From assembly GCF_000296835.1 (NCBI RefSeq), contig NZ_CAKE01000034.1, positions 1 to 61,006 of the forward strand: a stretch of 61,006 bases of DNA, given 5' to 3'. Source of the DNA: Lactobacillus hominis DSM 23910 = CRBIP 24.179. GTDB lineage: Bacteria > Bacillota > Bacilli > Lactobacillales > Lactobacillaceae. Position numbers and translations under genes: made by a program. Shown here piece by piece: positions 1 to 61,006 of the stretch. Within the stretch, counting starts at the first letter, position 1. Each line of letters starts with the position of its first letter. The notes below the pieces were generated by a model. It did not search any database and was not told the origin of the DNA. It saw nothing but the letters and a program-made list of their open reading frames with translations.

Positions 1-481
1 TGTTGAAGAACACTAAGTAGTCTGAATGGACAGTTGCTGCATCAAGACCGGAAGCTTTACCGTGATTGATCATTTCAGCATGATTAGTAATTTCCATGAT
101 TTCATCTTCGGATAAGTTAAGATTAAAGAATTCATTTAAAGCTTTGGTTGTTCCTAATGCAACCACTGCACTTGACCCAAGACCACGTTCAATTGGAATT
201 TCACCGCTGTAAGTAACTTTAACTGTTTGATCAGTGTTTGCTTTTTTTAGCATAGTTTCAAAAACATACTTTAAGCCATCGTATTCACTTGGAGCGTCGA
301 AAAATGGACCATGATAATGATTAGTGTCCATCCAATTTTCTGGATAATTTTCTACACTAGTAGTAATATTTAAGGCATTTATTGGCAAAGCTAAAGCATC
401 TTTACCATAAACTACTGAATGTTCACCAATTAAAATTACTTTTCCGTGCGCTTTTACATTTACAACTTTATTTTCAGTCAT
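1..481 (-). CDS. mvk: Mevalonate kinase, N-terminal part (runs off the window)
   Basis: Mevalonate kinase phosphorylates mevalonate with ATP in the mevalonate route to isoprenoid precursors, a cytoplasmic GHMP-kinase reaction. About 160 residues are visible. The start is MTENKVVNVKAHGKVILIGE, which contains the family's N-terminal KVILIGEHSVVYG motif, and the glycine/serine-rich ATP loop IPIERGLGSSAVVALG follows further in. The ATG at 479-481 has an AAAGGATGG ribosome site just upstream on the minus strand. The gene is divergent from rexB across a 66-base spacer. The C-terminal half lies outside the window. In lactic acid bacteria it is usually followed by mvaD and a phosphomevalonate kinase gene, which cannot be checked here. 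Confidence 0.9.
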   Translation of the reverse strand, partial: MTENKVVNVKAHGKVILIGEHSVVYGKDALALPINALNITTSVENYPENWMDTNHYHGPFFDAPSEYDGLKYVFETMLKKANTDQTVKVTYSGEIPIERGLGSSAVVALGTTKALNEFFNLNLSEDEIMEITNHAEMINHGKASGLDAATVHSDYLVFFN

Positions 482-514
482 CTTTTATTTCCATCCTTTT
501 CTATAAGACCTCTA

Positions 515-523
515 TGCTAAAAT
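515..523 (+). promoter_or_regulatory. Extended -10 promoter element before rexB
   Basis: TGC followed by TAAAAT forms an extended -10 box. It is followed at 531-536 by AAGGAG, a good ribosome site for the rexB ATG at 548. No convincing -35 box is visible, so the call rests on the -10 element and the spacing. Confidence 0.4.
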
Positions 524-547
524 GACTTTTAAGGAGTAGAAAAATTT

Positions 548-3500
548 ATGATCAATATTATTACCGGTCGTCAAACTGATCCACTACAAAATGAAATTTT
601 AGATTTGGCGGTAAAAAGATATCGTCAAGATCCAAGCAAAAGAGTTTTTATTATCGTGCCAAACCATATCAAATTTACCACAGAGGTGAAAGCACTATCT
701 AAATTAGCAAATCTTACACAACAAAACCAGACAGCAGTCAAAAATTTACAAATTCTTTCCTTTTCTCGATTAGCTTGGTATTTTCTAAAAGATGCACCAG
801 TAGCTCTTCCTGAAGTGTTGGATGACGCTTCTAGTATCATGCTTTTAGAAAAAATCGTCCGACAAAAACAAGATAAATTAAAATTATTTACCGGCGAGCA
901 GATAAATTCAGGAACTTTAAAACAATTGTATCAAGCAATTTTGTTAGTCCGTCAGGGAAGTCTAGATTTAGACGACGTTGTTTTGCAAGATAGCGATGAA
1001 GAAACTAAGTTTAAAATTCATGATTTGAAAATAATTTACGAATTATTCATTGAACGCCTAGCAAATAAATTTGCGACAAAAGATGAAATGCAGTTTATCT
1101 TAAATGAATATTTAGTAAAAGTTGATCTATCCGACAGTGCTTTTTATTTCTGTGATTTCTCCCACTTTACTAGTCAAGAACAATTAACTTTAAATTTGAT
1201 TGCTAAAAAGGCAAGCGATACGACAATTAGTTTTAAGACCCGCAATGGTGAAGTGAATAAAAATCCCCAAGCAGGAGATTATGACTTTGTAGTTCAAAAT
1301 TCAATTAAACGTTTTGAGCATTTTTTGCAAACTCAAAATTTAAATTATGCGTTTTCTGAATTTAATCAAGGTCAACTAGATAATAAAACCAAATTAAATG
1401 GTGTTTGGACGAAAACTTTATCTCTAAAAAATGCAGACCTAGATAATATGGTACAGTTTGTTAAAGCAGATTCGCGTTATAGCGAAGCTTATTTTGTAGC
1501 GCGCACTATTTATCAACAAGTTGCCTTAGCCAATTACCGGTATAAAGACTTTTTAGTCTTAGCACCGGATTTGAGTGAATACGAAACTTATTTAACGCCA
1601 ATTTTAGAGCAAAATGGCATCCCGTTTTTTGATGATTTGCAAAAGCAAATGAAGTTTCACCCACTTGTAATAATTATTGAAAATTTACTTCAGCTATACA
1701 AAAGAGGAATGCAATCGACCAATCTACTAGCATTGATGAAGACACATTTGATTATTCCGGATTGGTATGTTGATGAAGCGAGTTTTCAGTATGATGTTGA
1801 TCGTTTAGAAAATTTTGTTTTAGCTCATGGAATTAATCAAAATTTGTGGCGTAGGAATTTAACTAACTTTGTAGATGCCCATGTCATTGCTTTAGATGAT
1901 TCATTAGGGCAAGTAGAGCAACTAGATCGGATTCGCGAATATTTTGTTAAACAGATTACAGATTTGTTTGATGAGTTAGAACAAGAACAAGATCCGCAAG
2001 CTGCATTGACTATTTTTTGGAACTTTTTAATCAAAAATGGCGTTGCTAAAAGATTAGAAAATTGGCGTCAAAAAGCTAGCGAAGAAGGCAATTTGCAGCT
2101 CGCTCAGCAGCCTGAACAAGTTTGGACTACTTTAAATCAACTGCTTAAAGATTATCTTTTGATTAATGATGAATTTGATATTGAATCATTTTTTGAATTG
2201 TTGATTAGTGGTTTTGGCGAAGCAAGTTTTTCACAAATTCCGTCAGCCCTTGATGCAGTCAACTTATCAGAAATGGGAATGGTGCAAAATAATGACTATA
2301 AGCAAGTCTTTATTTTAGGAGCTACAAGTTCAAATATTCCTAATATTGAAAAGATTCCTGGCTTTTTTACTAATGAGGATTTTGAAAAAATCAATGCCAA
2401 TTTAGATGAAAGCCAGCAAATCGAAAATCAGAAAAAGGTTAATAATTTAGATCAAAATTATCAATTCGGCCTGGCTTTATCACTAGCAAGCGATCATTTA
2501 TATATTTCTTATCCTGTTTTAAATACAGCTAATGAAAAATTGCAGCCTTCAATTTATTACAAGCAGCTTTTAGCTAGACTTGATGAAGAAGAATATTTAC
2601 AGCATGATTTACCGCATCAAGAAAATCAAATTTTATCTTTCATTACCAATGCGCGTGCTAGCTTAGGATATTTGTCATACTTACGTAAAGAAAATATTGG
2701 ACAAGTAGCCGGCTTACTTAAGTTAACCCAAGAAAAGATTCCTAAATTAACTAAGCGTGTTCTGAGTGCCAGTGATTTTAAGAATATTCCGCAATCTTTA
2801 AGTGCGCAGCTTGCGCAAAGTTTATATGGTAAAAATATCGAAACTTCGGTTTCTCAACTTGAAACATATTATGAAAACTCATTCGAGTACTTTTTGAATT
2901 ATGGGCTGTCATTAAGAAAAAGATTCGAAAATGAATTAGATGTTGTTCAAGCAGGAAATTACTACCATGAAACTTTTGATCAATTAGTCAAAATCATTAA
3001 AGCTCAGCACCTTGATTTAGCTTCATTAAGCGAGCAAGAGCTTAATTCTCTTTTAGTTAAAATTCATGAAGCTATGCAAGAAAAAGGACAATATAAGCAG
3101 CTTTTAAATGATCCATTTAATAAGTATTTATTCCATAAACTTGATCAAACTACCGCTAATGTTGCTAAGTTTTGGCACCGTAATTTGAAAAAGACTGTCT
3201 TTCGCCCAGCATATTCTGAATTAAGCTTTGGTCGAAACCAAGAAGTTAAAGGCTTAGATTATCAAGTTCAGACAGATCTAGGCATTAATAAGATTGATTT
3301 ACGAGGAAAGATGGACCGAGTTGATTTAGCTCAACTTGATAAGTCTGTCTTGGGCCAAGTAATTGATTATAAGTCTTCTGCTAAAAAGTTTGATTTGGGA
3401 CTATTTGCTAATGGTATATCGATGCAGATGATTTCTTATTTAGATGTATTAAAGAATAATCAACGCTTTTTTGCTCAAGATGAAGAACTGGATATCTTAG

Positions 3501-4018
3501 GCGCCTTTTATCAAACTGTGACTCAGCATTTAGAAAAATTAAATTCAGATTCCAATATTACTAGCGATTTTCAAATCAAGGATATGGATAAAATCAATTC
3601 GCCAAAGTTGCTATATAACGGAATTTTAGTGGCAGATGATGAATTATTAGAAGAGGCAGAACCTAATTTAAAGGGCGATCGGGCAATTAGTGAGCTCTAT
3701 AATAGCATCCGTAAGAAAGTCAACGGCAGTTTTACTTATCCAAGTTTGACTAGCTTTAATAAAGAGCAATTAGAGCAAATTTTGGCTTATAATGCTTACC
3801 TAATTAAGAAAGCGGCAAAAAATATTTTGTCAGGCAAGATTGAGCTAAATCCTTATTCTTACAACAGTCGCACGCCACTGCAATATTCTGACTATAAAGA
3901 TATTTTCTTCTTTGATGCGATGCTTAAAGAAAACAATTACCACAAAATAAACTCCTTAAATAAAAAAGAATTATTAGAACTTATTGAGAAAACATTAGAT
4001 CCTGAGAAAGGAAAATAA
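548..4018 (+). CDS. rexB: ATP-dependent nuclease subunit B (RexB/AddB family)
   Basis: With RexA it forms the RexAB (AddAB-type) helicase-nuclease that resects double-strand breaks and degrades linear DNA. The 1156-residue protein ends in a RecB-type nuclease domain whose core VIDYKSSAKKFD lies near residues 938-949 (D940, K942). The N-terminus (MINIITGRQTDPLQNE) has no Walker A lysine, unlike Bacillus AddB. The protein has almost no cysteines, so the C-terminal [4Fe-4S] cluster of AddB cannot form. Both losses are typical of RexB in streptococci and lactobacilli. It is the first gene of a rexB-rexA-dinG run; its stop codon is one base before the rexA start, so the two are almost certainly translated together. 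Confidence 0.93.
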   Translation: MINIITGRQTDPLQNEILDLAVKRYRQDPSKRVFIIVPNHIKFTTEVKALSKLANLTQQNQTAVKNLQILSFSRLAWYFLKDAPVALPEVLDDASSIMLLEKIVRQKQDKLKLFTGEQINSGTLKQLYQAILLVRQGSLDLDDVVLQDSDEETKFKIHDLKIIYELFIERLANKFATKDEMQFILNEYLVKVDLSDSAFYFCDFSHFTSQEQLTLNLIAKKASDTTISFKTRNGEVNKNPQAGDYDFVVQNSIKRFEHFLQTQNLNYAFSEFNQGQLDNKTKLNGVWTKTLSLKNADLDNMVQFVKADSRYSEAYFVARTIYQQVALANYRYKDFLVLAPDLSEYETYLTPILEQNGIPFFDDLQKQMKFHPLVIIIENLLQLYKRGMQSTNLLALMKTHLIIPDWYVDEASFQYDVDRLENFVLAHGINQNLWRRNLTNFVDAHVIALDDSLGQVEQLDRIREYFVKQITDLFDELEQEQDPQAALTIFWNFLIKNGVAKRLENWRQKASEEGNLQLAQQPEQVWTTLNQLLKDYLLINDEFDIESFFELLISGFGEASFSQIPSALDAVNLSEMGMVQNNDYKQVFILGATSSNIPNIEKIPGFFTNEDFEKINANLDESQQIENQKKVNNLDQNYQFGLALSLASDHLYISYPVLNTANEKLQPSIYYKQLLARLDEEEYLQHDLPHQENQILSFITNARASLGYLSYLRKENIGQVAGLLKLTQEKIPKLTKRVLSASDFKNIPQSLSAQLAQSLYGKNIETSVSQLETYYENSFEYFLNYGLSLRKRFENELDVVQAGNYYHETFDQLVKIIKAQHLDLASLSEQELNSLLVKIHEAMQEKGQYKQLLNDPFNKYLFHKLDQTTANVAKFWHRNLKKTVFRPAYSELSFGRNQEVKGLDYQVQTDLGINKIDLRGKMDRVDLAQLDKSVLGQVIDYKSSAKKFDLGLFANGISMQMISYLDVLKNNQRFFAQDEELDILGAFYQTVTQHLEKLNSDSNITSDFQIKDMDKINSPKLLYNGILVADDELLEEAEPNLKGDRAISELYNSIRKKVNGSFTYPSLTSFNKEQLEQILAYNAYLIKKAAKNILSGKIELNPYSYNSRTPLQYSDYKDIFFFDAMLKENNYHKINSLNKKELLELIEKTLDPEKGK

Positions 4019-4019
4019 T

Positions 4020-7000
4020 ATGCCAAGTTTTACTCCTCAACAGGAAAAAGCCATATATGATCATGGAAAAGACATCTTAGTTTCAGCTTCTGCTGGTTCT
4101 GGAAAAACTACAGTTTTAGTTGAAAGAGTGCTACAAAAAGTATTATCTGGCACGCCAATAACTAGTTTATTAATCATTACTTTTACTAAAGCTGCTGCCA
4201 GCGAAATGAAAGAAAGAATTAAGAACGAGTTAAATAATAGACTTGAAAAAGACCCGAATAATAACTTTTTGCGTGAACAACTATTAAATGTTGATACAGC
4301 TAATATTTCAACTATTGATGCTTTTTGTCTGGACGTTATCAGACGGTTTTACTATGTGATTGACTTAGACCCGAGCTTTTCAATTTTAACTGATGAAACA
4401 CAGGGCACTCTTTTGCAGGAGCGAGCATTAACTGAACTCGAAAAAAAGCATTTAGAAGATTCAGATCAAAACTTTATTGATTTTTATGATAATTTTTCTG
4501 GCGATCGTGAAGTAGACACGGCCCATGACCTGTTATTTGATCTTTATTTTACGGCTATGGCTCAGCCAAATTATGAGCAATTTTTGAATCAGTTAGATGA
4601 ATATTATGAAATAGGCGATAAATTAATAACCAGCAAGCTTTGGCAAGATAATATCAAGCCACTTTTGTTAAATAAATTAGCACCTATTTCTGAAAAAATG
4701 ACTTATTTTTTAGAAAGTAGTCAATTTCAAACAAAAGAATTAGCTAAGGTAAATGAAAGTTTTTCAGATTTCAATACGCAACTGGAAAATTTAATTGTAG
4801 CTATTAAATCAGATAAAGATTATGAAACGCAAAGAGTGCTGTTTAGAGCTTGTCAATTTCAAGGTAGATACCGTAAATCAAGCAAGTGGGATGAAGACTT
4901 GCTCGATATCTATGAAGAAAGCAGCAACTTCAAGGCTGAAACAAACAAGCAATTAAAGCAGATTTTTGCGCATTTTTATGTTTTGCCAGAAGGCGATCAA
5001 ATTTCTTTAATGAAAAAAGCAAAACAATTGGTTAAAACAATTGCCAACGTTGAAGCTGAATTTATTGACCGCTTTAATAAACTTAAGAGAGAGCAAAATT
5101 TAGTCGATTATACTGATATGGAACACTTAGCTTTTCAGATTTTGAATCAAGATAGTTCGAAGTCTGAATTAGCAAGAGACTATTATCAAAATCTCTTTTC
5201 TGAAATTTTGATTGATGAATACCAAGACGTTAACGAATTACAGGAAAAAATCATCCAGTCTTTGAAAGCTGATGGCAAGAATTCTTTGTTTATGGTGGGG
5301 GATGTTAAGCAGTCTATTTACGGTTTTAGACAAGCAAAACCACAGCTGTTTTTGGAAAAATATCATGCTTTTAAAGATGATTCAGATGATAGTGAACGAA
5401 TTATTTTAGCTGATAATTTCCGTTCAAGTAAAAATGTCACGCAAACAGTTAATAAGTTGTTTAACACAATTCTGACTTCTGATTTTGGTGGAATTGACTA
5501 TCAAAAAGAAGGTCAATTAATCTTTGGCGCGAGCTATTATCCTGATGAATTGCAGTCTGCTTCAGAATTTTTATATACCGATAAAAAGCAGGCTCAAGAG
5601 ACGCAAGAAAGTATTGATCAAGACGATTTTGCGGAAATCCAAATGGTAATTGATCGCATTAAGCAATTAAAAAAGGAAAATTTTCAAGTATTTGATGTTA
5701 AAAATGGCTTGAAAAGACCTTTGGAATATAGTGATATTGCAATTTTAAGCAGAACGCGCAGCGATAATTTACAAATCATGCAAGAGTTTGCCAAGGCAGA
5801 TTTGCCACTGTATATTACTGATGCGCAAAATTATTTCCAAACTTTTGAATTAATCATGATTATGAATTACCTCAAAATCATTGATAATCCGCGACAAGAT
5901 ATTCCACTAGTTGCAGTTTTACGGTCGCCATTATTCAGTTTTACAGAACCAGAACTAGCTCAAATTCGCATAAAATCACGTAAGGGTGACTTTTATGAAG
6001 CAGTGGCAAGTTATGCCAATGAAAGTAATGAATTGGGACAAAAATGCAAAGATTTTTTGAATCAATTAGAAGAACTACGCAATTTTGCAACAGTTCACCG
6101 AATTTCTGAACTTATTTGGACAATTTATGAAAAAACGCACTTATTAGAAATTGTTACAGGTTTACCCAATGGTCAGCAACGCCGCGTTAACTTAGAAGCA
6201 CTTTATGAAAGAGCGACATCTTATGAAACTGCTGGTTTTAAGGGCATTTATCAATTTGTAAGTTTCATTGAGCGGATGCGTAAGAATCAAAAAGATTTGG
6301 CTCAGCCGCTTTTAAGCAGCAATACTGATGCTGTCCAATTGATGACGATCCACGCTTCTAAGGGATTAGAATTTCCGGTTGTTTTTGTTGTGGGGCTTGA
6401 TCACCATTATCAAAAGCGTGATATTACTAATCCATATTCTATCAGTAGCAAGTTAGGCTTAGGTTTAACAATTAAACAAAAAAATTGGCGTGTAGATACT
6501 TTAAATAAGGCAATAATTGATGCCGAAAAAAAGCAGGAGAGTTTAGAAGAAGAAGCACGTATTTTGTACGTTGCTTTAACGCGTGCGCGACAAAAACTAA
6601 TTCTATGTGCAAGTATTACTAATTTAGAAAACAATTTTAAAAGATGGTCTAACGAAATTACGCATAACGATATCTTGCCATTATCAGCAAAATTAGAGGC
6701 AAATTCGCCTATGCAGTTTTTAGGACCAAAATTAGTGCAGAATGATTTTATTGAACAAAAAATTGAAGATATGAATCCAAGTCTAGAGACGCAAAATAAG
6801 ATTTATTATCTGCATTTTGTACCTCAAGAAACGGCTATTTCTAAAGCTCAAAAAACAAATGAAAGCCAAGATAGTTCTGCTAGCTTAATTAATACAGTAA
6901 GCAAATTATATGATTTTAAATATCCATTTTTAGATGCTACTAAGACGACTGCTTATCAAGCAGTCTCTGAAATAAAAAACGCTTTTAATGATCCGATTGA

Positions 7001-7625
7001 TAAAGAATTGGAAAATGCTCACTTTGTTCAGTCTGCCAATCGCTATTTGCAACCAATTGATGAAAAGCCACAATTTTTAAGAGAGGATCGTTTTACTGGA
7101 GCTCAAATAGGGACTGCTACGCACCTGGTTTTGCAGTATTTTGATTATAGAAATCCTGATATTGATGTGAGCTTAAATCAAGAAATTGATCAGTTAGTTA
7201 AGGATAAAAAATTAAATCCAGACATTGTGGAATATATTTCTAAAGATGCAATTAAATGGTTTGTTCAGTCAGATTTTGCAAAGCTGTTTTGGCAAAATCC
7301 AGAAAATTTAGTTCGTGAACAAGAATTTTCTAGTTTAGTTTCTGCGAGTGAAATTTTTGACAATTTTTCTGATCCTGATGCAAAAATTTTGGTTCATGGA
7401 ACAATTGATGGTTATTTTGTAGACGAAGATGGTATTATTTTATTTGATTATAAAACTGACCATGTAGATAAAAGTCATGAAGATCAAGCAATTGAAAAAA
7501 TAAAACAAAAATATACTGGACAGCTACGTTTATATGAACAAGCTTTGAATGAATTTAGTTTAGAAAAAGTTAAGAGTAAGTATTTAGTTTTGCTTGATGA
7601 CCAGAAACTTGTAGAATTAGATTAG
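4020..7625 (+). CDS. rexA: ATP-dependent helicase/nuclease subunit A
   Basis: RexA (AddA) is the UvrD-like motor and second nuclease of the RexAB recombination-repair complex. The 1201 residues show the expected motifs in order: Walker A ASAGSGKT at residues 23-30, FTKAAASEMKERI, Walker B ILIDEYQDVNE, GDVKQSIYGFR, LMTIHASKGLEFPVVF, YVALTRAR, then a C-terminal RecB-type nuclease core LFDYKTDH (D1143, K1145). Length is normal for the family. The start ATG follows the rexB stop by one base. dinG follows 20 bases downstream. All key residues appear intact, so the enzyme should be active. Confidence 0.95.
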   Translation: MPSFTPQQEKAIYDHGKDILVSASAGSGKTTVLVERVLQKVLSGTPITSLLIITFTKAAASEMKERIKNELNNRLEKDPNNNFLREQLLNVDTANISTIDAFCLDVIRRFYYVIDLDPSFSILTDETQGTLLQERALTELEKKHLEDSDQNFIDFYDNFSGDREVDTAHDLLFDLYFTAMAQPNYEQFLNQLDEYYEIGDKLITSKLWQDNIKPLLLNKLAPISEKMTYFLESSQFQTKELAKVNESFSDFNTQLENLIVAIKSDKDYETQRVLFRACQFQGRYRKSSKWDEDLLDIYEESSNFKAETNKQLKQIFAHFYVLPEGDQISLMKKAKQLVKTIANVEAEFIDRFNKLKREQNLVDYTDMEHLAFQILNQDSSKSELARDYYQNLFSEILIDEYQDVNELQEKIIQSLKADGKNSLFMVGDVKQSIYGFRQAKPQLFLEKYHAFKDDSDDSERIILADNFRSSKNVTQTVNKLFNTILTSDFGGIDYQKEGQLIFGASYYPDELQSASEFLYTDKKQAQETQESIDQDDFAEIQMVIDRIKQLKKENFQVFDVKNGLKRPLEYSDIAILSRTRSDNLQIMQEFAKADLPLYITDAQNYFQTFELIMIMNYLKIIDNPRQDIPLVAVLRSPLFSFTEPELAQIRIKSRKGDFYEAVASYANESNELGQKCKDFLNQLEELRNFATVHRISELIWTIYEKTHLLEIVTGLPNGQQRRVNLEALYERATSYETAGFKGIYQFVSFIERMRKNQKDLAQPLLSSNTDAVQLMTIHASKGLEFPVVFVVGLDHHYQKRDITNPYSISSKLGLGLTIKQKNWRVDTLNKAIIDAEKKQESLEEEARILYVALTRARQKLILCASITNLENNFKRWSNEITHNDILPLSAKLEANSPMQFLGPKLVQNDFIEQKIEDMNPSLETQNKIYYLHFVPQETAISKAQKTNESQDSSASLINTVSKLYDFKYPFLDATKTTAYQAVSEIKNAFNDPIDKELENAHFVQSANRYLQPIDEKPQFLREDRFTGAQIGTATHLVLQYFDYRNPDIDVSLNQEIDQLVKDKKLNPDIVEYISKDAIKWFVQSDFAKLFWQNPENLVREQEFSSLVSASEIFDNFSDPDAKILVHGTIDGYFVDEDGIILFDYKTDHVDKSHEDQAIEKIKQKYTGQLRLYEQALNEFSLEKVKSKYLVLLDDQKLVELD

Positions 7626-7645
7626 TAGAAAAAAGGAGGGTTAAG

Positions 7646-10453
7646 ATGGAAAGAGCATTTGACAAAGACGCTTTTGCGGTAGTTGATCTTGAAACTACGG
7701 GAACGCAAAGACAACAAAATGATCGCATTATTCAATTTGGATGTGCGATTATTAAAAAAAGAAAAGTAGTCAAAACCTACTCATTTTTAATCAATCCTCA
7801 TAAAGAAATTCCTTTATCAGTTGAGAATTTGACTGGTATTAAAAATGAAGATGTCAAAAGTGCCCATGACTTTAAATTTTATGCAAAGAGAATTCGCAGA
7901 ATTTTAGATAAAAAGATCTTTGTGGCACATAATGTGAATTTTGACCTTCCTTTTTTAAATTATGAATTAGTCAATGCCGGTTTAGAGCCGTTAAGCGGTC
8001 GAGCTATTGATACGGTTGAATTAGCACAAATTGCTTTTCCGACTTTTCCATCATATAAGTTAAAAGATCTGACAAGTCGCTTGAAGATCCAGCACTTGAA
8101 TCCTCATAGAGCAGATTCAGATGCTTTAGTCACAGCTAAGTTATTAATTAAAATTATAAAAAAACTGGAAAATTTACCAACTGCTACGCTTAATACTCTG
8201 ACGGCTTTATCTAAAGATCTTTTGCGTGATACCTCATATATTTTTTCAGAAATAAGTCAGTTTGCTCGTAGCAGCAAGCGTCCTTTAGATAAAAACCTAA
8301 TTCAGGTAAGAAATCTAATTATTCGAAGGCAATCAATTTCTAGTGGCAATGAAAGAGCTGAGCGCACAACTTTTCCAGCTAGCGATGCCGCTAAAAAAGA
8401 ATTGTTCAAAGGTCATTTGCGTTTTAGAAGAGGGCAAGTGTCGTTAATTAACCGCTTGAATGAATTTTTGACGCAAGAAGATAAAGAAAACCTTATTGTT
8501 GAAGCCCCAAATGGTAGTGGCAAGACATTTTCATATTTGATGGCTTATGCTTATCAATTATATTCAGGTCGAAAACTAGTAGTGGCTGCTCCTACCAAAG
8601 TCTTGCAAAATCAGATTTTGCAGCAAGAAATTCCGCAATTAATTAAGGTTACTGGTTTAGATTTAACTGCTCAAGAAGTGAAGTCTAGTCAGCACTATTT
8701 AGATTTAGATGGCTTTTTCAATTCTCTTTATCAAACAAATTCAGACATTACAACTTTAGTTTGGCAGATGGGGATTCTAGTTTGGCTTACTGAAACGGAA
8801 ACTGGTGATTTAGATGAATTGCAATTAACTAACTATAAGGCGCCATTTTTTGCACAAATTACCCATCCTGGCGATGCGCGCGTTGGTACGGTATTTTCTG
8901 ATTATGATTTTTGGAATTTGGCTAGAAGTCGTCAAGAACAAGCTGATATTTTAATTACTAATCATGCCTATCTGGCTAATCACTATATGGATTCAATCTG
9001 GGGTGCAAATCCTTATTTGGTCGTTGATGAAGCCCATCGTTTTGCAGATAATGTTGCTAATTGCCGTAATGATGGGCTACAATTTGAATCGTTTTGGGGG
9101 ATGTGCAGTCATTTAAGAAATATGCTTTATTACGCAGATAATTCTGCTAAAGAACGCTTTGGTAACGATCAAGAATTTGCACCGATTATGGATAAATTAG
9201 AATCGCAAATTACGGATTTAATTCATGCAATCAATCAAGTACAAAGACGACTATATAGCCGTAAAAATTTTGCTATCAGTAAAGAAGAAAAAAGACAAAC
9301 TCGCGTTGACTTGGCTTTTCAAGGTAGCGACCTATTTGAAAATGTTGATCAATTTAAGCACGATTTGAATTTGATGCAAAATAAAATCGAGCAAGTTAGA
9401 CAAAATACAAACCAAATTCTGTTTTTGCTTTATCATCAGCAAGAGAATATGCTGACAAGTGCTGATGTTTTAATCAAAGATTTGCAAGAAGAAATTGATC
9501 ATTTAGATTATTATGCTGAGCAAACTTATTTATTGCTTGATCAGCTAAATAACAAAGATAATGGAGAAAAGGGATTTGTCTTGCAAATTACAAATTATGA
9601 AGATCCTTTGTCCACTAATATTGCATGGCTAACGCTTGATCCAAGTCAGCAGTTGCAAGAACTGTATCGCTATTTTGATAAGAAATTATTTATTTCAGCT
9701 ACTTTAATGAACAATAACTCATTTAACTATATGGAAAATGAATTATCGTTAGATAAAGAAAAAACAGCGGTGTATAAGGCGCGGGCTTCCTATAATGTAG
9801 AAAAGCATTTGAAAGTATTAGCACTTAATGACAAGACATTTCCGCAAGATCCGAATGATGAAGATTATGGTTATGCTATTGGCAAGTTTTTGATTAAGAA
9901 CATTAGAAAACAAAATCACATTTTGGTTTTATTTACAAATTTAGAAACAATAAAAGAAGCGTTTTCTGAAATTGTAAATGCGTCTGAACTTAAGGATTAT
10001 GAAATTTTGGCTCAGAATTTAACAGGCTCTAATGAAAAAATCACCAAAAGATTTGCGATAGCTAAGAAAGCTATTCTTTTAGGAGCTAATAGCTTTTGGG
10101 AAGGAATAGACTTCAAAGACACTAGTGTTGACATAGCAATTGTAACTAAGTTGCCGTTTGAATCACCTGAGCAACCAGAAGTTCGTTTAAGGGAAGAAAA
10201 GTTAAAAGCAAAATATGGGATTCATCAAATTTTTGAAGTCGATACTTTGCCACGAGCATTGATTCGTTTTAGACAGGGCTGCGGCCGTTTAATTAGAAAT
10301 GAACGTGATCATGGTATTTTTATAATCCTTGATCAGCGAATTTGGTACAAAAATTATGGTCGGCGCTTTTTAGAAAGTTTGCCTGTTGGTGCAAAGAAAG
10401 TAGATCTCAAACAAATAAATCAAATATTGAAGGATGAAAGTATTAATGAATGA
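7646..10453 (+). CDS. dinG: DinG-family exonuclease with helicase-like domain
   Basis: The 935-residue protein fuses an N-terminal DEDDh exonuclease (VVDLETTGT, HNVNFDLPFL, HRADSDALVTAKLL, within about residues 1-170) to an XPD/DinG-like superfamily 2 helicase core (Walker A EAPNGSGKT near 288, VVDEAHRF near 460, GCGRLIRNERD near the end). Between Walker A and the DEAH box there is no cysteine, so the [4Fe-4S] cluster of E. coli DinG is absent, as known for Gram-positive DinG proteins, some of which act mainly as 3'-5' exonucleases. A strong AAGGAGGG ribosome site lies 5-6 bases before the ATG. It follows rexA and overlaps the start of the next gene. Confidence 0.9.
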   Translation: MERAFDKDAFAVVDLETTGTQRQQNDRIIQFGCAIIKKRKVVKTYSFLINPHKEIPLSVENLTGIKNEDVKSAHDFKFYAKRIRRILDKKIFVAHNVNFDLPFLNYELVNAGLEPLSGRAIDTVELAQIAFPTFPSYKLKDLTSRLKIQHLNPHRADSDALVTAKLLIKIIKKLENLPTATLNTLTALSKDLLRDTSYIFSEISQFARSSKRPLDKNLIQVRNLIIRRQSISSGNERAERTTFPASDAAKKELFKGHLRFRRGQVSLINRLNEFLTQEDKENLIVEAPNGSGKTFSYLMAYAYQLYSGRKLVVAAPTKVLQNQILQQEIPQLIKVTGLDLTAQEVKSSQHYLDLDGFFNSLYQTNSDITTLVWQMGILVWLTETETGDLDELQLTNYKAPFFAQITHPGDARVGTVFSDYDFWNLARSRQEQADILITNHAYLANHYMDSIWGANPYLVVDEAHRFADNVANCRNDGLQFESFWGMCSHLRNMLYYADNSAKERFGNDQEFAPIMDKLESQITDLIHAINQVQRRLYSRKNFAISKEEKRQTRVDLAFQGSDLFENVDQFKHDLNLMQNKIEQVRQNTNQILFLLYHQQENMLTSADVLIKDLQEEIDHLDYYAEQTYLLLDQLNNKDNGEKGFVLQITNYEDPLSTNIAWLTLDPSQQLQELYRYFDKKLFISATLMNNNSFNYMENELSLDKEKTAVYKARASYNVEKHLKVLALNDKTFPQDPNDEDYGYAIGKFLIKNIRKQNHILVLFTNLETIKEAFSEIVNASELKDYEILAQNLTGSNEKITKRFAIAKKAILLGANSFWEGIDFKDTSVDIAIVTKLPFESPEQPEVRLREEKLKAKYGIHQIFEVDTLPRALIRFRQGCGRLIRNERDHGIFIILDQRIWYKNYGRRFLESLPVGAKKVDLKQINQILKDESINE

Positions 10454-10940
10454 GCGATTAAAGACCTTTTTTAAATATTTAGGTGGGACAGTATTAACGC
10501 TGCTAATTATTTATTTAGTATGTTTTGCAGTATTTTTAGCTGCCACTCATCCTACTCGTGCTCAAGAAAAAACAAGTAAAGATATTGCGCTGTCTAAAAC
10601 GCCGATTGTTAATGTTCAACGTCAATATCATTTAAGCCGCGACGTAGTTAGCGATAGTTTAGAAGGAACAGATAAAAAGGGTAAAAAGTATTATTTTGTT
10701 TATCTGCCTAAAAATAAAAAAGCCTATCTTTATCAAGCAAGTAAAGGATTGAGTTGCTCTCAAGCTACTGCACGGTTTAATAATTTACATCTCGGCCATG
10801 ATAATTTGAAAGTGGAATTTGGCTGGTACAAGGATAAGCCAGTCTGGGAGATTTCTTATAAAAAAGATAATGGCAATTATGGTTATGCCATTATCAGTTT
10901 TAAGACTGGACGTGAATTATTTTACGTAGATAATATTTAA
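10446..10940 (+). CDS. DUF5590 (YpmB-like) membrane-anchored protein
   Basis: A 164-residue protein with one N-terminal membrane segment (about residues 10-32) and an extracytoplasmic part that looks like the YpmB/DUF5590 family, with PepSY-like folds ending in GYAIISFKTGRELFYVDNI. In Bacillus ypmB lies between dinG and asnS in the same way, which supports the call. The ATG at 10446 is preferred because GAAGGATG lies a normal distance upstream; an upstream ATG at 10434 sits directly on that ribosome site. The start overlaps the last codons of dinG. Its function is unknown; the topology suggests a cell-surface role. Confidence 0.75.
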   Translation: MNERLKTFFKYLGGTVLTLLIIYLVCFAVFLAATHPTRAQEKTSKDIALSKTPIVNVQRQYHLSRDVVSDSLEGTDKKGKKYYFVYLPKNKKAYLYQASKGLSCSQATARFNNLHLGHDNLKVEFGWYKDKPVWEISYKKDNGNYGYAIISFKTGRELFYVDNI

Positions 10941-10967
10941 ATTATTAAGTAGTCAATTTACCGGCTA

Positions 10968-10996
10968 TTGCAAAATTAAGCGCTAAAAGATAAAAT
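10968..10996 (+). promoter_or_regulatory. Promoter of asnS
   Basis: A -35 box TTGCAA (10968-10973) and a -10 box TAAAAT (10991-10996) are separated by 17 bases. The ATG of asnS lies 33 bases downstream of the -10 box. No T-box leader is visible in the short 5' region. Confidence 0.65.
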
Positions 10997-11028
10997 TGAA
11001 CTAGTTTATTCATAAAGGTTGGTTAACA

Positions 11029-12327
11029 ATGACAGAATTAATTTCAATTAAAGATTCATCTCAACACGTTGATCAAGAAGTTAAGATGCACGTTTGGTTA
11101 ACAGACAAGCGTTCAAGCGGTAAGATCATGTTCTTACAATTACGTGATGGTACTGCTTTCTTTCAAGGTGTTGTATTAAAGAATAATGTTTCAGAAGAAG
11201 TTTTTGAAGCAGCTAAGAACTTGCACCAAGAAGCAAGTATGTATATCACTGGTAAAATTCACCGTGATGAACGTTCAAAATTTGGTTATGAAATCCAAAT
11301 TTCTGATATTGAAGTAATCTCCAATAATGAAGGTTACCCAATTGGCAATAAGGAACACGGTGTAGACTTTCTTTTAGATAACCGTCACTTATGGTTAAGA
11401 AGTCGTCGTCCATTTGCAATTATGCAAATCAGAAATACCATGTTTAAAGCTACTGTTGAATTCTTCGAAAAAGAAGGCTTTATCAAGTTTGATGCACCTA
11501 TTTTCATGCACTCAGCTCCAGAAGGTACTACTCAATTATTCCACGTAGAATACTTCAATAATGACGCTTACTTATCACAATCTGGTCAATTGTACGGTGA
11601 AGCAGGTGCTATGGCATATGGTAAGATCTTTACTTTTGGCCCAACATTTAGAGCTGAAGAATCAAAAGGTCGCCGTCACATGACTGAATTCTGGATGATG
11701 GAACCAGAAATGGCTTGGATGCACCAAGACGAATCTTTAGATATTCAAGAAAGATACTTAGCTTACATGGTTAAGAAAGTTCTTGAAAACAACGAATACG
11801 AACTTAAGCTTTTGGGTAGAGATCCTGAAAAATTACGTCCAACTACTGAAGGTAACTTCACTCGTCTTTCTTATGATGATGCCATCAAGATGCTTCAAGA
11901 TGCTGGTCGTGATATTAAATGGGGCGATGACTTTGGTGCCCCTGATGAAGGTTACATCTCAGAACAATTTGACCGTCCTGTATTTATCATGAATTACCCA
12001 ACTTCAATTAAACCATTTTATATGAAGAAGAATCCTGATAATCCTAAGGAATACTTATGTGCTGATGTTATTGCACCAGAAGGCTACGGTGAAATCTTCG
12101 GTGGGTCAGAACGTGAAGGTAACTACGATATTTTGAAGCAACAAATCGAAGATGCTGGTCTTAACTTAGACGATTACCAATGGTATCTTGATCTTCGTAA
12201 ATTCGGTGGTGTTCCTCATTCTGGATTTGGTATGGGATTTGAACGTACTATTGCTTGGGTATGTCACCTTGACCACATTCGTGAAGCTATTCCATTCCCA
12301 AGATTAATCAACAGAATGCAACCATAA
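11029..12327 (+). CDS. asnS: Asparaginyl-tRNA synthetase
   Basis: A class IIb aminoacyl-tRNA synthetase that attaches asparagine to tRNA-Asn in the cytoplasm. The 432 residues show an N-terminal OB-fold anticodon-binding domain (about 15-100), motif 2 [20 protein letters not shown] and motif 3 [20 protein letters not shown] near the C-terminus. Length fits the family. Codons are noticeably more biased than those of its neighbours, as expected of a highly expressed gene. It has its own promoter and an intrinsic terminator directly after it, so it is probably transcribed partly as a single gene. Confidence 0.96.
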
Positions 12328-12343
12328 TAAATTTTAGATAATT

Positions 12344-12384
12344 AAAAAAGAGTTGAATTGGCAGCTGCTAGTTCAACTCTTTTT
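12344..12384 (+). terminator. Intrinsic terminator after asnS
   Basis: The arms AAAAGAGTTGAA and TTCAACTCTTTT flank a 14-base loop and end in a T-run. The hairpin lies between the asnS stop and the dnaD ATG. dnaD translation starts just after it, so read-through or a hidden promoter must serve dnaD. Confidence 0.8.
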
Positions 12385-12396
12385 GAAAGGAAAGAA

Positions 12397-13029
12397 ATGG
12401 GATCTTATAATAACTACCGAAAAATAGGGTTTGCCGTTATCTCAAACGTACTTTTATCTTATTATAGTCAGTTAAGCTTAACTGAAACTGAAGTTGTGCT
12501 CTTAATTCAAATTGAAGCTAGCATCCAAAAGGGCAATACTTTTCCCAGCGATAAGTTATTAGCTTCAAAAATGAGTTTATCGCCAATTGAAGTTTCTGAA
12601 CTTATTCAAGGATTGCTGGATAAGGGACTGCTGAGTTTAGAACAAGATAATAATGATGATGGTAAGATCAGCAACTACTACAATTTGGATCCGCTTTATG
12701 AAAAACTAGATAAATTTGTCAAAGATACTCAAGTAAATAGCAGTTCTAAACAAAATATAAATACTAATCCAACTGATCCAATTCAAACGTTAATTAGACA
12801 ATTCGAAATTGAATTTGGCAGATTGTTAAGTCCAATTGAAAGACAAGAAGTAGCTGCTTGGATTAATGTTGACCATTATGATCCAGATTTAGTTAAAATG
12901 GCTTTAAGAGAAGCAATTTTAGCTCAAGTTTATAACTTTAAATATGTTGATAGAATCTTGCTAAATTGGCAGCGGCATAGTTTAAAGTCTCCTGATCAAG
13001 TCAAAAATTATTTACAAAGAAATGAGTAG
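12397..13029 (+). CDS. dnaD: DnaD primosome component
   Basis: DnaD helps load the replicative helicase during initiation and restart in low-GC Gram-positives. The 210-residue protein begins MGSYNNYRKIGFAVISNV, with a winged-helix N-terminal domain (about 1-100) and a C-terminal DDBH2 helical domain including FGRLLSPIERQEVAAWI and the terminal YVDRILLNWQRHSLKSPDQV stretch. The ATG at 12397 has GAAAGGAAAG upstream. A longer frame reaches back into the asnS terminator and is unlikely to be translated. asnS-dnaD-nth is the usual Firmicutes order. Confidence 0.9.
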   Translation: MGSYNNYRKIGFAVISNVLLSYYSQLSLTETEVVLLIQIEASIQKGNTFPSDKLLASKMSLSPIEVSELIQGLLDKGLLSLEQDNNDDGKISNYYNLDPLYEKLDKFVKDTQVNSSSKQNINTNPTDPIQTLIRQFEIEFGRLLSPIERQEVAAWINVDHYDPDLVKMALREAILAQVYNFKYVDRILLNWQRHSLKSPDQVKNYLQRNE

Positions 13030-13035
13030 AAAAAT

Positions 13036-13671
13036 ATGGTAAATGATGAATTAATAAGCGATGAACAGGCAAGAGATGTTTTAAAAAGAATTTTGAGTTT
13101 GTATCCTGACGCAAAAGGTGAGCTTCATTGGGATACTAAGTTTCATTTACTCTGCGCTGTTTTAATGAGTGCACAGACTACCGATAAGATGGTTAATTCA
13201 GTTACGCCAAAATTATTTGCGGACTATCCTGATAGTTTCGCTTTGGCTCAAGCCAAAATTAACGAGATTGAAGAGCATATTAAAACTATTGGTTTATTTA
13301 GAAGTAAAGCTAAGCACTTAAAAGAAACCGCTACTATTATTTCTGAAAAATATGATGGGCAAATTCCTAAAGATAAAAAATTACTTATGCAGTTACCTGG
13401 CGTCGGAGAAAAAACTGCTAACGTTGTCTTAGCAGAAGGATTTAAGGTGCCAGCTATTGCCGTCGATACTCACGTATCACGTATTTCTAAGGCTTTTAAG
13501 ATAGTTTCTCAAAATGCTAAGCCCCATGATGTTGAAGTAAGATTAGAAGAGTTATTACCAAAAGATGAATGGATTAAAACACACCATGCGATGATTTTAT
13601 TTGGGCGCTATACAATGCCTGCTAGAAGCAAAGATAAAAATCCATATCATTTCTTACCAGAAAATAAATAA
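13036..13671 (+). CDS. nth: Endonuclease III-like DNA glycosylase/AP lyase, without Fe-S cysteines
   Basis: Endonuclease III removes oxidised pyrimidines and nicks abasic sites. The 211 residues include the HhH motif LPGVGEKTANVVLAEGF with the catalytic lysine, and the catalytic aspartate in AVDTHVSRISKAF. Classical Nth ends with four cysteines that bind a [4Fe-4S] cluster. Here the matching region is FGRYTMPARSKDKNPYHFLP and has no cysteine. The fold and catalytic residues are otherwise intact, so this is a cluster-less variant rather than a pseudogene. It starts 6 bases after the dnaD stop, within the same operon. Confidence 0.9.
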   Translation: MVNDELISDEQARDVLKRILSLYPDAKGELHWDTKFHLLCAVLMSAQTTDKMVNSVTPKLFADYPDSFALAQAKINEIEEHIKTIGLFRSKAKHLKETATIISEKYDGQIPKDKKLLMQLPGVGEKTANVVLAEGFKVPAIAVDTHVSRISKAFKIVSQNAKPHDVEVRLEELLPKDEWIKTHHAMILFGRYTMPARSKDKNPYHFLPENK

Positions 13672-13690
13672 TTTTAATTAATTATATAAA

Positions 13691-13736
13691 AACAAAAGGC
13701 CGATAATCATTTCAATTTGATTACCGGTCTTTTGTT
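13691..13736. terminator. Bidirectional terminator between nth and pbp1A
   Basis: Two 19-base arms (13691-13709 and 13718-13736), nearly complementary, flank a short loop. They carry A-rich and T-rich flanks that would end transcription from either side. The genes on both sides converge here. Confidence 0.85.
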
Positions 13737-13750
13737 ATACTTATTGAATT

Positions 13751-16132
13751 CTAATGATTGTTGTTAGCATTATTTGCGTCTCCTTGACTGGAGTTATTTT
13801 GATTCGTATTTGTTTGATTATTTGAATTATTAGTTGTTGAAGAAGTGTTATTTGATTGAGTAGAATTATTTTGCGCGTTATCAGCTGGCTTTGAATTTGA
13901 ATCTTGTGATGAATTATTGTCTTTATTGTCAGTATTAGAATTCTTATCAGAATCCTCATTATGAGATTGACTGGTTGAGCCACTTTCATTGCTTGATTCA
14001 ATTGTGGTAGTTGTACGATCGCTACTGTCAGTATCAAAGTGAGAATCTATTTCTTCATCGTCATCATTGTCGTCTTTAGTTTCATGGTATGGATTTGCTG
14101 GAGCGTGTCCTTTGACAAAGAGTTGCCAAGTAAAGTTGTGTGAAGTTGGTGAAGCAACTCTACGAGCCGTACCATTTACAATACGACGCTTAACTACAGT
14201 AGATGGTTTCTTCCAATCTTTGTTTTCTTTATTCTTCATTAAATAAGACATCATTTGCTTATAAAGAATTTGGGCAGATTGTTCACCGCTGCCAGATATT
14301 GTACCGTCTTTTAAGTTGTCATAGCCGGTCCAAATTCCGATAGAGTAGGCCTTAGTATATCCAACAAACCAAGAATCTTTAGGAGTATTAGCATATTGTG
14401 GGAATTTTACTAAGTCTTCATCAGAATACTTAACACTACCAGTTTTACCAGCTTCATGAAGGCCAGAAATTTTAGCAGCCGTACCAGAGCCTTTTGTTAA
14501 AACGTCCTTTAGCATGTTAGTCATAATATAAGCAGTAGAGTGTTTCATGACTTTAGTACCAGAACTATCATAATTATGAGTTAAACCATCTGCGGTTTCA
14601 ATCTTAGAAACAAATTGCGGCTTGTGGTAAACACCATTGTTGGCAAAGGCGCCATAAGCACCAGCCATTTGAAGAGATGATGCATTGGCTCCGATAGCAA
14701 CAGATAAACCAGCGTCGGAACCAACATTGATTCCCATCTTTCTAGCAAATAAGGCAGCGCGATTTAAACCAACTTTTGATAATGTTCTTACGGCTGGGAC
14801 GTTACGTGATTGCTCTAAAGCTTTGCGCATCGTGATGCGTCCCATGTAAGTGTTGTCCCAGTCATAAAGCTGAATATTAGTACCAGGATAAATGTACTTA
14901 GTATCGTCCAGCATGTGAGAAGTACCCCAGTTGAGATATTCAACTGCTGGTGCAAAGTCGAGAACTGGCTTAATAGAAGAACCAGTAGAGCGACCAGTTT
15001 GAACAGCGCGGTTTAATCCTAATTGGACAGCTGGCAACTTACGACCACCGATGATAGCTATCACATGACCATTATTTGGATCGACAATAGTTGCACCAAC
15101 TTGCATCTTGTCGTTAGTAAAAGGAACTTCACCATTGTTTGCTAAATCATACAAATGCTGTTGAGCATCTTGATCAATATTGACGGTGATCTTTAGATTG
15201 TCAGTATAAGGATTGAAACCTTTTTGTTTAACTTCGTTAATTACTTCCTTTATATATGGATCGTCAACTTTACGTAAATTAGATTCAATATTATTCTTTT
15301 GAGCAACTAAGCCTTGAGTAATTGGCTCATTAACAGCTTGGTTGTATTGAGCTTTCGTGATTTTTTTGTTAGAAAGCATGGTTTTTAATACGATATCGCG
15401 ACGATATTTTGCGGCTTCTGGATATAGATATGGATTATATTTCACAGGTGCATTCGGCATCCCAGCTAAAAGAGCAGTTTGAGCTAGGTCTAATTGCTTT
15501 AAACTCTTGCCATAATAGTATTGAGCTGCCGTTCCCATACCATAATTACCATAATTCATGAACACTTTGTTGATGTAAAATTCAAGAATTTGATCTTTAG
15601 AAAATTCTCTTTCAACTTTCATAGATAGCCAAGCTTCTTGAGCTTTTCTACGTAATGTTCTTTGCGATGCAGAAGTTGAAAAAACAGATAGTTTGACTAG
15701 CTGTTGGGTAATGGTGGAACCTCCGGCAGCCACGCTATTAGAGCGAGCATTGATTAAGACGGAACCAACAATTCTAATTGGGTCTAATCCTAAACCTTCC
15801 TTATAAAAGCGTCGATCTTCAACTGAAATGATCGCATCTTTTAATTGTTGTGGAATTTCTTTGTCAGTTACATAGTTTCTTTTTTCTGAACCTAAGGAAA
15901 GCAAGAATTTTCCATCATTAGTATAAAGACTAGAAGTGCCACCACTTTGTAATTCATTTTGAGAAATACTTGGAGCGTCTTTGGCGTAGTAAGCAAATAA
16001 TCCCACGCCACCAACAATAACGACTAAAACAGCAATGAATAGCCATTTAATTATTTGCACCCAGAGCCTTTTTCTTGGTTTTTTATTTCGGTGGTAATTA
16101 GCCATACGTGAATTTTGATTATTTTCTGCCAT
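13751..16132 (-). CDS. pbp1A: Class A penicillin-binding protein 1A
   Basis: A bifunctional peptidoglycan synthase with glycosyltransferase and transpeptidase domains, anchored in the membrane. The 793 residues show a basic cytoplasmic N-terminus, one membrane segment (about 25-48), a GT51 domain (EDRRFYKEGLGLDP, GGSTITQQLVKLS), and a transpeptidase domain with SSIK (SxxK), SRN and KTGS motifs. A low-complexity tail rich in Asn, Ser, Thr and Asp covers about the last 100 residues and is probably a flexible extracellular extension. It follows recU by three bases on the same strand, the conserved Firmicutes recU-ponA pair. The ATG at 16132 fits that spacing. Confidence 0.95.
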   Translation of the reverse strand: MAENNQNSRMANYHRNKKPRKRLWVQIIKWLFIAVLVVIVGGVGLFAYYAKDAPSISQNELQSGGTSSLYTNDGKFLLSLGSEKRNYVTDKEIPQQLKDAIISVEDRRFYKEGLGLDPIRIVGSVLINARSNSVAAGGSTITQQLVKLSVFSTSASQRTLRRKAQEAWLSMKVEREFSKDQILEFYINKVFMNYGNYGMGTAAQYYYGKSLKQLDLAQTALLAGMPNAPVKYNPYLYPEAAKYRRDIVLKTMLSNKKITKAQYNQAVNEPITQGLVAQKNNIESNLRKVDDPYIKEVINEVKQKGFNPYTDNLKITVNIDQDAQQHLYDLANNGEVPFTNDKMQVGATIVDPNNGHVIAIIGGRKLPAVQLGLNRAVQTGRSTGSSIKPVLDFAPAVEYLNWGTSHMLDDTKYIYPGTNIQLYDWDNTYMGRITMRKALEQSRNVPAVRTLSKVGLNRAALFARKMGINVGSDAGLSVAIGANASSLQMAGAYGAFANNGVYHKPQFVSKIETADGLTHNYDSSGTKVMKHSTAYIMTNMLKDVLTKGSGTAAKISGLHEAGKTGSVKYSDEDLVKFPQYANTPKDSWFVGYTKAYSIGIWTGYDNLKDGTISGSGEQSAQILYKQMMSYLMKNKENKDWKKPSTVVKRRIVNGTARRVASPTSHNFTWQLFVKGHAPANPYHETKDDNDDDEEIDSHFDTDSSDRTTTTIESSNESGSTSQSHNEDSDKNSNTDNKDNNSSQDSNSKPADNAQNNSTQSNNTSSTTNNSNNQTNTNQNNSSQGDANNANNNH

Positions 16133-16135
16133 TGT

Positions 16136-16765
16136 TTAATTCCTATCTAAAATAAATTTGTCAACAACGTCTAAATAAGGAAGAGTAGGACGATATCCAC
16201 TCTTTATTTCATATGAATTTTGAATAATTTCATCTAATGTTACTGAACTTTTATCAATTTGATTCCAGGCATTAATGATAAAGCTGGCTGGAGTAACAAA
16301 ATACCTATTTAGACTTACGAATTTGATTATTGTAAAGCAGATTCCTTTTTGTTTTAAGCACTTGTCTAAATGAACGATCTGGTGCTCATGAAAGTTTTTT
16401 AGCGGAAAAGATGCTTTATTGCGTGTTTCTTTTGCTTCAAAATCTAAATAGAATCCTTTATATACGCCATTGTAATCTGTTGTAGAAGCTTGTCTAAAAT
16501 AGGCTTCTTTAATTACAGCACGTGAGCGTTTGGGGTAATCAACTTTTACGATCTGAACGGGGGTAGGTTTTTTATGAACTACAGCAATATCTTGAATGAG
16601 ATAAAACTTATTCGATTCGTTGATTTGTTGTTCTAGCGTCATCCCACGATCAGAAAAGTTGACACTACTTTTTGCTTTCTTATGTTTATTTTTGTTTTGC
16701 AAAGAAAAAGGTTTATTATTTTCTTTAGCATATGGCGTTAAACTACCAGTAGGATATTTGACCAT
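16136..16765 (-). CDS. recU: Holliday junction resolvase RecU
   Basis: RecU cleaves Holliday junctions during recombination and chromosome segregation in Firmicutes. The 209-residue protein starts MVKYPTGSLTPY, like other RecU proteins, and has the nuclease core GFYLDFEAKETRNKASFPLK with conserved D, E and K. The ATG at 16765 is preferred over one seven codons upstream because ACAGGAG lies just before it. It is co-transcribed with pbp1A, a pairing that links division and recombination genes across the phylum. Confidence 0.93.
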   Translation of the reverse strand: MVKYPTGSLTPYAKENNKPFSLQNKNKHKKAKSSVNFSDRGMTLEQQINESNKFYLIQDIAVVHKKPTPVQIVKVDYPKRSRAVIKEAYFRQASTTDYNGVYKGFYLDFEAKETRNKASFPLKNFHEHQIVHLDKCLKQKGICFTIIKFVSLNRYFVTPASFIINAWNQIDKSSVTLDEIIQNSYEIKSGYRPTLPYLDVVDKFILDRN

Positions 16766-16829
16766 CGTATTCACTCCTGTTAGCATTATAACAAATTAAT
16801 TATCTGATAAAGAATGAGGTATAAATAAA

Positions 16830-17393
16830 TTGCAGCGTTTATGGATTTCAGGATATCGAGGATTTGAATTAAGCGTCTTTAGCCCCAAGGATAAAAAGAT
16901 TGTTGTCATTAAATATGCTATCCAAAATTATCTAAAACGCCTTTTAGATGAAGGACAACTTGATTGGGTTATTTCTGGTCCTAATTTAGGGGTCGAGCAG
17001 TGGGGGCTAGAGGCAGCTAACGAATTAAGAAATGAATATACTTTACATACTTCGTTAATTGCACCATATATTGACTTCTCAAAACGTTGGAATGAAACTA
17101 ACCAAGCTGCTTTTTCTAAATTAAAGCAAGAAGTGGATTTTTTTGCAACTACGTCTAATTCTCCTTATCAAGGTCCAATGCAGCTGCGTAATTATCAAAA
17201 CTTTATGATTAATCATACTGATCGGGCGCTGCTTATTTATGATCCCGAACATCCTGGTAAACCGCATTTTGATTATGATCTAATTCAAAAATATCAAAAA
17301 CAAAAAGATTATCCATTAGACCTGATTGATTTTTATGATCTGCAGGATGTTGCTGAGGAATATAGTGAAAATCATAATCCTGATTTTTATTAA
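16830..17393 (+). CDS. YpsA/DUF1273 SLOG-domain protein
   Basis: A 187-residue member of the YpsA (DUF1273) family, which has a Rossmann-like SLOG fold thought to bind a nucleotide or nucleotide-derived ligand. The N-terminus RLWISGYRGFELSVF and the VISGPNLGVEQWGLEAA stretch are diagnostic. The probable start is the TTG at 16830, with GAGG about ten bases upstream; no nearer ATG gives the conserved N-terminus. Bacillus YpsA has been linked to cell division, and here as there it directly precedes gpsB, divergent from recU. Confidence 0.85.
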   Translation: MQRLWISGYRGFELSVFSPKDKKIVVIKYAIQNYLKRLLDEGQLDWVISGPNLGVEQWGLEAANELRNEYTLHTSLIAPYIDFSKRWNETNQAAFSKLKQEVDFFATTSNSPYQGPMQLRNYQNFMINHTDRALLIYDPEHPGKPHFDYDLIQKYQKQKDYPLDLIDFYDLQDVAEEYSENHNPDFY

Positions 17394-17449
17394 ATAATAT
17401 AGATTTTTTTATTATTAATGATTTCTTAGTTTTTTTAATGAGTTCTTTT

Positions 17450-17458
17450 TGTTAAAAT
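17450..17458 (+). promoter_or_regulatory. Extended -10 promoter element of gpsB
   Basis: TGT followed by TAAAAT at 17453-17458, with a T-rich weak -35 region 17 bases upstream. The gpsB ribosome site GAAGGAGC lies downstream. Confidence 0.5.
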
Positions 17459-17482
17459 AAGATTCGAAGGAGCTAATTTAGT

Positions 17483-17902
17483 ATGGCAAGTTTAAATGAT
17501 GTGCAATTAACACCTAACGAAATTTTGAAAAAGCAATTTCGTTCAAAGATGAAGGGTTATGATCAAGATGAGGTTGATAGCTATCTTGATACTATAATTT
17601 CTGATTACGAAGTTTTTGCAAATATTATTGAAGGTTTGCAAAGTCAAATAAGCGAATTAAAATCTGAATTATCAAATGCTCAGCAACGCAGCGTTAAGGC
17701 TGAACCTGAAGACGATGTTAAGACTTATCGTCCTACTTCAAGTTCTTATGGTTCAAATATGAATTCTTATTCAACTGAGCCTGAAAGTTCGGAAATCACT
17801 ACAAATGTGGCTATGCTTCAGAGAATTTCTACGCTTGAAAGAAAAGTTTACAATCTTGAGCAAAGAATGAATGCTCAAGATAGAACTTACCAAGCAAATT
17901 AA
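17483..17902 (+). CDS. gpsB: Cell division protein GpsB (DivIVA family)
   Basis: GpsB is a small coiled-coil protein that coordinates peptidoglycan synthesis between side wall and septum and binds penicillin-binding proteins. The 139 residues contain the DivIVA-type membrane-binding N-terminus (LTPNEILKKQFRSKMKGYD, then DEVDSYLD), a coiled coil to about residue 75, a Ser/Pro/Glu-rich linker and a short C-terminal helix that forms trimers in homologues. The strong GAAGGAGC ribosome site supports the ATG at 17483. The neighbouring ypsA and rnpB match the Bacillus order. Confidence 0.92.
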   Translation: MASLNDVQLTPNEILKKQFRSKMKGYDQDEVDSYLDTIISDYEVFANIIEGLQSQISELKSELSNAQQRSVKAEPEDDVKTYRPTSSSYGSNMNSYSTEPESSEITTNVAMLQRISTLERKVYNLEQRMNAQDRTYQAN

Positions 17903-17904
17903 TA

Positions 17905-17913
17905 TGGTATAAT
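17905..17913 (+). promoter_or_regulatory. Extended -10 promoter of rnpB
   Basis: TGG followed by TATAAT (17908-17913) lies just after the gpsB stop, 8 bases before the inferred 5' end of the RNase P RNA. The -35 region is weak and falls in the last gpsB codons. Confidence 0.6.
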
Positions 17914-17920
17914 GTAAAAG

Positions 17921-18290
17921 CAAGTTTTGAGCAATCGCGGTTAACTTTTGTTAGCTGAGGAAAGTCCACGCACGCACGAGCTGCGATGCTCGTAGTTTTT
18001 GTACCCAGCCTAATAAGCTGCGGGATCCATTTTGGATCACGGCGGAAAAAGCGCTAAATCTTCGGACATGCGTTACTATCCTGAAAAGTGCCACAGTGAC
18101 GAAGCAGTCGAGGAAACTTGGCTGGTGGAACGAGGTAAACCCTGCAAGCGGGCAACCCAAATTTGGTAGGGGCGTCTCCATCTAAGGAATTGAACTAAAG
18201 ATGGGATCATTTTTTAATGAAGATAGATGGTTGCTGAAGGTAAAGGTTGACCAAGCTTTACTGGAACAGAACGTGGCTTATAGAAACTTG
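17921..18290 (+). ncRNA. rnpB: RNase P catalytic RNA (Bacillus type B)
   Basis: This RNA is the catalytic subunit that cleaves 5' leaders from tRNA precursors. The conserved GAGGAAAGTCC block lies at 17957 onward, and the conserved 3' part near ACAGAACGTGGCTTATAG lies at 18266-18283. The terminal helix P1 is visible as CAAGTTT (17921-17927) pairing with AAACTTG (18284-18290), which sets the ends. Length, about 370 nt, fits the B type. An extended -10 promoter precedes it and an intrinsic terminator follows. The gpsB-rnpB-methyltransferase order is common in Firmicutes. Confidence 0.95.
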
Positions 18291-18297
18291 TATGGTC

Positions 18298-18325
18298 GGT
18301 TGAGCTTCTTGCTCAACCTTTTTTT
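18298..18325 (+). terminator. Intrinsic terminator after rnpB
   Basis: GGTTGAGC and GCTCAACC pair around a TTCTT loop and are followed by seven T residues. Confidence 0.9.
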
Positions 18326-18349
18326 ATAGAAAAAAAGAGATTATATAAT

Positions 18350-19480
18350 ATGAAGAAATACACTTTATACGCTACGATGGGTGCAGGTTTTGAAAGCATC
18401 GTAGCCAAAGAATTAAACAATTTAGGATATGAAACTAAAACTGAAAATGGTCGTGTCTTTTTTGAAGGAAGCCAAGAAGATATTGTTAAAACTAATCTTT
18501 GGCTTAGAAGCGCTGACCGCGTAAAGATCTTATTAAAAGAATTTAAAGCTACTGATTTTGATACGCTTTATGAAGAAACTTATAGCTATGATTGGGAAAT
18601 GCTTTTGCCAGTTGATGCCAAGTTTCCAGTTAAGGGACGTAGCGTAAGAAGTAAGCTGCATTCAGAACCTGATGTACAATCAATCGTCAAAAAAGCGATT
18701 GTTAATAAAATGGTCGATCAATATTACAGACGTGGCTTTTTGCCAGAAAGCGGTAGCGAGTATCCTTTAGATGTACATATTAATAAAGATATCGTGCGTT
18801 TAAGTTTGGATACGACAGGTCCAAGTTTGTTTAAGCGAGGCTATCGCGTTGAACATGGTGGAGCTCCATTAAAAGAAAACTTTGCGGCAGGTCTTATTGA
18901 ACTAACTCCGTTTGACGGCAGCCACCCATTTATTGATCCGATGACTGGTTCTGGAACAATAGCAATTGAAGCAGCTTTAATTGCGAAAAATGTTGCTCCC
19001 GGAATTTGGCGCAAGTTTGCTTTTGATAATTTTGATTGGTTTGACAAAAAGTTGCATCCTGAATTAGTTGAGCAAGCAAAAGCGCAAGAAAAAAGCGAAC
19101 ATGCACCAATTTTAGCTAGTGATATCGATCAATCAATCTTAGAAATTGCCAAAGTCAATGCGCATAATGCTGGAGTATTGCAAGATATTAAGTTTAAGCA
19201 AGTAGCAGTTAAAGACTTTGCTACTGACTTAGAAAATGGCGTCATTATTGCCAACCCACCATATGGTAAACGATTAAAGGACCGTCAAGCAGCTGAAAAG
19301 ATCTATGAAGAAATGGGGCAAACTTTACGTCCATTGACTAGTTTTAGTCAGTATTATTTAACTTCAGATCCGCAATTTGAAAAATTCTTTGGTGCAACTG
19401 CTACTAAGAAGCGTAAGTTTTATAATGGTAATTTGAGAACCGATTACTATCAATATTGGGCTAATGCTAGAAAACGTTAA
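18350..19480 (+). CDS. THUMP-domain 23S rRNA (guanine-N2)-methyltransferase, RlmL family
   Basis: A cytoplasmic S-adenosylmethionine-dependent methyltransferase of the YpsC/RlmL group that modifies guanosine in 23S rRNA. The 376 residues have an N-terminal ferredoxin-like and THUMP region (about 1-155) and a C-terminal Rossmann methyltransferase with the SAM loop DPMTGSGTIAIEAALIA and the catalytic NPPYGKRL motif. Unlike E. coli RlmL there is no second methyltransferase domain, as normal in Firmicutes. It follows rnpB, as ypsC does in Bacillus. The ATG at 18350 gives the usual N-terminus. Confidence 0.88.
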   Translation: MKKYTLYATMGAGFESIVAKELNNLGYETKTENGRVFFEGSQEDIVKTNLWLRSADRVKILLKEFKATDFDTLYEETYSYDWEMLLPVDAKFPVKGRSVRSKLHSEPDVQSIVKKAIVNKMVDQYYRRGFLPESGSEYPLDVHINKDIVRLSLDTTGPSLFKRGYRVEHGGAPLKENFAAGLIELTPFDGSHPFIDPMTGSGTIAIEAALIAKNVAPGIWRKFAFDNFDWFDKKLHPELVEQAKAQEKSEHAPILASDIDQSILEIAKVNAHNAGVLQDIKFKQVAVKDFATDLENGVIIANPPYGKRLKDRQAAEKIYEEMGQTLRPLTSFSQYYLTSDPQFEKFFGATATKKRKFYNGNLRTDYYQYWANARKR

Positions 19481-19485
19481 TTAAA

Positions 19486-20721
19486 ATGATTACAGAAAAT
19501 GATGCAGCAAAATTTTGGGTGATTTCGGATACGCATTTGATTGCCGATAGCCTTCATGATAATGGGCAAGCCTTTTCGCAAATGCAAAAAACGAGTCAAG
19601 GTAAAGACTTGTATTATCAAGAAGTAGTGCTGAGCGCTTTCGTCAAAAAGGCGCTTGATAAAAAGCCGGATGCAATTATTGTTACTGGGGATGTGACTTT
19701 TAATGGTGAACGCGTATCTGCTCAACGTTTTGCGGAAATATTTAAACCGCTAAAAGGAAAAACTAAGTTATTAATCCTGCCAGGCAACCATGATATCTAT
19801 GATGGCTGGGCACGCGAATTTCGCGGTAAAAAGCAGTATTATGCTGGTCAAATTTCGCCACTATTTTGGAAAAATATTTTTAGAGAATCATATAAAGGCG
19901 CGCTAAGTGAAGATGATAGCTCGCTTGCTTATAGTCAGCAATTAAATTCTGACTTTTTGCTTATCATGCTAGACTCCAATATTTATGGCAGCGAGGAATC
20001 AACTACAGCACCAGCTACGCATGGAAAGATTGGCAAAGAGCAATTAAAGTGGTTTGAAAATCAATTACGCTTAGCGCAAGAAAAGTCGCTGCATCCAATT
20101 GTCTTTATGCATCATAATTTGTACGCTCATAATCCTGCAGTTAATAAGAGCTACGTCTTAGATAATGCAAATGAAATACGACGATTATTTGGCCGATATG
20201 GTGTTAAGCTAGTATTTTCAGGACATATTCATGCACAAAATATTTTAGGGCCACAAATTCCAACACCAACTAGTGAAATTGTCAGCTCTTCATTTTGTTC
20301 AACTGATCAAGGCTATGGCGAAGTTCATATTAAGAAAAATAATTTAGAATATCGTCGTCATAGTTTTGATATGAGTCCATATCTTAGTGAAAAAGAAAAG
20401 CAGAATTGGACGTTAACGCATTTTCATGATTATTTGGAAAATATTCAGCTAGGTAGTTTAGCAGCAAATTTGATGCAAAAAGATTTAAATAAGTATCATA
20501 ATAGCTTGGATTTGATTCGAAAAATGGGAAAGTTGTTTAGTAAGATGAATTATAACTTCTTTACTGGGAAGAATCATATTTCAAAAGCGCAATTAGATAA
20601 GCTGCATGCGTCAGAACCTTACAAAGTTCTGGTCCAAGAAAACCCTGAGGTTAAATTGTACTTGGAAACTTTGTATGATATTAGCGATCATGATAATTGG
20701 AATTTGAAGATTAGATTTTAA
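19486..20721 (+). CDS. Calcineurin-like metallophosphoesterase
   Basis: A 411-residue enzyme with the five metal-binding motifs of calcineurin-type phosphoesterases in order: ISDTHL, VTGDVTFNGE, LPGNHDIYD, MHHNLY and SGHIHAQN, all within about the first 245 residues. The C-terminal 150 residues form a separate helical domain seen in lactobacillar proteins annotated as putative cyclic-nucleotide phosphodiesterases. There is no signal peptide, so it should act in the cytoplasm. The substrate cannot be told from sequence. The gene starts 5 bases after the methyltransferase stop; no strong ribosome site is visible, which suggests translational coupling. Confidence 0.8.
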   Translation: MITENDAAKFWVISDTHLIADSLHDNGQAFSQMQKTSQGKDLYYQEVVLSAFVKKALDKKPDAIIVTGDVTFNGERVSAQRFAEIFKPLKGKTKLLILPGNHDIYDGWAREFRGKKQYYAGQISPLFWKNIFRESYKGALSEDDSSLAYSQQLNSDFLLIMLDSNIYGSEESTTAPATHGKIGKEQLKWFENQLRLAQEKSLHPIVFMHHNLYAHNPAVNKSYVLDNANEIRRLFGRYGVKLVFSGHIHAQNILGPQIPTPTSEIVSSSFCSTDQGYGEVHIKKNNLEYRRHSFDMSPYLSEKEKQNWTLTHFHDYLENIQLGSLAANLMQKDLNKYHNSLDLIRKMGKLFSKMNYNFFTGKNHISKAQLDKLHASEPYKVLVQENPEVKLYLETLYDISDHDNWNLKIRF

Positions 20722-20734
20722 TATAAATGATTGA

Positions 20735-20778
20735 ATGGGGAAGATATTGCCATTTTAGGCAATGTCTTCCCCATTTTT
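20735..20778 (+). terminator. Strong intrinsic terminator after the phosphoesterase gene
   Basis: Two 17-base arms (20735-20751 and 20758-20774) pair with one mismatch around a 6-base loop and lead into a T-run. Confidence 0.9.
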
Positions 20779-20881
20779 GGTGATAGCTAACTTTACTAAA
20801 TGGATGGAGAAACTTATTAATTTAGAACCTATTAAAAATAAAATTATTGAAGCTCAAGCTTTGCAAGCAAATAAGCATTAA
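20777..20881 (+). pseudogene. Short coding remnant of unknown origin
   Basis: An open frame of 34 codons starts inside the preceding terminator and ends in QALQANKH. Its content (NFTKWMEKLINLEPIKNK and following) is protein-like and amphipathic, but no family is recognised and no ribosome site is visible. It is most likely the 3' end of a gene whose 5' part was lost. A small peptide starting at the ATG at 20804 is a less likely alternative. Confidence 0.25.
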
Positions 20882-20943
20882 AAATAGTTTATGTTAAATA
20901 ATTATTTAACCTCATTGAAGAATGTACCTAAGGAAAAAACAAA

Positions 20944-21124
20944 ATGACTAATTTAATTAAATATCCATCCCTTTACACTGTTACATGTCCAAACTGCGGT
21001 GAAAAGGGAGTTGAAGTAAGCAGAATTAAAACCAAGTTTGGCGATATGAATTACGCAAGATATTATTGTTGAACCAAGACAAGTAGTTGATGTCGAAGTT
21101 AGTGCTAAGTTTATGATGAAATAA
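20944..21124 (+). pseudogene. Broken small zinc-ribbon protein gene
   Basis: From the ATG at 20944 a 42-codon frame contains CPNCGEKGVEVSRIKTKFGD and ends ARYYC-stop at 21070-21072. In the +1 frame the coding sense continues as DIIVEPRQVVDVEVSAKF to a stop at 21122-21124. A normal zinc ribbon needs a second Cys-x-x-Cys pair about where the frames change, so a small deletion has probably removed the second knuckle and shifted the frame. A genuine 42-residue peptide ending in cysteine is possible but less likely. Confidence 0.45.
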
Positions 21125-21186
21125 GTGTCAATAAACTAAGTATAAATAAGCACATAATAAAAATTATGTAAAATAGAATAATAAGT

Positions 21187-21240
21187 AAAAAAATACTGTT
21201 AAATCAAAGTGTAACAACTAAGATCTAACAGTATTTTTAT
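21187..21240. terminator. Bidirectional terminator at the 3' end of degV
   Basis: AAAAATACTGTTA (ending at 21201) and TAACAGTATTTTT (from 21226) form a perfect stem around a 24-base loop, with T-runs on both strands. Confidence 0.8.
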
Positions 21241-21249
21241 ACCTTAAAG

Positions 21250-22182
21250 TTAATCATCATTTAAAACAGGTGAGTGAATTTCTTCTTTAGAAAGTGGTTT
21301 CCCATCTTCATCGAAGTATGAATCAATATCTCTACCCCAGATCATGGCAATAGTATGTTGACCAACATGAACGCCGACAACTGGTCCAATAATGCTCTGG
21401 TCAACTTTCACATCAGGAAAGCTTTCTTGATAGTTGCTTACCCAAGCATTTTCTTTTTCTTCGTCATCGGCATGGAATATAGTTAAGTGAACCGGGTAAG
21501 GAACATCCTTAATTAATTCAGTAAAATCTTTCTTAATGTGGTTATAAGCGCGTTTGTATTGACGTTCTTTGGCAATTGCTGAAATTTTACCTTTATTTTG
21601 GACATCCATTGATAAAATTGGCTTGATTTTTAAAATAGAACCAACAAAACTGGCTGCATTTGATAAACGTCCGGTGCGTTTTAAGTGGTTGAGGTTGTCA
21701 ACCATAAACCTAACGTCTAAGGTATTACGCAAATCTTCTAAGTCATGCATAATCAAATCCACATCTGCGCCTTGCATTGCTAATTTTCCAGCAAGCATTG
21801 CACAGTCAGCTTCACCTGCACAAGTTACGCGTGGATCAAATGGGTGGATGTTAATTCTTTTTTCTTGTTCAGCAATGCTGACAACTGTGTTATAAGAACT
21901 AGACAATCCACTTGAGATTGGAATAAAGATTAAGTCAGTATAGCCTTGCTCGACGAATTTATTGATATGTTTTTGAATTTCGCCAATAGCAGGTTGAGAA
22001 GTCGTTGGCAAATCTTTAGAATCGGCAAGTTTTTGATAAAATTCTTTAAAGCCAATATCAACTAAATCGTAATAAGTTTTGTCGCCCCAGATAATTGGAA
22101 TAGGAATAACGTCAATATTATATTTTGCAGCTTGCTCTTTAGATAAGTAAGCTGAACTATCAGTGATAACACCTATTTTCAT
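21250..22182 (-). CDS. DegV family fatty-acid-binding protein
   Basis: DegV (FakB-type) proteins bind fatty acids and can present them to a fatty-acid kinase for phosphorylation before phospholipid synthesis. The 310 residues start MKIGVITDSSAYLSKEQAA and include the ligand-contacting TTSQPAIGEI and the ISSGLSSSYNT loop typical of the family, plus the hairpin segment HLKRTGRLSNAASFVG. A C-terminal extension of about 25 acidic residues (from DIDSYFDEDG) is longer than in the second DegV of this window. The ribosome site GTGGAGGAAA supports the ATG at 22182. It is transcribed alone, divergent from the gene at 22313. Confidence 0.88.
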   Translation of the reverse strand: MKIGVITDSSAYLSKEQAAKYNIDVIPIPIIWGDKTYYDLVDIGFKEFYQKLADSKDLPTTSQPAIGEIQKHINKFVEQGYTDLIFIPISSGLSSSYNTVVSIAEQEKRINIHPFDPRVTCAGEADCAMLAGKLAMQGADVDLIMHDLEDLRNTLDVRFMVDNLNHLKRTGRLSNAASFVGSILKIKPILSMDVQNKGKISAIAKERQYKRAYNHIKKDFTELIKDVPYPVHLTIFHADDEEKENAWVSNYQESFPDVKVDQSIIGPVVGVHVGQHTIAMIWGRDIDSYFDEDGKPLSKEEIHSPVLNDD

Positions 22183-22265
22183 AGTAATATTTCCTCCACT
22201 TTTTCTTCGTAAATCTTATTTTAAACTAAAACTGATGCAGAAACAAAAAGCATCTGTATTATTTC

Positions 22266-22274
22266 TGGTATAAT
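22266..22274 (+). promoter_or_regulatory. Extended -10 promoter before the 22313 gene and fhs
   Basis: TGG followed by TATAAT (22269-22274) lies 38 bases before the ATG at 22313. The -35 region is weak. It probably drives the run to carB, because no terminator is visible before 29989. Confidence 0.55.
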
Positions 22275-22312
22275 GAAAATTGAAGTCTAAAAAAGGTGGG
22301 ACCTAAATTCTA

Positions 22313-22669
22313 ATGAAGCGACATTTTATCTTTCTAGGAGTTCCAGGAATAATTTATTATTCTTGGTTATTGGCACTTGTCTTTATTGGCGTGTGCGTTG
22401 CCTATGAAAGTAATAAATCTTTAAGCATACCTAGTTTGGTATTATGTAGTCTTTTTGGAATTTTACTAATATATACTTTAATTTATTCTTATTTTGAAGA
22501 AGATAATAAAAAAATTTATTTAAAACTTCCTTACCGTAAGAAAACAGAAGTTTCGAAATTACAATTAATGTATCAGTGGCATGCCTTCGAGATTTATAAA
22601 ATTAAAGATGAATATGAGAATTACTATGTTTTAACGATTAAAAGAAAGAAGAACGCCAATGGAAACTGA
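22313..22669 (+). CDS. Small membrane protein, possibly EbsA-like
   Basis: A 118-residue protein with two predicted membrane helices (about residues 8-30 and 38-60) and a C-terminal cytoplasmic domain of about 55 basic and aromatic residues. The layout of two helices followed by a small beta-rich domain resembles EbsA-family proteins of lactic acid bacteria, but the match is from memory of overall shape and is weak. It overlaps the start of fhs by 11 bases, so the two are translationally coupled. Function unknown. Confidence 0.5.
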
Positions 22670-24332
22670 TATTAAAATTGCACAAAATACTGAAGAATTA
22701 CCTATTCAAGAAATTGCTGAAAAAATTGGCTTAAATAAAGATGAAATTGAATTATATGGCTCTGATAAGGCTAAGATTACTTGGAAGGCTCTTAATGAAA
22801 AAAGAGCAAACTCTAAGTTGGGTAAGTTAATCTTAGTTACGTCTATTTCACCAACTCCTGCTGGAGAAGGCAAGTCAACAATTACGATTGGTTTAGGAGA
22901 CGCCTTCAGAAATCAATTGCATAAAAATGCGATGATTGCCTTACGTGAACCGTCAATGGGACCTGTTTTTGGCCTTAAAGGCGGAGCTACTGGTGGAGGA
23001 TATGCTCAAATCATCCCTATGGAAGACATCAACTTGCACTTTACTGGCGATATGCATGCTTTAACTAGTGCAATTGACACTTTAGCTGCTTTAGTAGATA
23101 ACTATTTATACCAAGACAATAGCCTTAACTTAGATCCAAACAAGATTTTGCTTAAGCGCGGAATTGATGTGAATGATCGTAGTTTAAGAAAGATCACTGT
23201 TGGACAAGGCTCTCGTTTTAACGGAGTTGAACATGAAAGCAGTTTTGCAATCACTGTAGCTAATGAATTAATGGCTATTTTATGTTTGGCAACTGATATT
23301 GATGATTTGAAAAAGAGAATTGGCGACATGCTTGTTGGTTATTCAACTGATAATAAGCCAATCTTTGTTAAAGATTTAGGCTTTGAAGGTGCAATTGCAG
23401 CACTTCTTTCAACTGCTCTAAAGCCAAACCTTGTTCAAACTTTGGAACATACTCCAGCATTAGTTCACGGCGGACCATTTGCTAACATTGCTCACGGTGC
23501 AAACTCCGTTATCGCAACTAACTTTGCTTTGCATGTTAGCGACTATGTTTTAACTGAAGCAGGCTTTGGTGCTGATTTAGGTGGTCAAAAGTTCATGGAC
23601 TTTGTTTCTAAGCACTTAGACAAGCGTCCAGATGCAGTGGCAGTAGTAGCTACTGTTAGAGCTTTGAAGTATCAATCAGAAAAGACAACTGATAACTTAG
23701 ATCAAGAAAACATTGCAGCCTTAGAAGACGGCTTTGGCAACTTGAAGCGTCATATGGAAAACATGGCTCGCTATGGTTTACCAGTTTTAGTTTTGATTAA
23801 CCGATTTGCTACTGATACTCCAGCTGAAATTGCACGTTTGAAAGAATTAGTACAAGAAGACGGCTTTGATTGCGAAGTGGTTTCTTACCACGATCAAGGA
23901 TCAAAAGGCGGTATAAAAGCAGCTGAAAAGCTAGTTTCATTAGCTGATCAAGGTGGCGAATTCAAGCCATTATATAATGAAGATGATGATCTACAAACTA
24001 AGATTGAAAAGATCGCTAAGAACATTTATCATGCCGGTGATATTGAATATTCTGATAAGGCATTAAGCCAATTAGAAGAAATCAAGAAGATGGGCAAAGA
24101 TAAATTGCCAGTGATCATTGCTAAAACGCAAGCTTCATTTACTGATGACAAAAAGCAACTTGGAGCTCCAGAAAACTTCACTTTGCATGTTAAAAATTTA
24201 GCCCTTAAAAATGGAGCAAGATTTATTGTGGTTTCAACTGGTCATATTTTAGATATGCCTGGTTTACCAAAGCATCCTGCTGCATTGGACATTGATGTTG
24301 ATAATAACGGAAAAATCTCTGGTTTATTTTAA
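22659..24332 (+). CDS. fhs: Formate-tetrahydrofolate ligase
   Basis: This enzyme makes 10-formyl-tetrahydrofolate from formate, tetrahydrofolate and ATP, feeding one-carbon units to purine and formyl-Met synthesis. The 557 residues include the nucleotide loop [19 protein letters not shown], the [20 protein letters not shown] block and GQKFMDFVS. Length is normal. It overlaps the upstream membrane-protein gene by 11 bases and its stop codon shares a base with the lspA start. No purine genes are adjacent. Confidence 0.96.
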
Positions 24333-24811
24333 TGAAAAAATCTAAACAAGTTTTATATTTATTAATTTCTATCTTTGTTGTGGCCTTAGACCAATGGCTT
24401 AAAAATTATATAGTTTCGACGATGCGTGTGGGAGAAGTGAAGAACGTGATCCCTCACGTTTTGTCGTTTTATTATTTAAGAAATGATGGTGCTGCTTGGA
24501 ACATTTTATCGGGTCAAATGTGGTTATTTTACTTGATTACTATTGCAGCCATCATTGTCGTGATTTATTATCTATTTAATCCCAAATATGCCAATCCTTT
24601 ATTTGACACCGGTTTAGCCTTAGTGTTAGGTGGAATAGTTGGTAATTTTGTAGACCGTTTGCACTTAAAGTATGTAATTGATATGTTTCAGCTAGATTTT
24701 GTTAACTTTAATATTTTTAATATTGCCGATAGTGCAATTACAGTAGGCATTATTTTAGTATTTATCTATATTTTATTTATGGATAATGATAAAAAGTTTG
24801 AGGGAAAGTAG
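24332..24811 (+). CDS. lspA: Signal peptidase II (lipoprotein signal peptidase)
   Basis: LspA is a membrane aspartyl protease that removes signal peptides from prolipoproteins. The 159 residues have four membrane helices and the conserved boxes DQWLKNYI, NDGAAWNIL, GGIVGNFVDRL (with catalytic Asp) and FNIADSAITVG (with the second catalytic Asp). The start overlaps the fhs stop, and rluD follows after three bases. lspA-rluD is a conserved Firmicutes pair. Confidence 0.95.
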   Translation: MKKSKQVLYLLISIFVVALDQWLKNYIVSTMRVGEVKNVIPHVLSFYYLRNDGAAWNILSGQMWLFYLITIAAIIVVIYYLFNPKYANPLFDTGLALVLGGIVGNFVDRLHLKYVIDMFQLDFVNFNIFNIADSAITVGIILVFIYILFMDNDKKFEGK

Positions 24812-24814
24812 GCT

Positions 24815-25732
24815 ATGGCAGAAAACTTTACTTTTAAAATTTCTGATCAAAAAGGGCGCTTGGATAAATTTCTCGCTCAAGAAATTGATGAGTTAAGTCG
24901 CACGAGAGTGCAAGAGCTGATTGATGATAAGAATATCTTAGTGAATGATAAGGTAGTTAAGGCTTCGTATAAACTGGAAAGCGGCGATAAAATTAGTGTC
25001 ACTATTCCACCTAAGAAGCCTTTATCTTTGAGTGCTCAAGATATGAACTTAGACGTCGTTTATGAAGATCAAGATGTGATCGTCGTTAATAAGCCTCAAG
25101 GCGTGGTGGTTCACCCTTCAGCAGGGCATCCCGACCATACATTAGTTAACGGTCTTTTGTATCATACGCAAGATTTAGCAAAGAGTCCTGAAGGTTTTAG
25201 ACCTGGAATCGTGCATCGCATTGATAAAGATACATCAGGCTTATTAATGATTGCCAAAAACGATAAAGCTCGCGAAAGTTTAGAAGACCAATTAGCTCAT
25301 AAGACTAACAAACGCGAATATTTAGCCATTGTCCATGGTAATTTTGAAGCAAAGATTGGCGTAATTAACGCTCCAATTGGTCGCAACCCTAATAATCGTA
25401 AGCAAATGGCAGTAAATCCTAAAGGTAAAAAAGCTATTACGCACTTTGAAGTATTAGAGCAATTTAAAAATTATGCCCTAGTTAAATGCGTTTTAGAAAC
25501 AGGACGCACACATCAAATCCGTGTCCATATGCGTTATATTGGCCATCCGATTGCTGGTGATCCATTGTATGGACCTAAAAAAACCTTAAAGGGAAATGGT
25601 CAGTTTTTGCATGCAGCAACTTTGGGTTTTGAACATCCTGCAACTCACAAGTGGCTAGAGTTTTCAGCTCCTGTGCCAGCAATTTTTCAAGAGCAACTTG
25701 ATAATCTAAGAAAAGAATCAATGAAGAAGTGA
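24815..25732 (+). CDS. rluD: RluD-family ribosomal RNA pseudouridine synthase
   Basis: A cytoplasmic enzyme that isomerises uridines to pseudouridine in large-subunit rRNA. The 305 residues have an N-terminal S4 RNA-binding domain (about 12-75) and a catalytic domain with the HRIDKDTSGLLMIAKND motif carrying the catalytic aspartate, followed by GRTHQIRVHMRYIGHPIAGD. In Bacillus (ylyB) and many lactobacilli this gene is followed by the pyr operon. Here carA starts 7 bases after its stop. Confidence 0.93.
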   Translation: MAENFTFKISDQKGRLDKFLAQEIDELSRTRVQELIDDKNILVNDKVVKASYKLESGDKISVTIPPKKPLSLSAQDMNLDVVYEDQDVIVVNKPQGVVVHPSAGHPDHTLVNGLLYHTQDLAKSPEGFRPGIVHRIDKDTSGLLMIAKNDKARESLEDQLAHKTNKREYLAIVHGNFEAKIGVINAPIGRNPNNRKQMAVNPKGKKAITHFEVLEQFKNYALVKCVLETGRTHQIRVHMRYIGHPIAGDPLYGPKKTLKGNGQFLHAATLGFEHPATHKWLEFSAPVPAIFQEQLDNLRKESMKK

Positions 25733-25739
25733 ACTTAGC

Positions 25740-26795
25740 GTGAAAAGATATTTAATTTTAGAAGATGGTAGTGCTTTTAGTGGCCATGGTTTTGGCGCCA
25801 CTACCATTTCAACGGGAGAACTCGCAATTCAAACTGCCAATTTTGGCTATCAAGAAGCTATTTCTGATCCAGCTAATTTTGGAAAAATCCTTACTTTCAC
25901 TACACCTATGATTGGCGGCAGTGGTATTAACGCAATTGATTATGAGTCTATCGATCCAAGCGTTAAAGGAATTATTGCCAATGATATTGCTTTTCATATT
26001 TCTGAAAGTAGTAGCTTCCAAGATCTGGATGACTTTTTAAAAGAAAAACGTATTCCTGCAATTTATGGCGTAGATACTCGTGCGATCGTCAAAAAGTTGA
26101 AAACCAAGCGCGTCATCAAAGCTTCTATCATGGATACCGACGATGATCATGCTTTTGATCAAATTCGCGCGCTAGTTTTACCTAAAAATAAAACCGCCCA
26201 AATTTCTACTTCTAATGCTTATGCCGCACCTAATATTGGCAAGACCGTAGCGGTTATTGACTTAGGTTTGAAGCACTCTTTATTGCGCTCTCTTTCTTTA
26301 AGAAAAATCAACAGCGTAGTGCTGCCATACAATGCTTCTATTTATGACATTGTAAATATTCGACCAGATGCAATTGTTCTATCTAACGGACCAAGCGATG
26401 TTAAAGAAATTCGTAATGCTTTAAAGCCAATGTTTGATTATTTTTACGGCAAATTGCCAATTTTAGGAATCGGCTTAGGCTTTTTAACCATTGCCGACTA
26501 TTTAGATCTAGAATTATTCGACTTAGTGCCACCTTACAATGGGAGCAACTTCCCAGTGATTGAGCAGTCCACTAATAAAATTTGGCAAACAGCAATGAAT
26601 ATCGATAAACTCGTTTTGCCTGAAAATATTTCTTTGAATTTTTCAAAAGTATATTATGACATTCGTTCTGATTTGATCGCTGGCTTCAGTTTAAAGAAAG
26701 AAAAGATTTTAGCCTCGGCATTTAATCCAGAAGGATCTCCGGGAAACTTTGATGCTGTAAGTATTTATGATCAATTTTTACAAATGATGGAGTGA
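25740..26795 (+). CDS. carA: Degenerate carbamoyl-phosphate synthase small subunit (glutaminase site lost)
   Basis: By overall sequence this is CarA, normally the class I glutamine amidotransferase that passes ammonia to CarB. The 351 residues keep the N-terminal CarA fold (STGELAIQTANFGYQEAISD, YGVDTRAIVKKLKTK) and the SNGPSDVKEI segment. The catalytic cysteine in the usual GICLGHQ motif is Gly245 (GIGLGF, codon 26472-26474). The His after it is Phe248, the catalytic His of HPE is Asn329 (codon 26724-26726), and the GHRGSNHP motif reads PYNGSNFP. Glu331 remains. Glutaminase activity is therefore not expected, yet the frame is intact. The start is GTG with a weak ribosome site. It is coupled to carB downstream. 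It may be a structural partner of the equally altered CarB. Confidence 0.85.
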   Translation: MKRYLILEDGSAFSGHGFGATTISTGELAIQTANFGYQEAISDPANFGKILTFTTPMIGGSGINAIDYESIDPSVKGIIANDIAFHISESSSFQDLDDFLKEKRIPAIYGVDTRAIVKKLKTKRVIKASIMDTDDDHAFDQIRALVLPKNKTAQISTSNAYAAPNIGKTVAVIDLGLKHSLLRSLSLRKINSVVLPYNASIYDIVNIRPDAIVLSNGPSDVKEIRNALKPMFDYFYGKLPILGIGLGFLTIADYLDLELFDLVPPYNGSNFPVIEQSTNKIWQTAMNIDKLVLPENISLNFSKVYYDIRSDLIAGFSLKKEKILASAFNPEGSPGNFDAVSIYDQFLQMME

Positions 26796-26799
26796 GAAA

Positions 26800-29700
26800 A
26801 TGCCACTACATAATGAGATAAATAAGGTTTTGATAATTGGGGCAGGTCCTAGCATTGTAGGTGAAGTTTCCGAAATGGATATTTTAGCCGAGCAAGCCTT
26901 GCAGGCTTTATCAGAAGATAACTTGCAGATTGTCTTGATTAATCCCAATCCGGCAACAATTGAAACTGATCCCAGAAAAAATGTGCGTGTTTATTTAGAA
27001 CCAATGACTTTAACTTTCGTCAAAAGAGTTCTACGCATGGAAAAGCCTGATGCTTTGATTAGTGCATTTGGCGGAAAGCCTGCTCTTAATTTAACCAGAC
27101 AACTGCAAAAAGACGGCATTTTAGATGATATGCATATTTCTTTGCTCAGCTTAAATAATTTAACTTTGCAGCTGCAAGATAATAAGAAGTTTCATGATTT
27201 TTTAGCACAAAATAAATTGCCAGTTGCCAACCAATGGGTGATTAATGACTTAGATAATATCGAAGAAACGCTAAAATATGCCCATTATCCTTTACGTGTA
27301 ACTAAAAAAGAGCTTTATCGCCCAGATGTACACCAAAGTTTGAAAAATATTAGCGAAGTAAGACAGTATTTTGAAAAACAGCAAGTACAGGATCATTTCA
27401 ATTTAGATAATTATTTTTTAAATGAAGATTTATCAAATTGGGAAGAGCTGATTTTTGATGTTATTCGTGATAATAATGGTAACTTTTGTTTCTTCAATAG
27501 TTTAGGTAGTTTAGAACCGGTTAAAATTAATGCGGCAGATTCTTTGCTGGTTTCACCAATTTTAACCCGCAATAACAATCAGATTCAACAGTTGAGAAAT
27601 TGCGTGCGCAAGATTGCCGATATTTTGAATATTCATGGTGCAATTGTAGTTCACTTTGCTGTTAAACAAGATGGCGAACAATTTAACTATAAGATCTTAT
27701 CAGTTAAGCCGCGTTTAACTAAGACCACTTTGCTTGGATATCGTAGCAGTATTTATAGTATCGGCTATATTACGGCGAAGGTCGCAGTCGGCTATAACTT
27801 AAATGAAATTATCGATCCGCAATCTGGATTGAATGCTTCAATTGAGCCAATCAAAGATGCTTGCAGCGTTAAATTGCCATATTGGTCATTTATTGAATCA
27901 GGCTATAACCACTACAAGCTCAGCAACCATCCAAGCTCAAGCGGTCAAGCATTAGGTATTGGACGCAGTTTTGAGTCAGCTTTTATGAAAGCGATTCAGG
28001 CAACGACTAATTTTGCGAATAATTATCACATTTTTGAAGCTGAAGTTGAAAAATCAAAAGAAGAAATCATTGACGATTTGCAAAAGATGGATGAAAGCCA
28101 TTTGATTGTTTTATTTGCGGCTGTAGCCAAAGGTTTAGACTATAAAACTCTACACAAAATTTTGCATATTCATCCTGTTTTCTTACAAAAGATTAATCAT
28201 TTAACATTGCTGATGAGAGAATTACGCGAGCAAGATCTTGATGCGCACTTGTTACATAAAGCAAAGATTAATGGCTTTTCTGATAAATTAATCGCTCATA
28301 TTGCTAAAGTAAGCGAAGATGAAGTTGAAGACTTATTGCTTAAAAACAATATATTTCCATCTTATGTTCAAATTGATGGGACTGCAGGTCTTGAAACGCC
28401 AAAAATTGATGCAGTTTATAGTGCTTATGGGGTTGAAAACGAAGTAAAACCTATTGAAACTCCTAAGAAATGTTTACTTTTAGGATTAAAGCCATTTCAG
28501 GTTTCTTTAACTGGCGAATTCGACTATATGATTTATCATGTAGCAAAAACTCTAAAAGAGCAGAGCATTAGTCCAATTATTATTTCAAACAATCCAGAAA
28601 GCATCTCTAATTCGTACGATGTTTGCGATCGCGTTTATTTTGAGTCAATTACTTTAGAAAATATTTTGGCAGTTGCTCGCAAAGAAAATATTGAATATGT
28701 TATGACACAATTTTCTGGTAAGCAAATTAATCAGTACCGCCCAGCACTTTTGAAGCATGGACTTAAGATTTTGGGTCAAGATAATGTTAAAGAAGTCTTA
28801 GAGCAAGATCGCACTAAACAAATTCTAAATGCTGGTGTAAATCCTGTTCCTGCTCTTGATACTAAGGATAAACAAGAAGTACTCGATTTTGCTAATGAAC
28901 ATGAATTTCCATTGTTAATCGGCGGTCGCAGCAATAAAAAGAAGTTAAAGTCAGCCGTTGTTTTTGATATGCCGGCTTTGAATAAATATATCTCTGAGAA
29001 TGATCTTGATGAAATGATGATTTCTAAATTTATCGAAGGTGATAAATATGAGATTACGGTCATCTCTGATGGGGAAAACGTAACAATTCCAGGAATTATT
29101 GAACACTTTGAACAAACTGGCTCCCACGCATCAGATTCAATCGCCGTCTTTAGTGCGCAAAACTTATCTTCTAATAAGCAGAGAATTTTGCGTGAAGCAG
29201 CAGTCAATATTGCAAGTCAAATGCATTTGCGTGGTCCCATTAACTTGCACGTTCTATTTTCAAATGATCAGCTTTATGTTTTACAGATAAAAACTTATGC
29301 TGGACACAATGTTGCATTTTTAAGTAAATCTTTACGTCAAGATATTGCAGCAATAGCAACCAAAGTATTACTAGGTGCAACTTTAGAAGAATTAGGGTGT
29401 GCAAACGATGTTTGGCCAACTAATGATTTAATTCATGTAAAAATGCCAGTATTTTCTTACCTCGGTTATCGTAGCGATAATACCTTTGATTCCAAGATGA
29501 AAACCTCTGGGTCAGTCATAGGGCAAGCACAAAGACTAGAAGTTGCTTTATATAAAGGATATGAAGCAAGTAATCTGATTATTCCATCGTATGGCACTGT
29601 CTTTATTTCTGTTAAAGATTCTGAAAAGAGCAAAGCAATCGATATTGCAGCTCGCTTTCATAAATTAGGTTTCAGTTTACTAGCAACAGAAGGTACGGCC

Positions 29701-29964
29701 AATATTTTGGCAGAAGAGGGAATTACGACCGGAATTATTGAAAAGATCCAAGAAGGCAGCAATAGTTTACTGGAAAAAATTAGCCAACATAAAATCAATA
29801 TGGTAATCAATGTGACAAATCTTTCAGATTCCGCCAGCATGGATGCCATTATGATTAAGGACCAGGCTTTGAGTACGCATATTCCGGTATTTTCTAGTTT
29901 GCAATCGGCTGAAGATGTGTTGACTGTTTTAGAAATGATGGCCATGACTACTCAGCCACTTTAA
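26800..29964 (+). CDS. carB: Degenerate carbamoyl-phosphate synthase large subunit
   Basis: The 1054 residues align by eye along the whole of CarB: two carboxyphosphate/carbamate ATP-grasp halves, an oligomerisation region and a C-terminal MGS-like allosteric domain. In half one, ligands known from E. coli are changed: Arg129 to Asn128, Arg169 to Thr168, Gln285 to His285, Glu299 to Ser301, Asn301 to Lys303; the glycine-rich loop after the Thr is absent. In half two, EVNPR reads QIKTY (Gln829, Lys831), the matching Gln is His817, and the VRPSYVLGG loop reads IGGRSNKKK. The MGS domain (about 930-1054) still looks ordinary (ISVKDSEKSKAIDIAARFHK, LATEGTANIL). GGAGTGAG before the ATG is a good ribosome site. 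Normal carbamoyl-phosphate synthesis is unlikely; a binding or regulatory role is an inference. Confidence 0.85.
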   Translation: MPLHNEINKVLIIGAGPSIVGEVSEMDILAEQALQALSEDNLQIVLINPNPATIETDPRKNVRVYLEPMTLTFVKRVLRMEKPDALISAFGGKPALNLTRQLQKDGILDDMHISLLSLNNLTLQLQDNKKFHDFLAQNKLPVANQWVINDLDNIEETLKYAHYPLRVTKKELYRPDVHQSLKNISEVRQYFEKQQVQDHFNLDNYFLNEDLSNWEELIFDVIRDNNGNFCFFNSLGSLEPVKINAADSLLVSPILTRNNNQIQQLRNCVRKIADILNIHGAIVVHFAVKQDGEQFNYKILSVKPRLTKTTLLGYRSSIYSIGYITAKVAVGYNLNEIIDPQSGLNASIEPIKDACSVKLPYWSFIESGYNHYKLSNHPSSSGQALGIGRSFESAFMKAIQATTNFANNYHIFEAEVEKSKEEIIDDLQKMDESHLIVLFAAVAKGLDYKTLHKILHIHPVFLQKINHLTLLMRELREQDLDAHLLHKAKINGFSDKLIAHIAKVSEDEVEDLLLKNNIFPSYVQIDGTAGLETPKIDAVYSAYGVENEVKPIETPKKCLLLGLKPFQVSLTGEFDYMIYHVAKTLKEQSISPIIISNNPESISNSYDVCDRVYFESITLENILAVARKENIEYVMTQFSGKQINQYRPALLKHGLKILGQDNVKEVLEQDRTKQILNAGVNPVPALDTKDKQEVLDFANEHEFPLLIGGRSNKKKLKSAVVFDMPALNKYISENDLDEMMISKFIEGDKYEITVISDGENVTIPGIIEHFEQTGSHASDSIAVFSAQNLSSNKQRILREAAVNIASQMHLRGPINLHVLFSNDQLYVLQIKTYAGHNVAFLSKSLRQDIAAIATKVLLGATLEELGCANDVWPTNDLIHVKMPVFSYLGYRSDNTFDSKMKTSGSVIGQAQRLEVALYKGYEASNLIIPSYGTVFISVKDSEKSKAIDIAARFHKLGFSLLATEGTANILAEEGITTGIIEKIQEGSNSLLEKISQHKINMVINVTNLSDSASMDAIMIKDQALSTHIPVFSSLQSAEDVLTVLEMMAMTTQPL

Positions 29965-29988
29965 ACATAAATAAATTTATGTAAAATA

Positions 29989-30025
29989 AATAGCTCATCT
30001 CGTAATTGAGATAAGCTATTTTTTT
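29989..30025. terminator. Bidirectional terminator between carB and rqcH
   Basis: AATAGCTCATCTC and GAGATAAGCTATT pair with one mismatch around a short loop and are followed by a T-run. The two flanking genes converge. Confidence 0.85.
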
Positions 30026-31715
30026 ATTGGATTCGTTTACTTAGAACTTCTTTTTCGTGAGGGGTTACTTCAATTGAATGCTGACCGGTGTAAATTACAA
30101 AACCAGGCTTTGCGCCGTTAGGCTTTTTAATTCGTTTAACTTGCACGTAATCAACTGGCACATGAGCTGAATGCTTTGCTTTAGAAAAGTAGGCCGCAAT
30201 TTCAGCAGCTTGTTTGATATCATCATCTGTTGGATTTTCGTCTTGCAAAATGACGTGTGAACCGGGGATATTCTTAACGTGGAACCAATAATCTTTTTTA
30301 TTGGCCTTTTTAAGAGTTAACCAATCATTTTGATAATTGTTTTTACCAACCAAGATAACTTTACCATCATCTAATTTGAATTCATTCAAAGTCTTTTCAG
30401 TAATCTTCTTTTTACGCTGGTGCACATTTTGCTTTTTTAGATAGCCTTGATTGGTCAATTCATCTCTAATTGCATCGATATCTTGTGGTTCGGCATTATC
30501 AATGGCTGTTTGAACAGAATCGAAATAATCTAGGTTTTCTTGAGTAATCTTCAGCTGCTCATTAATATGCTTGATTGAATTTCTTAATTTTTGATAGCGA
30601 GTAAAGTATTTTTGTGCGTTGCGAGCAGGTGGTAATGCTGGATCAAGTTTGATCTTCAAAGGTTGATTGTTTTCATAGTAATTAGGCAAAGAAATCGACG
30701 TCATGCCAGGTTTTACTTCATGCAAATAAGTATTTAATAATTCACCTTTGATACGGTAGCTTTCAGAATTTTCTGCTTGATCAAGCTGCTTGTTTAGCTT
30801 AACTAATTTTTTAGCTAATTTCTTTCTTTCATTAGAAACCACATTTTCAATCTGCTTAGACTTTTGGCGCACCCATTGCTTATTGGCTTGCTCTTTATAA
30901 AAATCGTCTAGTGCGGCATTAACATTTTGATTAGAACTAATTAAAGTTAAATCTAGATGGTAAGGCAAATAAATGAAGAAACGATCTTTATGCCTTGGTG
31001 TCTGCAAAACATAACCTTTTGGACGATCAAAATGATCAAAGAATGTTTTTAAAGAACTATAGGAAAAATCATCTTCTAAATATCCTAAAAATTCTTTTCG
31101 ATCATCACCGTCTAACCCATTAAATGATTTAACAAAGTCAGCTGGCTCTGGAATTTCAGATTTTAATTTATTGAATTTTTCTTCACTAAAGTTAAAACCA
31201 TTTAACCCTGAAAGTAGGGGAGGAAGCTCATAGCTAGCATGAGGCAACAATAAACGCGCCCGGTTTTCATCAGGATTAATTCTCTTAAGCAGATCAATGA
31301 TCTTGTTGTCAGTTGCATTATAGAGAATTACATTACTATGTTTGCCCATTAATTCTACGGAAAGAACTAATTGAACTTCATCTCCTAATTCATTGCGATT
31401 AGAAAAATGGAAGTTAACAATTCTTTCGACACCAATTTGTTCAACTTTATTTAAAATAGAACCTTCCAAGTATTTTCTTAGCACCATTACAAAAGTAGGG
31501 GCTACGTCTGGATTGACGATATTTTCATTAGTTATATAGAAACGCGGATTTTGTGCATTTGCCGAAATCAATAATTTTTGATTTTTTCTGTCTTTTCTAA
31601 AGTTAAGTACTAAATCATAATCAAAAGGCTGATAAATTTTAGTTAGTTTTGCCTTTAATAATTTAGGAGTTAAATCAGTTAATAAACTATGTATAAATAA
31701 GCCATCAAAAGCCAT
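30024..31715 (-). CDS. rqcH: NFACT-family ribosome quality-control protein RqcH (FbpA)
   Basis: RqcH (formerly fibronectin-binding protein FbpA, related to eukaryotic Rqc2/NEMF) binds stalled 50S-peptidyl-tRNA complexes and directs C-terminal alanine tailing. The 563 residues contain the NFACT-N region (MAFDGLFIHSLL), a long central coiled coil (about 280-400) and the C-terminal NFACT-R region with DYWFHVKNIPGSHVIL and HSAHVPVDYVQVKRIKKP. The ATG at 31715 is chosen because AGAGGTG lies a short distance upstream; a TTG codon one position earlier is unlikely. It is transcribed alone. Confidence 0.9.
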   Translation of the reverse strand: MAFDGLFIHSLLTDLTPKLLKAKLTKIYQPFDYDLVLNFRKDRKNQKLLISANAQNPRFYITNENIVNPDVAPTFVMVLRKYLEGSILNKVEQIGVERIVNFHFSNRNELGDEVQLVLSVELMGKHSNVILYNATDNKIIDLLKRINPDENRARLLLPHASYELPPLLSGLNGFNFSEEKFNKLKSEIPEPADFVKSFNGLDGDDRKEFLGYLEDDFSYSSLKTFFDHFDRPKGYVLQTPRHKDRFFIYLPYHLDLTLISSNQNVNAALDDFYKEQANKQWVRQKSKQIENVVSNERKKLAKKLVKLNKQLDQAENSESYRIKGELLNTYLHEVKPGMTSISLPNYYENNQPLKIKLDPALPPARNAQKYFTRYQKLRNSIKHINEQLKITQENLDYFDSVQTAIDNAEPQDIDAIRDELTNQGYLKKQNVHQRKKKITEKTLNEFKLDDGKVILVGKNNYQNDWLTLKKANKKDYWFHVKNIPGSHVILQDENPTDDDIKQAAEIAAYFSKAKHSAHVPVDYVQVKRIKKPNGAKPGFVIYTGQHSIEVTPHEKEVLSKRIQ

Positions 31716-31793
31716 CAAATCACCTCTTAAAAACTATCTTATTAATTATACTATTTTTATTTGTTTTTAGCTAAAACCTAATTATATCAGTAC

Positions 31794-31876
31794 TTGTGAA
31801 AGTATTAACTAATACATGTGATAATTTCACAAATAGAGGAAATTAGCTTGTGAAATTAGCTTGTTTGAGATAGAAT
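31794..31876 (+). promoter_or_regulatory. Promoter and operator-like repeats upstream of marR
   Basis: A promoter with -35 TTGTGA (31848-31853), a 17-base spacer and -10 TAGAAT (31871-31876) precedes the marR gene. TTGTGAAA occurs at 31794-31801 and again at 31848-31855 across the -35 box, and its inverse TTTCACAA lies at 31825-31832. Between the first two lies a perfect inverted repeat GTATTA-AC-TAATAC (31802-31815). This looks like a binding array for an autoregulating MarR repressor. Confidence 0.6.
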
Positions 31877-31952
31877 TACTTAGTAAGCAAAGACAAATCT
31901 TATGAATAAGCATAAGAAATAAATTATATATGGCTATAAGGAAATACTTAAA

Positions 31953-32369
31953 ATGACTTTAGACGTTTTAATATTTAATATAATTGGTGACGAAATTAAG
32001 CGACTCATTAATCAAAAATGTGGTTTGAACCAATCTCAAACTCGTTTATTATTGTTTTTTGATGCAAATAATAATGAGATATTAACAATGGGCGAGTTAG
32101 CAAATAAGCTAGACATTTCTCTATCTACTTTAAGTAGACAAATTAATCAAAAAAGAACTTTAGAATTGGTGAATGTAACGCGCTCAAAAACTGATTCGAG
32201 TAAGTTGCTTTCATTAAATAGCGATGGCATTAAAAAAGTTGCAGAATTAAAAAAAGAACTAAATCAAATTAGTTCCGATCTTTTAAAGACTTTAAATAAT
32301 GAAGAAAAGAGTGTTTTTTCTAGTCAGTTAATGACAATTGCCACTAATTTGAGTAAGAGCAAAATATAG
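31953..32369 (+). CDS. MarR-family transcriptional regulator
   Basis: A 138-residue winged-helix regulator of the MarR family, which usually acts as a dimeric repressor released by small ligands or oxidants. The central wHTH is seen as LTMGELANKLDISLSTLSRQ followed by a basic wing, flanked by N- and C-terminal dimerisation helices. There is one cysteine (KCGLN, residue 23) near the N-terminus. AAGGAAA upstream supports the ATG. No obvious target gene is adjacent; the inverted repeats just upstream suggest it regulates itself and possibly the downstream degV. Confidence 0.8.
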   Translation: MTLDVLIFNIIGDEIKRLINQKCGLNQSQTRLLLFFDANNNEILTMGELANKLDISLSTLSRQINQKRTLELVNVTRSKTDSSKLLSLNSDGIKKVAELKKELNQISSDLLKTLNNEEKSVFSSQLMTIATNLSKSKI

Positions 32370-32396
32370 ATATTACTTAAAAAAGATGGTTTCTTA

Positions 32397-32405
32397 TGCT
32401 ATAAT
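32397..32405 (+). promoter_or_regulatory. Extended -10 promoter before degV (second copy)
   Basis: TGC followed by TATAAT (32400-32405) lies between the marR stop and a hairpin. Transcription should start near 32412. The -35 sequence TTAAAA is poor. Confidence 0.55.
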
Positions 32406-32423
32406 CTTTACTTGACTAGTAGA

Positions 32424-32453
32424 TGCAGTACGGGTCGTACTGCAATTTTTATT
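32424..32453 (+). terminator. Hairpin with T-run between the promoter and degV
   Basis: TGCAGTAC and GTACTGCA pair around a GGGTC loop and are followed by ATTTTTATTT. It may terminate marR transcripts. It also lies about 12 bases inside the transcript expected from the promoter at 32400, so it could attenuate degV. Confidence 0.7.
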
Positions 32454-32470
32454 TAAGGTAGGTTTTTGTT

Positions 32471-33352
32471 TTGAAAATCGCAATCGTAACTGATAGTACA
32501 AGTGATATCACTACTCAAGAAGCAAAAGAAAACAATATTACTGTTGTTCCTATTCCAGTTATTATTGATAATCATGAATACCTTGATAAGGTAGATATTG
32601 ACGCAAATAAACTATTTGAAACGCAGAGAAATGGTGCATCTTTCCCTAAAACTTCTCAACCAGCTTTAGGTAAAATGCTTGAGCTCTTTGAAAATCTCCA
32701 TAAAGACGGCTACGATGCAATTATTACCATTACTTTAACTTCCGCAATTTCCGGCTTTTACAACACTTTAGTAGATATTGCACATAATCATCCTGAATTT
32801 AATTTACATCCTTTTGATTCCGGTATGACTGTTCGTACGATGGGATTTATGACAATTGCGGCTGCTAGAATGGCTAAAGCTGGTTTTAGCGTTGAAGAAA
32901 TTTTCAAATCTTTAGAAGAAATGCGTAAATCTATCGGGGTTTTATTTGTGGTAGATGATCTTCAAAACTTGGTTCGTGGTGGCCGTTTAAGTAACGCAAG
33001 CGCCTTTATCGGTACGATGCTTCAGATCAAGCCATTGCTTACTTTTGATTCAAAAACTTACGAAATTAAGAGCTTTGATAAGGTTCGTTCATTAAAGCGT
33101 GCAATTAAAAAGAGTGAAGATATTGCTTTTAAGCAAATTAACGAATCTCCATATAAAGATAAATTGAGATTTATTATTTATAACTCTAACGATGCGACCC
33201 AAGCACAAAAAGTGGCTGATGATTTTAAGCAAGCCTTTCCAAATCAACCAGTTGAAATGGTAGATTTTGATGCCGTAGTTGCTACTCACTTAGGTGAAAA
33301 GTCATTAGGCATTACTTGGATCTTGGATCCTGATAAAATGAATATAGACTAA
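32471..33352 (+). CDS. DegV family fatty-acid-binding protein (second copy)
   Basis: A 293-residue DegV/FakB-type lipid-binding protein with the family features TDSTSDITTQEAKEN at the N-terminus, KTSQPALGKMLE, LTSAISGFYNT and NLVRGGRLSNASAFIG. It lacks the acidic C-terminal extension of the copy at 21250 and differs from it throughout, so this is an old paralogue and probably has a different fatty-acid preference. The start is TTG at 32471 with GGTAGG upstream. A terminator follows directly. Confidence 0.88.
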   Translation: MKIAIVTDSTSDITTQEAKENNITVVPIPVIIDNHEYLDKVDIDANKLFETQRNGASFPKTSQPALGKMLELFENLHKDGYDAIITITLTSAISGFYNTLVDIAHNHPEFNLHPFDSGMTVRTMGFMTIAAARMAKAGFSVEEIFKSLEEMRKSIGVLFVVDDLQNLVRGGRLSNASAFIGTMLQIKPLLTFDSKTYEIKSFDKVRSLKRAIKKSEDIAFKQINESPYKDKLRFIIYNSNDATQAQKVADDFKQAFPNQPVEMVDFDAVVATHLGEKSLGITWILDPDKMNID

Positions 33353-33378
33353 AAAAGAGCCATTTGGCTCTTTTTTAT
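33351..33378. terminator. Bidirectional terminator between degV and the lysR pseudogene
   Basis: AAAAAAGAGCCA and TGGCTCTTTTTT form a perfect 12-base-pair stem with a two-base loop, symmetrical for both strands. Confidence 0.85.
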
Positions 33379-34252
33379 TTTTCCATTTCAAGGTCTTCTT
33401 TAACACGTTTTAAAAATAATTGTGCAACATTAGAAAGTTCAATATCCTTGCGCCAAATTACGCGATTGTTGTCATAGACTTTGGGCTTGATAGGACGATA
33501 AATTAAATTGCCATCTTCTAAATTAGTCAGATCTTTATAAGTAAATAGACAATAATTACCATATTTCAAAAGATACTGGGCATTATAGTTTAAGTTAAAA
33601 GTGAGCACTGTATTTAAAATATTGCTTGATCTCCAAAAATCACGAAAGTCGTCGGAATTGCTGCTTCTTCGAGAAATTATTAAAGGATAATCAGTTAAGT
33701 CCTGAGCAGTAATTTCTTTTCTTTTAGCTAGGAGATGATTATGTGAGATAACTACGCCATATTCATTTTTTTCAGGCAAAGCCAAACTTTCATAATTACC
33801 GGCTTTTCGTTTGCCCATAGTAATGCAAAGTCTAAATTGCCACTATCAATTTTAGATTCGATTATTGGAGCAGTAGCGCTTAAAAGATGCACGCTAACGT
33901 CGGGGTAATCTTTTAGGATAGAATCAATAACTTTCATGATCCGCTTCATGGCAATACTTTCGCCTGCGCCTATATAAAGCTCTCCAGAAATAACATCGTC
34001 TTTACTAATATTTAACTTGGTTTTTTCTACCATATTAACAATATCTTGGGAGTGATCTCTTAAATAATAACCTTGTTCAGTCAAAGTAATCTCATGCGGT
34101 CCGCGTTTAAATAAAACAACGCCTAATTCTTGTTCAAGATTTTTTAATTGACGAGATAAAGAGGGCTGACTAATATGCAACAAATTTGCGGCTTTTGAAA
34201 TATTTTTGCTTTCACAAACTGCTAAAAAATATCGTAAGACTCTAATTTCCAT
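33375..34252 (-). pseudogene. Frameshifted LysR-family transcriptional regulator
   Basis: The first frame (34252 down to about 33818) encodes a good LysR N-terminus: wHTH with SKAANLLHISQPSLSRQLKN and the start of the effector domain, ending in GNLDFALL. The frame then runs on as unrelated sequence and stops. A second frame from 33818 continues the effector domain naturally (MGKRKAGNYESLALPEKN to the stop at 33375). A one-base loss near 33819 explains both. The whole would be about 290 residues, normal for LysR. It lies 20 bases downstream of clcA on the same strand. A sequencing error is the main alternative. Confidence 0.85.
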
Positions 34253-34272
34253 TTTTACTCCATTATTATAAA

Positions 34273-35643
34273 TTAAGCACCTTTAGCTACTTTCTTTTTA
34301 CCTGGCAATAATTTATATTGCATTTGTCGTCTTAAGGCTGCGTAAATCGGTTGTCCGCCAAGTAGGTCTAAGATAAAGTAGGCAATAAAAGTTGCCACGA
34401 TCATTGGTAAAACTTGTTCAACTGTACCAACCATTTCTGTTAAAAGTGTGATTGCAGTAAAGGGAGCTTTTTCAATTGCTCCAAAATAAGCACACATTGC
34501 AGTAACGATAATAATACCATAACAGTTTTTAGGAGCAATATGAAAGTGAATCATAATTATTGCAAAAACAACGCCTAATAAAGATCCCAAAACAAGAATT
34601 GGCATGAAGATACCGCCAGGAACAGAAGCTCCATAAGAAATCATCGAAAAGACAAAACGAACTATAAACCATATTAGAGGAACTAAAACTAACGTTAACA
34701 TCCCTGAATCAATATGTGAAATATAGTTGGTACTAAATAAACTAGAAATTAAATCATGCGAACCACCCAGTAATTTTGCATTCCATAAGCCAATAGGGAT
34801 GACGAGTAATAATGGAATGATGCTGTGAAAGGCGCTAGGAATGAACTTAATTTTTGCATATAACGGTTTTAAGCTAAGTAAGCAGTATTGGTATACATAA
34901 GCTAAAATTCCTAAGACAACGCCCATAATTGCTAAAAACCAATATGAATTTAAAGGTAGCGTCGCTTTAACAGGTAAATATAAACAAGGCGTTGTTCCAT
35001 AAAAGAGCATGGTCATTAAATCAGATGCCATAGCTGCGGCTAAGGATGTCAGGCAAGTTTTTGGAGTGAAGTCAAAGGTTATTTCTTCAACTAAAAATAA
35101 AACTCCAGCAATTGGTGCAGAAAAAGCAGCACTTAAGCCAGCCGCAACTCCACATCCTTGTAGACGCTTTAAATCGTCCCCTTCAATATGAAAGACGTCT
35201 TCTCCTAATCCTTGACCGACCATTGCTCCCATTTGAATACAAGGACCTTCACGTCCTAAAAATAGGCCAGGACAAATTGCTAGTAAGCCACCAACAAATT
35301 TACGCCATAAAATAGACCACGAGTGCATTTGGTTTTCATTTCTAAAAACCGCTTCAACTTGCGGAACACCAGACCCAACCAAGTTGTTTAATTCTGGCTT
35401 GATAATTATTCCGAGTAATAAACAAATGACGATCGTCACAGCAATATAAGCAATAATATACAAGGGATGCTTATTTAAATAAGGATAAAAGACAAACAAA
35501 AATTGCATGGTATGGTCAATTATCCAGCGAAAGATTCCAACAATTAGACCAGTAAAGATACCTACAAAGGTTCCTTGAATAAAAATGGAAAAGAATGTAG
35601 ATGTAAATGGTTTAGCTAAAATTTGCTTTGCTTTTGGGATCAT
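34273..35643 (-). CDS. ClC-type chloride/proton antiporter
   Basis: A 456-residue membrane protein of the ClC family with about ten membrane helices. The anion-site motifs GSGVP (residues 90-94), GREGP (130-134, with gating glutamate 132) and the SVPGGIFMP segment are present, as is the internal proton glutamate region LVEEITF (186-187). The glutamates suggest an H+/Cl- exchanger rather than a channel, possibly linked to acid tolerance. The C-terminal GGQPIYAAL holds the family tyrosine. It has no CBS domains. The frameshifted lysR follows it on the same strand. Confidence 0.9.
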   Translation of the reverse strand: MIPKAKQILAKPFTSTFFSIFIQGTFVGIFTGLIVGIFRWIIDHTMQFLFVFYPYLNKHPLYIIAYIAVTIVICLLLGIIIKPELNNLVGSGVPQVEAVFRNENQMHSWSILWRKFVGGLLAICPGLFLGREGPCIQMGAMVGQGLGEDVFHIEGDDLKRLQGCGVAAGLSAAFSAPIAGVLFLVEEITFDFTPKTCLTSLAAAMASDLMTMLFYGTTPCLYLPVKATLPLNSYWFLAIMGVVLGILAYVYQYCLLSLKPLYAKIKFIPSAFHSIIPLLLVIPIGLWNAKLLGGSHDLISSLFSTNYISHIDSGMLTLVLVPLIWFIVRFVFSMISYGASVPGGIFMPILVLGSLLGVVFAIIMIHFHIAPKNCYGIIIVTAMCAYFGAIEKAPFTAITLLTEMVGTVEQVLPMIVATFIAYFILDLLGGQPIYAALRRQMQYKLLPGKKKVAKGA

Positions 35644-35763
35644 GGTAATGCCTAGCCTTTAAATTAAATACTATTCATCTATAGTGTAACGCAAATTGAA
35701 GATAGGGTAGTTTCTGGAGGATTTCTATAGTACAATGATATTTTTTTCATAACATCAAACGAG

Positions 35764-35769
35764 TATAAT
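35764..35769 (+). promoter_or_regulatory. -10 box of the zinc-ribbon membrane protein gene
   Basis: A consensus TATAAT with a T-rich weak -35 region 17 bases upstream. A GGGAAGG ribosome site and the ATG at 35806 follow. Confidence 0.5.
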
Positions 35770-35805
35770 GAAAATTATCAAACACATGGGAAGGTAAAAT
35801 TATTT

Positions 35806-37206
35806 ATGAAATTTTGTCCTAACTGCGGAAAGCAAGTTAAAGAAGATGCAACTTTTTGTCCCAACTGCGGGCATAAGTTTGTTCAAAAAAATCAAAAGCC
35901 AATATTACAACCTGAGCCAAAGCCGAGTCAAAAATTCTGCCCAAATTGTGGTAAGACAGTTAAAAGTAATGCTGAATTTTGTCCAAATTGTGGCGAAGCA
36001 ATGAGTGCTAAAGCAAAACAAGTGCAAGCTAGCCAAAACCAACAGCCTTCAGGAATGCCTACTAGTAATCAAGTAAAGCCAACTCCACAGCCTCAACCAT
36101 CGACAAATCGTCGTACGACGCAAAAAAAGCAGGTTGATCCTAAAAAGGCTAAGAAGATTGGCTGGGGAATTGGAATTGCTGCCATTATTTTAGCAGCAGG
36201 CGGCGCAACGTTCTTTACCATTCAAAATCAACGCAATGCCCATCCTTTTGAAGCAAAGTCTTCAAAATCAGCTAAAGTCAAAAAGTCTAAATCGCACAAA
36301 AAATCAACTTCCGATAGCGATGCACTTTCTAAATTAAAAAATAAAGACTTGTCATCAAAACAACAAGCAGCACTCGTCGTTGCATATGCTTCTAAGAGAT
36401 ACAAGAAAAATGAAGATTGGGCTAATGCTTTGTCAAACTTGCAATCTAAAAAAGCTACAATCTATACTCCAGGATCTTATACTTTCGGTAAACATGATGT
36501 TGATTCACCTGACAATGGCAATCTCTATGTTGTTTCTCCAAGTGTTGGTTACACAGTAGATGGTCAAGATGTAACTTTTGTTGATACTGATGGTGATGGA
36601 ACTCCAATTTCATTTAATAAGATAATTTCTAAGCTTGATGGCGAATTTTCTAAGTCTGATATTAATGATATTGCTAGAAATGTTGTATTTAGTTCTAAGA
36701 TGGCAAGCAATCATTCTAATTCTTCTAATTCTGATTTGCATAAATCAAGCAAAAGCCTATGGAATAGCAACCAAAAAAATGATTTATCTGACTATATGAA
36801 ATACTTTGGCGAACAAATGCACCAAGATGGCTATAAAGAATATGATGGACATACTCCGATAGAAATTAATAGTGGTGTTAAGTACCCAGATGTATTCAAG
36901 GAAAAAACTTTCAAATTGAATGGTCATTCCATCAATATTGGTTGGAATCCTGATGTAACTAAAGGTGATTCTAAGTATGACTACAATGTGGTAGCAATTT
37001 TTAATTATGATAAAGGCGCTGCAGAATTTCATATTACTTACTTGTTCTGTTATGACAAAGATGGCAATCCTGTAGTTTTAGTAGATCAAACTACTAATGG
37101 GGATGACATTGGAGTAAACAGAACAGAAAACAAATACTTAAATGCAGCCTTTGAAAAAATTGCTAATCATGAGACTCCAGATATGAGCGAAGATTTTGAT
37201 AAATAA
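35806..37206 (+). CDS. Membrane protein with two N-terminal zinc ribbons
   Basis: A 466-residue protein. Two zinc ribbons of the CPNCG type lie at about residues 4-22 and 44-62, each with two Cys-x-x-Cys knuckles. A Gln/Pro-rich linker and a basic stretch (KKQVDPKKAKK) lead to one membrane helix (about 123-141), followed by a Lys/Ser-rich spacer and an extracellular domain of about 250 residues. The layout resembles YvbJ/TcaA-like envelope sensors, in which a cytoplasmic zinc ribbon is tethered to an outer domain, but the outer domain here is not recognised. It is transcribed alone and ends at a bidirectional terminator. Function unknown. Confidence 0.7.
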   Translation: MKFCPNCGKQVKEDATFCPNCGHKFVQKNQKPILQPEPKPSQKFCPNCGKTVKSNAEFCPNCGEAMSAKAKQVQASQNQQPSGMPTSNQVKPTPQPQPSTNRRTTQKKQVDPKKAKKIGWGIGIAAIILAAGGATFFTIQNQRNAHPFEAKSSKSAKVKKSKSHKKSTSDSDALSKLKNKDLSSKQQAALVVAYASKRYKKNEDWANALSNLQSKKATIYTPGSYTFGKHDVDSPDNGNLYVVSPSVGYTVDGQDVTFVDTDGDGTPISFNKIISKLDGEFSKSDINDIARNVVFSSKMASNHSNSSNSDLHKSSKSLWNSNQKNDLSDYMKYFGEQMHQDGYKEYDGHTPIEINSGVKYPDVFKEKTFKLNGHSINIGWNPDVTKGDSKYDYNVVAIFNYDKGAAEFHITYLFCYDKDGNPVVLVDQTTNGDDIGVNRTENKYLNAAFEKIANHETPDMSEDFDK

Positions 37207-37249
37207 AAAATAACCAGGACGCTGATTATTCAGTATCCTGGTTATTTTT
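37206..37249. terminator. Bidirectional terminator between the zinc-ribbon gene and the xerS-like gene
   Basis: AAAAATAACCAGGA and TCCTGGTTATTTTT form a 14-base-pair stem. The arms overlap the last codons of the leftward recombinase gene. Confidence 0.85.
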
Positions 37250-38305
37250 CTCTTCTGAGATTTTTTCTAATGCTGCTCGTTGCTTGCGCTGATCAACGTG
37301 GGTATATAAATCCGTAGCAGAAGTTCCTTTTTGTCCTAATTGCTGGGCTACTAGTACTTGATCTTTGGTCACAGCGTATAGTTCTGATGCTAAGGTGTGA
37401 CGTAGTTTATGTGGGGTCAAGGGATGTCCGAAAGCTGCAGAATATTTATTGACCAATTTCTCGATGGCATTAGTAGTAATTCGTTTGGTTTTTCTATGAT
37501 AATAAGTTAAAAAATAGGCTTGTTCATTTTTATCTGCATGATAACGATCGCTGCGAATGTCTTGGTATTGTTTAATGTAATCAATTGTCCAGTTAGCAAT
37601 TGGCACACTATCGCGCTGACCACCTTTACGCCGAACGTCTAGGGTTGCTTCTTTAAGATTGATATTAGACAAATTTACTCCAGCACATTCTGATACTCTA
37701 ATACCAGTACCTAAAATCAAAGCAATAATTGACATGTCACGTTGTTTATTCATTTTGAAAGAAACTAGAGCTTGTTTATTGCACTTTTTCTCATACTCCT
37801 GATCCAAAAAATCCATAAATTGATATTTTAAATCACCTGTGTACATATGCGATTCTAAGACGTGTGCACGGTAGTTTAAAGTTTTAGTATTATTTAACGA
37901 ATTAATCTTTAACATCACGTTACGGTCAAAATATGGCTGCCCATGATTATTATCTGCTGTGATGGTTAGAAATTTATATAAAGAGCGCAGAGCATTAATT
38001 GAACGATTAATTGTAGTGGGGGAGTTAAGGCGACCTTGTTGGTTTTTGTTATGACCAAGATAATCAATATAAAGCATAATATCATTTCGACGTAAGTTTT
38101 CTAAAGTAGTCGTTGAAATGCCTCGGTTAGTTTTGGAATCAGATAGTCTTTCTTGTCTAAGCCAATCAAAAAAGCGACGAATTTCAGTCAAATATTGATA
38201 GGAGGTGGCAAGAGAGTGGGAGGTACCAAGATTATATTCTTTAATAAAATCCGGCATCTTTGCTAGTTCTTGCTCAATTAATGATAAATATTGTGAAGTT
38301 TCCAT
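37226..38305 (-). CDS. XerS-like tyrosine recombinase
   Basis: A 359-residue site-specific recombinase with a SAM-like N-terminal core-binding domain (about 20-120) and a tyrosine-recombinase catalytic domain: Arg203 (GTGIRVSE), Lys227, His299 and Arg302 (HKLRHTLASE), and Tyr334 (TDLYTHV). The LGH histidine common in the family is Gln325 (LGQ). Length and the TDLYTH ending resemble XerS of streptococci, which resolves chromosome dimers alone at difSL. Here the gene sits 1.1 kb from a classical dif-like site, and a separate XerC is at 53504, so its target is uncertain. GGAG lies before the ATG and a promoter is visible upstream. Confidence 0.75.
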   Translation of the reverse strand: METSQYLSLIEQELAKMPDFIKEYNLGTSHSLATSYQYLTEIRRFFDWLRQERLSDSKTNRGISTTTLENLRRNDIMLYIDYLGHNKNQQGRLNSPTTINRSINALRSLYKFLTITADNNHGQPYFDRNVMLKINSLNNTKTLNYRAHVLESHMYTGDLKYQFMDFLDQEYEKKCNKQALVSFKMNKQRDMSIIALILGTGIRVSECAGVNLSNINLKEATLDVRRKGGQRDSVPIANWTIDYIKQYQDIRSDRYHADKNEQAYFLTYYHRKTKRITTNAIEKLVNKYSAAFGHPLTPHKLRHTLASELYAVTKDQVLVAQQLGQKGTSATDLYTHVDQRKQRAALEKISEEKNNQDTE

Positions 38306-38335
38306 TATTTAATCTCCAAAAAATAGGTTAAATAC

Positions 38336-38347
38336 AAACATATGTTT
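38336..38347. promoter_or_regulatory. Palindrome upstream of the xerS-like gene
   Basis: AAACATATGTTT is a perfect 12-base palindrome 31 bases before the recombinase ATG. On the minus strand a candidate promoter (TTACAA, 17 bases, TATTAT) lies just upstream of it, so a bound protein would block transcription. The AACATATGTT core equals the centre of Gram-positive LexA boxes, but the outer G and C are missing. Confidence 0.35.
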
Positions 38348-39449
38348 TATATAAAAATAATATCATATAATTGGGCATTTTGTAATACGAAACTGCACTT
38401 TTTTATATCGCACTCTCCTGCTGTTTTGTTAAGTAGGGAGGTTATTAAATGCTTTTAAAGTTGCAAATCTAAGAATTTATGTGTTTGAAGTATCTGCATA
38501 ATTGATTTGATTGCTTAAATATGTAATTTTGTTTTTAAATAAACCTGAATAATTTATTTTGTAAGTAGAGCTAATTTATATTTGGACAAAAAATCTTTAA
38601 AAATAAAATTCAAGTAAATTGAATTCAGCATCTCACTAAATAAAGATTTCGAATGAAATTTTTATTTAATAAATGTAAAAATTGAAAATTTTAAAATCAA
38701 TCAGCCAAATCTATAAATATCTCTTGTAAAAGAGGTCTTTATATTTGTTATTAAAATTATAGTTTTAATGATAGCAAGCTGAATAAATACCGATATATCA
38801 GCATTTTTATTTTAAATAAGAAATACATCTTACAGGAGTTGATACTAACAAGATGTGCTCCTTTGTATCTGAGTTACTACTACATTACATTTTTAAATCA
38901 GCGATTCACTTGCATGTTTTATCAATCAATGAATTTGAATTTCTATTAACTATTTATATTTATTGAGATATTTAAAACACATATTTTAATAAGTAAACAA
39001 TTAACAATTTTTGGCTATTTAATAAATTGAATACTACAGTTAGTATTTTTGCTTAAATAGATAATTAACGACTAAAAACAACGAACTTGGCCTTAGAATC
39101 GTCGTCTCAGCACATGAAATTTGAACGATTAATTTAGATTCTTGATTAAATGATTTAAAGAATATATATTTTCAATCAATTAAATTTTGTTCGTTTAAGA
39201 AAGTAAAAAACTATTCATTGAATTATGAAATCAGAAATAGAGTTCTGACCATGATTTAGTTAAAAAATCTACATCAGGATATTAATTAGTTGTAATTATA
39301 AAACTACGTAAATATTTTTAGATTACTTGTATAAAATAATAATTTGAAATAAATACATACAAATAAATACAATCGTACTAAACATTGAGTTTTAGAATAC
39401 GTCAACCATAAACGGCTGCATGCATGTCAATCTTTATTTTTTTGATTCT

Positions 39450-39477
39450 ACTTTACATAATATATATTATACGAAGT
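39450..39477 (-). other. dif: dif-like chromosome dimer resolution site
   Basis: On the minus strand the 28-base site reads as arm ACTTCGTATAA, centre TATATA, arm TTATGTAAAGT. Compared with the Bacillus subtilis dif site as I remember it, 9 of 11, 6 of 6 and 10 of 11 bases agree. The second arm carries the conserved TTATGTAA of XerD-binding half-sites. Its position at the switch in gene orientation fits a dif site. Confidence 0.88.
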
Positions 39478-39534
39478 TATTAACTATTTTCTCATCCACC
39501 TAGCGCTATTATTTGGTTGGTAGTCGCCTTCTTT

Positions 39535-39576
39535 CAAAAAATAAAAAAGTAAAGAATATAAATATCCTTTACTTTT
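39535..39576 (-). terminator. Terminator after the 24-codon ORF
   Basis: On the minus strand AAAAGTAAAG pairs with CTTTACTTTT across an AT-rich loop and runs into a T-rich tail. It would end leftward transcripts from the DUF1275 gene before the dif site. Confidence 0.75.
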
Positions 39577-39604
39577 GAACATTATCTAAGCGTATAAAAA
39601 TTAT

Positions 39605-39679
39605 TTATTCCTGAATGTAGTCATTATCCATTTGTAACCCAGGATCGTTAGATACTACCTTTATGTATTGCATAAGCAT
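39605..39679 (-). CDS. Possible 24-residue peptide gene
   Basis: A small frame starts MLMQYIKVVSNDP and ends in YIQE. AAAGGAAAA precedes the ATG and an intrinsic terminator follows the stop, which is what a real small gene would show. It lies 43 bases downstream of the DUF1275 gene on the same strand. It could equally be the remnant of a longer gene. No family recognised. Confidence 0.3.
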   Translation of the reverse strand: MLMQYIKVVSNDPGLQMDNDYIQE

Positions 39680-39722
39680 TTTTCCTTTAAATATTTATCG
39701 TTTTTAAAAATTAACTTTATCA

Positions 39723-40412
39723 CTAAATCAAACTATTTTTTCTCTTATGCAACGAAATCATATAAAAAATGTTTATCAATAAAAGTAATATTCCGCCAAG
39801 CCAAATTGTTTTTAATACCCAATATTTTTGGACAAATGCTGAAATTATTGCGCCAACTGCAAACGCAATTACCAACCACATATAATTGACTGCTGCTGTG
39901 TGTTGCGACTTATCTGCACCAAAGAAATATGCGCTCCAAGCAACTGCTGATTTCTTTAAATTTCCTGTCGTAAACGCATTATTATATCCCATGCCTTCAA
40001 TTTTGCTAAAAGATGCATTTTGCATGGCCAAGCCAAATGCGATTACAGGAACAATATAATAATTAGGCACTGAACTTGGAATAAATCCAATTACTGCACA
40101 AATTAAAATAATTGGAAATAAGCAAAATATTCGCCAATAATTGCTTTTAATAAATTTATGTAAAGCTCCGACAAGTACTAAACCCGCAGTAAAGGCAATA
40201 AATGTTGATGCACGATTGACCATTCCTTGAATATTATGATTTGCTAACGAATTGGCAAAAAACACGATATTACCGGTTTGACCAGCTGATAAGGTATGTC
40301 CCCGCTGAATATAAGTATAAGTATCGATAAAACCACTGCTAAAAGTTAATGATAAAGCTAATAATCTTGATTCAGAGGGCTTTTTTTCATCAAGTAATTT
40401 TTTAAAATTCAA
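39723..40412 (-). CDS. DUF1275 (YoaK-like) membrane protein
   Basis: A 229-residue integral membrane protein with about six helices. The N-terminal half carries the DUF1275 signature: SSGFIDTYTYIQRGHTLSAG followed by QTGNIVFFA, and later AFTTGNLKKSAVAW. Family members are inner-membrane proteins of unknown transport or homeostatic role. It lies 12 bases after the cyclophilin gene and probably shares its transcript. Confidence 0.82.
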   Translation of the reverse strand: MNFKKLLDEKKPSESRLLALSLTFSSGFIDTYTYIQRGHTLSAGQTGNIVFFANSLANHNIQGMVNRASTFIAFTAGLVLVGALHKFIKSNYWRIFCLFPIILICAVIGFIPSSVPNYYIVPVIAFGLAMQNASFSKIEGMGYNNAFTTGNLKKSAVAWSAYFFGADKSQHTAAVNYMWLVIAFAVGAIISAFVQKYWVLKTIWLGGILLLLINIFYMISLHKRKNSLI

Positions 40413-40424
40413 AGTTTTTCCCTC

Positions 40425-41021
40425 TTAGTCTTGCTGATCAATTTTAATGGTTTTAATAATTACATCTTTTTTTGGCTTATCATTTGCCTTATCGCGAGGA
40501 ACCTTAGCAATCTTATCTACGACGTCCATTCCGTCAATTACCATACCAAAGACGCTGTGGCGACCATCTAGCCATGGAGTTCCGCCTTGTTTATAAGCCT
40601 TGATAATTTCCTTAGGATATCCTGCAGGTTCCATTTCGCGAATGTAACGTTTTGGCATATTCTTGTTTTGAACAATAAAGAACTGGCTGCCATTAGTATT
40701 TGGACCGGAATTGGCCATTGATAAAGCCCCGCGTAAGTTGAATAATTTATCAGAAAATTCATCTTCAAATGGATGATGCCAGATACTTTCGCCACCGGTG
40801 CCATCACCTTTTGGATCGCCACCTTGGATCATAAAGTCAGAAATAACTCTATGAAAAGTAGTGTTGTTGTAATAGCCCTTTTGAGCTAATCTGACGAAAT
40901 TTTCTACTGTCATTGGTGCTAATTTTTCAAATAATTTTATTTTAATATCGCCGAGACTAGTTTCAGCAGTCGCAATTGGTCCGACTTGTTTTTCAGGATT
41001 TAATTGAGGAAAATCTTTCAT
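40425..41021 (-). CDS. Cyclophilin-type peptidyl-prolyl cis-trans isomerase
   Basis: The 198-residue cytoplasmic protein has no signal peptide. It shows the cyclophilin core: TTFHRVISDFMIQGGDPKGD, SMANSGPNTNGSQFFI and DGRHSVFGMVIDGMDVVDKI. The FHR, QGGD, QFFI and H residues of the active site are all present. The ATG at 41021 is preferred because AAGGAG lies just before it; an alternative start 11 codons upstream has no ribosome site. It probably assists folding of cytoplasmic proteins. Confidence 0.9.
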   Translation of the reverse strand: MKDFPQLNPEKQVGPIATAETSLGDIKIKLFEKLAPMTVENFVRLAQKGYYNNTTFHRVISDFMIQGGDPKGDGTGGESIWHHPFEDEFSDKLFNLRGALSMANSGPNTNGSQFFIVQNKNMPKRYIREMEPAGYPKEIIKAYKQGGTPWLDGRHSVFGMVIDGMDVVDKIAKVPRDKANDKPKKDVIIKTIKIDQQD

Positions 41022-41055
41022 TTTTAACTCCTTATAACATACACTTTTATACATG

Positions 41056-41090
41056 AAAAAAGTGATCAGTTTGGTAACTAATCACTTTCT
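41056..41090 (-). terminator. Terminator after ppaC
   Basis: On the minus strand AGAAAGTGAT and ATCACTTTTT flank a loop and lead into a T-run, downstream of ppaC. Confidence 0.75.
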
Positions 41091-41108
41091 AAAATAAATT
41101 ATTTTAGC

Positions 41109-42044
41109 TTAATTTTCAAATGCTTTGGTTAATGGTGGAACAACTTGCTTCTTTCTTGATACAACACCTGGCAAAGCAACGCTAGAATCTTCAAGTTTCT
41201 TATCAAAAGCTTTTTCAAATACAGCCTTGGTTTCATCAGTTCCGACAACAATAGCTTCTGAATCTGAATCTAAAACATTAGTGATTACGAGCATGAACAT
41301 GTCATATCCATTTGCTTTGCTTGATTCTTCCATAGCCTTAACAAATGCATCTTTACGCTCCATTGCTTCTGGTAAGTCAACAGTGTTAACTTGGGCAATT
41401 CTTACATTATGACCATTTAATTCAAAACTCTTAGCATCTAAGTCAATTAATTCTTCTTCTGATTTAGAAGCAATATTAGTACCTGCTTTAAGCAAAGCTA
41501 AACCATATTCGTTGTAATCGACGCCAGCAATTTTAGCTAAAGCTTCAACTGCCTTATGGTCCTTGTCAGTAGTAGTTGGTGATTTCAAAAGTAAGGTATC
41601 GGAAATAATTGCTGAAAGCATTAATCCAGCTAAATTCTTAGGAATTTCCATACCTTCTTCTTGGAACATTTCCCACATAATAGTACTGGTGCATCCTACT
41701 GGTTCTGCACGGTAGTATAAAGGATCAGCAGTGTTAAAGTTCATGATTCTATGGTGATCTACCACGTGAGTAACTTTAACTTTATCAATGTCAGAAACAC
41801 TTTGTTGAGGTTCGTTGTGGTCAACAAGCATAACTGCATCAACTTCATTTGCTGCAGTCTTGATTACTCGAGGTGCTTTAAAACCAAACTTATCTAAGGC
41901 GTATTGAGTTTCATCATTTGGCTCGCCCAAAGCTACTGCTTCAGTATCGTAACCTCTTTGATTTTGAAAGTATGAATATGCAATAGCAGTGCCAATTGCA
42001 TCAGTATCTGGATTTTGATGTCCAAAGACAAATTCTTTTGCCAT
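41109..42044 (-). CDS. ppaC: Manganese-dependent inorganic pyrophosphatase
   Basis: A family II pyrophosphatase of the DHH superfamily that hydrolyses pyrophosphate to phosphate in the cytoplasm, using Mn2+. The 311 residues include [19 protein letters not shown] and VDHHRIMNF, the DHH metal site, with [10 protein letters not shown] between. The C-terminal DHHA2 domain ends in [14 protein letters not shown] with the phosphate-binding RKK motif. Length is standard. Mn dependence fits the Mn-centred metabolism of lactobacilli. It is followed by its own terminator. Confidence 0.96.
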
Positions 42045-42086
42045 TTATATTGAGCTCCTTTGATTTAAAATATTCTATTTTCTATT

Positions 42087-43040
42087 TTAAATTAACGAAG
42101 AGTACTCGTCTAGTCTAGAACTATAATCTTTTGCTTTTAAAAACTGTTTCCATTCATTCAAGAAATTGCTGAGTCTTGGAATATCAGCCTTGTTTTTACG
42201 GTAAAGGAAGCAACTCTGAAATTCAACTGCAGGAATTGCGTTAACAGTATGCAACTTGATATTTTTCTTATTTAATTCATAAAAACTTTTAGTTACAAAG
42301 GTATTGCATTTATTTGCTTGCGCAAAGTTAACCATTTGATGCGTTTCAGAAAAACGTGCTGAAATGTTTAATCCTTTTTCAGGTAATTTGCCAGAATAAA
42401 ATCTAGTAAGTGTCTGAGGTAAATATGATCCCTTAGGATAAGAAACCCATTTTTCATCAACAATATCTTCTAATTTTCTCCTTTGTTTTGGACTTAAAAC
42501 AATTAAAGAATCATCATAAATTTTTTCTGTCCAATATTGCTTCATGGCTGCCGGATTAGCATTACGATCTGGAACATAAATTATGGCAAAATCTAATTCA
42601 TTATGATCCATCTTGTTCCATAATTCTTTGCGATCATAGAAAGTAAAGCTTAATTTGATTTCTGGGTATTTTCTATTAAAGGCTACTAAAAATTCCTCTA
42701 AAATACTTGAATCAAAAGTATTCAATGCCCCAATAGAAATCTGTCCAATATCAGACTCGCTATATTGCTGAATCGTATCAATGGCACCTTGAACAGTATT
42801 TAATAATTTATGAGCAGTTTCTTCCATCTCGATACCGGCATCAGTCAAGTATAATCTCTTACCAACTTGACCAAATAATGGTGAACCGACAGCTTTTTCT
42901 AATTTCTTAATTTGTTGCGTTAAAGCAGGTTGAGTAATACCAAGTATTTGAGCTGCTTGCGTATAGCTCATACTATCGATTAACTGAAGAAAATAGTGAA
43001 GCGATTTTGCTGACAAAACTGCGTCCGCATTAGACTTCAT
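42087..43040 (-). CDS. LysR-family transcriptional regulator
   Basis: An intact 317-residue LysR protein. An N-terminal wHTH includes SYTQAAQILGITQPALTQQI and the linker helix, and the effector domain spans about residues 95-305 (IGQISIGALNTFDSSILEEF, DFAIIYVPD). The ligand is not identifiable. It begins with a short extension MKSNADAVLSAKS before the usual first helix. It is transcribed away from parC's 3' end towards ppaC, with no clear divergent target gene, so it may act elsewhere. Confidence 0.88.
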   Translation of the reverse strand: MKSNADAVLSAKSLHYFLQLIDSMSYTQAAQILGITQPALTQQIKKLEKAVGSPLFGQVGKRLYLTDAGIEMEETAHKLLNTVQGAIDTIQQYSESDIGQISIGALNTFDSSILEEFLVAFNRKYPEIKLSFTFYDRKELWNKMDHNELDFAIIYVPDRNANPAAMKQYWTEKIYDDSLIVLSPKQRRKLEDIVDEKWVSYPKGSYLPQTLTRFYSGKLPEKGLNISARFSETHQMVNFAQANKCNTFVTKSFYELNKKNIKLHTVNAIPAVEFQSCFLYRKNKADIPRLSNFLNEWKQFLKAKDYSSRLDEYSSLI

Positions 43041-43180
43041 TTTACATCCTTCCTTTTTTATACATACTTTATTCTAACTATATTTTTCCGAGTTATAATT
43101 AGTCATCTATCCAAGTAATATAATAACACCTGTTGTCGTATAATCAAAATCTTTTTATTGATAAAGTAAAAAATAATTGA

Positions 43181-43214
43181 AAAAAGATAGGAACTTTTAT
43201 CCTATCTTTTATTT
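43181..43214. terminator. Terminator after parC
   Basis: AAAAGATAGGA and TCCTATCTTTT form a perfect stem around a 7-base loop, with A and T tracts on either side. It lies just after the parC stop. Confidence 0.85.
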
Positions 43215-43216
43215 CT

Positions 43217-45700
43217 TTACTCAAATAAATCACTAACGTCTTCTCTACCTGCCGATAAAGGTTTGCCTAAAGTTAAATCAACCGGTACCCCATCAGTGGT
43301 TGGATCTAAGACGAATGAGCCATTAGAATATCTGTCTCCCAATGGAAATTCATTTGTCTTAATAGTAATATGACGTGCACTAGAAGTTGTTAGTAACAAT
43401 TCATGGTTTTGACCATATTCAACTAATGCTTGGATGCGGTGCGGTTTTGTCTTAAGTTCACGAAGAACTAAGACGCCACGCTTTGCTCGAGTTACTTTAT
43501 TTACTAGTTTTAATTCAAATTGCTTGAATGCTCCACGTTGTGTGATAAGTCCTACATTGAGTTCATCAGCATATTTTGCATCAACTAAGACATAATTTAC
43601 AACATAATCGTCGTCTTTTAGATTTACTGATTTTACGCCAGCAGCTTTTGCTCCAGAAACAGGTACTTCAGAAACATCAAATCTAATGGCGTAAGCATGG
43701 TTAGTAATCAAAGTTATTTCAAAATTGCTGTCTGCAGGGACTTTATCTACACGAACAACTTTACTGTCTTTACTCTTAAGTTTCATACTGGTAATCGCAC
43801 GAGATTTGTAAGTCCTAGTTGGTTGCAAGTCCGCTAAAGCTACTTGTTTAATATAGCCATCGTTAGTTGCTAATAAGAAGTTATCATTTTGCTTAAGATC
43901 ATCTACTTCAAAGACCCGGATAATTTCTTCATCCTGCGCTAAACCAATTTCTTGGGACAAGTGTTGACCTGTTTCTTTCCATTTGGTTTCGATAAGTTCA
44001 TGAACAGGTCTAAAAATCATATTGCCTTTATTGGTAAAGATATAAAGGTTGCTCAAAGTAGACATTGTCTTTTCAAAAATGACTTTATCGCCATCTGGTA
44101 AACCATTATCTTCATCGTTAGTTGATTGGAATGAACGAATGGAAGAACGTTTTAAATAGCCGTCTCGACTTACTAAAACTCTGACATCTTCATCTGCCAT
44201 TAATGCTTTTTCATTAATTTCGATCTTTTCAGCCTTTGCAGTAATTTGCGTTCTTCTTGGAGAACCAAAATCTTTTTTGACTTGCTTCAACTCTTTAGTG
44301 ACAACTTTTTCTAAAACAGAATTATCATTTAAAATTTCTTGATAGGTCTTAATTCTAGTTTGTAAGTCTTCTTGTTCAGCTTTTAATTGATTTACGTCAG
44401 TATTAGTCAATCTATATAGTTGCAGTGAAACAATAGCTTCAGCTTGGTTAACCGTAAAGCCATACTTTTTAACAAGATTATTTTTAGCATCTTTTTTATC
44501 TTTAGATGATCTAATAGTCTTAATTACCTGATCTAAAATGTCTAAAGCATGGATTAGCCCTTCAACAATTTCCAAGCGTCCTTTAGCTTTATTCAGATCA
44601 AATTCTGTACGTTTTGTAACAACGTCTTTTTTATGCTCTAAGTACGAACTTAAAATTTGCTTTAAGCCAACTTGTACTGGTGCCATATGGTCAATGGCAA
44701 CCATATTGAAGTTATAAGAAACTTGCAAGTCAGTATTTTTAAATAGATAGTTTAAAATATTTTCACTATCTGCGCCTTTTTTAAGTTCAATAACAATCGA
44801 CAATCCGTGACGGTCAGTTTCATCACGAACTTCTGAAATCCCGTCAATTTCTTTATTTAAACGGATTTCATCGATTTTTTTGACCATCATAGCCTTGTTG
44901 ACGCCAAAAGGAACTTCAGTGACAACGATTTGCTGACGATGTCCTTTAATGTCTTGAATTGCAGTTTTTGATCTAACCTGAATTCGGCCACGACCAGTTT
45001 CGTACGCTTCTTTAATACCTTTACTACCTAAAACAATTGCGCCAGTGGGAAAATCCGGCCCTTTTACAAATTGCATTAAATCATCAGTAGAGCTATCAGG
45101 ATGCTTTAATAAATAAACAGCAGCATCAATTACTTCAGCTAGATTATGCGGTGGGATTTCTGTTGCATAACCTGCCGAAATTCCTGTCGAACCATTGACT
45201 AATAAGTTAGGAAAATGGGCAGGTAAAACAGTTGGTTCATATTCCGTATCATCAAAGTTTAGGATCATATGAACCGTATCTTTATCGATATCTTGCAGTA
45301 GCAAATTAGAAATTTTGCTCAAACGAGATTCAGTATAACGCATGGCAGCTGGACCATCGCCATCCATTGAGCCGTTATTTCCATGCATTTCGATTAAAGG
45401 TTCACGCATTTTCCAGTCTTGAGAAAGGTGAACTAAAGCGCCGTAGATTGAGCTGTCGCCATGTGGGTGGAAGTTACCCATAACGTTACCAACGGCTTTA
45501 GCCGCCTTTTTATAAGGCTTATCATACGTATTATTATCTTTATACATGGCATAAAGAATACGTCTTTGTACAGGCTTGAGCCCATCCCTAATATCAGGTA
45601 AAGCTCTTTCCTGAATAATATATTTAGAATAACGTCCGAATCTTTCCCCCATCACATCTTCAAGAGGGAGTTCCTTGATTCGTTCTTTTGATTCAACCAT
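43217..45700 (-). CDS. parC: DNA topoisomerase IV subunit A
   Basis: ParC is the DNA-cleaving subunit of topoisomerase IV, which unlinks daughter chromosomes. The 827 residues include the quinolone-determining region HPHGDSSIYGALVHLSQDW with the susceptible-type Ser, the catalytic tyrosine in AMRYTESRLS, and a C-terminal beta-pinwheel region (about 500-800). It lies 19 bases after parE and is co-transcribed with it. A terminator follows. Confidence 0.96.
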   Translation of the reverse strand: MVESKERIKELPLEDVMGERFGRYSKYIIQERALPDIRDGLKPVQRRILYAMYKDNNTYDKPYKKAAKAVGNVMGNFHPHGDSSIYGALVHLSQDWKMREPLIEMHGNNGSMDGDGPAAMRYTESRLSKISNLLLQDIDKDTVHMILNFDDTEYEPTVLPAHFPNLLVNGSTGISAGYATEIPPHNLAEVIDAAVYLLKHPDSSTDDLMQFVKGPDFPTGAIVLGSKGIKEAYETGRGRIQVRSKTAIQDIKGHRQQIVVTEVPFGVNKAMMVKKIDEIRLNKEIDGISEVRDETDRHGLSIVIELKKGADSENILNYLFKNTDLQVSYNFNMVAIDHMAPVQVGLKQILSSYLEHKKDVVTKRTEFDLNKAKGRLEIVEGLIHALDILDQVIKTIRSSKDKKDAKNNLVKKYGFTVNQAEAIVSLQLYRLTNTDVNQLKAEQEDLQTRIKTYQEILNDNSVLEKVVTKELKQVKKDFGSPRRTQITAKAEKIEINEKALMADEDVRVLVSRDGYLKRSSIRSFQSTNDEDNGLPDGDKVIFEKTMSTLSNLYIFTNKGNMIFRPVHELIETKWKETGQHLSQEIGLAQDEEIIRVFEVDDLKQNDNFLLATNDGYIKQVALADLQPTRTYKSRAITSMKLKSKDSKVVRVDKVPADSNFEITLITNHAYAIRFDVSEVPVSGAKAAGVKSVNLKDDDYVVNYVLVDAKYADELNVGLITQRGAFKQFELKLVNKVTRAKRGVLVLRELKTKPHRIQALVEYGQNHELLLTTSSARHITIKTNEFPLGDRYSNGSFVLDPTTDGVPVDLTLGKPLSAGREDVSDLFE

Positions 45701-45719
45701 CTAAGATTTGTTACCTTCC

Positions 45720-47678
45720 TTAATTTCTACTAGTTTCCAAAATAGAGCCATCCTCACCCATTCTGAATTTAACATTTTCGTCAATCCATTTTCTTCTCGG
45801 GGCTACTTTATCTCCCATTAAAGTGGTAACTCTACGTTCGGCTAATTGAGCGTCGTCGATCTTTACTCTGATCAAAGTCCGCGTCTCAGGGTTCATAGTT
45901 GTTTCCCATAATTGATCAGCATTCATTTCACCTAATCCTTTGAAACGCTGTAAGGCAAATCCTTTGCCCATCTCTTTGGAATCAACCGCTAATTCTTCAT
46001 CAGTCCATGCATATTGGATCTTAGCTTTATTGCCGCTGCCTTTTTGCAATTTATAAAGTGGCGGTAAGGCAATATAAACTTTGCCTGCTTCAACCATTGG
46101 GCGCATGTAACGATAAAAGAATGTTAATAACAAGATTTGAATGTGAGCACCATCGGTATCGGCATCTGTCATAATTATAATCTTATCGTAATTAGCATCT
46201 TTAATTTGAAAGTCAGATCCAACTCCAGCACCGATTGTATGAATCATTGTATTAATCTCTTCGTTTTTAAAGATATCTTGCAATTTAGCTTTTTGTGTAT
46301 TTAATACTTTACCACGTAATGGCAAAATAGCTTGAAACTTACGATCTCGCCCTTGCTTAGCAGAACCGCCGGCAGAATCACCTTCGACTAAGAATAATTC
46401 ATTTTTTTGTGGGTTACGTGATTGAGCTGGTGTCAATTTACCTGAAAGAATTTCTTTCTTTTTACGTTTTTTACCAGTTCTACTTTCATCACGAGCTTTT
46501 TTAGCAGCTTCACGTGCATCGCGTGCTTTTTGCGCTTTTTGAACTAAATTTTGGGCAAACTCACCGTTTTCCATTAAGTAGTAAGATAATTGCTCATAAA
46601 CAATGCTGTCGACCACGCTTCGAGCTTGTGGAGTACCCAGTTTTCCCTTGGTCTGTCCTTCAAATTCCAAAAGCTCTTCAGGAATCTTTACAGATAATAC
46701 AGCACTCAATCCTTCACGATAATCTGAACCTTCTAAACCTTTATCTTTGTTTTTCAAAAGACCTTGCTTTTTAGCATAATCATTAAAAGCTTTAGTAAAA
46801 CCGCTTCGTGCTCCGACTTCGTGGCTACCACCATCAGCGGTACGAACGTTATTTACGAAAGAAACAAAGTTTTCAGAATAGCCATCATTATATTGACCCG
46901 CAAATTCAACTTCGATTCCGTCTTGCTTGCCAGAGAAATAGAAAATATTTCCCATTGTGTCTTTATCTTCATTTAAATATGAAACAAAGGACTTAATCCC
47001 ATCTTCATACAAAAATTCGTCATGATGTTCAGGCTGTCTTTCATCAGTTAATGTGAACTTAACACCCTTTAACAAGAAAGCTGATTCGCGAATTCTTTCC
47101 TGAATGGTTTCATAATTGTAATTTGTTGTAGAAAAGATAGTGCTATCTGGCTTAAAAGTAATCGTCGTACCAGTCTTATCTTTAGTTTTACCTAGGTGCT
47201 TTAAAGTTCCAATGGGATGTCCACCATTATGAAATTCTTCTTCATAAGCTTCGCCACCACGAACAACTCTAACTTTTAAATATTCAGATAAAGCGTTAAC
47301 TACTGAAGAACCAACACCGTGCAAACCACCAGAAGTTTGATAGTTTTTCTCAGTAAATTTACCTCCGGCATGCAAAACAGTTAAGATAACTTCAATCGTC
47401 GGCTTGCCTGAAGCATGCATCCCTGTCGGCATACCTCTACCAAAGTCTTGCACAGTAACTGAATTATCTTTATGAATAGTTACGTTAATCTCTTTACCAT
47501 ATCCTGCCATAGCTTCGTCAACTGAGTTATCGACTATTTCATAGACAAGTTGATTTAGGCCATGTTTGTCAGTTGAACCGATATACATTCCTGGACGTTT
47601 ACGTACTGCTTCAAGTCCATGCAGGATTTGAATGGATGAATCGTCATAAGAATTAGTATTTTTATTTGTTTTAGCCAA
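45720..47678 (-). CDS. parE: DNA topoisomerase IV subunit B
   Basis: ParE is the GHKL ATPase subunit of topoisomerase IV. The 652 residues show the ATP-binding motifs (EIVDNSVDEAMAGYG, GRGMPTGMH, GGLHGVGSSVVNALS), the transducer region and the Toprim motifs (LVEGDSAGGSAKQGRDR, IMTDADTDGAHI), then QRFKGLGEMN. The start is taken as TTG at 47678, because GGAGG lies seven bases upstream; a longer frame opening at 47720 has no ribosome site. The gene is divergent from plsY, an arrangement common in lactobacilli and streptococci. Confidence 0.95.
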   Translation of the reverse strand: MAKTNKNTNSYDDSSIQILHGLEAVRKRPGMYIGSTDKHGLNQLVYEIVDNSVDEAMAGYGKEINVTIHKDNSVTVQDFGRGMPTGMHASGKPTIEVILTVLHAGGKFTEKNYQTSGGLHGVGSSVVNALSEYLKVRVVRGGEAYEEEFHNGGHPIGTLKHLGKTKDKTGTTITFKPDSTIFSTTNYNYETIQERIRESAFLLKGVKFTLTDERQPEHHDEFLYEDGIKSFVSYLNEDKDTMGNIFYFSGKQDGIEVEFAGQYNDGYSENFVSFVNNVRTADGGSHEVGARSGFTKAFNDYAKKQGLLKNKDKGLEGSDYREGLSAVLSVKIPEELLEFEGQTKGKLGTPQARSVVDSIVYEQLSYYLMENGEFAQNLVQKAQKARDAREAAKKARDESRTGKKRKKKEILSGKLTPAQSRNPQKNELFLVEGDSAGGSAKQGRDRKFQAILPLRGKVLNTQKAKLQDIFKNEEINTMIHTIGAGVGSDFQIKDANYDKIIIMTDADTDGAHIQILLLTFFYRYMRPMVEAGKVYIALPPLYKLQKGSGNKAKIQYAWTDEELAVDSKEMGKGFALQRFKGLGEMNADQLWETTMNPETRTLIRVKIDDAQLAERRVTTLMGDKVAPRRKWIDENVKFRMGEDGSILETSRN

Positions 47679-47774
47679 ATAAATTCCTCCATTTTTGAAG
47701 ACAATTAAAATCAGCCCCACATGTAACTGATCTTTTGTTAAAATTAAGGTTAGATCTAAATGGGGTTGAAAAAT

Positions 47775-48416
47775 ATGTCTATATTGTTTTATTGTCTAAC
47801 GTTTATTTTAGCATACTTAATTGGTTCATTTCCTACAGGTATGTTGATGGGAAAATTATTTTTTCATAAAGATATTAGAAAATATGGTTCAGGAAACATT
47901 GGAACAACCAATTCATTTCGTGTTTTCGGACCAGTTGCTGGGACGATTGTATTAGTTATCGATGTCTTAAAAGGCGCTTTAGCTACTGACTTGCCTTTGA
48001 TTTTTCATTTACCAGGACCTAAGTATTTACTTTTAGTAGCTGGAATTTGTGCTATTTTAGGCCATACTTTTTCCATATTTCTTAAATTTAAAGGCGGAAA
48101 AGCCGTCGCAACTAGTGCTGGCGTCTTTCTAGGCTATAATCTTAAGTTCTTTGGAATATGTGCCATCGTCTTTTTACCAATTTTATTTATTACGTCTTAT
48201 GTAAGCTTATCCAGCTTAATATCGATTGTAATAATTTTTATTGTTTCTTTTTCATTTCACGATATCTTTTTAACAATAATTTCAGGCATAATGATGCTTC
48301 TTTTATTTATTCGCCACAAGGATAATATCAAAAGGCTGATGCATCATAAAGAAAATATCATTCCTTTTGGTTTGTGGTACTGGTATAAAAAAGCTCACCA
48401 CCAATTGAAAAAGTAG
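47775..48416 (+). CDS. plsY: Glycerol-3-phosphate acyltransferase PlsY
   Basis: PlsY transfers acyl groups from acyl-phosphate to glycerol-3-phosphate, the first step of membrane phospholipid synthesis. The protein has about five membrane helices and the three conserved cytoplasmic motifs: GSFPTGMLMGK, KYGSGNIGTTNSFRVFG and HTFSIFLKFKGGKAVATSAG. The start may be ATG at 47775 (213 residues) or an ATG five codons upstream at 47760; neither ribosome site is decisive. A basic tail (WYWYKKAHHQLKK) ends the protein. It is divergent from parE. Confidence 0.93.
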   Translation: MSILFYCLTFILAYLIGSFPTGMLMGKLFFHKDIRKYGSGNIGTTNSFRVFGPVAGTIVLVIDVLKGALATDLPLIFHLPGPKYLLLVAGICAILGHTFSIFLKFKGGKAVATSAGVFLGYNLKFFGICAIVFLPILFITSYVSLSSLISIVIIFIVSFSFHDIFLTIISGIMMLLLFIRHKDNIKRLMHHKENIIPFGLWYWYKKAHHQLKK

Positions 48417-48425
48417 CTAATCAAG

Positions 48426-48457
48426 AAGTCGGTAACTTTTGCGTTACTGACTTTTTC
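48426..48457 (+). terminator. Terminator after plsY
   Basis: AAGTCGGTAAC and GTTACTGACTT pair with one wobble or mismatch around a 6-base loop and lead into TTTTCT. Confidence 0.75.
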
Positions 48458-48477
48458 TGTTAATATTATATATCATA

Positions 48478-48491
48478 CAAACATTTGTTTG
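48478..48491. promoter_or_regulatory. Palindrome upstream of the 48525 gene
   Basis: CAAACA-TT-TGTTTG is a perfect inverted repeat 33 bases before the ATG at 48525. With its flank it shares ATACAAACAT, one variable base and TGTTT with the site at 38336, so one regulator may bind both. Confidence 0.4.
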
Positions 48492-48524
48492 CAATGGAGA
48501 ATAATTTTATAAAGGCAGCAAGTT

Positions 48525-49010
48525 ATGAAAAACAAAGCCCAAAATGCTTATTTTATCTGGATTCTAGTAGAATTACCCAATGGACAAAGACAGTGGTATT
48601 GTATCAGTAAAATTCTACGTCATGCTCTTTATTGGGAGCGTGATAAAAATAAAAATAAATATTGGAAAAATAGTTTAATCGGTAGCTATATCAATGTGGC
48701 AACATCTGTTTATGTTCATAATCAAGCGCGCTTAACTGTGGCCAAAGTTTTAAAGATTAGAATTTATCCTAAACGTCCGCAAGATTGGCATTGGACTAGA
48801 AATCAATTTATCTCTGAGGACTCATTAAAGCATTTTAATACTGCTTATAATTTTATGAAGCATAATTATAGCTGGTATAACAAAATCGCTATCTGGTTTG
48901 CTTTAAGGCATTGGAAAAACGAATTAACGCAAAAGAAAATTAGCAATGCTAAGAAGAAAGTAAGAAAAATTCGTGGTAAATACGTTTATAAAAGTAAAAG
49001 AGCTCAATAG
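48525..49010 (+). CDS. Basic, tryptophan-rich protein of unknown function
   Basis: A 161-residue protein with no recognised family. It is strongly basic, especially at the C-terminus (KKKVRKIRGKYVYKSKRAQ), and rich in Trp and Tyr (WILVELPNGQRQWYC, DWHWTRNQF, SWYNKIAIWFALRHW). There is no signal peptide or clear membrane helix. AAAGG lies upstream of the ATG. The gene has an operator-like palindrome before it and a terminator overlapping its last codons, so it is a self-contained transcription unit. Composition would suit nucleic-acid binding, but that is a guess. Confidence 0.6.
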   Translation: MKNKAQNAYFIWILVELPNGQRQWYCISKILRHALYWERDKNKNKYWKNSLIGSYINVATSVYVHNQARLTVAKVLKIRIYPKRPQDWHWTRNQFISEDSLKHFNTAYNFMKHNYSWYNKIAIWFALRHWKNELTQKKISNAKKKVRKIRGKYVYKSKRAQ

Positions 49011-49021
49011 AGCTCTTTTTT
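48997..49021 (+). terminator. Terminator overlapping the 3' end of the 48525 gene
   Basis: AAAAGAGCTC and GAGCTCTTTT around a small loop, followed by further T residues. The 5' arm encodes the last residues of the protein. Confidence 0.8.
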
Positions 49022-49039
49022 AATATATTTAGTTATCCA

Positions 49040-49912
49040 TTACTGATTTCTTAATTGCTTTAAACTTTCACCAAAAATGTCCTCAATAACAGCAGGATCT
49101 CTACGGTCAAAGAATTGACTTTCGCCTTTATCTAAGCCCTTAATTTTGATCATTTCATCTTCAGTTAATTCGAAGTCAAAAATATCCAAGTACTCTTTTT
49201 GCTCTTTTTCATGAGCAGATTGTGGTGTAACAATAATATTTCTTTGAGTTAACCAGCGTAAAATTACTTGACTTACTGTCTTGTGGTACTTTTCAGCAAT
49301 ATGCTTTAATTCTTTATTTTCTAATAAATTGTCCTTATCTTGAGCAAATGGGGCTTGGGCAGCTACTGCTACGTCCCTACCCTTGAAGAAAGCGACATCA
49401 TTAGTTTGCTGGAACCATGGGTTAATTTCAATTTCATTAATTGCTGGTTTATCTTCATGGGCTAATTCCAAGTTCACGTATTGATCAGGATAAAAGTTAG
49501 CTAACCCAATCGATCTAATTTTACCTTGGCGTTTTTCATAAGATAAAGCATTCCAAGCGCCAAAAATATCACCATAAGGATGAGCTAAAACAACCAAATC
49601 AATGTAATCAGTATCCAGCTCTTTTAAAGTAAACTCAATGGCTTTATTTGCTTTTTCAAAGGTCATCTTTGAAACGTTAACTTTAGTAATAATAAACATT
49701 TGCTTACGGTCAACGCCAGTTTCCTTAATAGCTTCGCCTAAAGCAATTTGATTATCATCATTTGCACCTGCATCAATCATCCGATAACCGTTTTTAATAG
49801 CCATCTCTGCAGTTTGTCTTGCCTTTTCACGATCGCTGATTTGAGAAATATCTAGACCAACTACTGGTAGTTGATTTCCATCATTTAACTTTATTTCTGG
49901 AATTTCTGTCAT
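49040..49912 (-). CDS. Aldo/keto reductase-fold protein lacking catalytic Tyr and His
   Basis: The 290-residue sequence follows the aldo/keto reductase TIM barrel throughout (NGYRMIDAGANDDNQIALGE, FIITKVNVSKMTFEKA, GLANFYPDQYVNLE, NEIEINPWFQQ). Of the catalytic tetrad, Asp47 and Lys77 remain, but the Tyr position holds Asp52 and the His position holds Ala110 (LAHP, with His shifted by one). NADPH-contacting segments near the C-terminus also look altered. Normal carbonyl reduction is therefore doubtful. The ATG at 49912 has AAGGAGG upstream; a TTG start six codons earlier is unlikely. The frame is intact. Confidence 0.8.
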   Translation of the reverse strand: MTEIPEIKLNDGNQLPVVGLDISQISDREKARQTAEMAIKNGYRMIDAGANDDNQIALGEAIKETGVDRKQMFIITKVNVSKMTFEKANKAIEFTLKELDTDYIDLVVLAHPYGDIFGAWNALSYEKRQGKIRSIGLANFYPDQYVNLELAHEDKPAINEIEINPWFQQTNDVAFFKGRDVAVAAQAPFAQDKDNLLENKELKHIAEKYHKTVSQVILRWLTQRNIIVTPQSAHEKEQKEYLDIFDFELTEDEMIKIKGLDKGESQFFDRRDPAVIEDIFGESLKQLRNQ

Positions 49913-50005
49913 TTTTAATTCCTCCTTCAATGCTTTACACCTGTATTTTAGGTTTTATTGAAGCAGAAATAAAATAATACGAACTCCAAGATCGCCTAAT
50001 ACCAA

Positions 50006-50608
50006 TTATTTAAACTGCTGCTTTAAAATTTGGGCAAATGAATCAGTATTACTATTTCTAGCTTTACTCAATAAAAGATACTTTTCTTTTAGTTGCTTGC
50101 CTTGATTAAATAAAAAAAGCTTTTGTAAATCATCATTTTTGATTAATGGCGCTGTATATTCATTCATCAAAAAGAAACCTGATCCTGCTTGCGTCATCAA
50201 AATTGTCTCATTTAATGAATCATCGGCAATTAGTTGATTAGGAATTTTTAAGACATCACGATAATAATAGTATTCTGCTTTTTCTTCTTGAATAGAGCAT
50301 GTAATAATGCAGCTATTAGCTCTTAAGTCAGCTAACTCGACAATTTGGGCATGTTTATCAAAGGTGCCTTTTTGAATTATCGCTATTACGCTTGCATCTG
50401 CAATTTGATAAGTATTTAAAGTATTTAAATTATCTTGTCGGTCATTGACTAACGCTAAATCTATTTTTCCATCCTGCAGTTGATCAATAATATCTGAATA
50501 CGATAATGCCTTAGTTTCAAGATTTTGATCAGTGGATTTTTGCCTATAAATTGCTGCTGCTCTAGATAATTCTTTATTTCCTAAATTGTTTAAATATCCA
50601 ATAATCAT
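50006..50608 (-). pseudogene. LysR effector-domain fragment without a DNA-binding domain
   Basis: The 200 codons match the effector-binding half of a LysR regulator (start MIIGYLNNLGNKELSRAAAI, then DLALVNDRQDN and AGSGFFLMNEY), but no helix-turn-helix precedes it. The terminator of galM lies only 24 bases upstream, so the N-terminal half is physically missing. The ribosome site before the ATG is poor. It is most likely the remnant of a truncated regulator gene. A free-standing ligand-binding protein is the alternative, since the remaining frame is intact. Confidence 0.6.
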
Positions 50609-50631
50609 CTCAAAAAGTTCTTTCTATAAGC

Positions 50632-50657
50632 AAAAAAGACTGGCATCCAGTCTTTTT
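50632..50657 (-). terminator. Terminator after galM/lacX
   Basis: AAAAAGACTGG and CCAGTCTTTTT form a perfect stem with a CAT loop. Confidence 0.85.
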
Positions 50658-50660
50658 GAT

Positions 50661-51548
50661 TTATTCTTTTTCATCATGAAAGGCAATTGAAAAGCCATTT
50701 TCCCAGGTATTATTTGGAGCTAATTTATTCATACCTTTTTTATCTTCCAAATTACCACTTGCATCTACTGTATCGGCAATTCCCCACCATGGTTCAATAC
50801 AAATGTAATCAGCAGTTTGAGGATATTGTGACCATAATCCGACAAATGGAGCATTATCCATTTTAACATTAATGTGATAATTAGATTTTTCAGTTCGAAT
50901 AGAGACTTTATTACGTCCCTTTAATTGAAAGACCCAAGCATCATCTTTAAATAGCAAATCGCTAATTTCAAATAGTGAGTCTGTAGCAACTAATGATCTA
51001 TTTGCCCAATCAATAAGTGGTGCTTTTAAGGGAATTCGAATATGATCAACGGATGGCTCAAATTTGAAGTAGTAATCCGACTTAGTTAAACCATGATCAG
51101 TTGGTAAATTAAAACCAGGGTGTCCACCAATACCAAAGATCATTTCTTCATCACCAGTATTGGTTACATCAAATCTTTCTTCTAAGAGATTATTTAATAA
51201 AGTATAGGTAACTCTTAATTCAAAGTCGAAAGGATATGACTTTTTGGTTTCTTCGTTTGAGATCAATAAAAAAGTAATATGATTATCGTCTTTTTCTTCT
51301 ACTGAAAAGTCCATATTACGGGCAAAGCCGTGTTGACCCATATGGTAAGTTTGGCCTTTATAACGATATTGATCATCTTTTAAACGACCAACAATTGGAA
51401 ACAATACAGGAGCATGACGACCCCAAATCTTAGGATCAGCCTGCCACATGTACTCACGATTGCTATTGTTATCTTTAACGCTTTGAATTTCCGCACCATG
51501 GTCGGAAATAGTTGCAGTTAAAAAACTATTCTTAATTTGATAATCCAT
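50661..51548 (-). CDS. Aldose 1-epimerase family protein (LacX-like)
   Basis: A 295-residue galactose mutarotase-fold protein of the LacX subgroup. It begins MDYQIKNSFLTATISDHGAE and contains HAPVLFPIVGRL and MGQHGFARNMDF. FGIGGHPGFNLP has the His expected at the active site, and the late CIEPWWGIADT holds the catalytic glutamate. It should interconvert anomers of an aldose or phosphorylated sugar in the cytoplasm. It starts 25 bases after the hslU stop. In Bacillus codY occupies this position after clpQ-clpY. Confidence 0.85.
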   Translation of the reverse strand: MDYQIKNSFLTATISDHGAEIQSVKDNNSNREYMWQADPKIWGRHAPVLFPIVGRLKDDQYRYKGQTYHMGQHGFARNMDFSVEEKDDNHITFLLISNEETKKSYPFDFELRVTYTLLNNLLEERFDVTNTGDEEMIFGIGGHPGFNLPTDHGLTKSDYYFKFEPSVDHIRIPLKAPLIDWANRSLVATDSLFEISDLLFKDDAWVFQLKGRNKVSIRTEKSNYHINVKMDNAPFVGLWSQYPQTADYICIEPWWGIADTVDASGNLEDKKGMNKLAPNNTWENGFSIAFHDEKE

Positions 51549-51573
51549 GATAAAAACTTCTTTTTATATAAAT

Positions 51574-52968
51574 TTATAGAATGAACTTAGTTAAGTCCTT
51601 ATTGGTAATTATATCACTCAACTTTTGATCAACATACTTTTGCGTGATAGTAATTTCGCCCATGTTCATTTCTGGGCCTTCATATAAAACATCTTCCAAA
51701 AGTTTTTCTAAAATAGTTGCTAAGCGTCTTGCACCAATATTATCTGTTCCTTGGTTAACATCATAGGCAATTTCTGCAATACGATCGATAGCTTCTTGAG
51801 TAAAGATTAACTTAATACCGTCTGCTTTCAAAAGAGCAATGTATTGCTTTAAGAGCGAATTGGCTGGATCTTTCAAAATTTTGACAAAGTCTTCTTGAGT
51901 AAGCGCGTTTAATTCAACACGGATTGGAAAACGTCCTTGAAGTTCAGGAATCAAATCGCTAGGTTTACTTTCAGCAAAAGCACCAGCAGCGATGAATAAA
52001 ATGTGATCAGTCGAAACTGGACCATATTTTGTAGAAACAGTTGATCCTTCGACAATTGGCAAAATATCTCTTTGAACGCCTTCGCGAGAAACTTCGCCAG
52101 AAGTACGTTTGTTGCCAGCAGTAATTTTATCGATTTCGTCAATAAATATAATTCCGTTTTGCTGAGTTCTTTCAATTGCACGTTGGTATAAAGAATCATA
52201 ATTTACTAACTTTTTGGATTCTTCTTGAATTAAGACTTCACGTGCATCAGATACAGGAAGTGTGCGTTTAATTTTTTTCTTCGGAATCAAATCGCCCATA
52301 AGGCTAGACATATCCATGCCCATTTGTCCCATCATATCGCCCATAGGGTTAACTTTAGGAGCTTGTTCAACTTCAATTGTTACTTCACGATTTTCAAGCA
52401 GGCCCTTATCTAATTGTTCAGCTACGCTTAAGCGTTGATTGCGAATGTCATCTGTAACTTCTTCATTATCTTGATTTTGATCCATATTAAAGTTACCTGA
52501 GAGTATTTGCATCATTTGTTGCATAGAATTTTCGCGATTATCACGTTTAATGCCAGGAACTAATAATTTGACTAAACGATTATTAGCATTTTTAGTAGCT
52601 GTAATTTTTACTCGATCAAATTGCTCTTTTTCTTCCATACGGACTGCTTCTTCAACTAAGTCACGCACCATAGATTCAACGTCGCGTCCAACATAACCTA
52701 CTTCAGTAAACTTAGTAGCTTCTACTTTAACAAAGGGAGCATCGACGATTTTAGCTAAACGACGAGCAATTTCAGTTTTACCCACACCGGTAGGACCGGC
52801 CATCAAGATGTTTTTAGGAGTAATATCTTGTTGAACTTGTTTTGGCAATTGCAAGCGACGGTAACGATTATAAAGCGCAATTGCGACGGATTTTTTAGCT
52901 TCATCTTGTCCAATAATGTATTTATTTAAAAGTTCAACGATTTGTTTAGGAGTTTTTTCTTCAGACAT
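51574..52968 (-). CDS. hslU: ATP-dependent protease ATPase subunit HslU
   Basis: HslU (ClpY) is the AAA+ unfoldase that feeds substrates to HslV. The 464 residues include [20 protein letters not shown], Walker [15 protein letters not shown], the GYVGRDVES pore motif, an intermediate I-domain (about 110-240), Walker [11 protein letters not shown] and the C-terminal tail that docks into HslV. The ATG at 52968 has TAGGTG just upstream, formed at the hslV stop; an in-frame GTG three codons earlier is less likely. Confidence 0.95.
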
Positions 52969-52977
52969 ATAATTCAC

Positions 52978-53502
52978 CTAGATTTCATCACTCGTAATAT
53001 GGTCATCAGTAAAAATATCAATTCCAGAAGCAATTTTAACTGCTTCAGTAGCAATCTCGCCTGCATCCATGCCTTGACTATGACGCGTCATGGCTAGTGC
53101 TGCAGCTTGAGCAAAGTTTCCGCCCGAACCAATAGCTACTACATCTTCGTCAGGCTCTAATACTTCACCATTACCAGAAATCAATAAAAGATCTTTATCG
53201 TTAAATGCGATAACCATGGCTTGTAATTTTGCTAAAGCAGGGTCTTTTCGCCAGCTTTGAGCCATTTCTACAGCTGCTCTTCTAAGATCACCAGAATAAG
53301 CTTCTAGTTTTCCTTCAAGCATTTCTTGTAAACTAACTGCGTCAGCTACTCCGCCAGCAAATCCAATTACAACTTTATTGTGGTAAATGCGACGAATCTT
53401 TTTAGCAGTAGCTTTAGCAATTACTTTTTCGCCTAAAGTAACTTGTCCATCACCTGCGATAGCAGTTTTTCCATTATATCTAACTGAACAAATAGTAGTC
53501 AT
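52978..53502 (-). CDS. hslV: ATP-dependent protease subunit HslV
   Basis: HslV (ClpQ) is the proteasome-like peptidase of the HslUV complex. The 174 residues start MTTICSVRYNGKTAIAGDGQ; after removal of Met the N-terminal Thr is the nucleophile, and Lys and Asp residues of the active site are present. GIDIFTDDHITSDEI ends the protein as usual. It lies one base after the xerC stop and is followed by hslU, the conserved codV-clpQ-clpY order. Confidence 0.96.
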   Translation of the reverse strand: MTTICSVRYNGKTAIAGDGQVTLGEKVIAKATAKKIRRIYHNKVVIGFAGGVADAVSLQEMLEGKLEAYSGDLRRAAVEMAQSWRKDPALAKLQAMVIAFNDKDLLLISGNGEVLEPDEDVVAIGSGGNFAQAAALAMTRHSQGMDAGEIATEAVKIASGIDIFTDDHITSDEI

Positions 53503-53503
53503 A

Positions 53504-54433
53504 TTATTTGGCCTCGTTTTCTTTATTATTTCTAGGAAAGAATTTTTGATAATCCGTTTGTAAGTGTTTCATCGTAACATGAGTATAAATTTGAGTTGTC
53601 GATAATGATTCATGTCCTAATAATTCTTGGACACTTCTTAAATCAGCGCCATTATTAAGCATTTGAGTTGCAAATGTATGTCTTAACATGTGGGGATGCA
53701 CTTTTCCCGGAATCCCAGCTTTATTAAAGACCTTTTGCATTACATATTCAATTCCGCGACTTGTTAATTTCTTCCCTTGATCATTTAAAAATACGTAATT
53801 ATTATCTGAATTTGTCTTTAATAGATCTTTCCTACTTTGATCAAGATAAGCTTTCAAAGCTTTATCTGTAGAATCGCTGAAGGGAACATAACGATCTTTA
53901 TTTCCTTTTCCGTGAACCAGAATGAGCTTTAAATCAAAATCTATTTGATCCAAAATTAAATTACTGATTTCACTTAACCGCATTCCTGTCGCATAAAAAA
54001 GTTCAAATAAAGCCAAATTTCTCTTTGAAAGATCGTCTGAATTTTGACGTAATTGATCAAGAACCTGCTTAACTTGTTTTTCATAGAAAAATTGTGGCAA
54101 GCGCTTTTGTCCTAATCTTAGACTTACAGTTTGCATTGGATCCTGCGTAATCAATTTTCTTTTTATCAAAAAATTATAAAAAGATCGCAAACTCGACATC
54201 TTACGAGATTGAGTAGTTCGTGCAAGCGATTGACTAGCTAAATTTTGTAAGAAAATCTCAGCATCTCTTGTTTGGACTTTATCCCAACCAGAAAAACCAC
54301 CATTTTCTTGTAAAAAAGCTTCGAATTCAGCTAAGTCTTTTAAATAAGCAGTAACTGTATTTTTACTATAGCCTCGTTCGTTTTTTAAATAATCATCGAA
54401 TAAATTAATAAAATCGTCTTGATTACTAGACAT
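53504..54433 (-). CDS. xerC: Tyrosine recombinase XerC
   Basis: XerC (CodV) acts with XerD at dif to resolve chromosome dimers. The 309 residues have a SAM-like core-binding domain (about 8-95) and a catalytic domain with TGMRLSE (Arg), HGKGNKDR (Lys), HMLRHTFATQ (His, Arg), LGHESLS (His) and QIYTHV (Tyr), all intact. The dif-like site at 39450 in this window is its expected target. The gene lies between trmFO and hslV, as in Bacillus. The ATG at 54433 follows the trmFO stop by five bases. Confidence 0.95.
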   Translation of the reverse strand: MSSNQDDFINLFDDYLKNERGYSKNTVTAYLKDLAEFEAFLQENGGFSGWDKVQTRDAEIFLQNLASQSLARTTQSRKMSSLRSFYNFLIKRKLITQDPMQTVSLRLGQKRLPQFFYEKQVKQVLDQLRQNSDDLSKRNLALFELFYATGMRLSEISNLILDQIDFDLKLILVHGKGNKDRYVPFSDSTDKALKAYLDQSRKDLLKTNSDNNYVFLNDQGKKLTSRGIEYVMQKVFNKAGIPGKVHPHMLRHTFATQMLNNGADLRSVQELLGHESLSTTQIYTHVTMKHLQTDYQKFFPRNNKENEAK

Positions 54434-54438
54434 TTGTC

Positions 54439-55752
54439 TTAAGCTTCCAATTCACTTTTAAACTCATTTAAATCAGCTAATGCTTTTTTAGAAATTTCTA
54501 AGTGTCTTTCCTGCTTATTGCGTACTTTGTGGTCTAATTTTGGCAAAAGTGCGTATGAAGCATTCATTGGTTGAAAATGTTTAGCTGAAGTTGTCGTAAT
54601 ATAGTTTGCCATTGAACCTAATGCAGTTGATTTAGGGAAAGCAATCGTATCTTCATCCTTGGCTAATCTAGCTGCATTGATCCCTGCAACTAATCCTGAA
54701 CCTGCACTTTCTACATATCCTTCAACACCAGTTATTTGACCTGCAAAAAATAAACCAGGTTGTTTACGTGCTTCATAAGAAGCATTTAAGACTTCCGGAC
54801 TAGCAATATAAGTGTTGCGGTGCATCTTACCGTAACGAACAAATTTAGCACCTTCAAGTCCCGGAATCATTGAAAAGACACGTTTTTGTTCACCGTATTT
54901 TAAGTGAGTTTGAAAACCTACGATATTGTACATTGAAGCTGAAGCATTATCTTGGCGAAGCTGCACCACAGCATAAGGAGTTTTACCAGTTTTAGGATCT
55001 TCTAAACCAACTGGTTTTAAAGGACCAAAGAGCATTGTTTTTTCGCCACGCTTAGCCATAACTTCAATCGGCATGCAGCCTTCAAAGACATTTTTATCTT
55101 CAAAACCATGTAATTGTGCAGTTTCAGCGTTAACTAATTCTTTTTGGAAGTTATAAAATTCCTCTTTAGTCATTGGGCAATTTAGATATGCGGCTTCGCC
55201 CCTATCATAACGTGATTTTTTATAAACAATATTCATATCAATTGAATTCGCATCAACAATCGGGGCAGCTGCATCAAAGAAATGAAGTGAATCAGTGCCG
55301 CAAAAATCTTGAATTTGAGCTGCTAAATCGTCAGAAGTTAGTGGACCAGTTGCAATAATAGTAATGCCATCTTTAGGAATCTGAGTAATCTCTTCTTCAT
55401 GAATTGTGATATTAGGCATTTGTTTAAGCGTCTGCGTCACTTTTTGACTAAACTTATCGCGATCGACAGCCAATGCTCCACCAGCTGGAACAGCAGTTTC
55501 ATCAGCTGTCTTCATGATCAAAGAATCCAGCTGACGCATTTCTTCTTTTAACAAGCCTACTGCATTTGATAATTGATTAGAGCGCATTGAATTAGTACAT
55601 ACCAACTCAGCAAAATTGGCTGTTTCGTGAGCAGGAGTTAATTTTTGCGGACGCATTTCATATAGATCAACGTCGACGCCTTGTTTAGCTACCTGCCAAG
55701 CTGCTTCGCTTCCAGCTAATCCGGCACCTATAATAGTTACTTTTTTAGGCAT
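54439..55752 (-). CDS. trmFO: Folate-dependent tRNA (uracil-54-C5)-methyltransferase TrmFO
   Basis: TrmFO methylates U54 in the T-loop of tRNA using methylene-tetrahydrofolate and FAD. The 437 residues start with the dinucleotide fold [20 protein letters not shown] and include [38 protein letters not shown] and the [20 protein letters not shown] block near the C-terminus. The gene sits between topA and xerC as in other Firmicutes, but a terminator lies between it and topA. GGAAGGAAAC precedes the ATG. Confidence 0.96.
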
Positions 55753-55787
55753 ATAAGTTTCCTTCCATTTTTTTTTATTTATATAAA

Positions 55788-55827
55788 AATAATATCATCA
55801 AATCGCTTTCAATTTGATGATATTATT
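55788..55827. terminator. Hairpin between topA and trmFO
   Basis: Two perfectly complementary 16-base arms (55788-55803 and 55812-55827) flank an 8-base loop and are followed on the minus strand by TTTTTATATA. It lies inside the topA-to-hslU gene run, so it may lower downstream expression. Confidence 0.8.
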
Positions 55828-55846
55828 GGATTTTTAAATTTCTTAA

Positions 55847-57925
55847 TTAATTTTCTTCAGGTTCTTCACGATAATCGCCATTTGGACATAAGATTACCAA
55901 GCCTTTCTTAGTCTTCTTTTGAACTAAATAGTGACCATCGTTTGGACAATTACGACCAATTGGTTGATCCCATGAAACAAAATCACATTCAGGATAACGA
56001 GAACAGCCATAGAATTTACGGTTACGCTTTGATTTCTTTTCGATAACTTCGCCTTTGCCACACTTAGGACAAGTTACACCGACTTTCTTAACAATTGGCT
56101 TGGTATTGCGACAATCAGGAAAACGTGAGCAAGCATAGAATTTTCCATAACGGCCCATCTTAATAACCATTGGTGCGCCACAAATATCACAATTAAAACC
56201 AGCTGGTTCATCTTTAATTTGAACCTTTTCAATTTGGCTATCTGCTTTCTCTAATTCCTTAGAAAATGGCTTGAAGTATTCATCAACTACCTTAACCCAG
56301 TTCTTCTTACCTACTTCAACATTATCTAAATCGTCTTCTAGTTGAGCAGTAAAGTCAACGTTAACAATATCTGGGAAAAATTCTTCAATTAAGCTGTCTA
56401 CAATTTCTCCTAATTCAGTTGGTACAATCGAACGACCTTCAAGTTTTACATAGTATCGTCTTTGAATAGTATCAATTGTCGGAGCATAAGTTGAAGGACG
56501 ACCTACACCATTTTCTTCCAAAGCATGAACTAAGCTAGCTTCAGTATATCTAGCTGGTGGTTGAGTAAAGTGTTGACGATCATCAGTTTTACTTAATCTG
56601 ACTTCATCGCCTTCATTTAAATCAGGCAATTCTTTATTTTTTTCTTTTTCATTGTCATAAACTTTAGTAAAACCAGCAAACTTCATTTTTGAACCTGTTG
56701 TTCTGAATGTTACGCCATTTTGAACAATATCTGCGCGAACAGTATCAAAAACGGCTGGGGTCATTTGACTAGCAATAAAACGAGCCCAGATAAGCGAATA
56801 AAGCTTATATTCTTCTGGAGTTAGATATTGCTTAATTGATTCTGGAGTTCTAAAGGCTGAAGTTGGACGAATTGCTTCGTGGGCATCTTGAGCATCGGCA
56901 TCATTTTTAAAATGTTGCGGCTTAACAGCAGCGTAATTTCCACCATATTCTTCGTGGATGAATTTTGATGCTTCATGCTTAGCAACATTTGCAATTCTCT
57001 TTGAATCAGTACGCATGTAGGTAATTAAACCAACTGAACCTTTACCCAAATTTACCCCTTCGTATAGAGATTGCGCAATACGCATAGTTCGTCTAGTACG
57101 ATAGCCTAAGCGTTTATTTGCTTCTTGTTGCATTGTTGAAGTAGTAAATGGTGCAGCTGGTTGTCTACGACGATCTTTTTTAACTACTTTTTCAACAGTA
57201 AAAGTTTTCTTTTTATCAATTTTTGCTAAAACTTCTTTAACTGCATCATTATTTGGCAATTCAGTCTTCTTGCCATTTAAGCCATAAAATGAACTTGTGA
57301 ACTTCTTACGATTCTTCGTAAAATCAGCATCAATAGTCCAATATTCTTGTGGCTTAAAGTTTTTAATTTCTTTTTCGCGGTCAATAACTAACTTCAAAGC
57401 CACTGATTGAACACGACCAGCAGACAATCCTTTTTTAACTTTAGCCCAAAGAATTGGCGATAAAGAATAACCAACTAATCTATCTAGAACACGACGAGCT
57501 TGTTGAGCATCTACAATGTCCATATCAATAGTTCTTGGATTCTTGAATGCATTTTTAACTGCATCTTTTGTGATTTCGTTAAAAGCAACGCGGTTGTTTT
57601 CTTTAGGATCTAAATTTAAGGCATGGGCTACATGCCAAGCAATGGCTTCTCCCTCACGATCCGGGTCGGATGCAAGGTAAACATACTTAGCTTTTTTAGC
57701 TTCGCTTTTAAGTTCTTTGATCGTGGCTCCTTTACCACGAATAGAAATATATTTAGGTTCATAATTATGCTCTACATCGACACCCATTTGTGATTTTGGC
57801 AAGTCACGGATATGTCCTTTTGAAGCAATAACATGATAGTTTCGACCTAGATATTTTTCAATTGTCTTAGCTTTATGTGGAGACTCCACAATTACTAAAT
57901 TTTTCTTTTTCTTAGTAGCAGGCAT
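55847..57925 (-). CDS. topA: DNA topoisomerase I
   Basis: A type IA topoisomerase that relaxes negative supercoils. The 692 residues have an N-terminal Toprim domain ([30 protein letters not shown]), the catalytic tyrosine in LITYMRTDS (about residue 303) and C-terminal zinc-finger repeats: two with four cysteines (CDICGAPM and following, CPKCGKGE and following) and a third reduced to two cysteines (CPNDGHY to LCPNGDY). The ATG at 57925 is preferred; GGGGCAG lies upstream. It follows the remains of dprA, the usual neighbour. Confidence 0.95.
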
Positions 57926-57991
57926 CAAACTGCCCCTTCCTTGTACATTTTTATTACAAGTCTAAATTACCAGAAAACGATTTCTTGTCAA

Positions 57992-58222
57992 CTAAAGCAA
58001 ATTTTCAAATTCACTATTTACAATCGGCATCGCACCCGCTGCAATCAAATAATTCGGTCCCTCTGACAAAGGACTGGTTAGAGGACCTGGTACTGCAAAA
58101 ATATTTCTATTTGCTTCTAAAGCTAAATTTGCAGTAATCAATGAACCCGATTTTTTCTTAGCTTCCGTAACAATTACATTTTCGCTCAATCCCGCAAGAA
58201 TGCGGTTGCGCTCTGGGAACCT
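57992..58222 (-). pseudogene. dprA: 3' end of dprA, cut by a prophage
   Basis: DprA loads RecA onto incoming single strands in natural transformation. The last 76 codons are present and well conserved: FPERNRILAGLSENVIVTEA, then KKKSGSLITANLALEANRNI and FAVPGPLTSPLSEGPNYLI. Upstream of FPERNR the DprA sequence stops, and the frame closes at a TAA at 58250-58252. The remaining roughly 200 residues are not in the window and should lie at the far end of the prophage. The gene therefore cannot make DprA in this state. The position next to topA confirms identity. Confidence 0.9.
58196..58222. other. Probable prophage attachment-site junction in dprA
   Basis: DprA similarity ends at the codons for FPERNRIL, so the crossover core should lie at or just beside 58196-58222. 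The exact core cannot be fixed without the other junction. Confidence 0.6.
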
Positions 58223-58290
58223 GAATAGAGGTAATTTAGATCTGCAAAATTACTGTTATATCAATATTTGTAGCAATTCAACCATAAAGC

Positions 58291-58311
58291 ATGTGTGCCA
58301 AATGTGTGCCA
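58291..58311 (+). repeat. Tandem ATGTGTGCCA repeats, possible integrase arm sites
   Basis: ATGTGTGCCA occurs at 58291-58300 and again at 58302-58311, an 11-base period. They lie about 70-90 bases from the dprA junction, where arm-type sites of a phage tyrosine integrase would be expected. Confidence 0.5.
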
Positions 58312-58413
58312 CATTTTCAATTTATAAATCACTTTTAAAGCTTTATATAGCTTTTTATAGTTTATACAACTAGTTTGAAAGATATGCAAGATTGAAATTT
58401 TTAAGCAAGGTGT

Positions 58414-58443
58414 TTGTCACTATTCTTTTTATTATGCTACAAT
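58414..58443 (+). promoter_or_regulatory. Strong promoter in the prophage end
   Basis: TTGTCA (58414-58419), an 18-base spacer and TACAAT (58438-58443) preceded by TGC give a near-consensus extended promoter. It points away from dprA into the short transcription unit ending at 58496. Confidence 0.65.
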
Positions 58444-58460
58444 TGTTCATGGATTTTGTG

Positions 58461-58496
58461 AGAGGTAATCAATTGGAATGGTGATTATCTCTTTTT
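58461..58496 (+). terminator. Terminator of the first short phage unit
   Basis: AGAGGTAATCA and TGATTATCTCT pair with one wobble around a 10-base loop and end in a T-run. With the promoter at 58414 this defines a transcript of only about 45 bases, which spans an 11-codon frame starting at the ATG at 58449. Confidence 0.75.
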
Positions 58497-58508
58497 CACT
58501 TGCTGATA

Positions 58509-58517
58509 TGATATAAT
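58509..58517 (+). promoter_or_regulatory. Second extended -10 promoter in the prophage end
   Basis: TGA followed by TATAAT (58512-58517), directly after the first terminator. No good -35 box is visible. It would start a transcript of about 70 bases ending at 58597. Confidence 0.5.
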
Positions 58518-58563
58518 GAACTTGTTCTTATTTTGTTTTTTATTAGAACATCTTGTATTCAAT

Positions 58564-58597
58564 AGAGATAGCCACTGCAATGACTGTCTCTTTTTTT
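58564..58597 (+). terminator. Terminator of the second short phage unit
   Basis: AGAGATAG and CTGTCTCT pair with one wobble and are followed by seven T residues. Its 3' arm TGACTGTCTCT resembles the 3' arm TGATTATCTCT of the first terminator. Confidence 0.75.
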
Positions 58598-58601
58598 GTA
58601 C

Positions 58602-58625
58602 AAAAAAGCCTTGGAGTGATCCAAG
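58602..58625 (-). terminator. Leftward terminator facing the short units
   Basis: On the minus strand CTTGGA-TCAC-TCCAAG is followed by GCTTTTTT. It ends leftward transcripts from the promoter near 58790. Confidence 0.85.
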
Positions 58626-58680
58626 ACTTAAGATAGGTGTTAATTTTTACCATAACGCTAAACTAGTATTTAATTTATCG

Positions 58681-58764
58681 TTGTGAGATAGACCCCAGGA
58701 GCATGAGATTCTCGGCAATTGCCTTACTCCCCATTGGGAACTCAGCTTTATCCTTCATAAGTCA
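58681..58764 (-). CDS. Possible 27-residue phage peptide
   Basis: A short frame encodes MKDKAEFPMGSKAIAENLML and ends in ISQR. It lies in the small leftward unit between a promoter-like element and a terminator. No clear ribosome site is visible, so the transcript may be non-coding. The peptide is not hydrophobic enough to be a typical type I toxin. Confidence 0.25.
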
Positions 58765-58787
58765 TCTTACACACAATTATATCACAA

Positions 58788-58796
58788 AGATTAGAT
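58788..58796 (-). promoter_or_regulatory. Leftward extended -10 promoter
   Basis: On the minus strand TGA then TATAAT lies just after the endolysin terminator, with a T-rich weak -35 region. A transcript would run about 180 bases to the terminator at 58602 and cover the 27-codon frame at 58681-58764. Confidence 0.4.
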
Positions 58797-58798
58797 CA

Positions 58799-58847
58799 CA
58801 AAAAAAGACCCATCCCAGAGAAATTAATCTCCAGAGTGGGTCTTTTA
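58799..58847 (-). terminator. Terminator after the endolysin gene
   Basis: AAAAGACCCA and TGGGTCTTTT pair as the base of a long stem, with T-runs on both strands. It lies a few bases after the lysin stop. Confidence 0.85.
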
Positions 58848-58854
58848 ACATACT

Positions 58855-59937
58855 CTATAAAACAATGGTCGCCTTATCGCCATCTACAAATTTACCTGAT
58901 TGTTCGTTGCCAATTAGCAAGTACTTGCCTGATCTACCTAGTACGTGCCAAGTAGATCCTTTTTCAAGGTGCTTGATACCAGCGTCAGGTTTAGCATTGT
59001 TTTGCGTCCATGCATTATCTGCAGTTATTTGAGCAATGCCCTTGCCATATGGATTAACAGCCAACGGATTAATCTTAGTCAATCCATCAGCTTGAGAGAA
59101 CCATTGATTAGTACCAGCGCATACCGCACCGTCTTTAGCGCGGTTAATCTTAAATGTAGCACCATTAGGACGATGTCCTACTACTTTTTTAAGGGATGCA
59201 TCTTCATATAAATCTGCACCATTAGGACGATTAATTTTAAACTGTCCTAGTTCATTATACTTAACTTGTGGATGCCAATTCAATTCGTCATCTACCTCCT
59301 CGTTCTTAACTTTAGAAAAGTCCATTAAAGCAATATTCCCATCTACACCTTGGTTGCACCAATTATTAGTAAACTGCCAAATGGCTACTCCGTCCATTGA
59401 TGGAAAACAGCTGAAATCAGGTTGCGATACAGCTATGCCATTGCCTAATGGATAAGCTGCTACCCACAGCGAATCAGGAAACTCTTTTAAGATTAAAGAC
59501 GTATTTACCCGATTTTTCAGATTATAAGCTCCTGAGTAAAGCATTGGCTTATATCCAGCCTTTTGGATCATACGCATAGATACTAAAATAGCTTGCGTAT
59601 TAGCGGAAACAGGTCCATTCACTTCATTGCCGTCTCCTACTTCCCAGTCGGTAGCTAGAATAGATCCAGCCGGCAATCCTAAAGCCTTAGCTTGATAAAT
59701 AGCAAGTTCAGCATTAAGTTGCGCTAAATAGCTGTTGTCAGAAAATACGGCAAAGAAATATCCATGTGGCGTTTGTCCGCTGGCTATAGCGCTAGCAATC
59801 TGTTGTTTAGCACTAGGATTGCGATAAGTGGTGCCTTCGGTCAATTTAACTATGACAAACTTAGAACCGAATCTGGCGTAATTATTTACGTTTGGTGGAT
59901 TGTTGCTTGATACGTCCGCTCCGAATTGTCTTGCCAT
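58855..59937 (-). CDS. Phage endolysin, GH25 muramidase
   Basis: The 360-residue lysin cleaves the peptidoglycan glycan backbone at the end of the lytic cycle. The N-terminal GH25 domain (about 1-205) shows GADVSSNNPPNVNNYARFG, FVIVKLTEGTTYRNP, the catalytic LATDWEVGDG and YKPMLYSGAYNL. The C-terminal half carries repeated wall-binding segments (KINRPNGADLYEDASLKK, HRPNGATFKINRAKDGA) of a bacterial SH3 or S-layer-like type. The ATG at 59937 has AAAGGAGCG upstream; an in-frame ATG nine codons earlier is unlikely. There is no signal peptide, so it depends on the holin. Confidence 0.93.
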   Translation of the reverse strand: MARQFGADVSSNNPPNVNNYARFGSKFVIVKLTEGTTYRNPSAKQQIASAIASGQTPHGYFFAVFSDNSYLAQLNAELAIYQAKALGLPAGSILATDWEVGDGNEVNGPVSANTQAILVSMRMIQKAGYKPMLYSGAYNLKNRVNTSLILKEFPDSLWVAAYPLGNGIAVSQPDFSCFPSMDGVAIWQFTNNWCNQGVDGNIALMDFSKVKNEEVDDELNWHPQVKYNELGQFKINRPNGADLYEDASLKKVVGHRPNGATFKINRAKDGAVCAGTNQWFSQADGLTKINPLAVNPYGKGIAQITADNAWTQNNAKPDAGIKHLEKGSTWHVLGRSGKYLLIGNEQSGKFVDGDKATIVL

Positions 59938-59975
59938 TTTTACGCTCCTTTCTAAAAGAATCAAAAATATATTGA

Positions 59976-60485
59976 TTATAAGTGTAGGTCATCTAAGACG
60001 TCCTCACTCTCGGACTTAGAAATTGGCGAAGGTGTAGAAGTGGATGGCTTAACTTCTTGTTCTTTAGGTTCTGGTTTTTGAGCCATAACAGGATCAGTAA
60101 CTTTAGGAACTTCAATTTTTTCTACTGGCTTATCAGCATTTACAGTTGAATCCTTGACTACTTCATCATAAGCGTGTTGCACAAAGTTTCTTACAGTTGC
60201 TTCATCAATGGTCAATTGAGGATACAAAACTTGGATCTGCTTATAAACTTCAGCCGTGGCGTCATTGAGTTTTTTAGAACCATCTTTATCATCAAGAGAT
60301 GCCTGATAGTTAGATGCTCTTAAAGCTAGCGTTCCAACAAAATCAAAAACGTCAGCCATTTTAGGATGTTTGATTCTTAGCTTTTCGATCTTTGTTTTTG
60401 AATGTAAATAAAAAGCCCCCGTAGCTGTCATTAAGACAATAACGAAAGCCCAAATAGTATTAATCGTTAAGTCCATTTTGTTCAT
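59976..60485 (-). CDS. Phage holin, LLH-type
   Basis: A 169-residue protein with one N-terminal membrane helix (about 6-28) followed by a basic, helical segment and a Pro/Glu/Ser-rich acidic C-terminus (KPEPKEQEVKPSTSTPSP). This layout and the central ALRASNYQASLDDKDGSKK region resemble LLH-family holins (Lactobacillus delbrueckii phage LL-H). It lies just upstream of the endolysin, the normal place for a holin. The start overlaps the preceding 59-codon gene by 26 bases, suggesting coupling. Confidence 0.75.
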   Translation of the reverse strand: MNKMDLTINTIWAFVIVLMTATGAFYLHSKTKIEKLRIKHPKMADVFDFVGTLALRASNYQASLDDKDGSKKLNDATAEVYKQIQVLYPQLTIDEATVRNFVQHAYDEVVKDSTVNADKPVEKIEVPKVTDPVMAQKPEPKEQEVKPSTSTPSPISKSESEDVLDDLHL

Positions 60486-60639
60486 GGCTTACACCATCTT
60501 TCTTGACATCACCATGTTGCAAATAGCTTGCGATTTCAACAACATCATTTTTAATGTCTTCTGGTACTTGGTCAATTTCGATTTTGTGATCTTGGAATAA
60601 AACCACGTAATCCATGACGCGTGTGTTAATGTTTTTCAT
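60460..60639 (-). CDS. Small phage protein of 59 residues
   Basis: A 59-codon frame begins MKNINTRVMDYVVLFQDHKI and ends EQNGLND. It is acidic with no membrane helix. The upstream gene stops inside its first codons and the holin starts inside its last codons, so it is a link in a tightly overlapped lysis cassette. Small XkdX-like or similar proteins of unknown role are common at this position in Gram-positive phages. Function unknown. Confidence 0.6.
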   Translation of the reverse strand: MKNINTRVMDYVVLFQDHKIEIDQVPEDIKNDVVEIASYLQHGDVKKDGVSHEQNGLND

Positions 60640-60838
60640 TTTTCAACAGTTCCTTTCGTAAAACTTCATTCTCTTCTTGAAGATGCTTAACCTGATTCTT
60701 GTAATCATCACGTTCACTCTTAAGTTCTTGGATAATATCTTGGAAAGTATCTCGCTTGTTTTTGTAGTATGCGTTATAAGCTGTTATCAGTACGCCAAGC
60801 AAAGTACTTGCTGCACCAATAATTAAATCTAAATGCAA
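60626..60838 (-). CDS. Small phage protein with one membrane helix and a coiled coil
   Basis: About 70 residues: an N-terminal membrane helix (DLIIGAASTLLGVLITAYNA) and a charged coiled coil (IIQELKSERDDYKNQVKHL and following). The start is probably TTG at 60838, eight bases after a strong AGGAGG; the GTG at 60847 has no space from that ribosome site. Such proteins occur in lactobacillar lysis cassettes and may be holin partners or antiholins, but this is inference from position and shape. Confidence 0.6.
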   Translation of the reverse strand: MHLDLIIGAASTLLGVLITAYNAYYKNKRDTFQDIIQELKSERDDYKNQVKHLQEENEVLRKELLKNEKH

Positions 60839-60850
60839 GCGAAACACCTC

Positions 60851-61006
60851 CTACCGGTCGTGAGCTACATGCAAAATCAATAAAAATAGGACTATATCGC
60901 CGATGACGGTATGTCCCATTCTGAATTCTGATGTAAACAAGATATGTCCTAACTGTAAACCAGCTAGTCCTAATACAATTCCTCCACAAATTACTAGCAA
61001 TGTTCG
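60851..61006 (-). CDS. C-terminal part of a small phage membrane protein
   Basis: The last 51 codons of a frame that enters from the window edge. It encodes two hydrophobic segments (LLVICGGIVLGLAGLQLGHI and IGDIVLFLLILHVA) and ends HDR-stop inside the ribosome site of the next gene. It could be a holin or another lysis-cassette protein. Too little is present to say more. Confidence 0.5.
   Translation of the reverse strand, partial: RTLLVICGGIVLGLAGLQLGHILFTSEFRMGHTVIGDIVLFLLILHVAHDR

Follow-up and report, generated by a model that had tools for sequence, protein, structure and literature searches.

Why does a genome keep both genes of a carbamoyl-phosphate synthetase (CPS) whose products have lost the residues on which catalysis depends? 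The question is raised by a carA–carB pair, hereafter carA'–carB', in the window, by which we mean the whole 61,006-nucleotide stretch of Lactobacillus hominis DNA analysed here. The original prediction, made from the sequence alone, described both genes as full length and open with nearly all catalytic residues replaced, and proposed a retained pseudoenzyme. The pair and its surroundings comprise the following features.

22659..24332, + strand: formate–tetrahydrofolate ligase gene (fthfs), first in the close-packed run fthfs–lspA–rluD–carA'–carB'
24332..24811, + strand: lspA, conserved upstream neighbour in the same gene run as carA'–carB' (profile matches, synteny)
24815..25732, + strand: RluA-family (rluD-like) pseudouridine synthase gene, conserved neighbour upstream of carA' (profile matches, synteny)
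25740..26795, + strand: carA', full-length inactive CPS small subunit with an N-terminal CPSase and a glutaminase-like domain; GTG start, 351 aa, no internal stop (Pfam, residue alignment)
26800..29964, + strand: carB', full-length inactive CPS large subunit with two ATP-grasp halves, an oligomerisation domain and an MGS domain; ATG start, 1054 aa, no internal stop (Pfam, residue alignment)
29635..29892, + strand: MGS-like domain of CarB', residues 946–1031 (Pfam PF02142)
29988..30021, no strand assigned (scored on the − strand only): terminator-like inverted repeat in the gap where carB' and the rqcH-like gene converge
30024..31718, − strand: rqcH-like gene (FbpA/NFACT type, a name that we assume), conserved convergent downstream neighbour of carB' (synteny)

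The end of rluD and carA' are 7 bp apart, and the spacing between carA' and carB' is 4 bp. The terminator-like repeat is weak taken alone (6 hits in the scan versus a shuffle mean of 6.9), and the promoter and terminator scan of the carA'–carB' region gave no more hits than shuffled sequence. Locus comparison shows that the window shares the lspA–rluD ... rqcH–degV synteny of those Lactobacillaceae loci in which pyrR precedes a dead carA–carB pair. No pyrR lies beside carA', either directly or with pyrP between, the only PyrR of this genome above the family cut-off is encoded with pyrP on another contig, and the window holds no Rfam PyrR site.

Three active sites without catalytic or metal-ligand residues

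Pfam detects the CPS domains of both chains, which are homologous to CarAB, including PDB chains, over their full length. The window pair passes the cut-offs of the NCBIfam CPS equivalogs NF009475 and NF003671 and fails those of the equivalogs TIGR01368 (248.6 versus 307.35 bits) and TIGR01369 (641.8 versus 1027 bits); its listed database relatives are mostly unnamed or labelled CPS.

We aligned the pair with E. coli CarAB and 12 canonical Lactobacillus CarAB, and residues are numbered after E. coli. This alignment bears out the replacement of catalytic residues in two full-length, open frames. CarA' carries C269G, H272F, Q273L and H353N (Gly245 for Cys269, Phe248 for His272 and Asn329 for His353 in its own numbering) and keeps the triad acid, E331 for E355. 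The glutaminase triad Cys269/His353/Glu355 accordingly reads G/N/E in the window, as it does in 38/38 Lactobacillus pairs, and the catalytic residues are kept in all 12 canonical paralogues, where the acid at position 355 is Asp. In each of the best 104 database clusters (P0001–P0104, at least 300 aa, the first being the window's own), Gly replaces the Cys and Asn the His, which is more than chance would give. Glutamine sensing by CarA' is unlikely, judging from the alignment, because S47, Q273 and F314 are replaced in 38/38 and G313 in 36/38 of the aligned CarA'; G241 is kept and N311 mostly kept.

The first ATP-grasp half of CarB' carries R129N, R169T, G175R, G176P, H243N, Q285H, E299S and N301K, among them the ATP/Mg ligands R129, R169, Q285, E299 and N301. 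The second carries R715G, G721K, G722K, E761K, Q829H, E841Q, N843K, R845Y and R848H, among them the ATP/Mg ligands R715, E761, Q829, E841 and N843. The half-two replacements are uniform within Lactobacillus (R715G, E761K, E841Q, N843K and R848H in 38/38, Q829H in 37/38), the 38-row alignment holds 27 fixed swaps in CarB' in all, and the half-one position R129 is variable (Q, P, H or N). All three active sites therefore lack catalytic or metal-ligand residues. The claim that nearly all catalytic residues are lost stands for C269G, H353N and the ligands of both halves, but not for E331, E215 and R303, the last two being still present in half one.

The MGS domain does look normal, as had been claimed: every position examined in the window (S937, K943, T963, T966, K982, N1004, T1006) is unchanged. 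Taking K954, T974, T977, K993 and N1015 as the UMP/IMP contacts in the E. coli structures, we find the five putative contacts (KTTKN) intact in 38/38 pseudo versus 39/48 canonical CarB sequences. This pattern would fit nucleotide binding by the CarB' MGS domain, the predicted ligand being a uridine nucleotide, UMP likeliest, or a related phosphate.

Retention under purifying selection across Lactobacillus

Our genus sample comprised 58 Lactobacillus genomes, each at least 95% complete. CarB' is kept in all 58 and is open and full length in 57, the open frames being 48–87% identical to the window's own. The one broken copy (G020) has a frameshift in the MGS domain, in a species that has no canonical CarB. 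This could be a sign of some connection with pyrimidine synthesis and counts against the explanation that we favour below.

A full canonical CarB accompanies CarB' in only 44 of the 58 genomes. The other 14, the window's included, all keep CarB', and in six of them no PyrR scores above the family cut-off either. L. colini (G013) has an intact CarA'B' and a stop-containing remnant of the canonical copy, and a genome search for a second, intact carAB in the L. hominis strain, a check suggested at the outset, found none. The pair outlasts the loss of de novo pyrimidine synthesis. Twelve of the 14 species are represented in the 38-row alignment, all with the five MGS contacts present.

The pair is under purifying selection. 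Median pairwise dN/dS is 0.040 for CarA' (66 pairs) and 0.037 for CarB' (36 pairs), compared with 0.058 for canonical CarA (11 pairs) and 0.027 for canonical CarB (8 pairs). In nine genomes that hold both paralogues the canonical pair is more conserved in every domain, by little in the MGS domain, where the two are almost on a par (67 versus 63 invariant columns of 129), and with 182 versus 118 of 253 in the second ATP-grasp domain (ATP2). Over the 38 pseudo sequences the most constrained domains are the CarA N-domain (35%), MGS (34%) and ATP2 (29%), and the least constrained are ATP1 (14%) and the oligomerisation domain (5%). The refuting pattern named at the outset, dN/dS near 1 with stops in sister strains, is not what we see: dN/dS is about 0.04. 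Decay in a single strain is ruled out by the genus-wide open frames, by dN/dS and by the Gly and Asn of the best 104 clusters. Presence in every species sampled, low dN/dS and uniform catalytic replacement together strongly support a retained pseudoenzyme, which is to say that, as read from sequence, the pair is homologous to CPS, has lost its catalytic residues and is conserved as such by selection.

Dead pairs and pyrR in other Lactobacillaceae

Dead pairs also occur in 31 of the 37 other Lactobacillaceae genera sampled, 30 of the 31 having them beside rluD or rqcH as in the window. Of 37 pseudo loci, 32 (in 27 of the 31 genera) have a pyrR; at 27 loci carA follows it immediately, and at the other five pyrP is interposed. 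Seven short pseudo-CarB ORFs, absent from the first outgroup table, are included in the family-wide counts, and L129, a partial canonical copy of genus g20, yields no residues in the family table. Rows duplicating others (L003 and L004, duplicates of L032 and L033) or representing the window itself (L001 and L002) were dropped. That the pair is genus-wide, family-wide in other forms and near pyrR in most other genera goes beyond the original prediction. Because pyrR adjoins or is near the dead pair in most of the other genera, the arrangement in the ancestor was probably a module for pyrimidine regulation linked to PyrR.

The MGS domain is missing from CarB in 26 of the 31 other genera with dead pairs. 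Nucleotide sensing through this domain, which had been suggested for the pair, is consistent with the intact contacts in Lactobacillus but cannot account for the lineage as a whole; it would be limited to Lactobacillus, g27 and perhaps g11. A rule that the pair has either PyrR beside it or an intact MGS domain, never both, fails: g11 has both, and at the g3 and g6 loci both are lacking.

In g37, the loci L072 and L110 have pyrR and the dead pair at the same place. A Lactiplantibacillus plantarum protein shares 94% identity with the CarA of L072, and two g37 pseudo loci encode PyrR proteins with 62 and 64% identity to the PyrR of a g37 canonical operon. The PyrR2 locus of L. plantarum (lp_1782), associated with control of the pyr operon by inorganic carbon, is presumably the one holding pyrR and the dead pair. 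PyrR2 reportedly takes part in an inorganic-carbon response in L. plantarum (PMC3582564).

PyrR-dependent attenuation of the pseudo locus was considered and rejected, as no site lies in the window and an Rfam PyrR site reaches the gathering score at only 1 of 14 pseudo loci (g11). The latter is a weak negative because only one of three canonical operons reached that score; a laxer search found sites at 0/3 pseudo loci versus 3/3 canonical operons.

In a first tree, C269G required three changes (L101 included). A one-clade tree, from which 17 of 83 rows (long branches and near-duplicates) were left out, scored higher and was not rejected (p-AU 0.643). A single origin of C269G is therefore possible, and L101 (g33), which keeps the Cys and has lost the His, looks like a second start.

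Candidate roles and known systems

We regard it as close to certain that the pair is retained without catalysis, and it very probably does another job than the enzyme named in databases. A working CPS of unusual chemistry is barely credible: the NF009475 and NF003671 cut-offs are passed and relatives bear the CPS name, but the glutaminase Cys–His and the examined Mg–ATP ligands of both halves are gone and the TIGR01368 and TIGR01369 cut-offs are failed. Very improbable too is slow decay, with the genes lingering in a housekeeping cluster on their way out; the variety at R129, the weakly conserved oligomerisation domain, the frameshifted G020 copy and the MGS domain missing from 26 genera would fit it, but across the genus it is already refuted by dN/dS and the 57 open, full-length frames, and Gly and Asn in 104/104 of the best clusters speak against it. 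Could the second ATP-grasp domain instead convert another substrate by means of its newly fixed residues? We think this rather unlikely. The half-two replacements are uniform, not scattered, and further swaps are fixed, yet both halves have lost their acidic metal ligands (E299 and E841), we know of no ATP-grasp enzyme that works without Mg-nucleotide, and conservation of ATP2 falls short of that in the canonical enzyme. Pseudoenzymes beside an active paralogue commonly regulate it, and both pairs occur in 44 of the 58 species, as one would expect if the dead pair were solely a regulator or chaperone of canonical CPS, for example in mixed complexes with catalytic CarA or CarB; such an exclusive role is quite improbable because 14 species retain CarB' without a full canonical CarB, the 12 aligned among them with all five MGS contacts.

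For the wider family, the pair may work together with the PyrR encoded next to it (PyrR2 in L. plantarum) in a pyrimidine and inorganic-carbon response, with Lactobacillus having lost the pyrR neighbour of its inherited pair. The frequency of pyrR at pseudo loci and the g37 identities argue for this partnership, but the pair is also present in six Lactobacillus species where no PyrR reaches the family cut-off, and PyrR sites are scarce at pseudo loci; we consider it unlikely. Our preferred reading, held tentatively at slightly under an even chance, is that CarA'B' is a dead CPS complex from an ancestral pyr operon, kept as a non-catalytic metabolite sensor or scaffold. The pair would descend from the carAB of that operon, between rluD and rqcH, and CarA' and CarB' would still assemble into a CPS-like complex. 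Through its MGS domain CarB' may bind a uridine nucleotide, most likely UMP, or some related phosphate; its second ATP-grasp domain, with the metal ligands now fixed as Lys, Gln and His, may relay the signal to CarA' or a partner, so that the complex would act as a metabolite-controlled scaffold. In a broader version, which we consider unlikely, the dead CPS lineage of the family would sense pyrimidine-nucleotide and perhaps inorganic-carbon status, in Lactobacillus by means of its MGS domain and in most genera jointly with PyrR2; an entire enzyme complex would then have become a signalling scaffold and outlived its pathway.

Because dead pairs are mostly unnamed or named CPS, pathway reconstructions may credit pyrimidine or arginine precursor synthesis to species without it; this mis-annotation is at stake in the 14 Lactobacillus species that have the dead CarB and no full canonical one. 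The dead pair also provides a concrete candidate partner for PyrR2. Pseudoenzymes as such are already known, but we are aware of no described CPS that is dead in both subunits and at all three active sites and whose two-subunit protein is kept genus-wide, with related forms in most of the family; our searches of open-licence literature turned up nothing on an inactive CPS pair for these bacteria.

CarA'B' shares domain order, length, gene order and MGS contact positions with E. coli CarAB (PDB 1bxr and others) but, unlike it, lacks the glutaminase nucleophile and His and, at the positions examined, the Mg/ATP ligands of both halves. Identity to E. coli CarB is 26% for the window's CarB', compared with 49–50% for canonical Lactobacillus CarB. 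Ammonia-dependent CPS I lacks the glutaminase Cys and keeps both ATP-grasp sites. Sequence matches to CPS I (PDB 5dot, 6uel) show a small-subunit part without the nucleophile, as in CarA'B', whereas CarA'B' has lost both ATP-grasp sites and in this respect does not match an ammonia-dependent CPS. The L. plantarum PyrR2 locus differs from that of Lactobacillus, where pyrR is absent and CarB' is full length and includes the MGS domain. PyrR itself has a phosphoribosyltransferase fold and serves as an RNA-binding regulator that responds to UMP, often with some UPRTase activity; the folds differ, but PyrR shows that an enzyme fold of the pyrimidine pathway can be turned to regulation.

Residue replacement at the CarA′–CarB′ pair

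The window makes up contig C3 in a Lactobacillus genome of 1.93 Mb (99.93% complete); the named collection yielded two relatives, an uncultured Lactobacillus sp. (87% CarB′ identity) and L. colini (70%). The third-position GC content of carA′/carB′ (0.29–0.30) and of their neighbours (0.25–0.31) is alike.

Features of the locus and window
25740–26795, + strand: carA′, open and full length
26800–29964, + strand: carB′, open and full length, 4 bp after carA′
fthfs–lspA–rluD–carA′–carB′: tightly spaced run ending with carA′–carB′, convergent with an rqcH-like gene
17923–18285, + strand: RNase P RNA, bacterial class B (301.9 bits)

We aligned E. coli CarAB (whose numbering is used here) with 12 canonical Lactobacillus pairs, which carry the catalytic residues, and 38 pseudo pairs (the window and 37 further loci). 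All substitutions named in the original prediction are present in the window's proteins. C269G, H272F, Q273L and H353N occur in 38/38 CarA′ sequences, which retain the acid E355; canonical Lactobacillus CarA keeps the Cys and His in 12/12 and has Asp at position 355. In the first half of CarB′, R129, R169, G175 and G176 are variable, E299 is replaced by S, T, N, M or G, and Q285 by H and N301 by K or R in 37/38 each. The second half carries R715G, E761K, E841Q, N843K and R848H in 38/38, Q829H in 37/38 and R845Y in 36/38. Being variable, half one looks released, whereas the uniform half two looks rebuilt. At five CarA and 27 CarB positions, the catalytic set (48 CarA, 48 CarB) shows no variation and the 38 pseudo pairs are fixed for a different residue. 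As far as sequence goes, catalysis by CarA′B′ is excluded. Five MGS-domain positions that we take to be UMP/IMP contacts (K954, T974, T977, K993, N1015) read KTTKN in 38/38 pseudo and 39/48 canonical sequences.

Retention and constraint within Lactobacillus

A CarB′ relative was found in 60 of the 61 genus genomes searched, the sole exception being a genome 59% complete; some matches are partial (for example in G001, G020 and G031), and presence counts were restricted to the 58 genomes at least 95% complete. CarB′ is present in all 58 and is open over the entire query in 57, namely in the window and in 56 others with 48–87% identity to it. Only G020 has a broken frame (L137, about 1266–1589), its MGS domain being hit by a frameshift; this is either an assembly error or the start of decay, in a species that lacks canonical CarB. 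L. colini (G013) serves as an internal control for the appearance of decay: only fragments interrupted by stops are left of its canonical CarB and PyrB, and its CarA′B′ is intact.

Full canonical CarB occurs in 44/58 genomes, PyrR in 52 and PyrB above its cut-off in 44, with two further low-scoring PyrB-like matches below it. The two sets of 44 differ: G042 has CarB without PyrB, and G010 has PyrB and canonical CarA with a broken CarB. An intact second carAB was one point to be checked, and neither canonical CarB nor PyrB was found in the genome of the window's species. In six genomes of one branch (G011, G012, G015, G036, G045, G126; CarB′ 67% identical to the window's), a second PyrR lies directly 3′ of canonical carB, with 36–40 bp between the matches.

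Selection estimates (Nei–Gojobori, pairs with dS 0.05–1.5) bear out retention at genus level: median dN/dS is 0.040 for CarA′ (66 pairs, range 0.010–0.242) and 0.037 for CarB′ (36 pairs, range 0.021–0.318), against 0.058 (11 pairs) and 0.027 (8 pairs) for canonical CarA and CarB, values that describe the genus and not the window's branch because pairs share branches and the window's dS to L032 and L033 is saturated or uncomputable. The invariant share across the 38 pairs is 35% in the CarA N-domain and 26% in its glutaminase-like domain; in CarB′ it is 24% before ATP1, 14% in ATP1, 5% in the oligomerisation domain, 18% before ATP2, 29% in ATP2 and 34% in MGS. Where both copies were aligned (nine genomes), conservation is lower in the pseudo pair than in its canonical counterpart for all domains, and the two come closest in MGS (49% versus 52%) and the CarA N-domain (58% versus 68%).

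Inactive pairs in other genera and their origin

We sampled 37 other Lactobacillaceae genera, with one genome each and more for some. A CarA without the catalytic Cys or His is present in 31, and C269G was read at 36 of 37 such loci. The exception, L101 (G092, g33), keeps Cys269 and has lost His353 and the CarB ligands, which looks like a separate, younger loss; its carAB adjoins pyrP and rqcH, and another g33 genome is canonical. RluD or rqcH lies beside dead CarA at 36/37 loci (30/31 genera), neither being found within the 6.9 kb of locus sequence at L125 (g28). PyrR occurs at 32/37 loci (27/31 genera), directly before carA at 27 and with pyrP in between at five; it was not seen at the dead loci of g3, g6, g27 and g33, where the g33 contig ends. 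The dead CarB measures 643–901 aa in 26/31 genera, with no MGS domain found at those loci; that of g11, g15, g21, g27 and g33 has the full length and an MGS domain. In g21 (L064, L132), CarA and CarB half two are dead, and half one agrees with canonical Lactobacillus CarB (L034) at each of the 12 positions examined; the protein is possibly half-active.

Among the best-listed matches, Gly occupies the Cys position in 104/104 window-type clusters (best 120 of 419) and in 120/120 L. plantarum-type clusters (best 120 of 7063); those listed include L. plantarum, Pediococcus, Leuconostoc, Weissella, Limosilactobacillus, Levilactobacillus and Apilactobacillus. Names are absent from the majority of these clusters; those in use are CPS small subunit, CPS small chain, carbamoyl-phosphate synthase and, in a single case, hypothetical protein.

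The genomes read hold only canonical copies in six genera (g12, g13, g25, g29, g30, g31), five of them with the order pyrP–pyrB–pyrC–carA–carB, and rqcH lies downstream in g12, g25 and g31. This order fits the dead pair being what is left of an ancestral pyr operon once located at this site. In the CarA tree, dead rows fall in several places and force three changes; with 17 rows removed, a single clade of all C269G rows is not rejected. We consider one early origin of C269G CarA likelier than several and make no claim of convergence.

Two observations concern canonical copies. In L091 (G088, g29), where pyrB, pyrC and carA lie alongside, carB consists of two open frames (853 and 207 aa); this split CarB is one of the nine canonical sequences missing KTTKN. 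Canonical CarB of L088, L096, L098, L104 and L108 (g4, g23, g29, g36 and g2, respectively) has lost these MGS contacts for UMP/IMP with catalytic residues intact, and may have lost feedback control.

A possible regulatory role

The original prediction held a non-catalytic role plausible. Constraint in CarA′, the second half of CarB′ and the MGS domain, together with the intact MGS contacts, suggests that CarA′B′ could act as a nucleotide-responsive complex. Because CarB′ persists without full canonical CarB in 14/58 Lactobacillus genomes and without PyrR in 6/58, its job there needs neither. PyrR of the window's species adjoins pyrP on a different contig from carA′B′, and for this genus the pyrR link is inheritance, not evidence. 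L. plantarum PyrR1 and PyrR2 reportedly share 62% identity.

Reports on L. plantarum PyrR2 give a pyrimidine and inorganic-carbon context (PMC3582564, PMC7911632). Together with the pyrR link in other genera, they make pyrimidine or inorganic-carbon regulation a natural place to look. Searches of an open-licence library brought up no paper on a CPS pair without activity in these bacteria. Papers on L. plantarum are said to name an operon pyrR1BCAa1Ab1DFE, which indicates that a second Aa/Ab pair had been noticed in that species.
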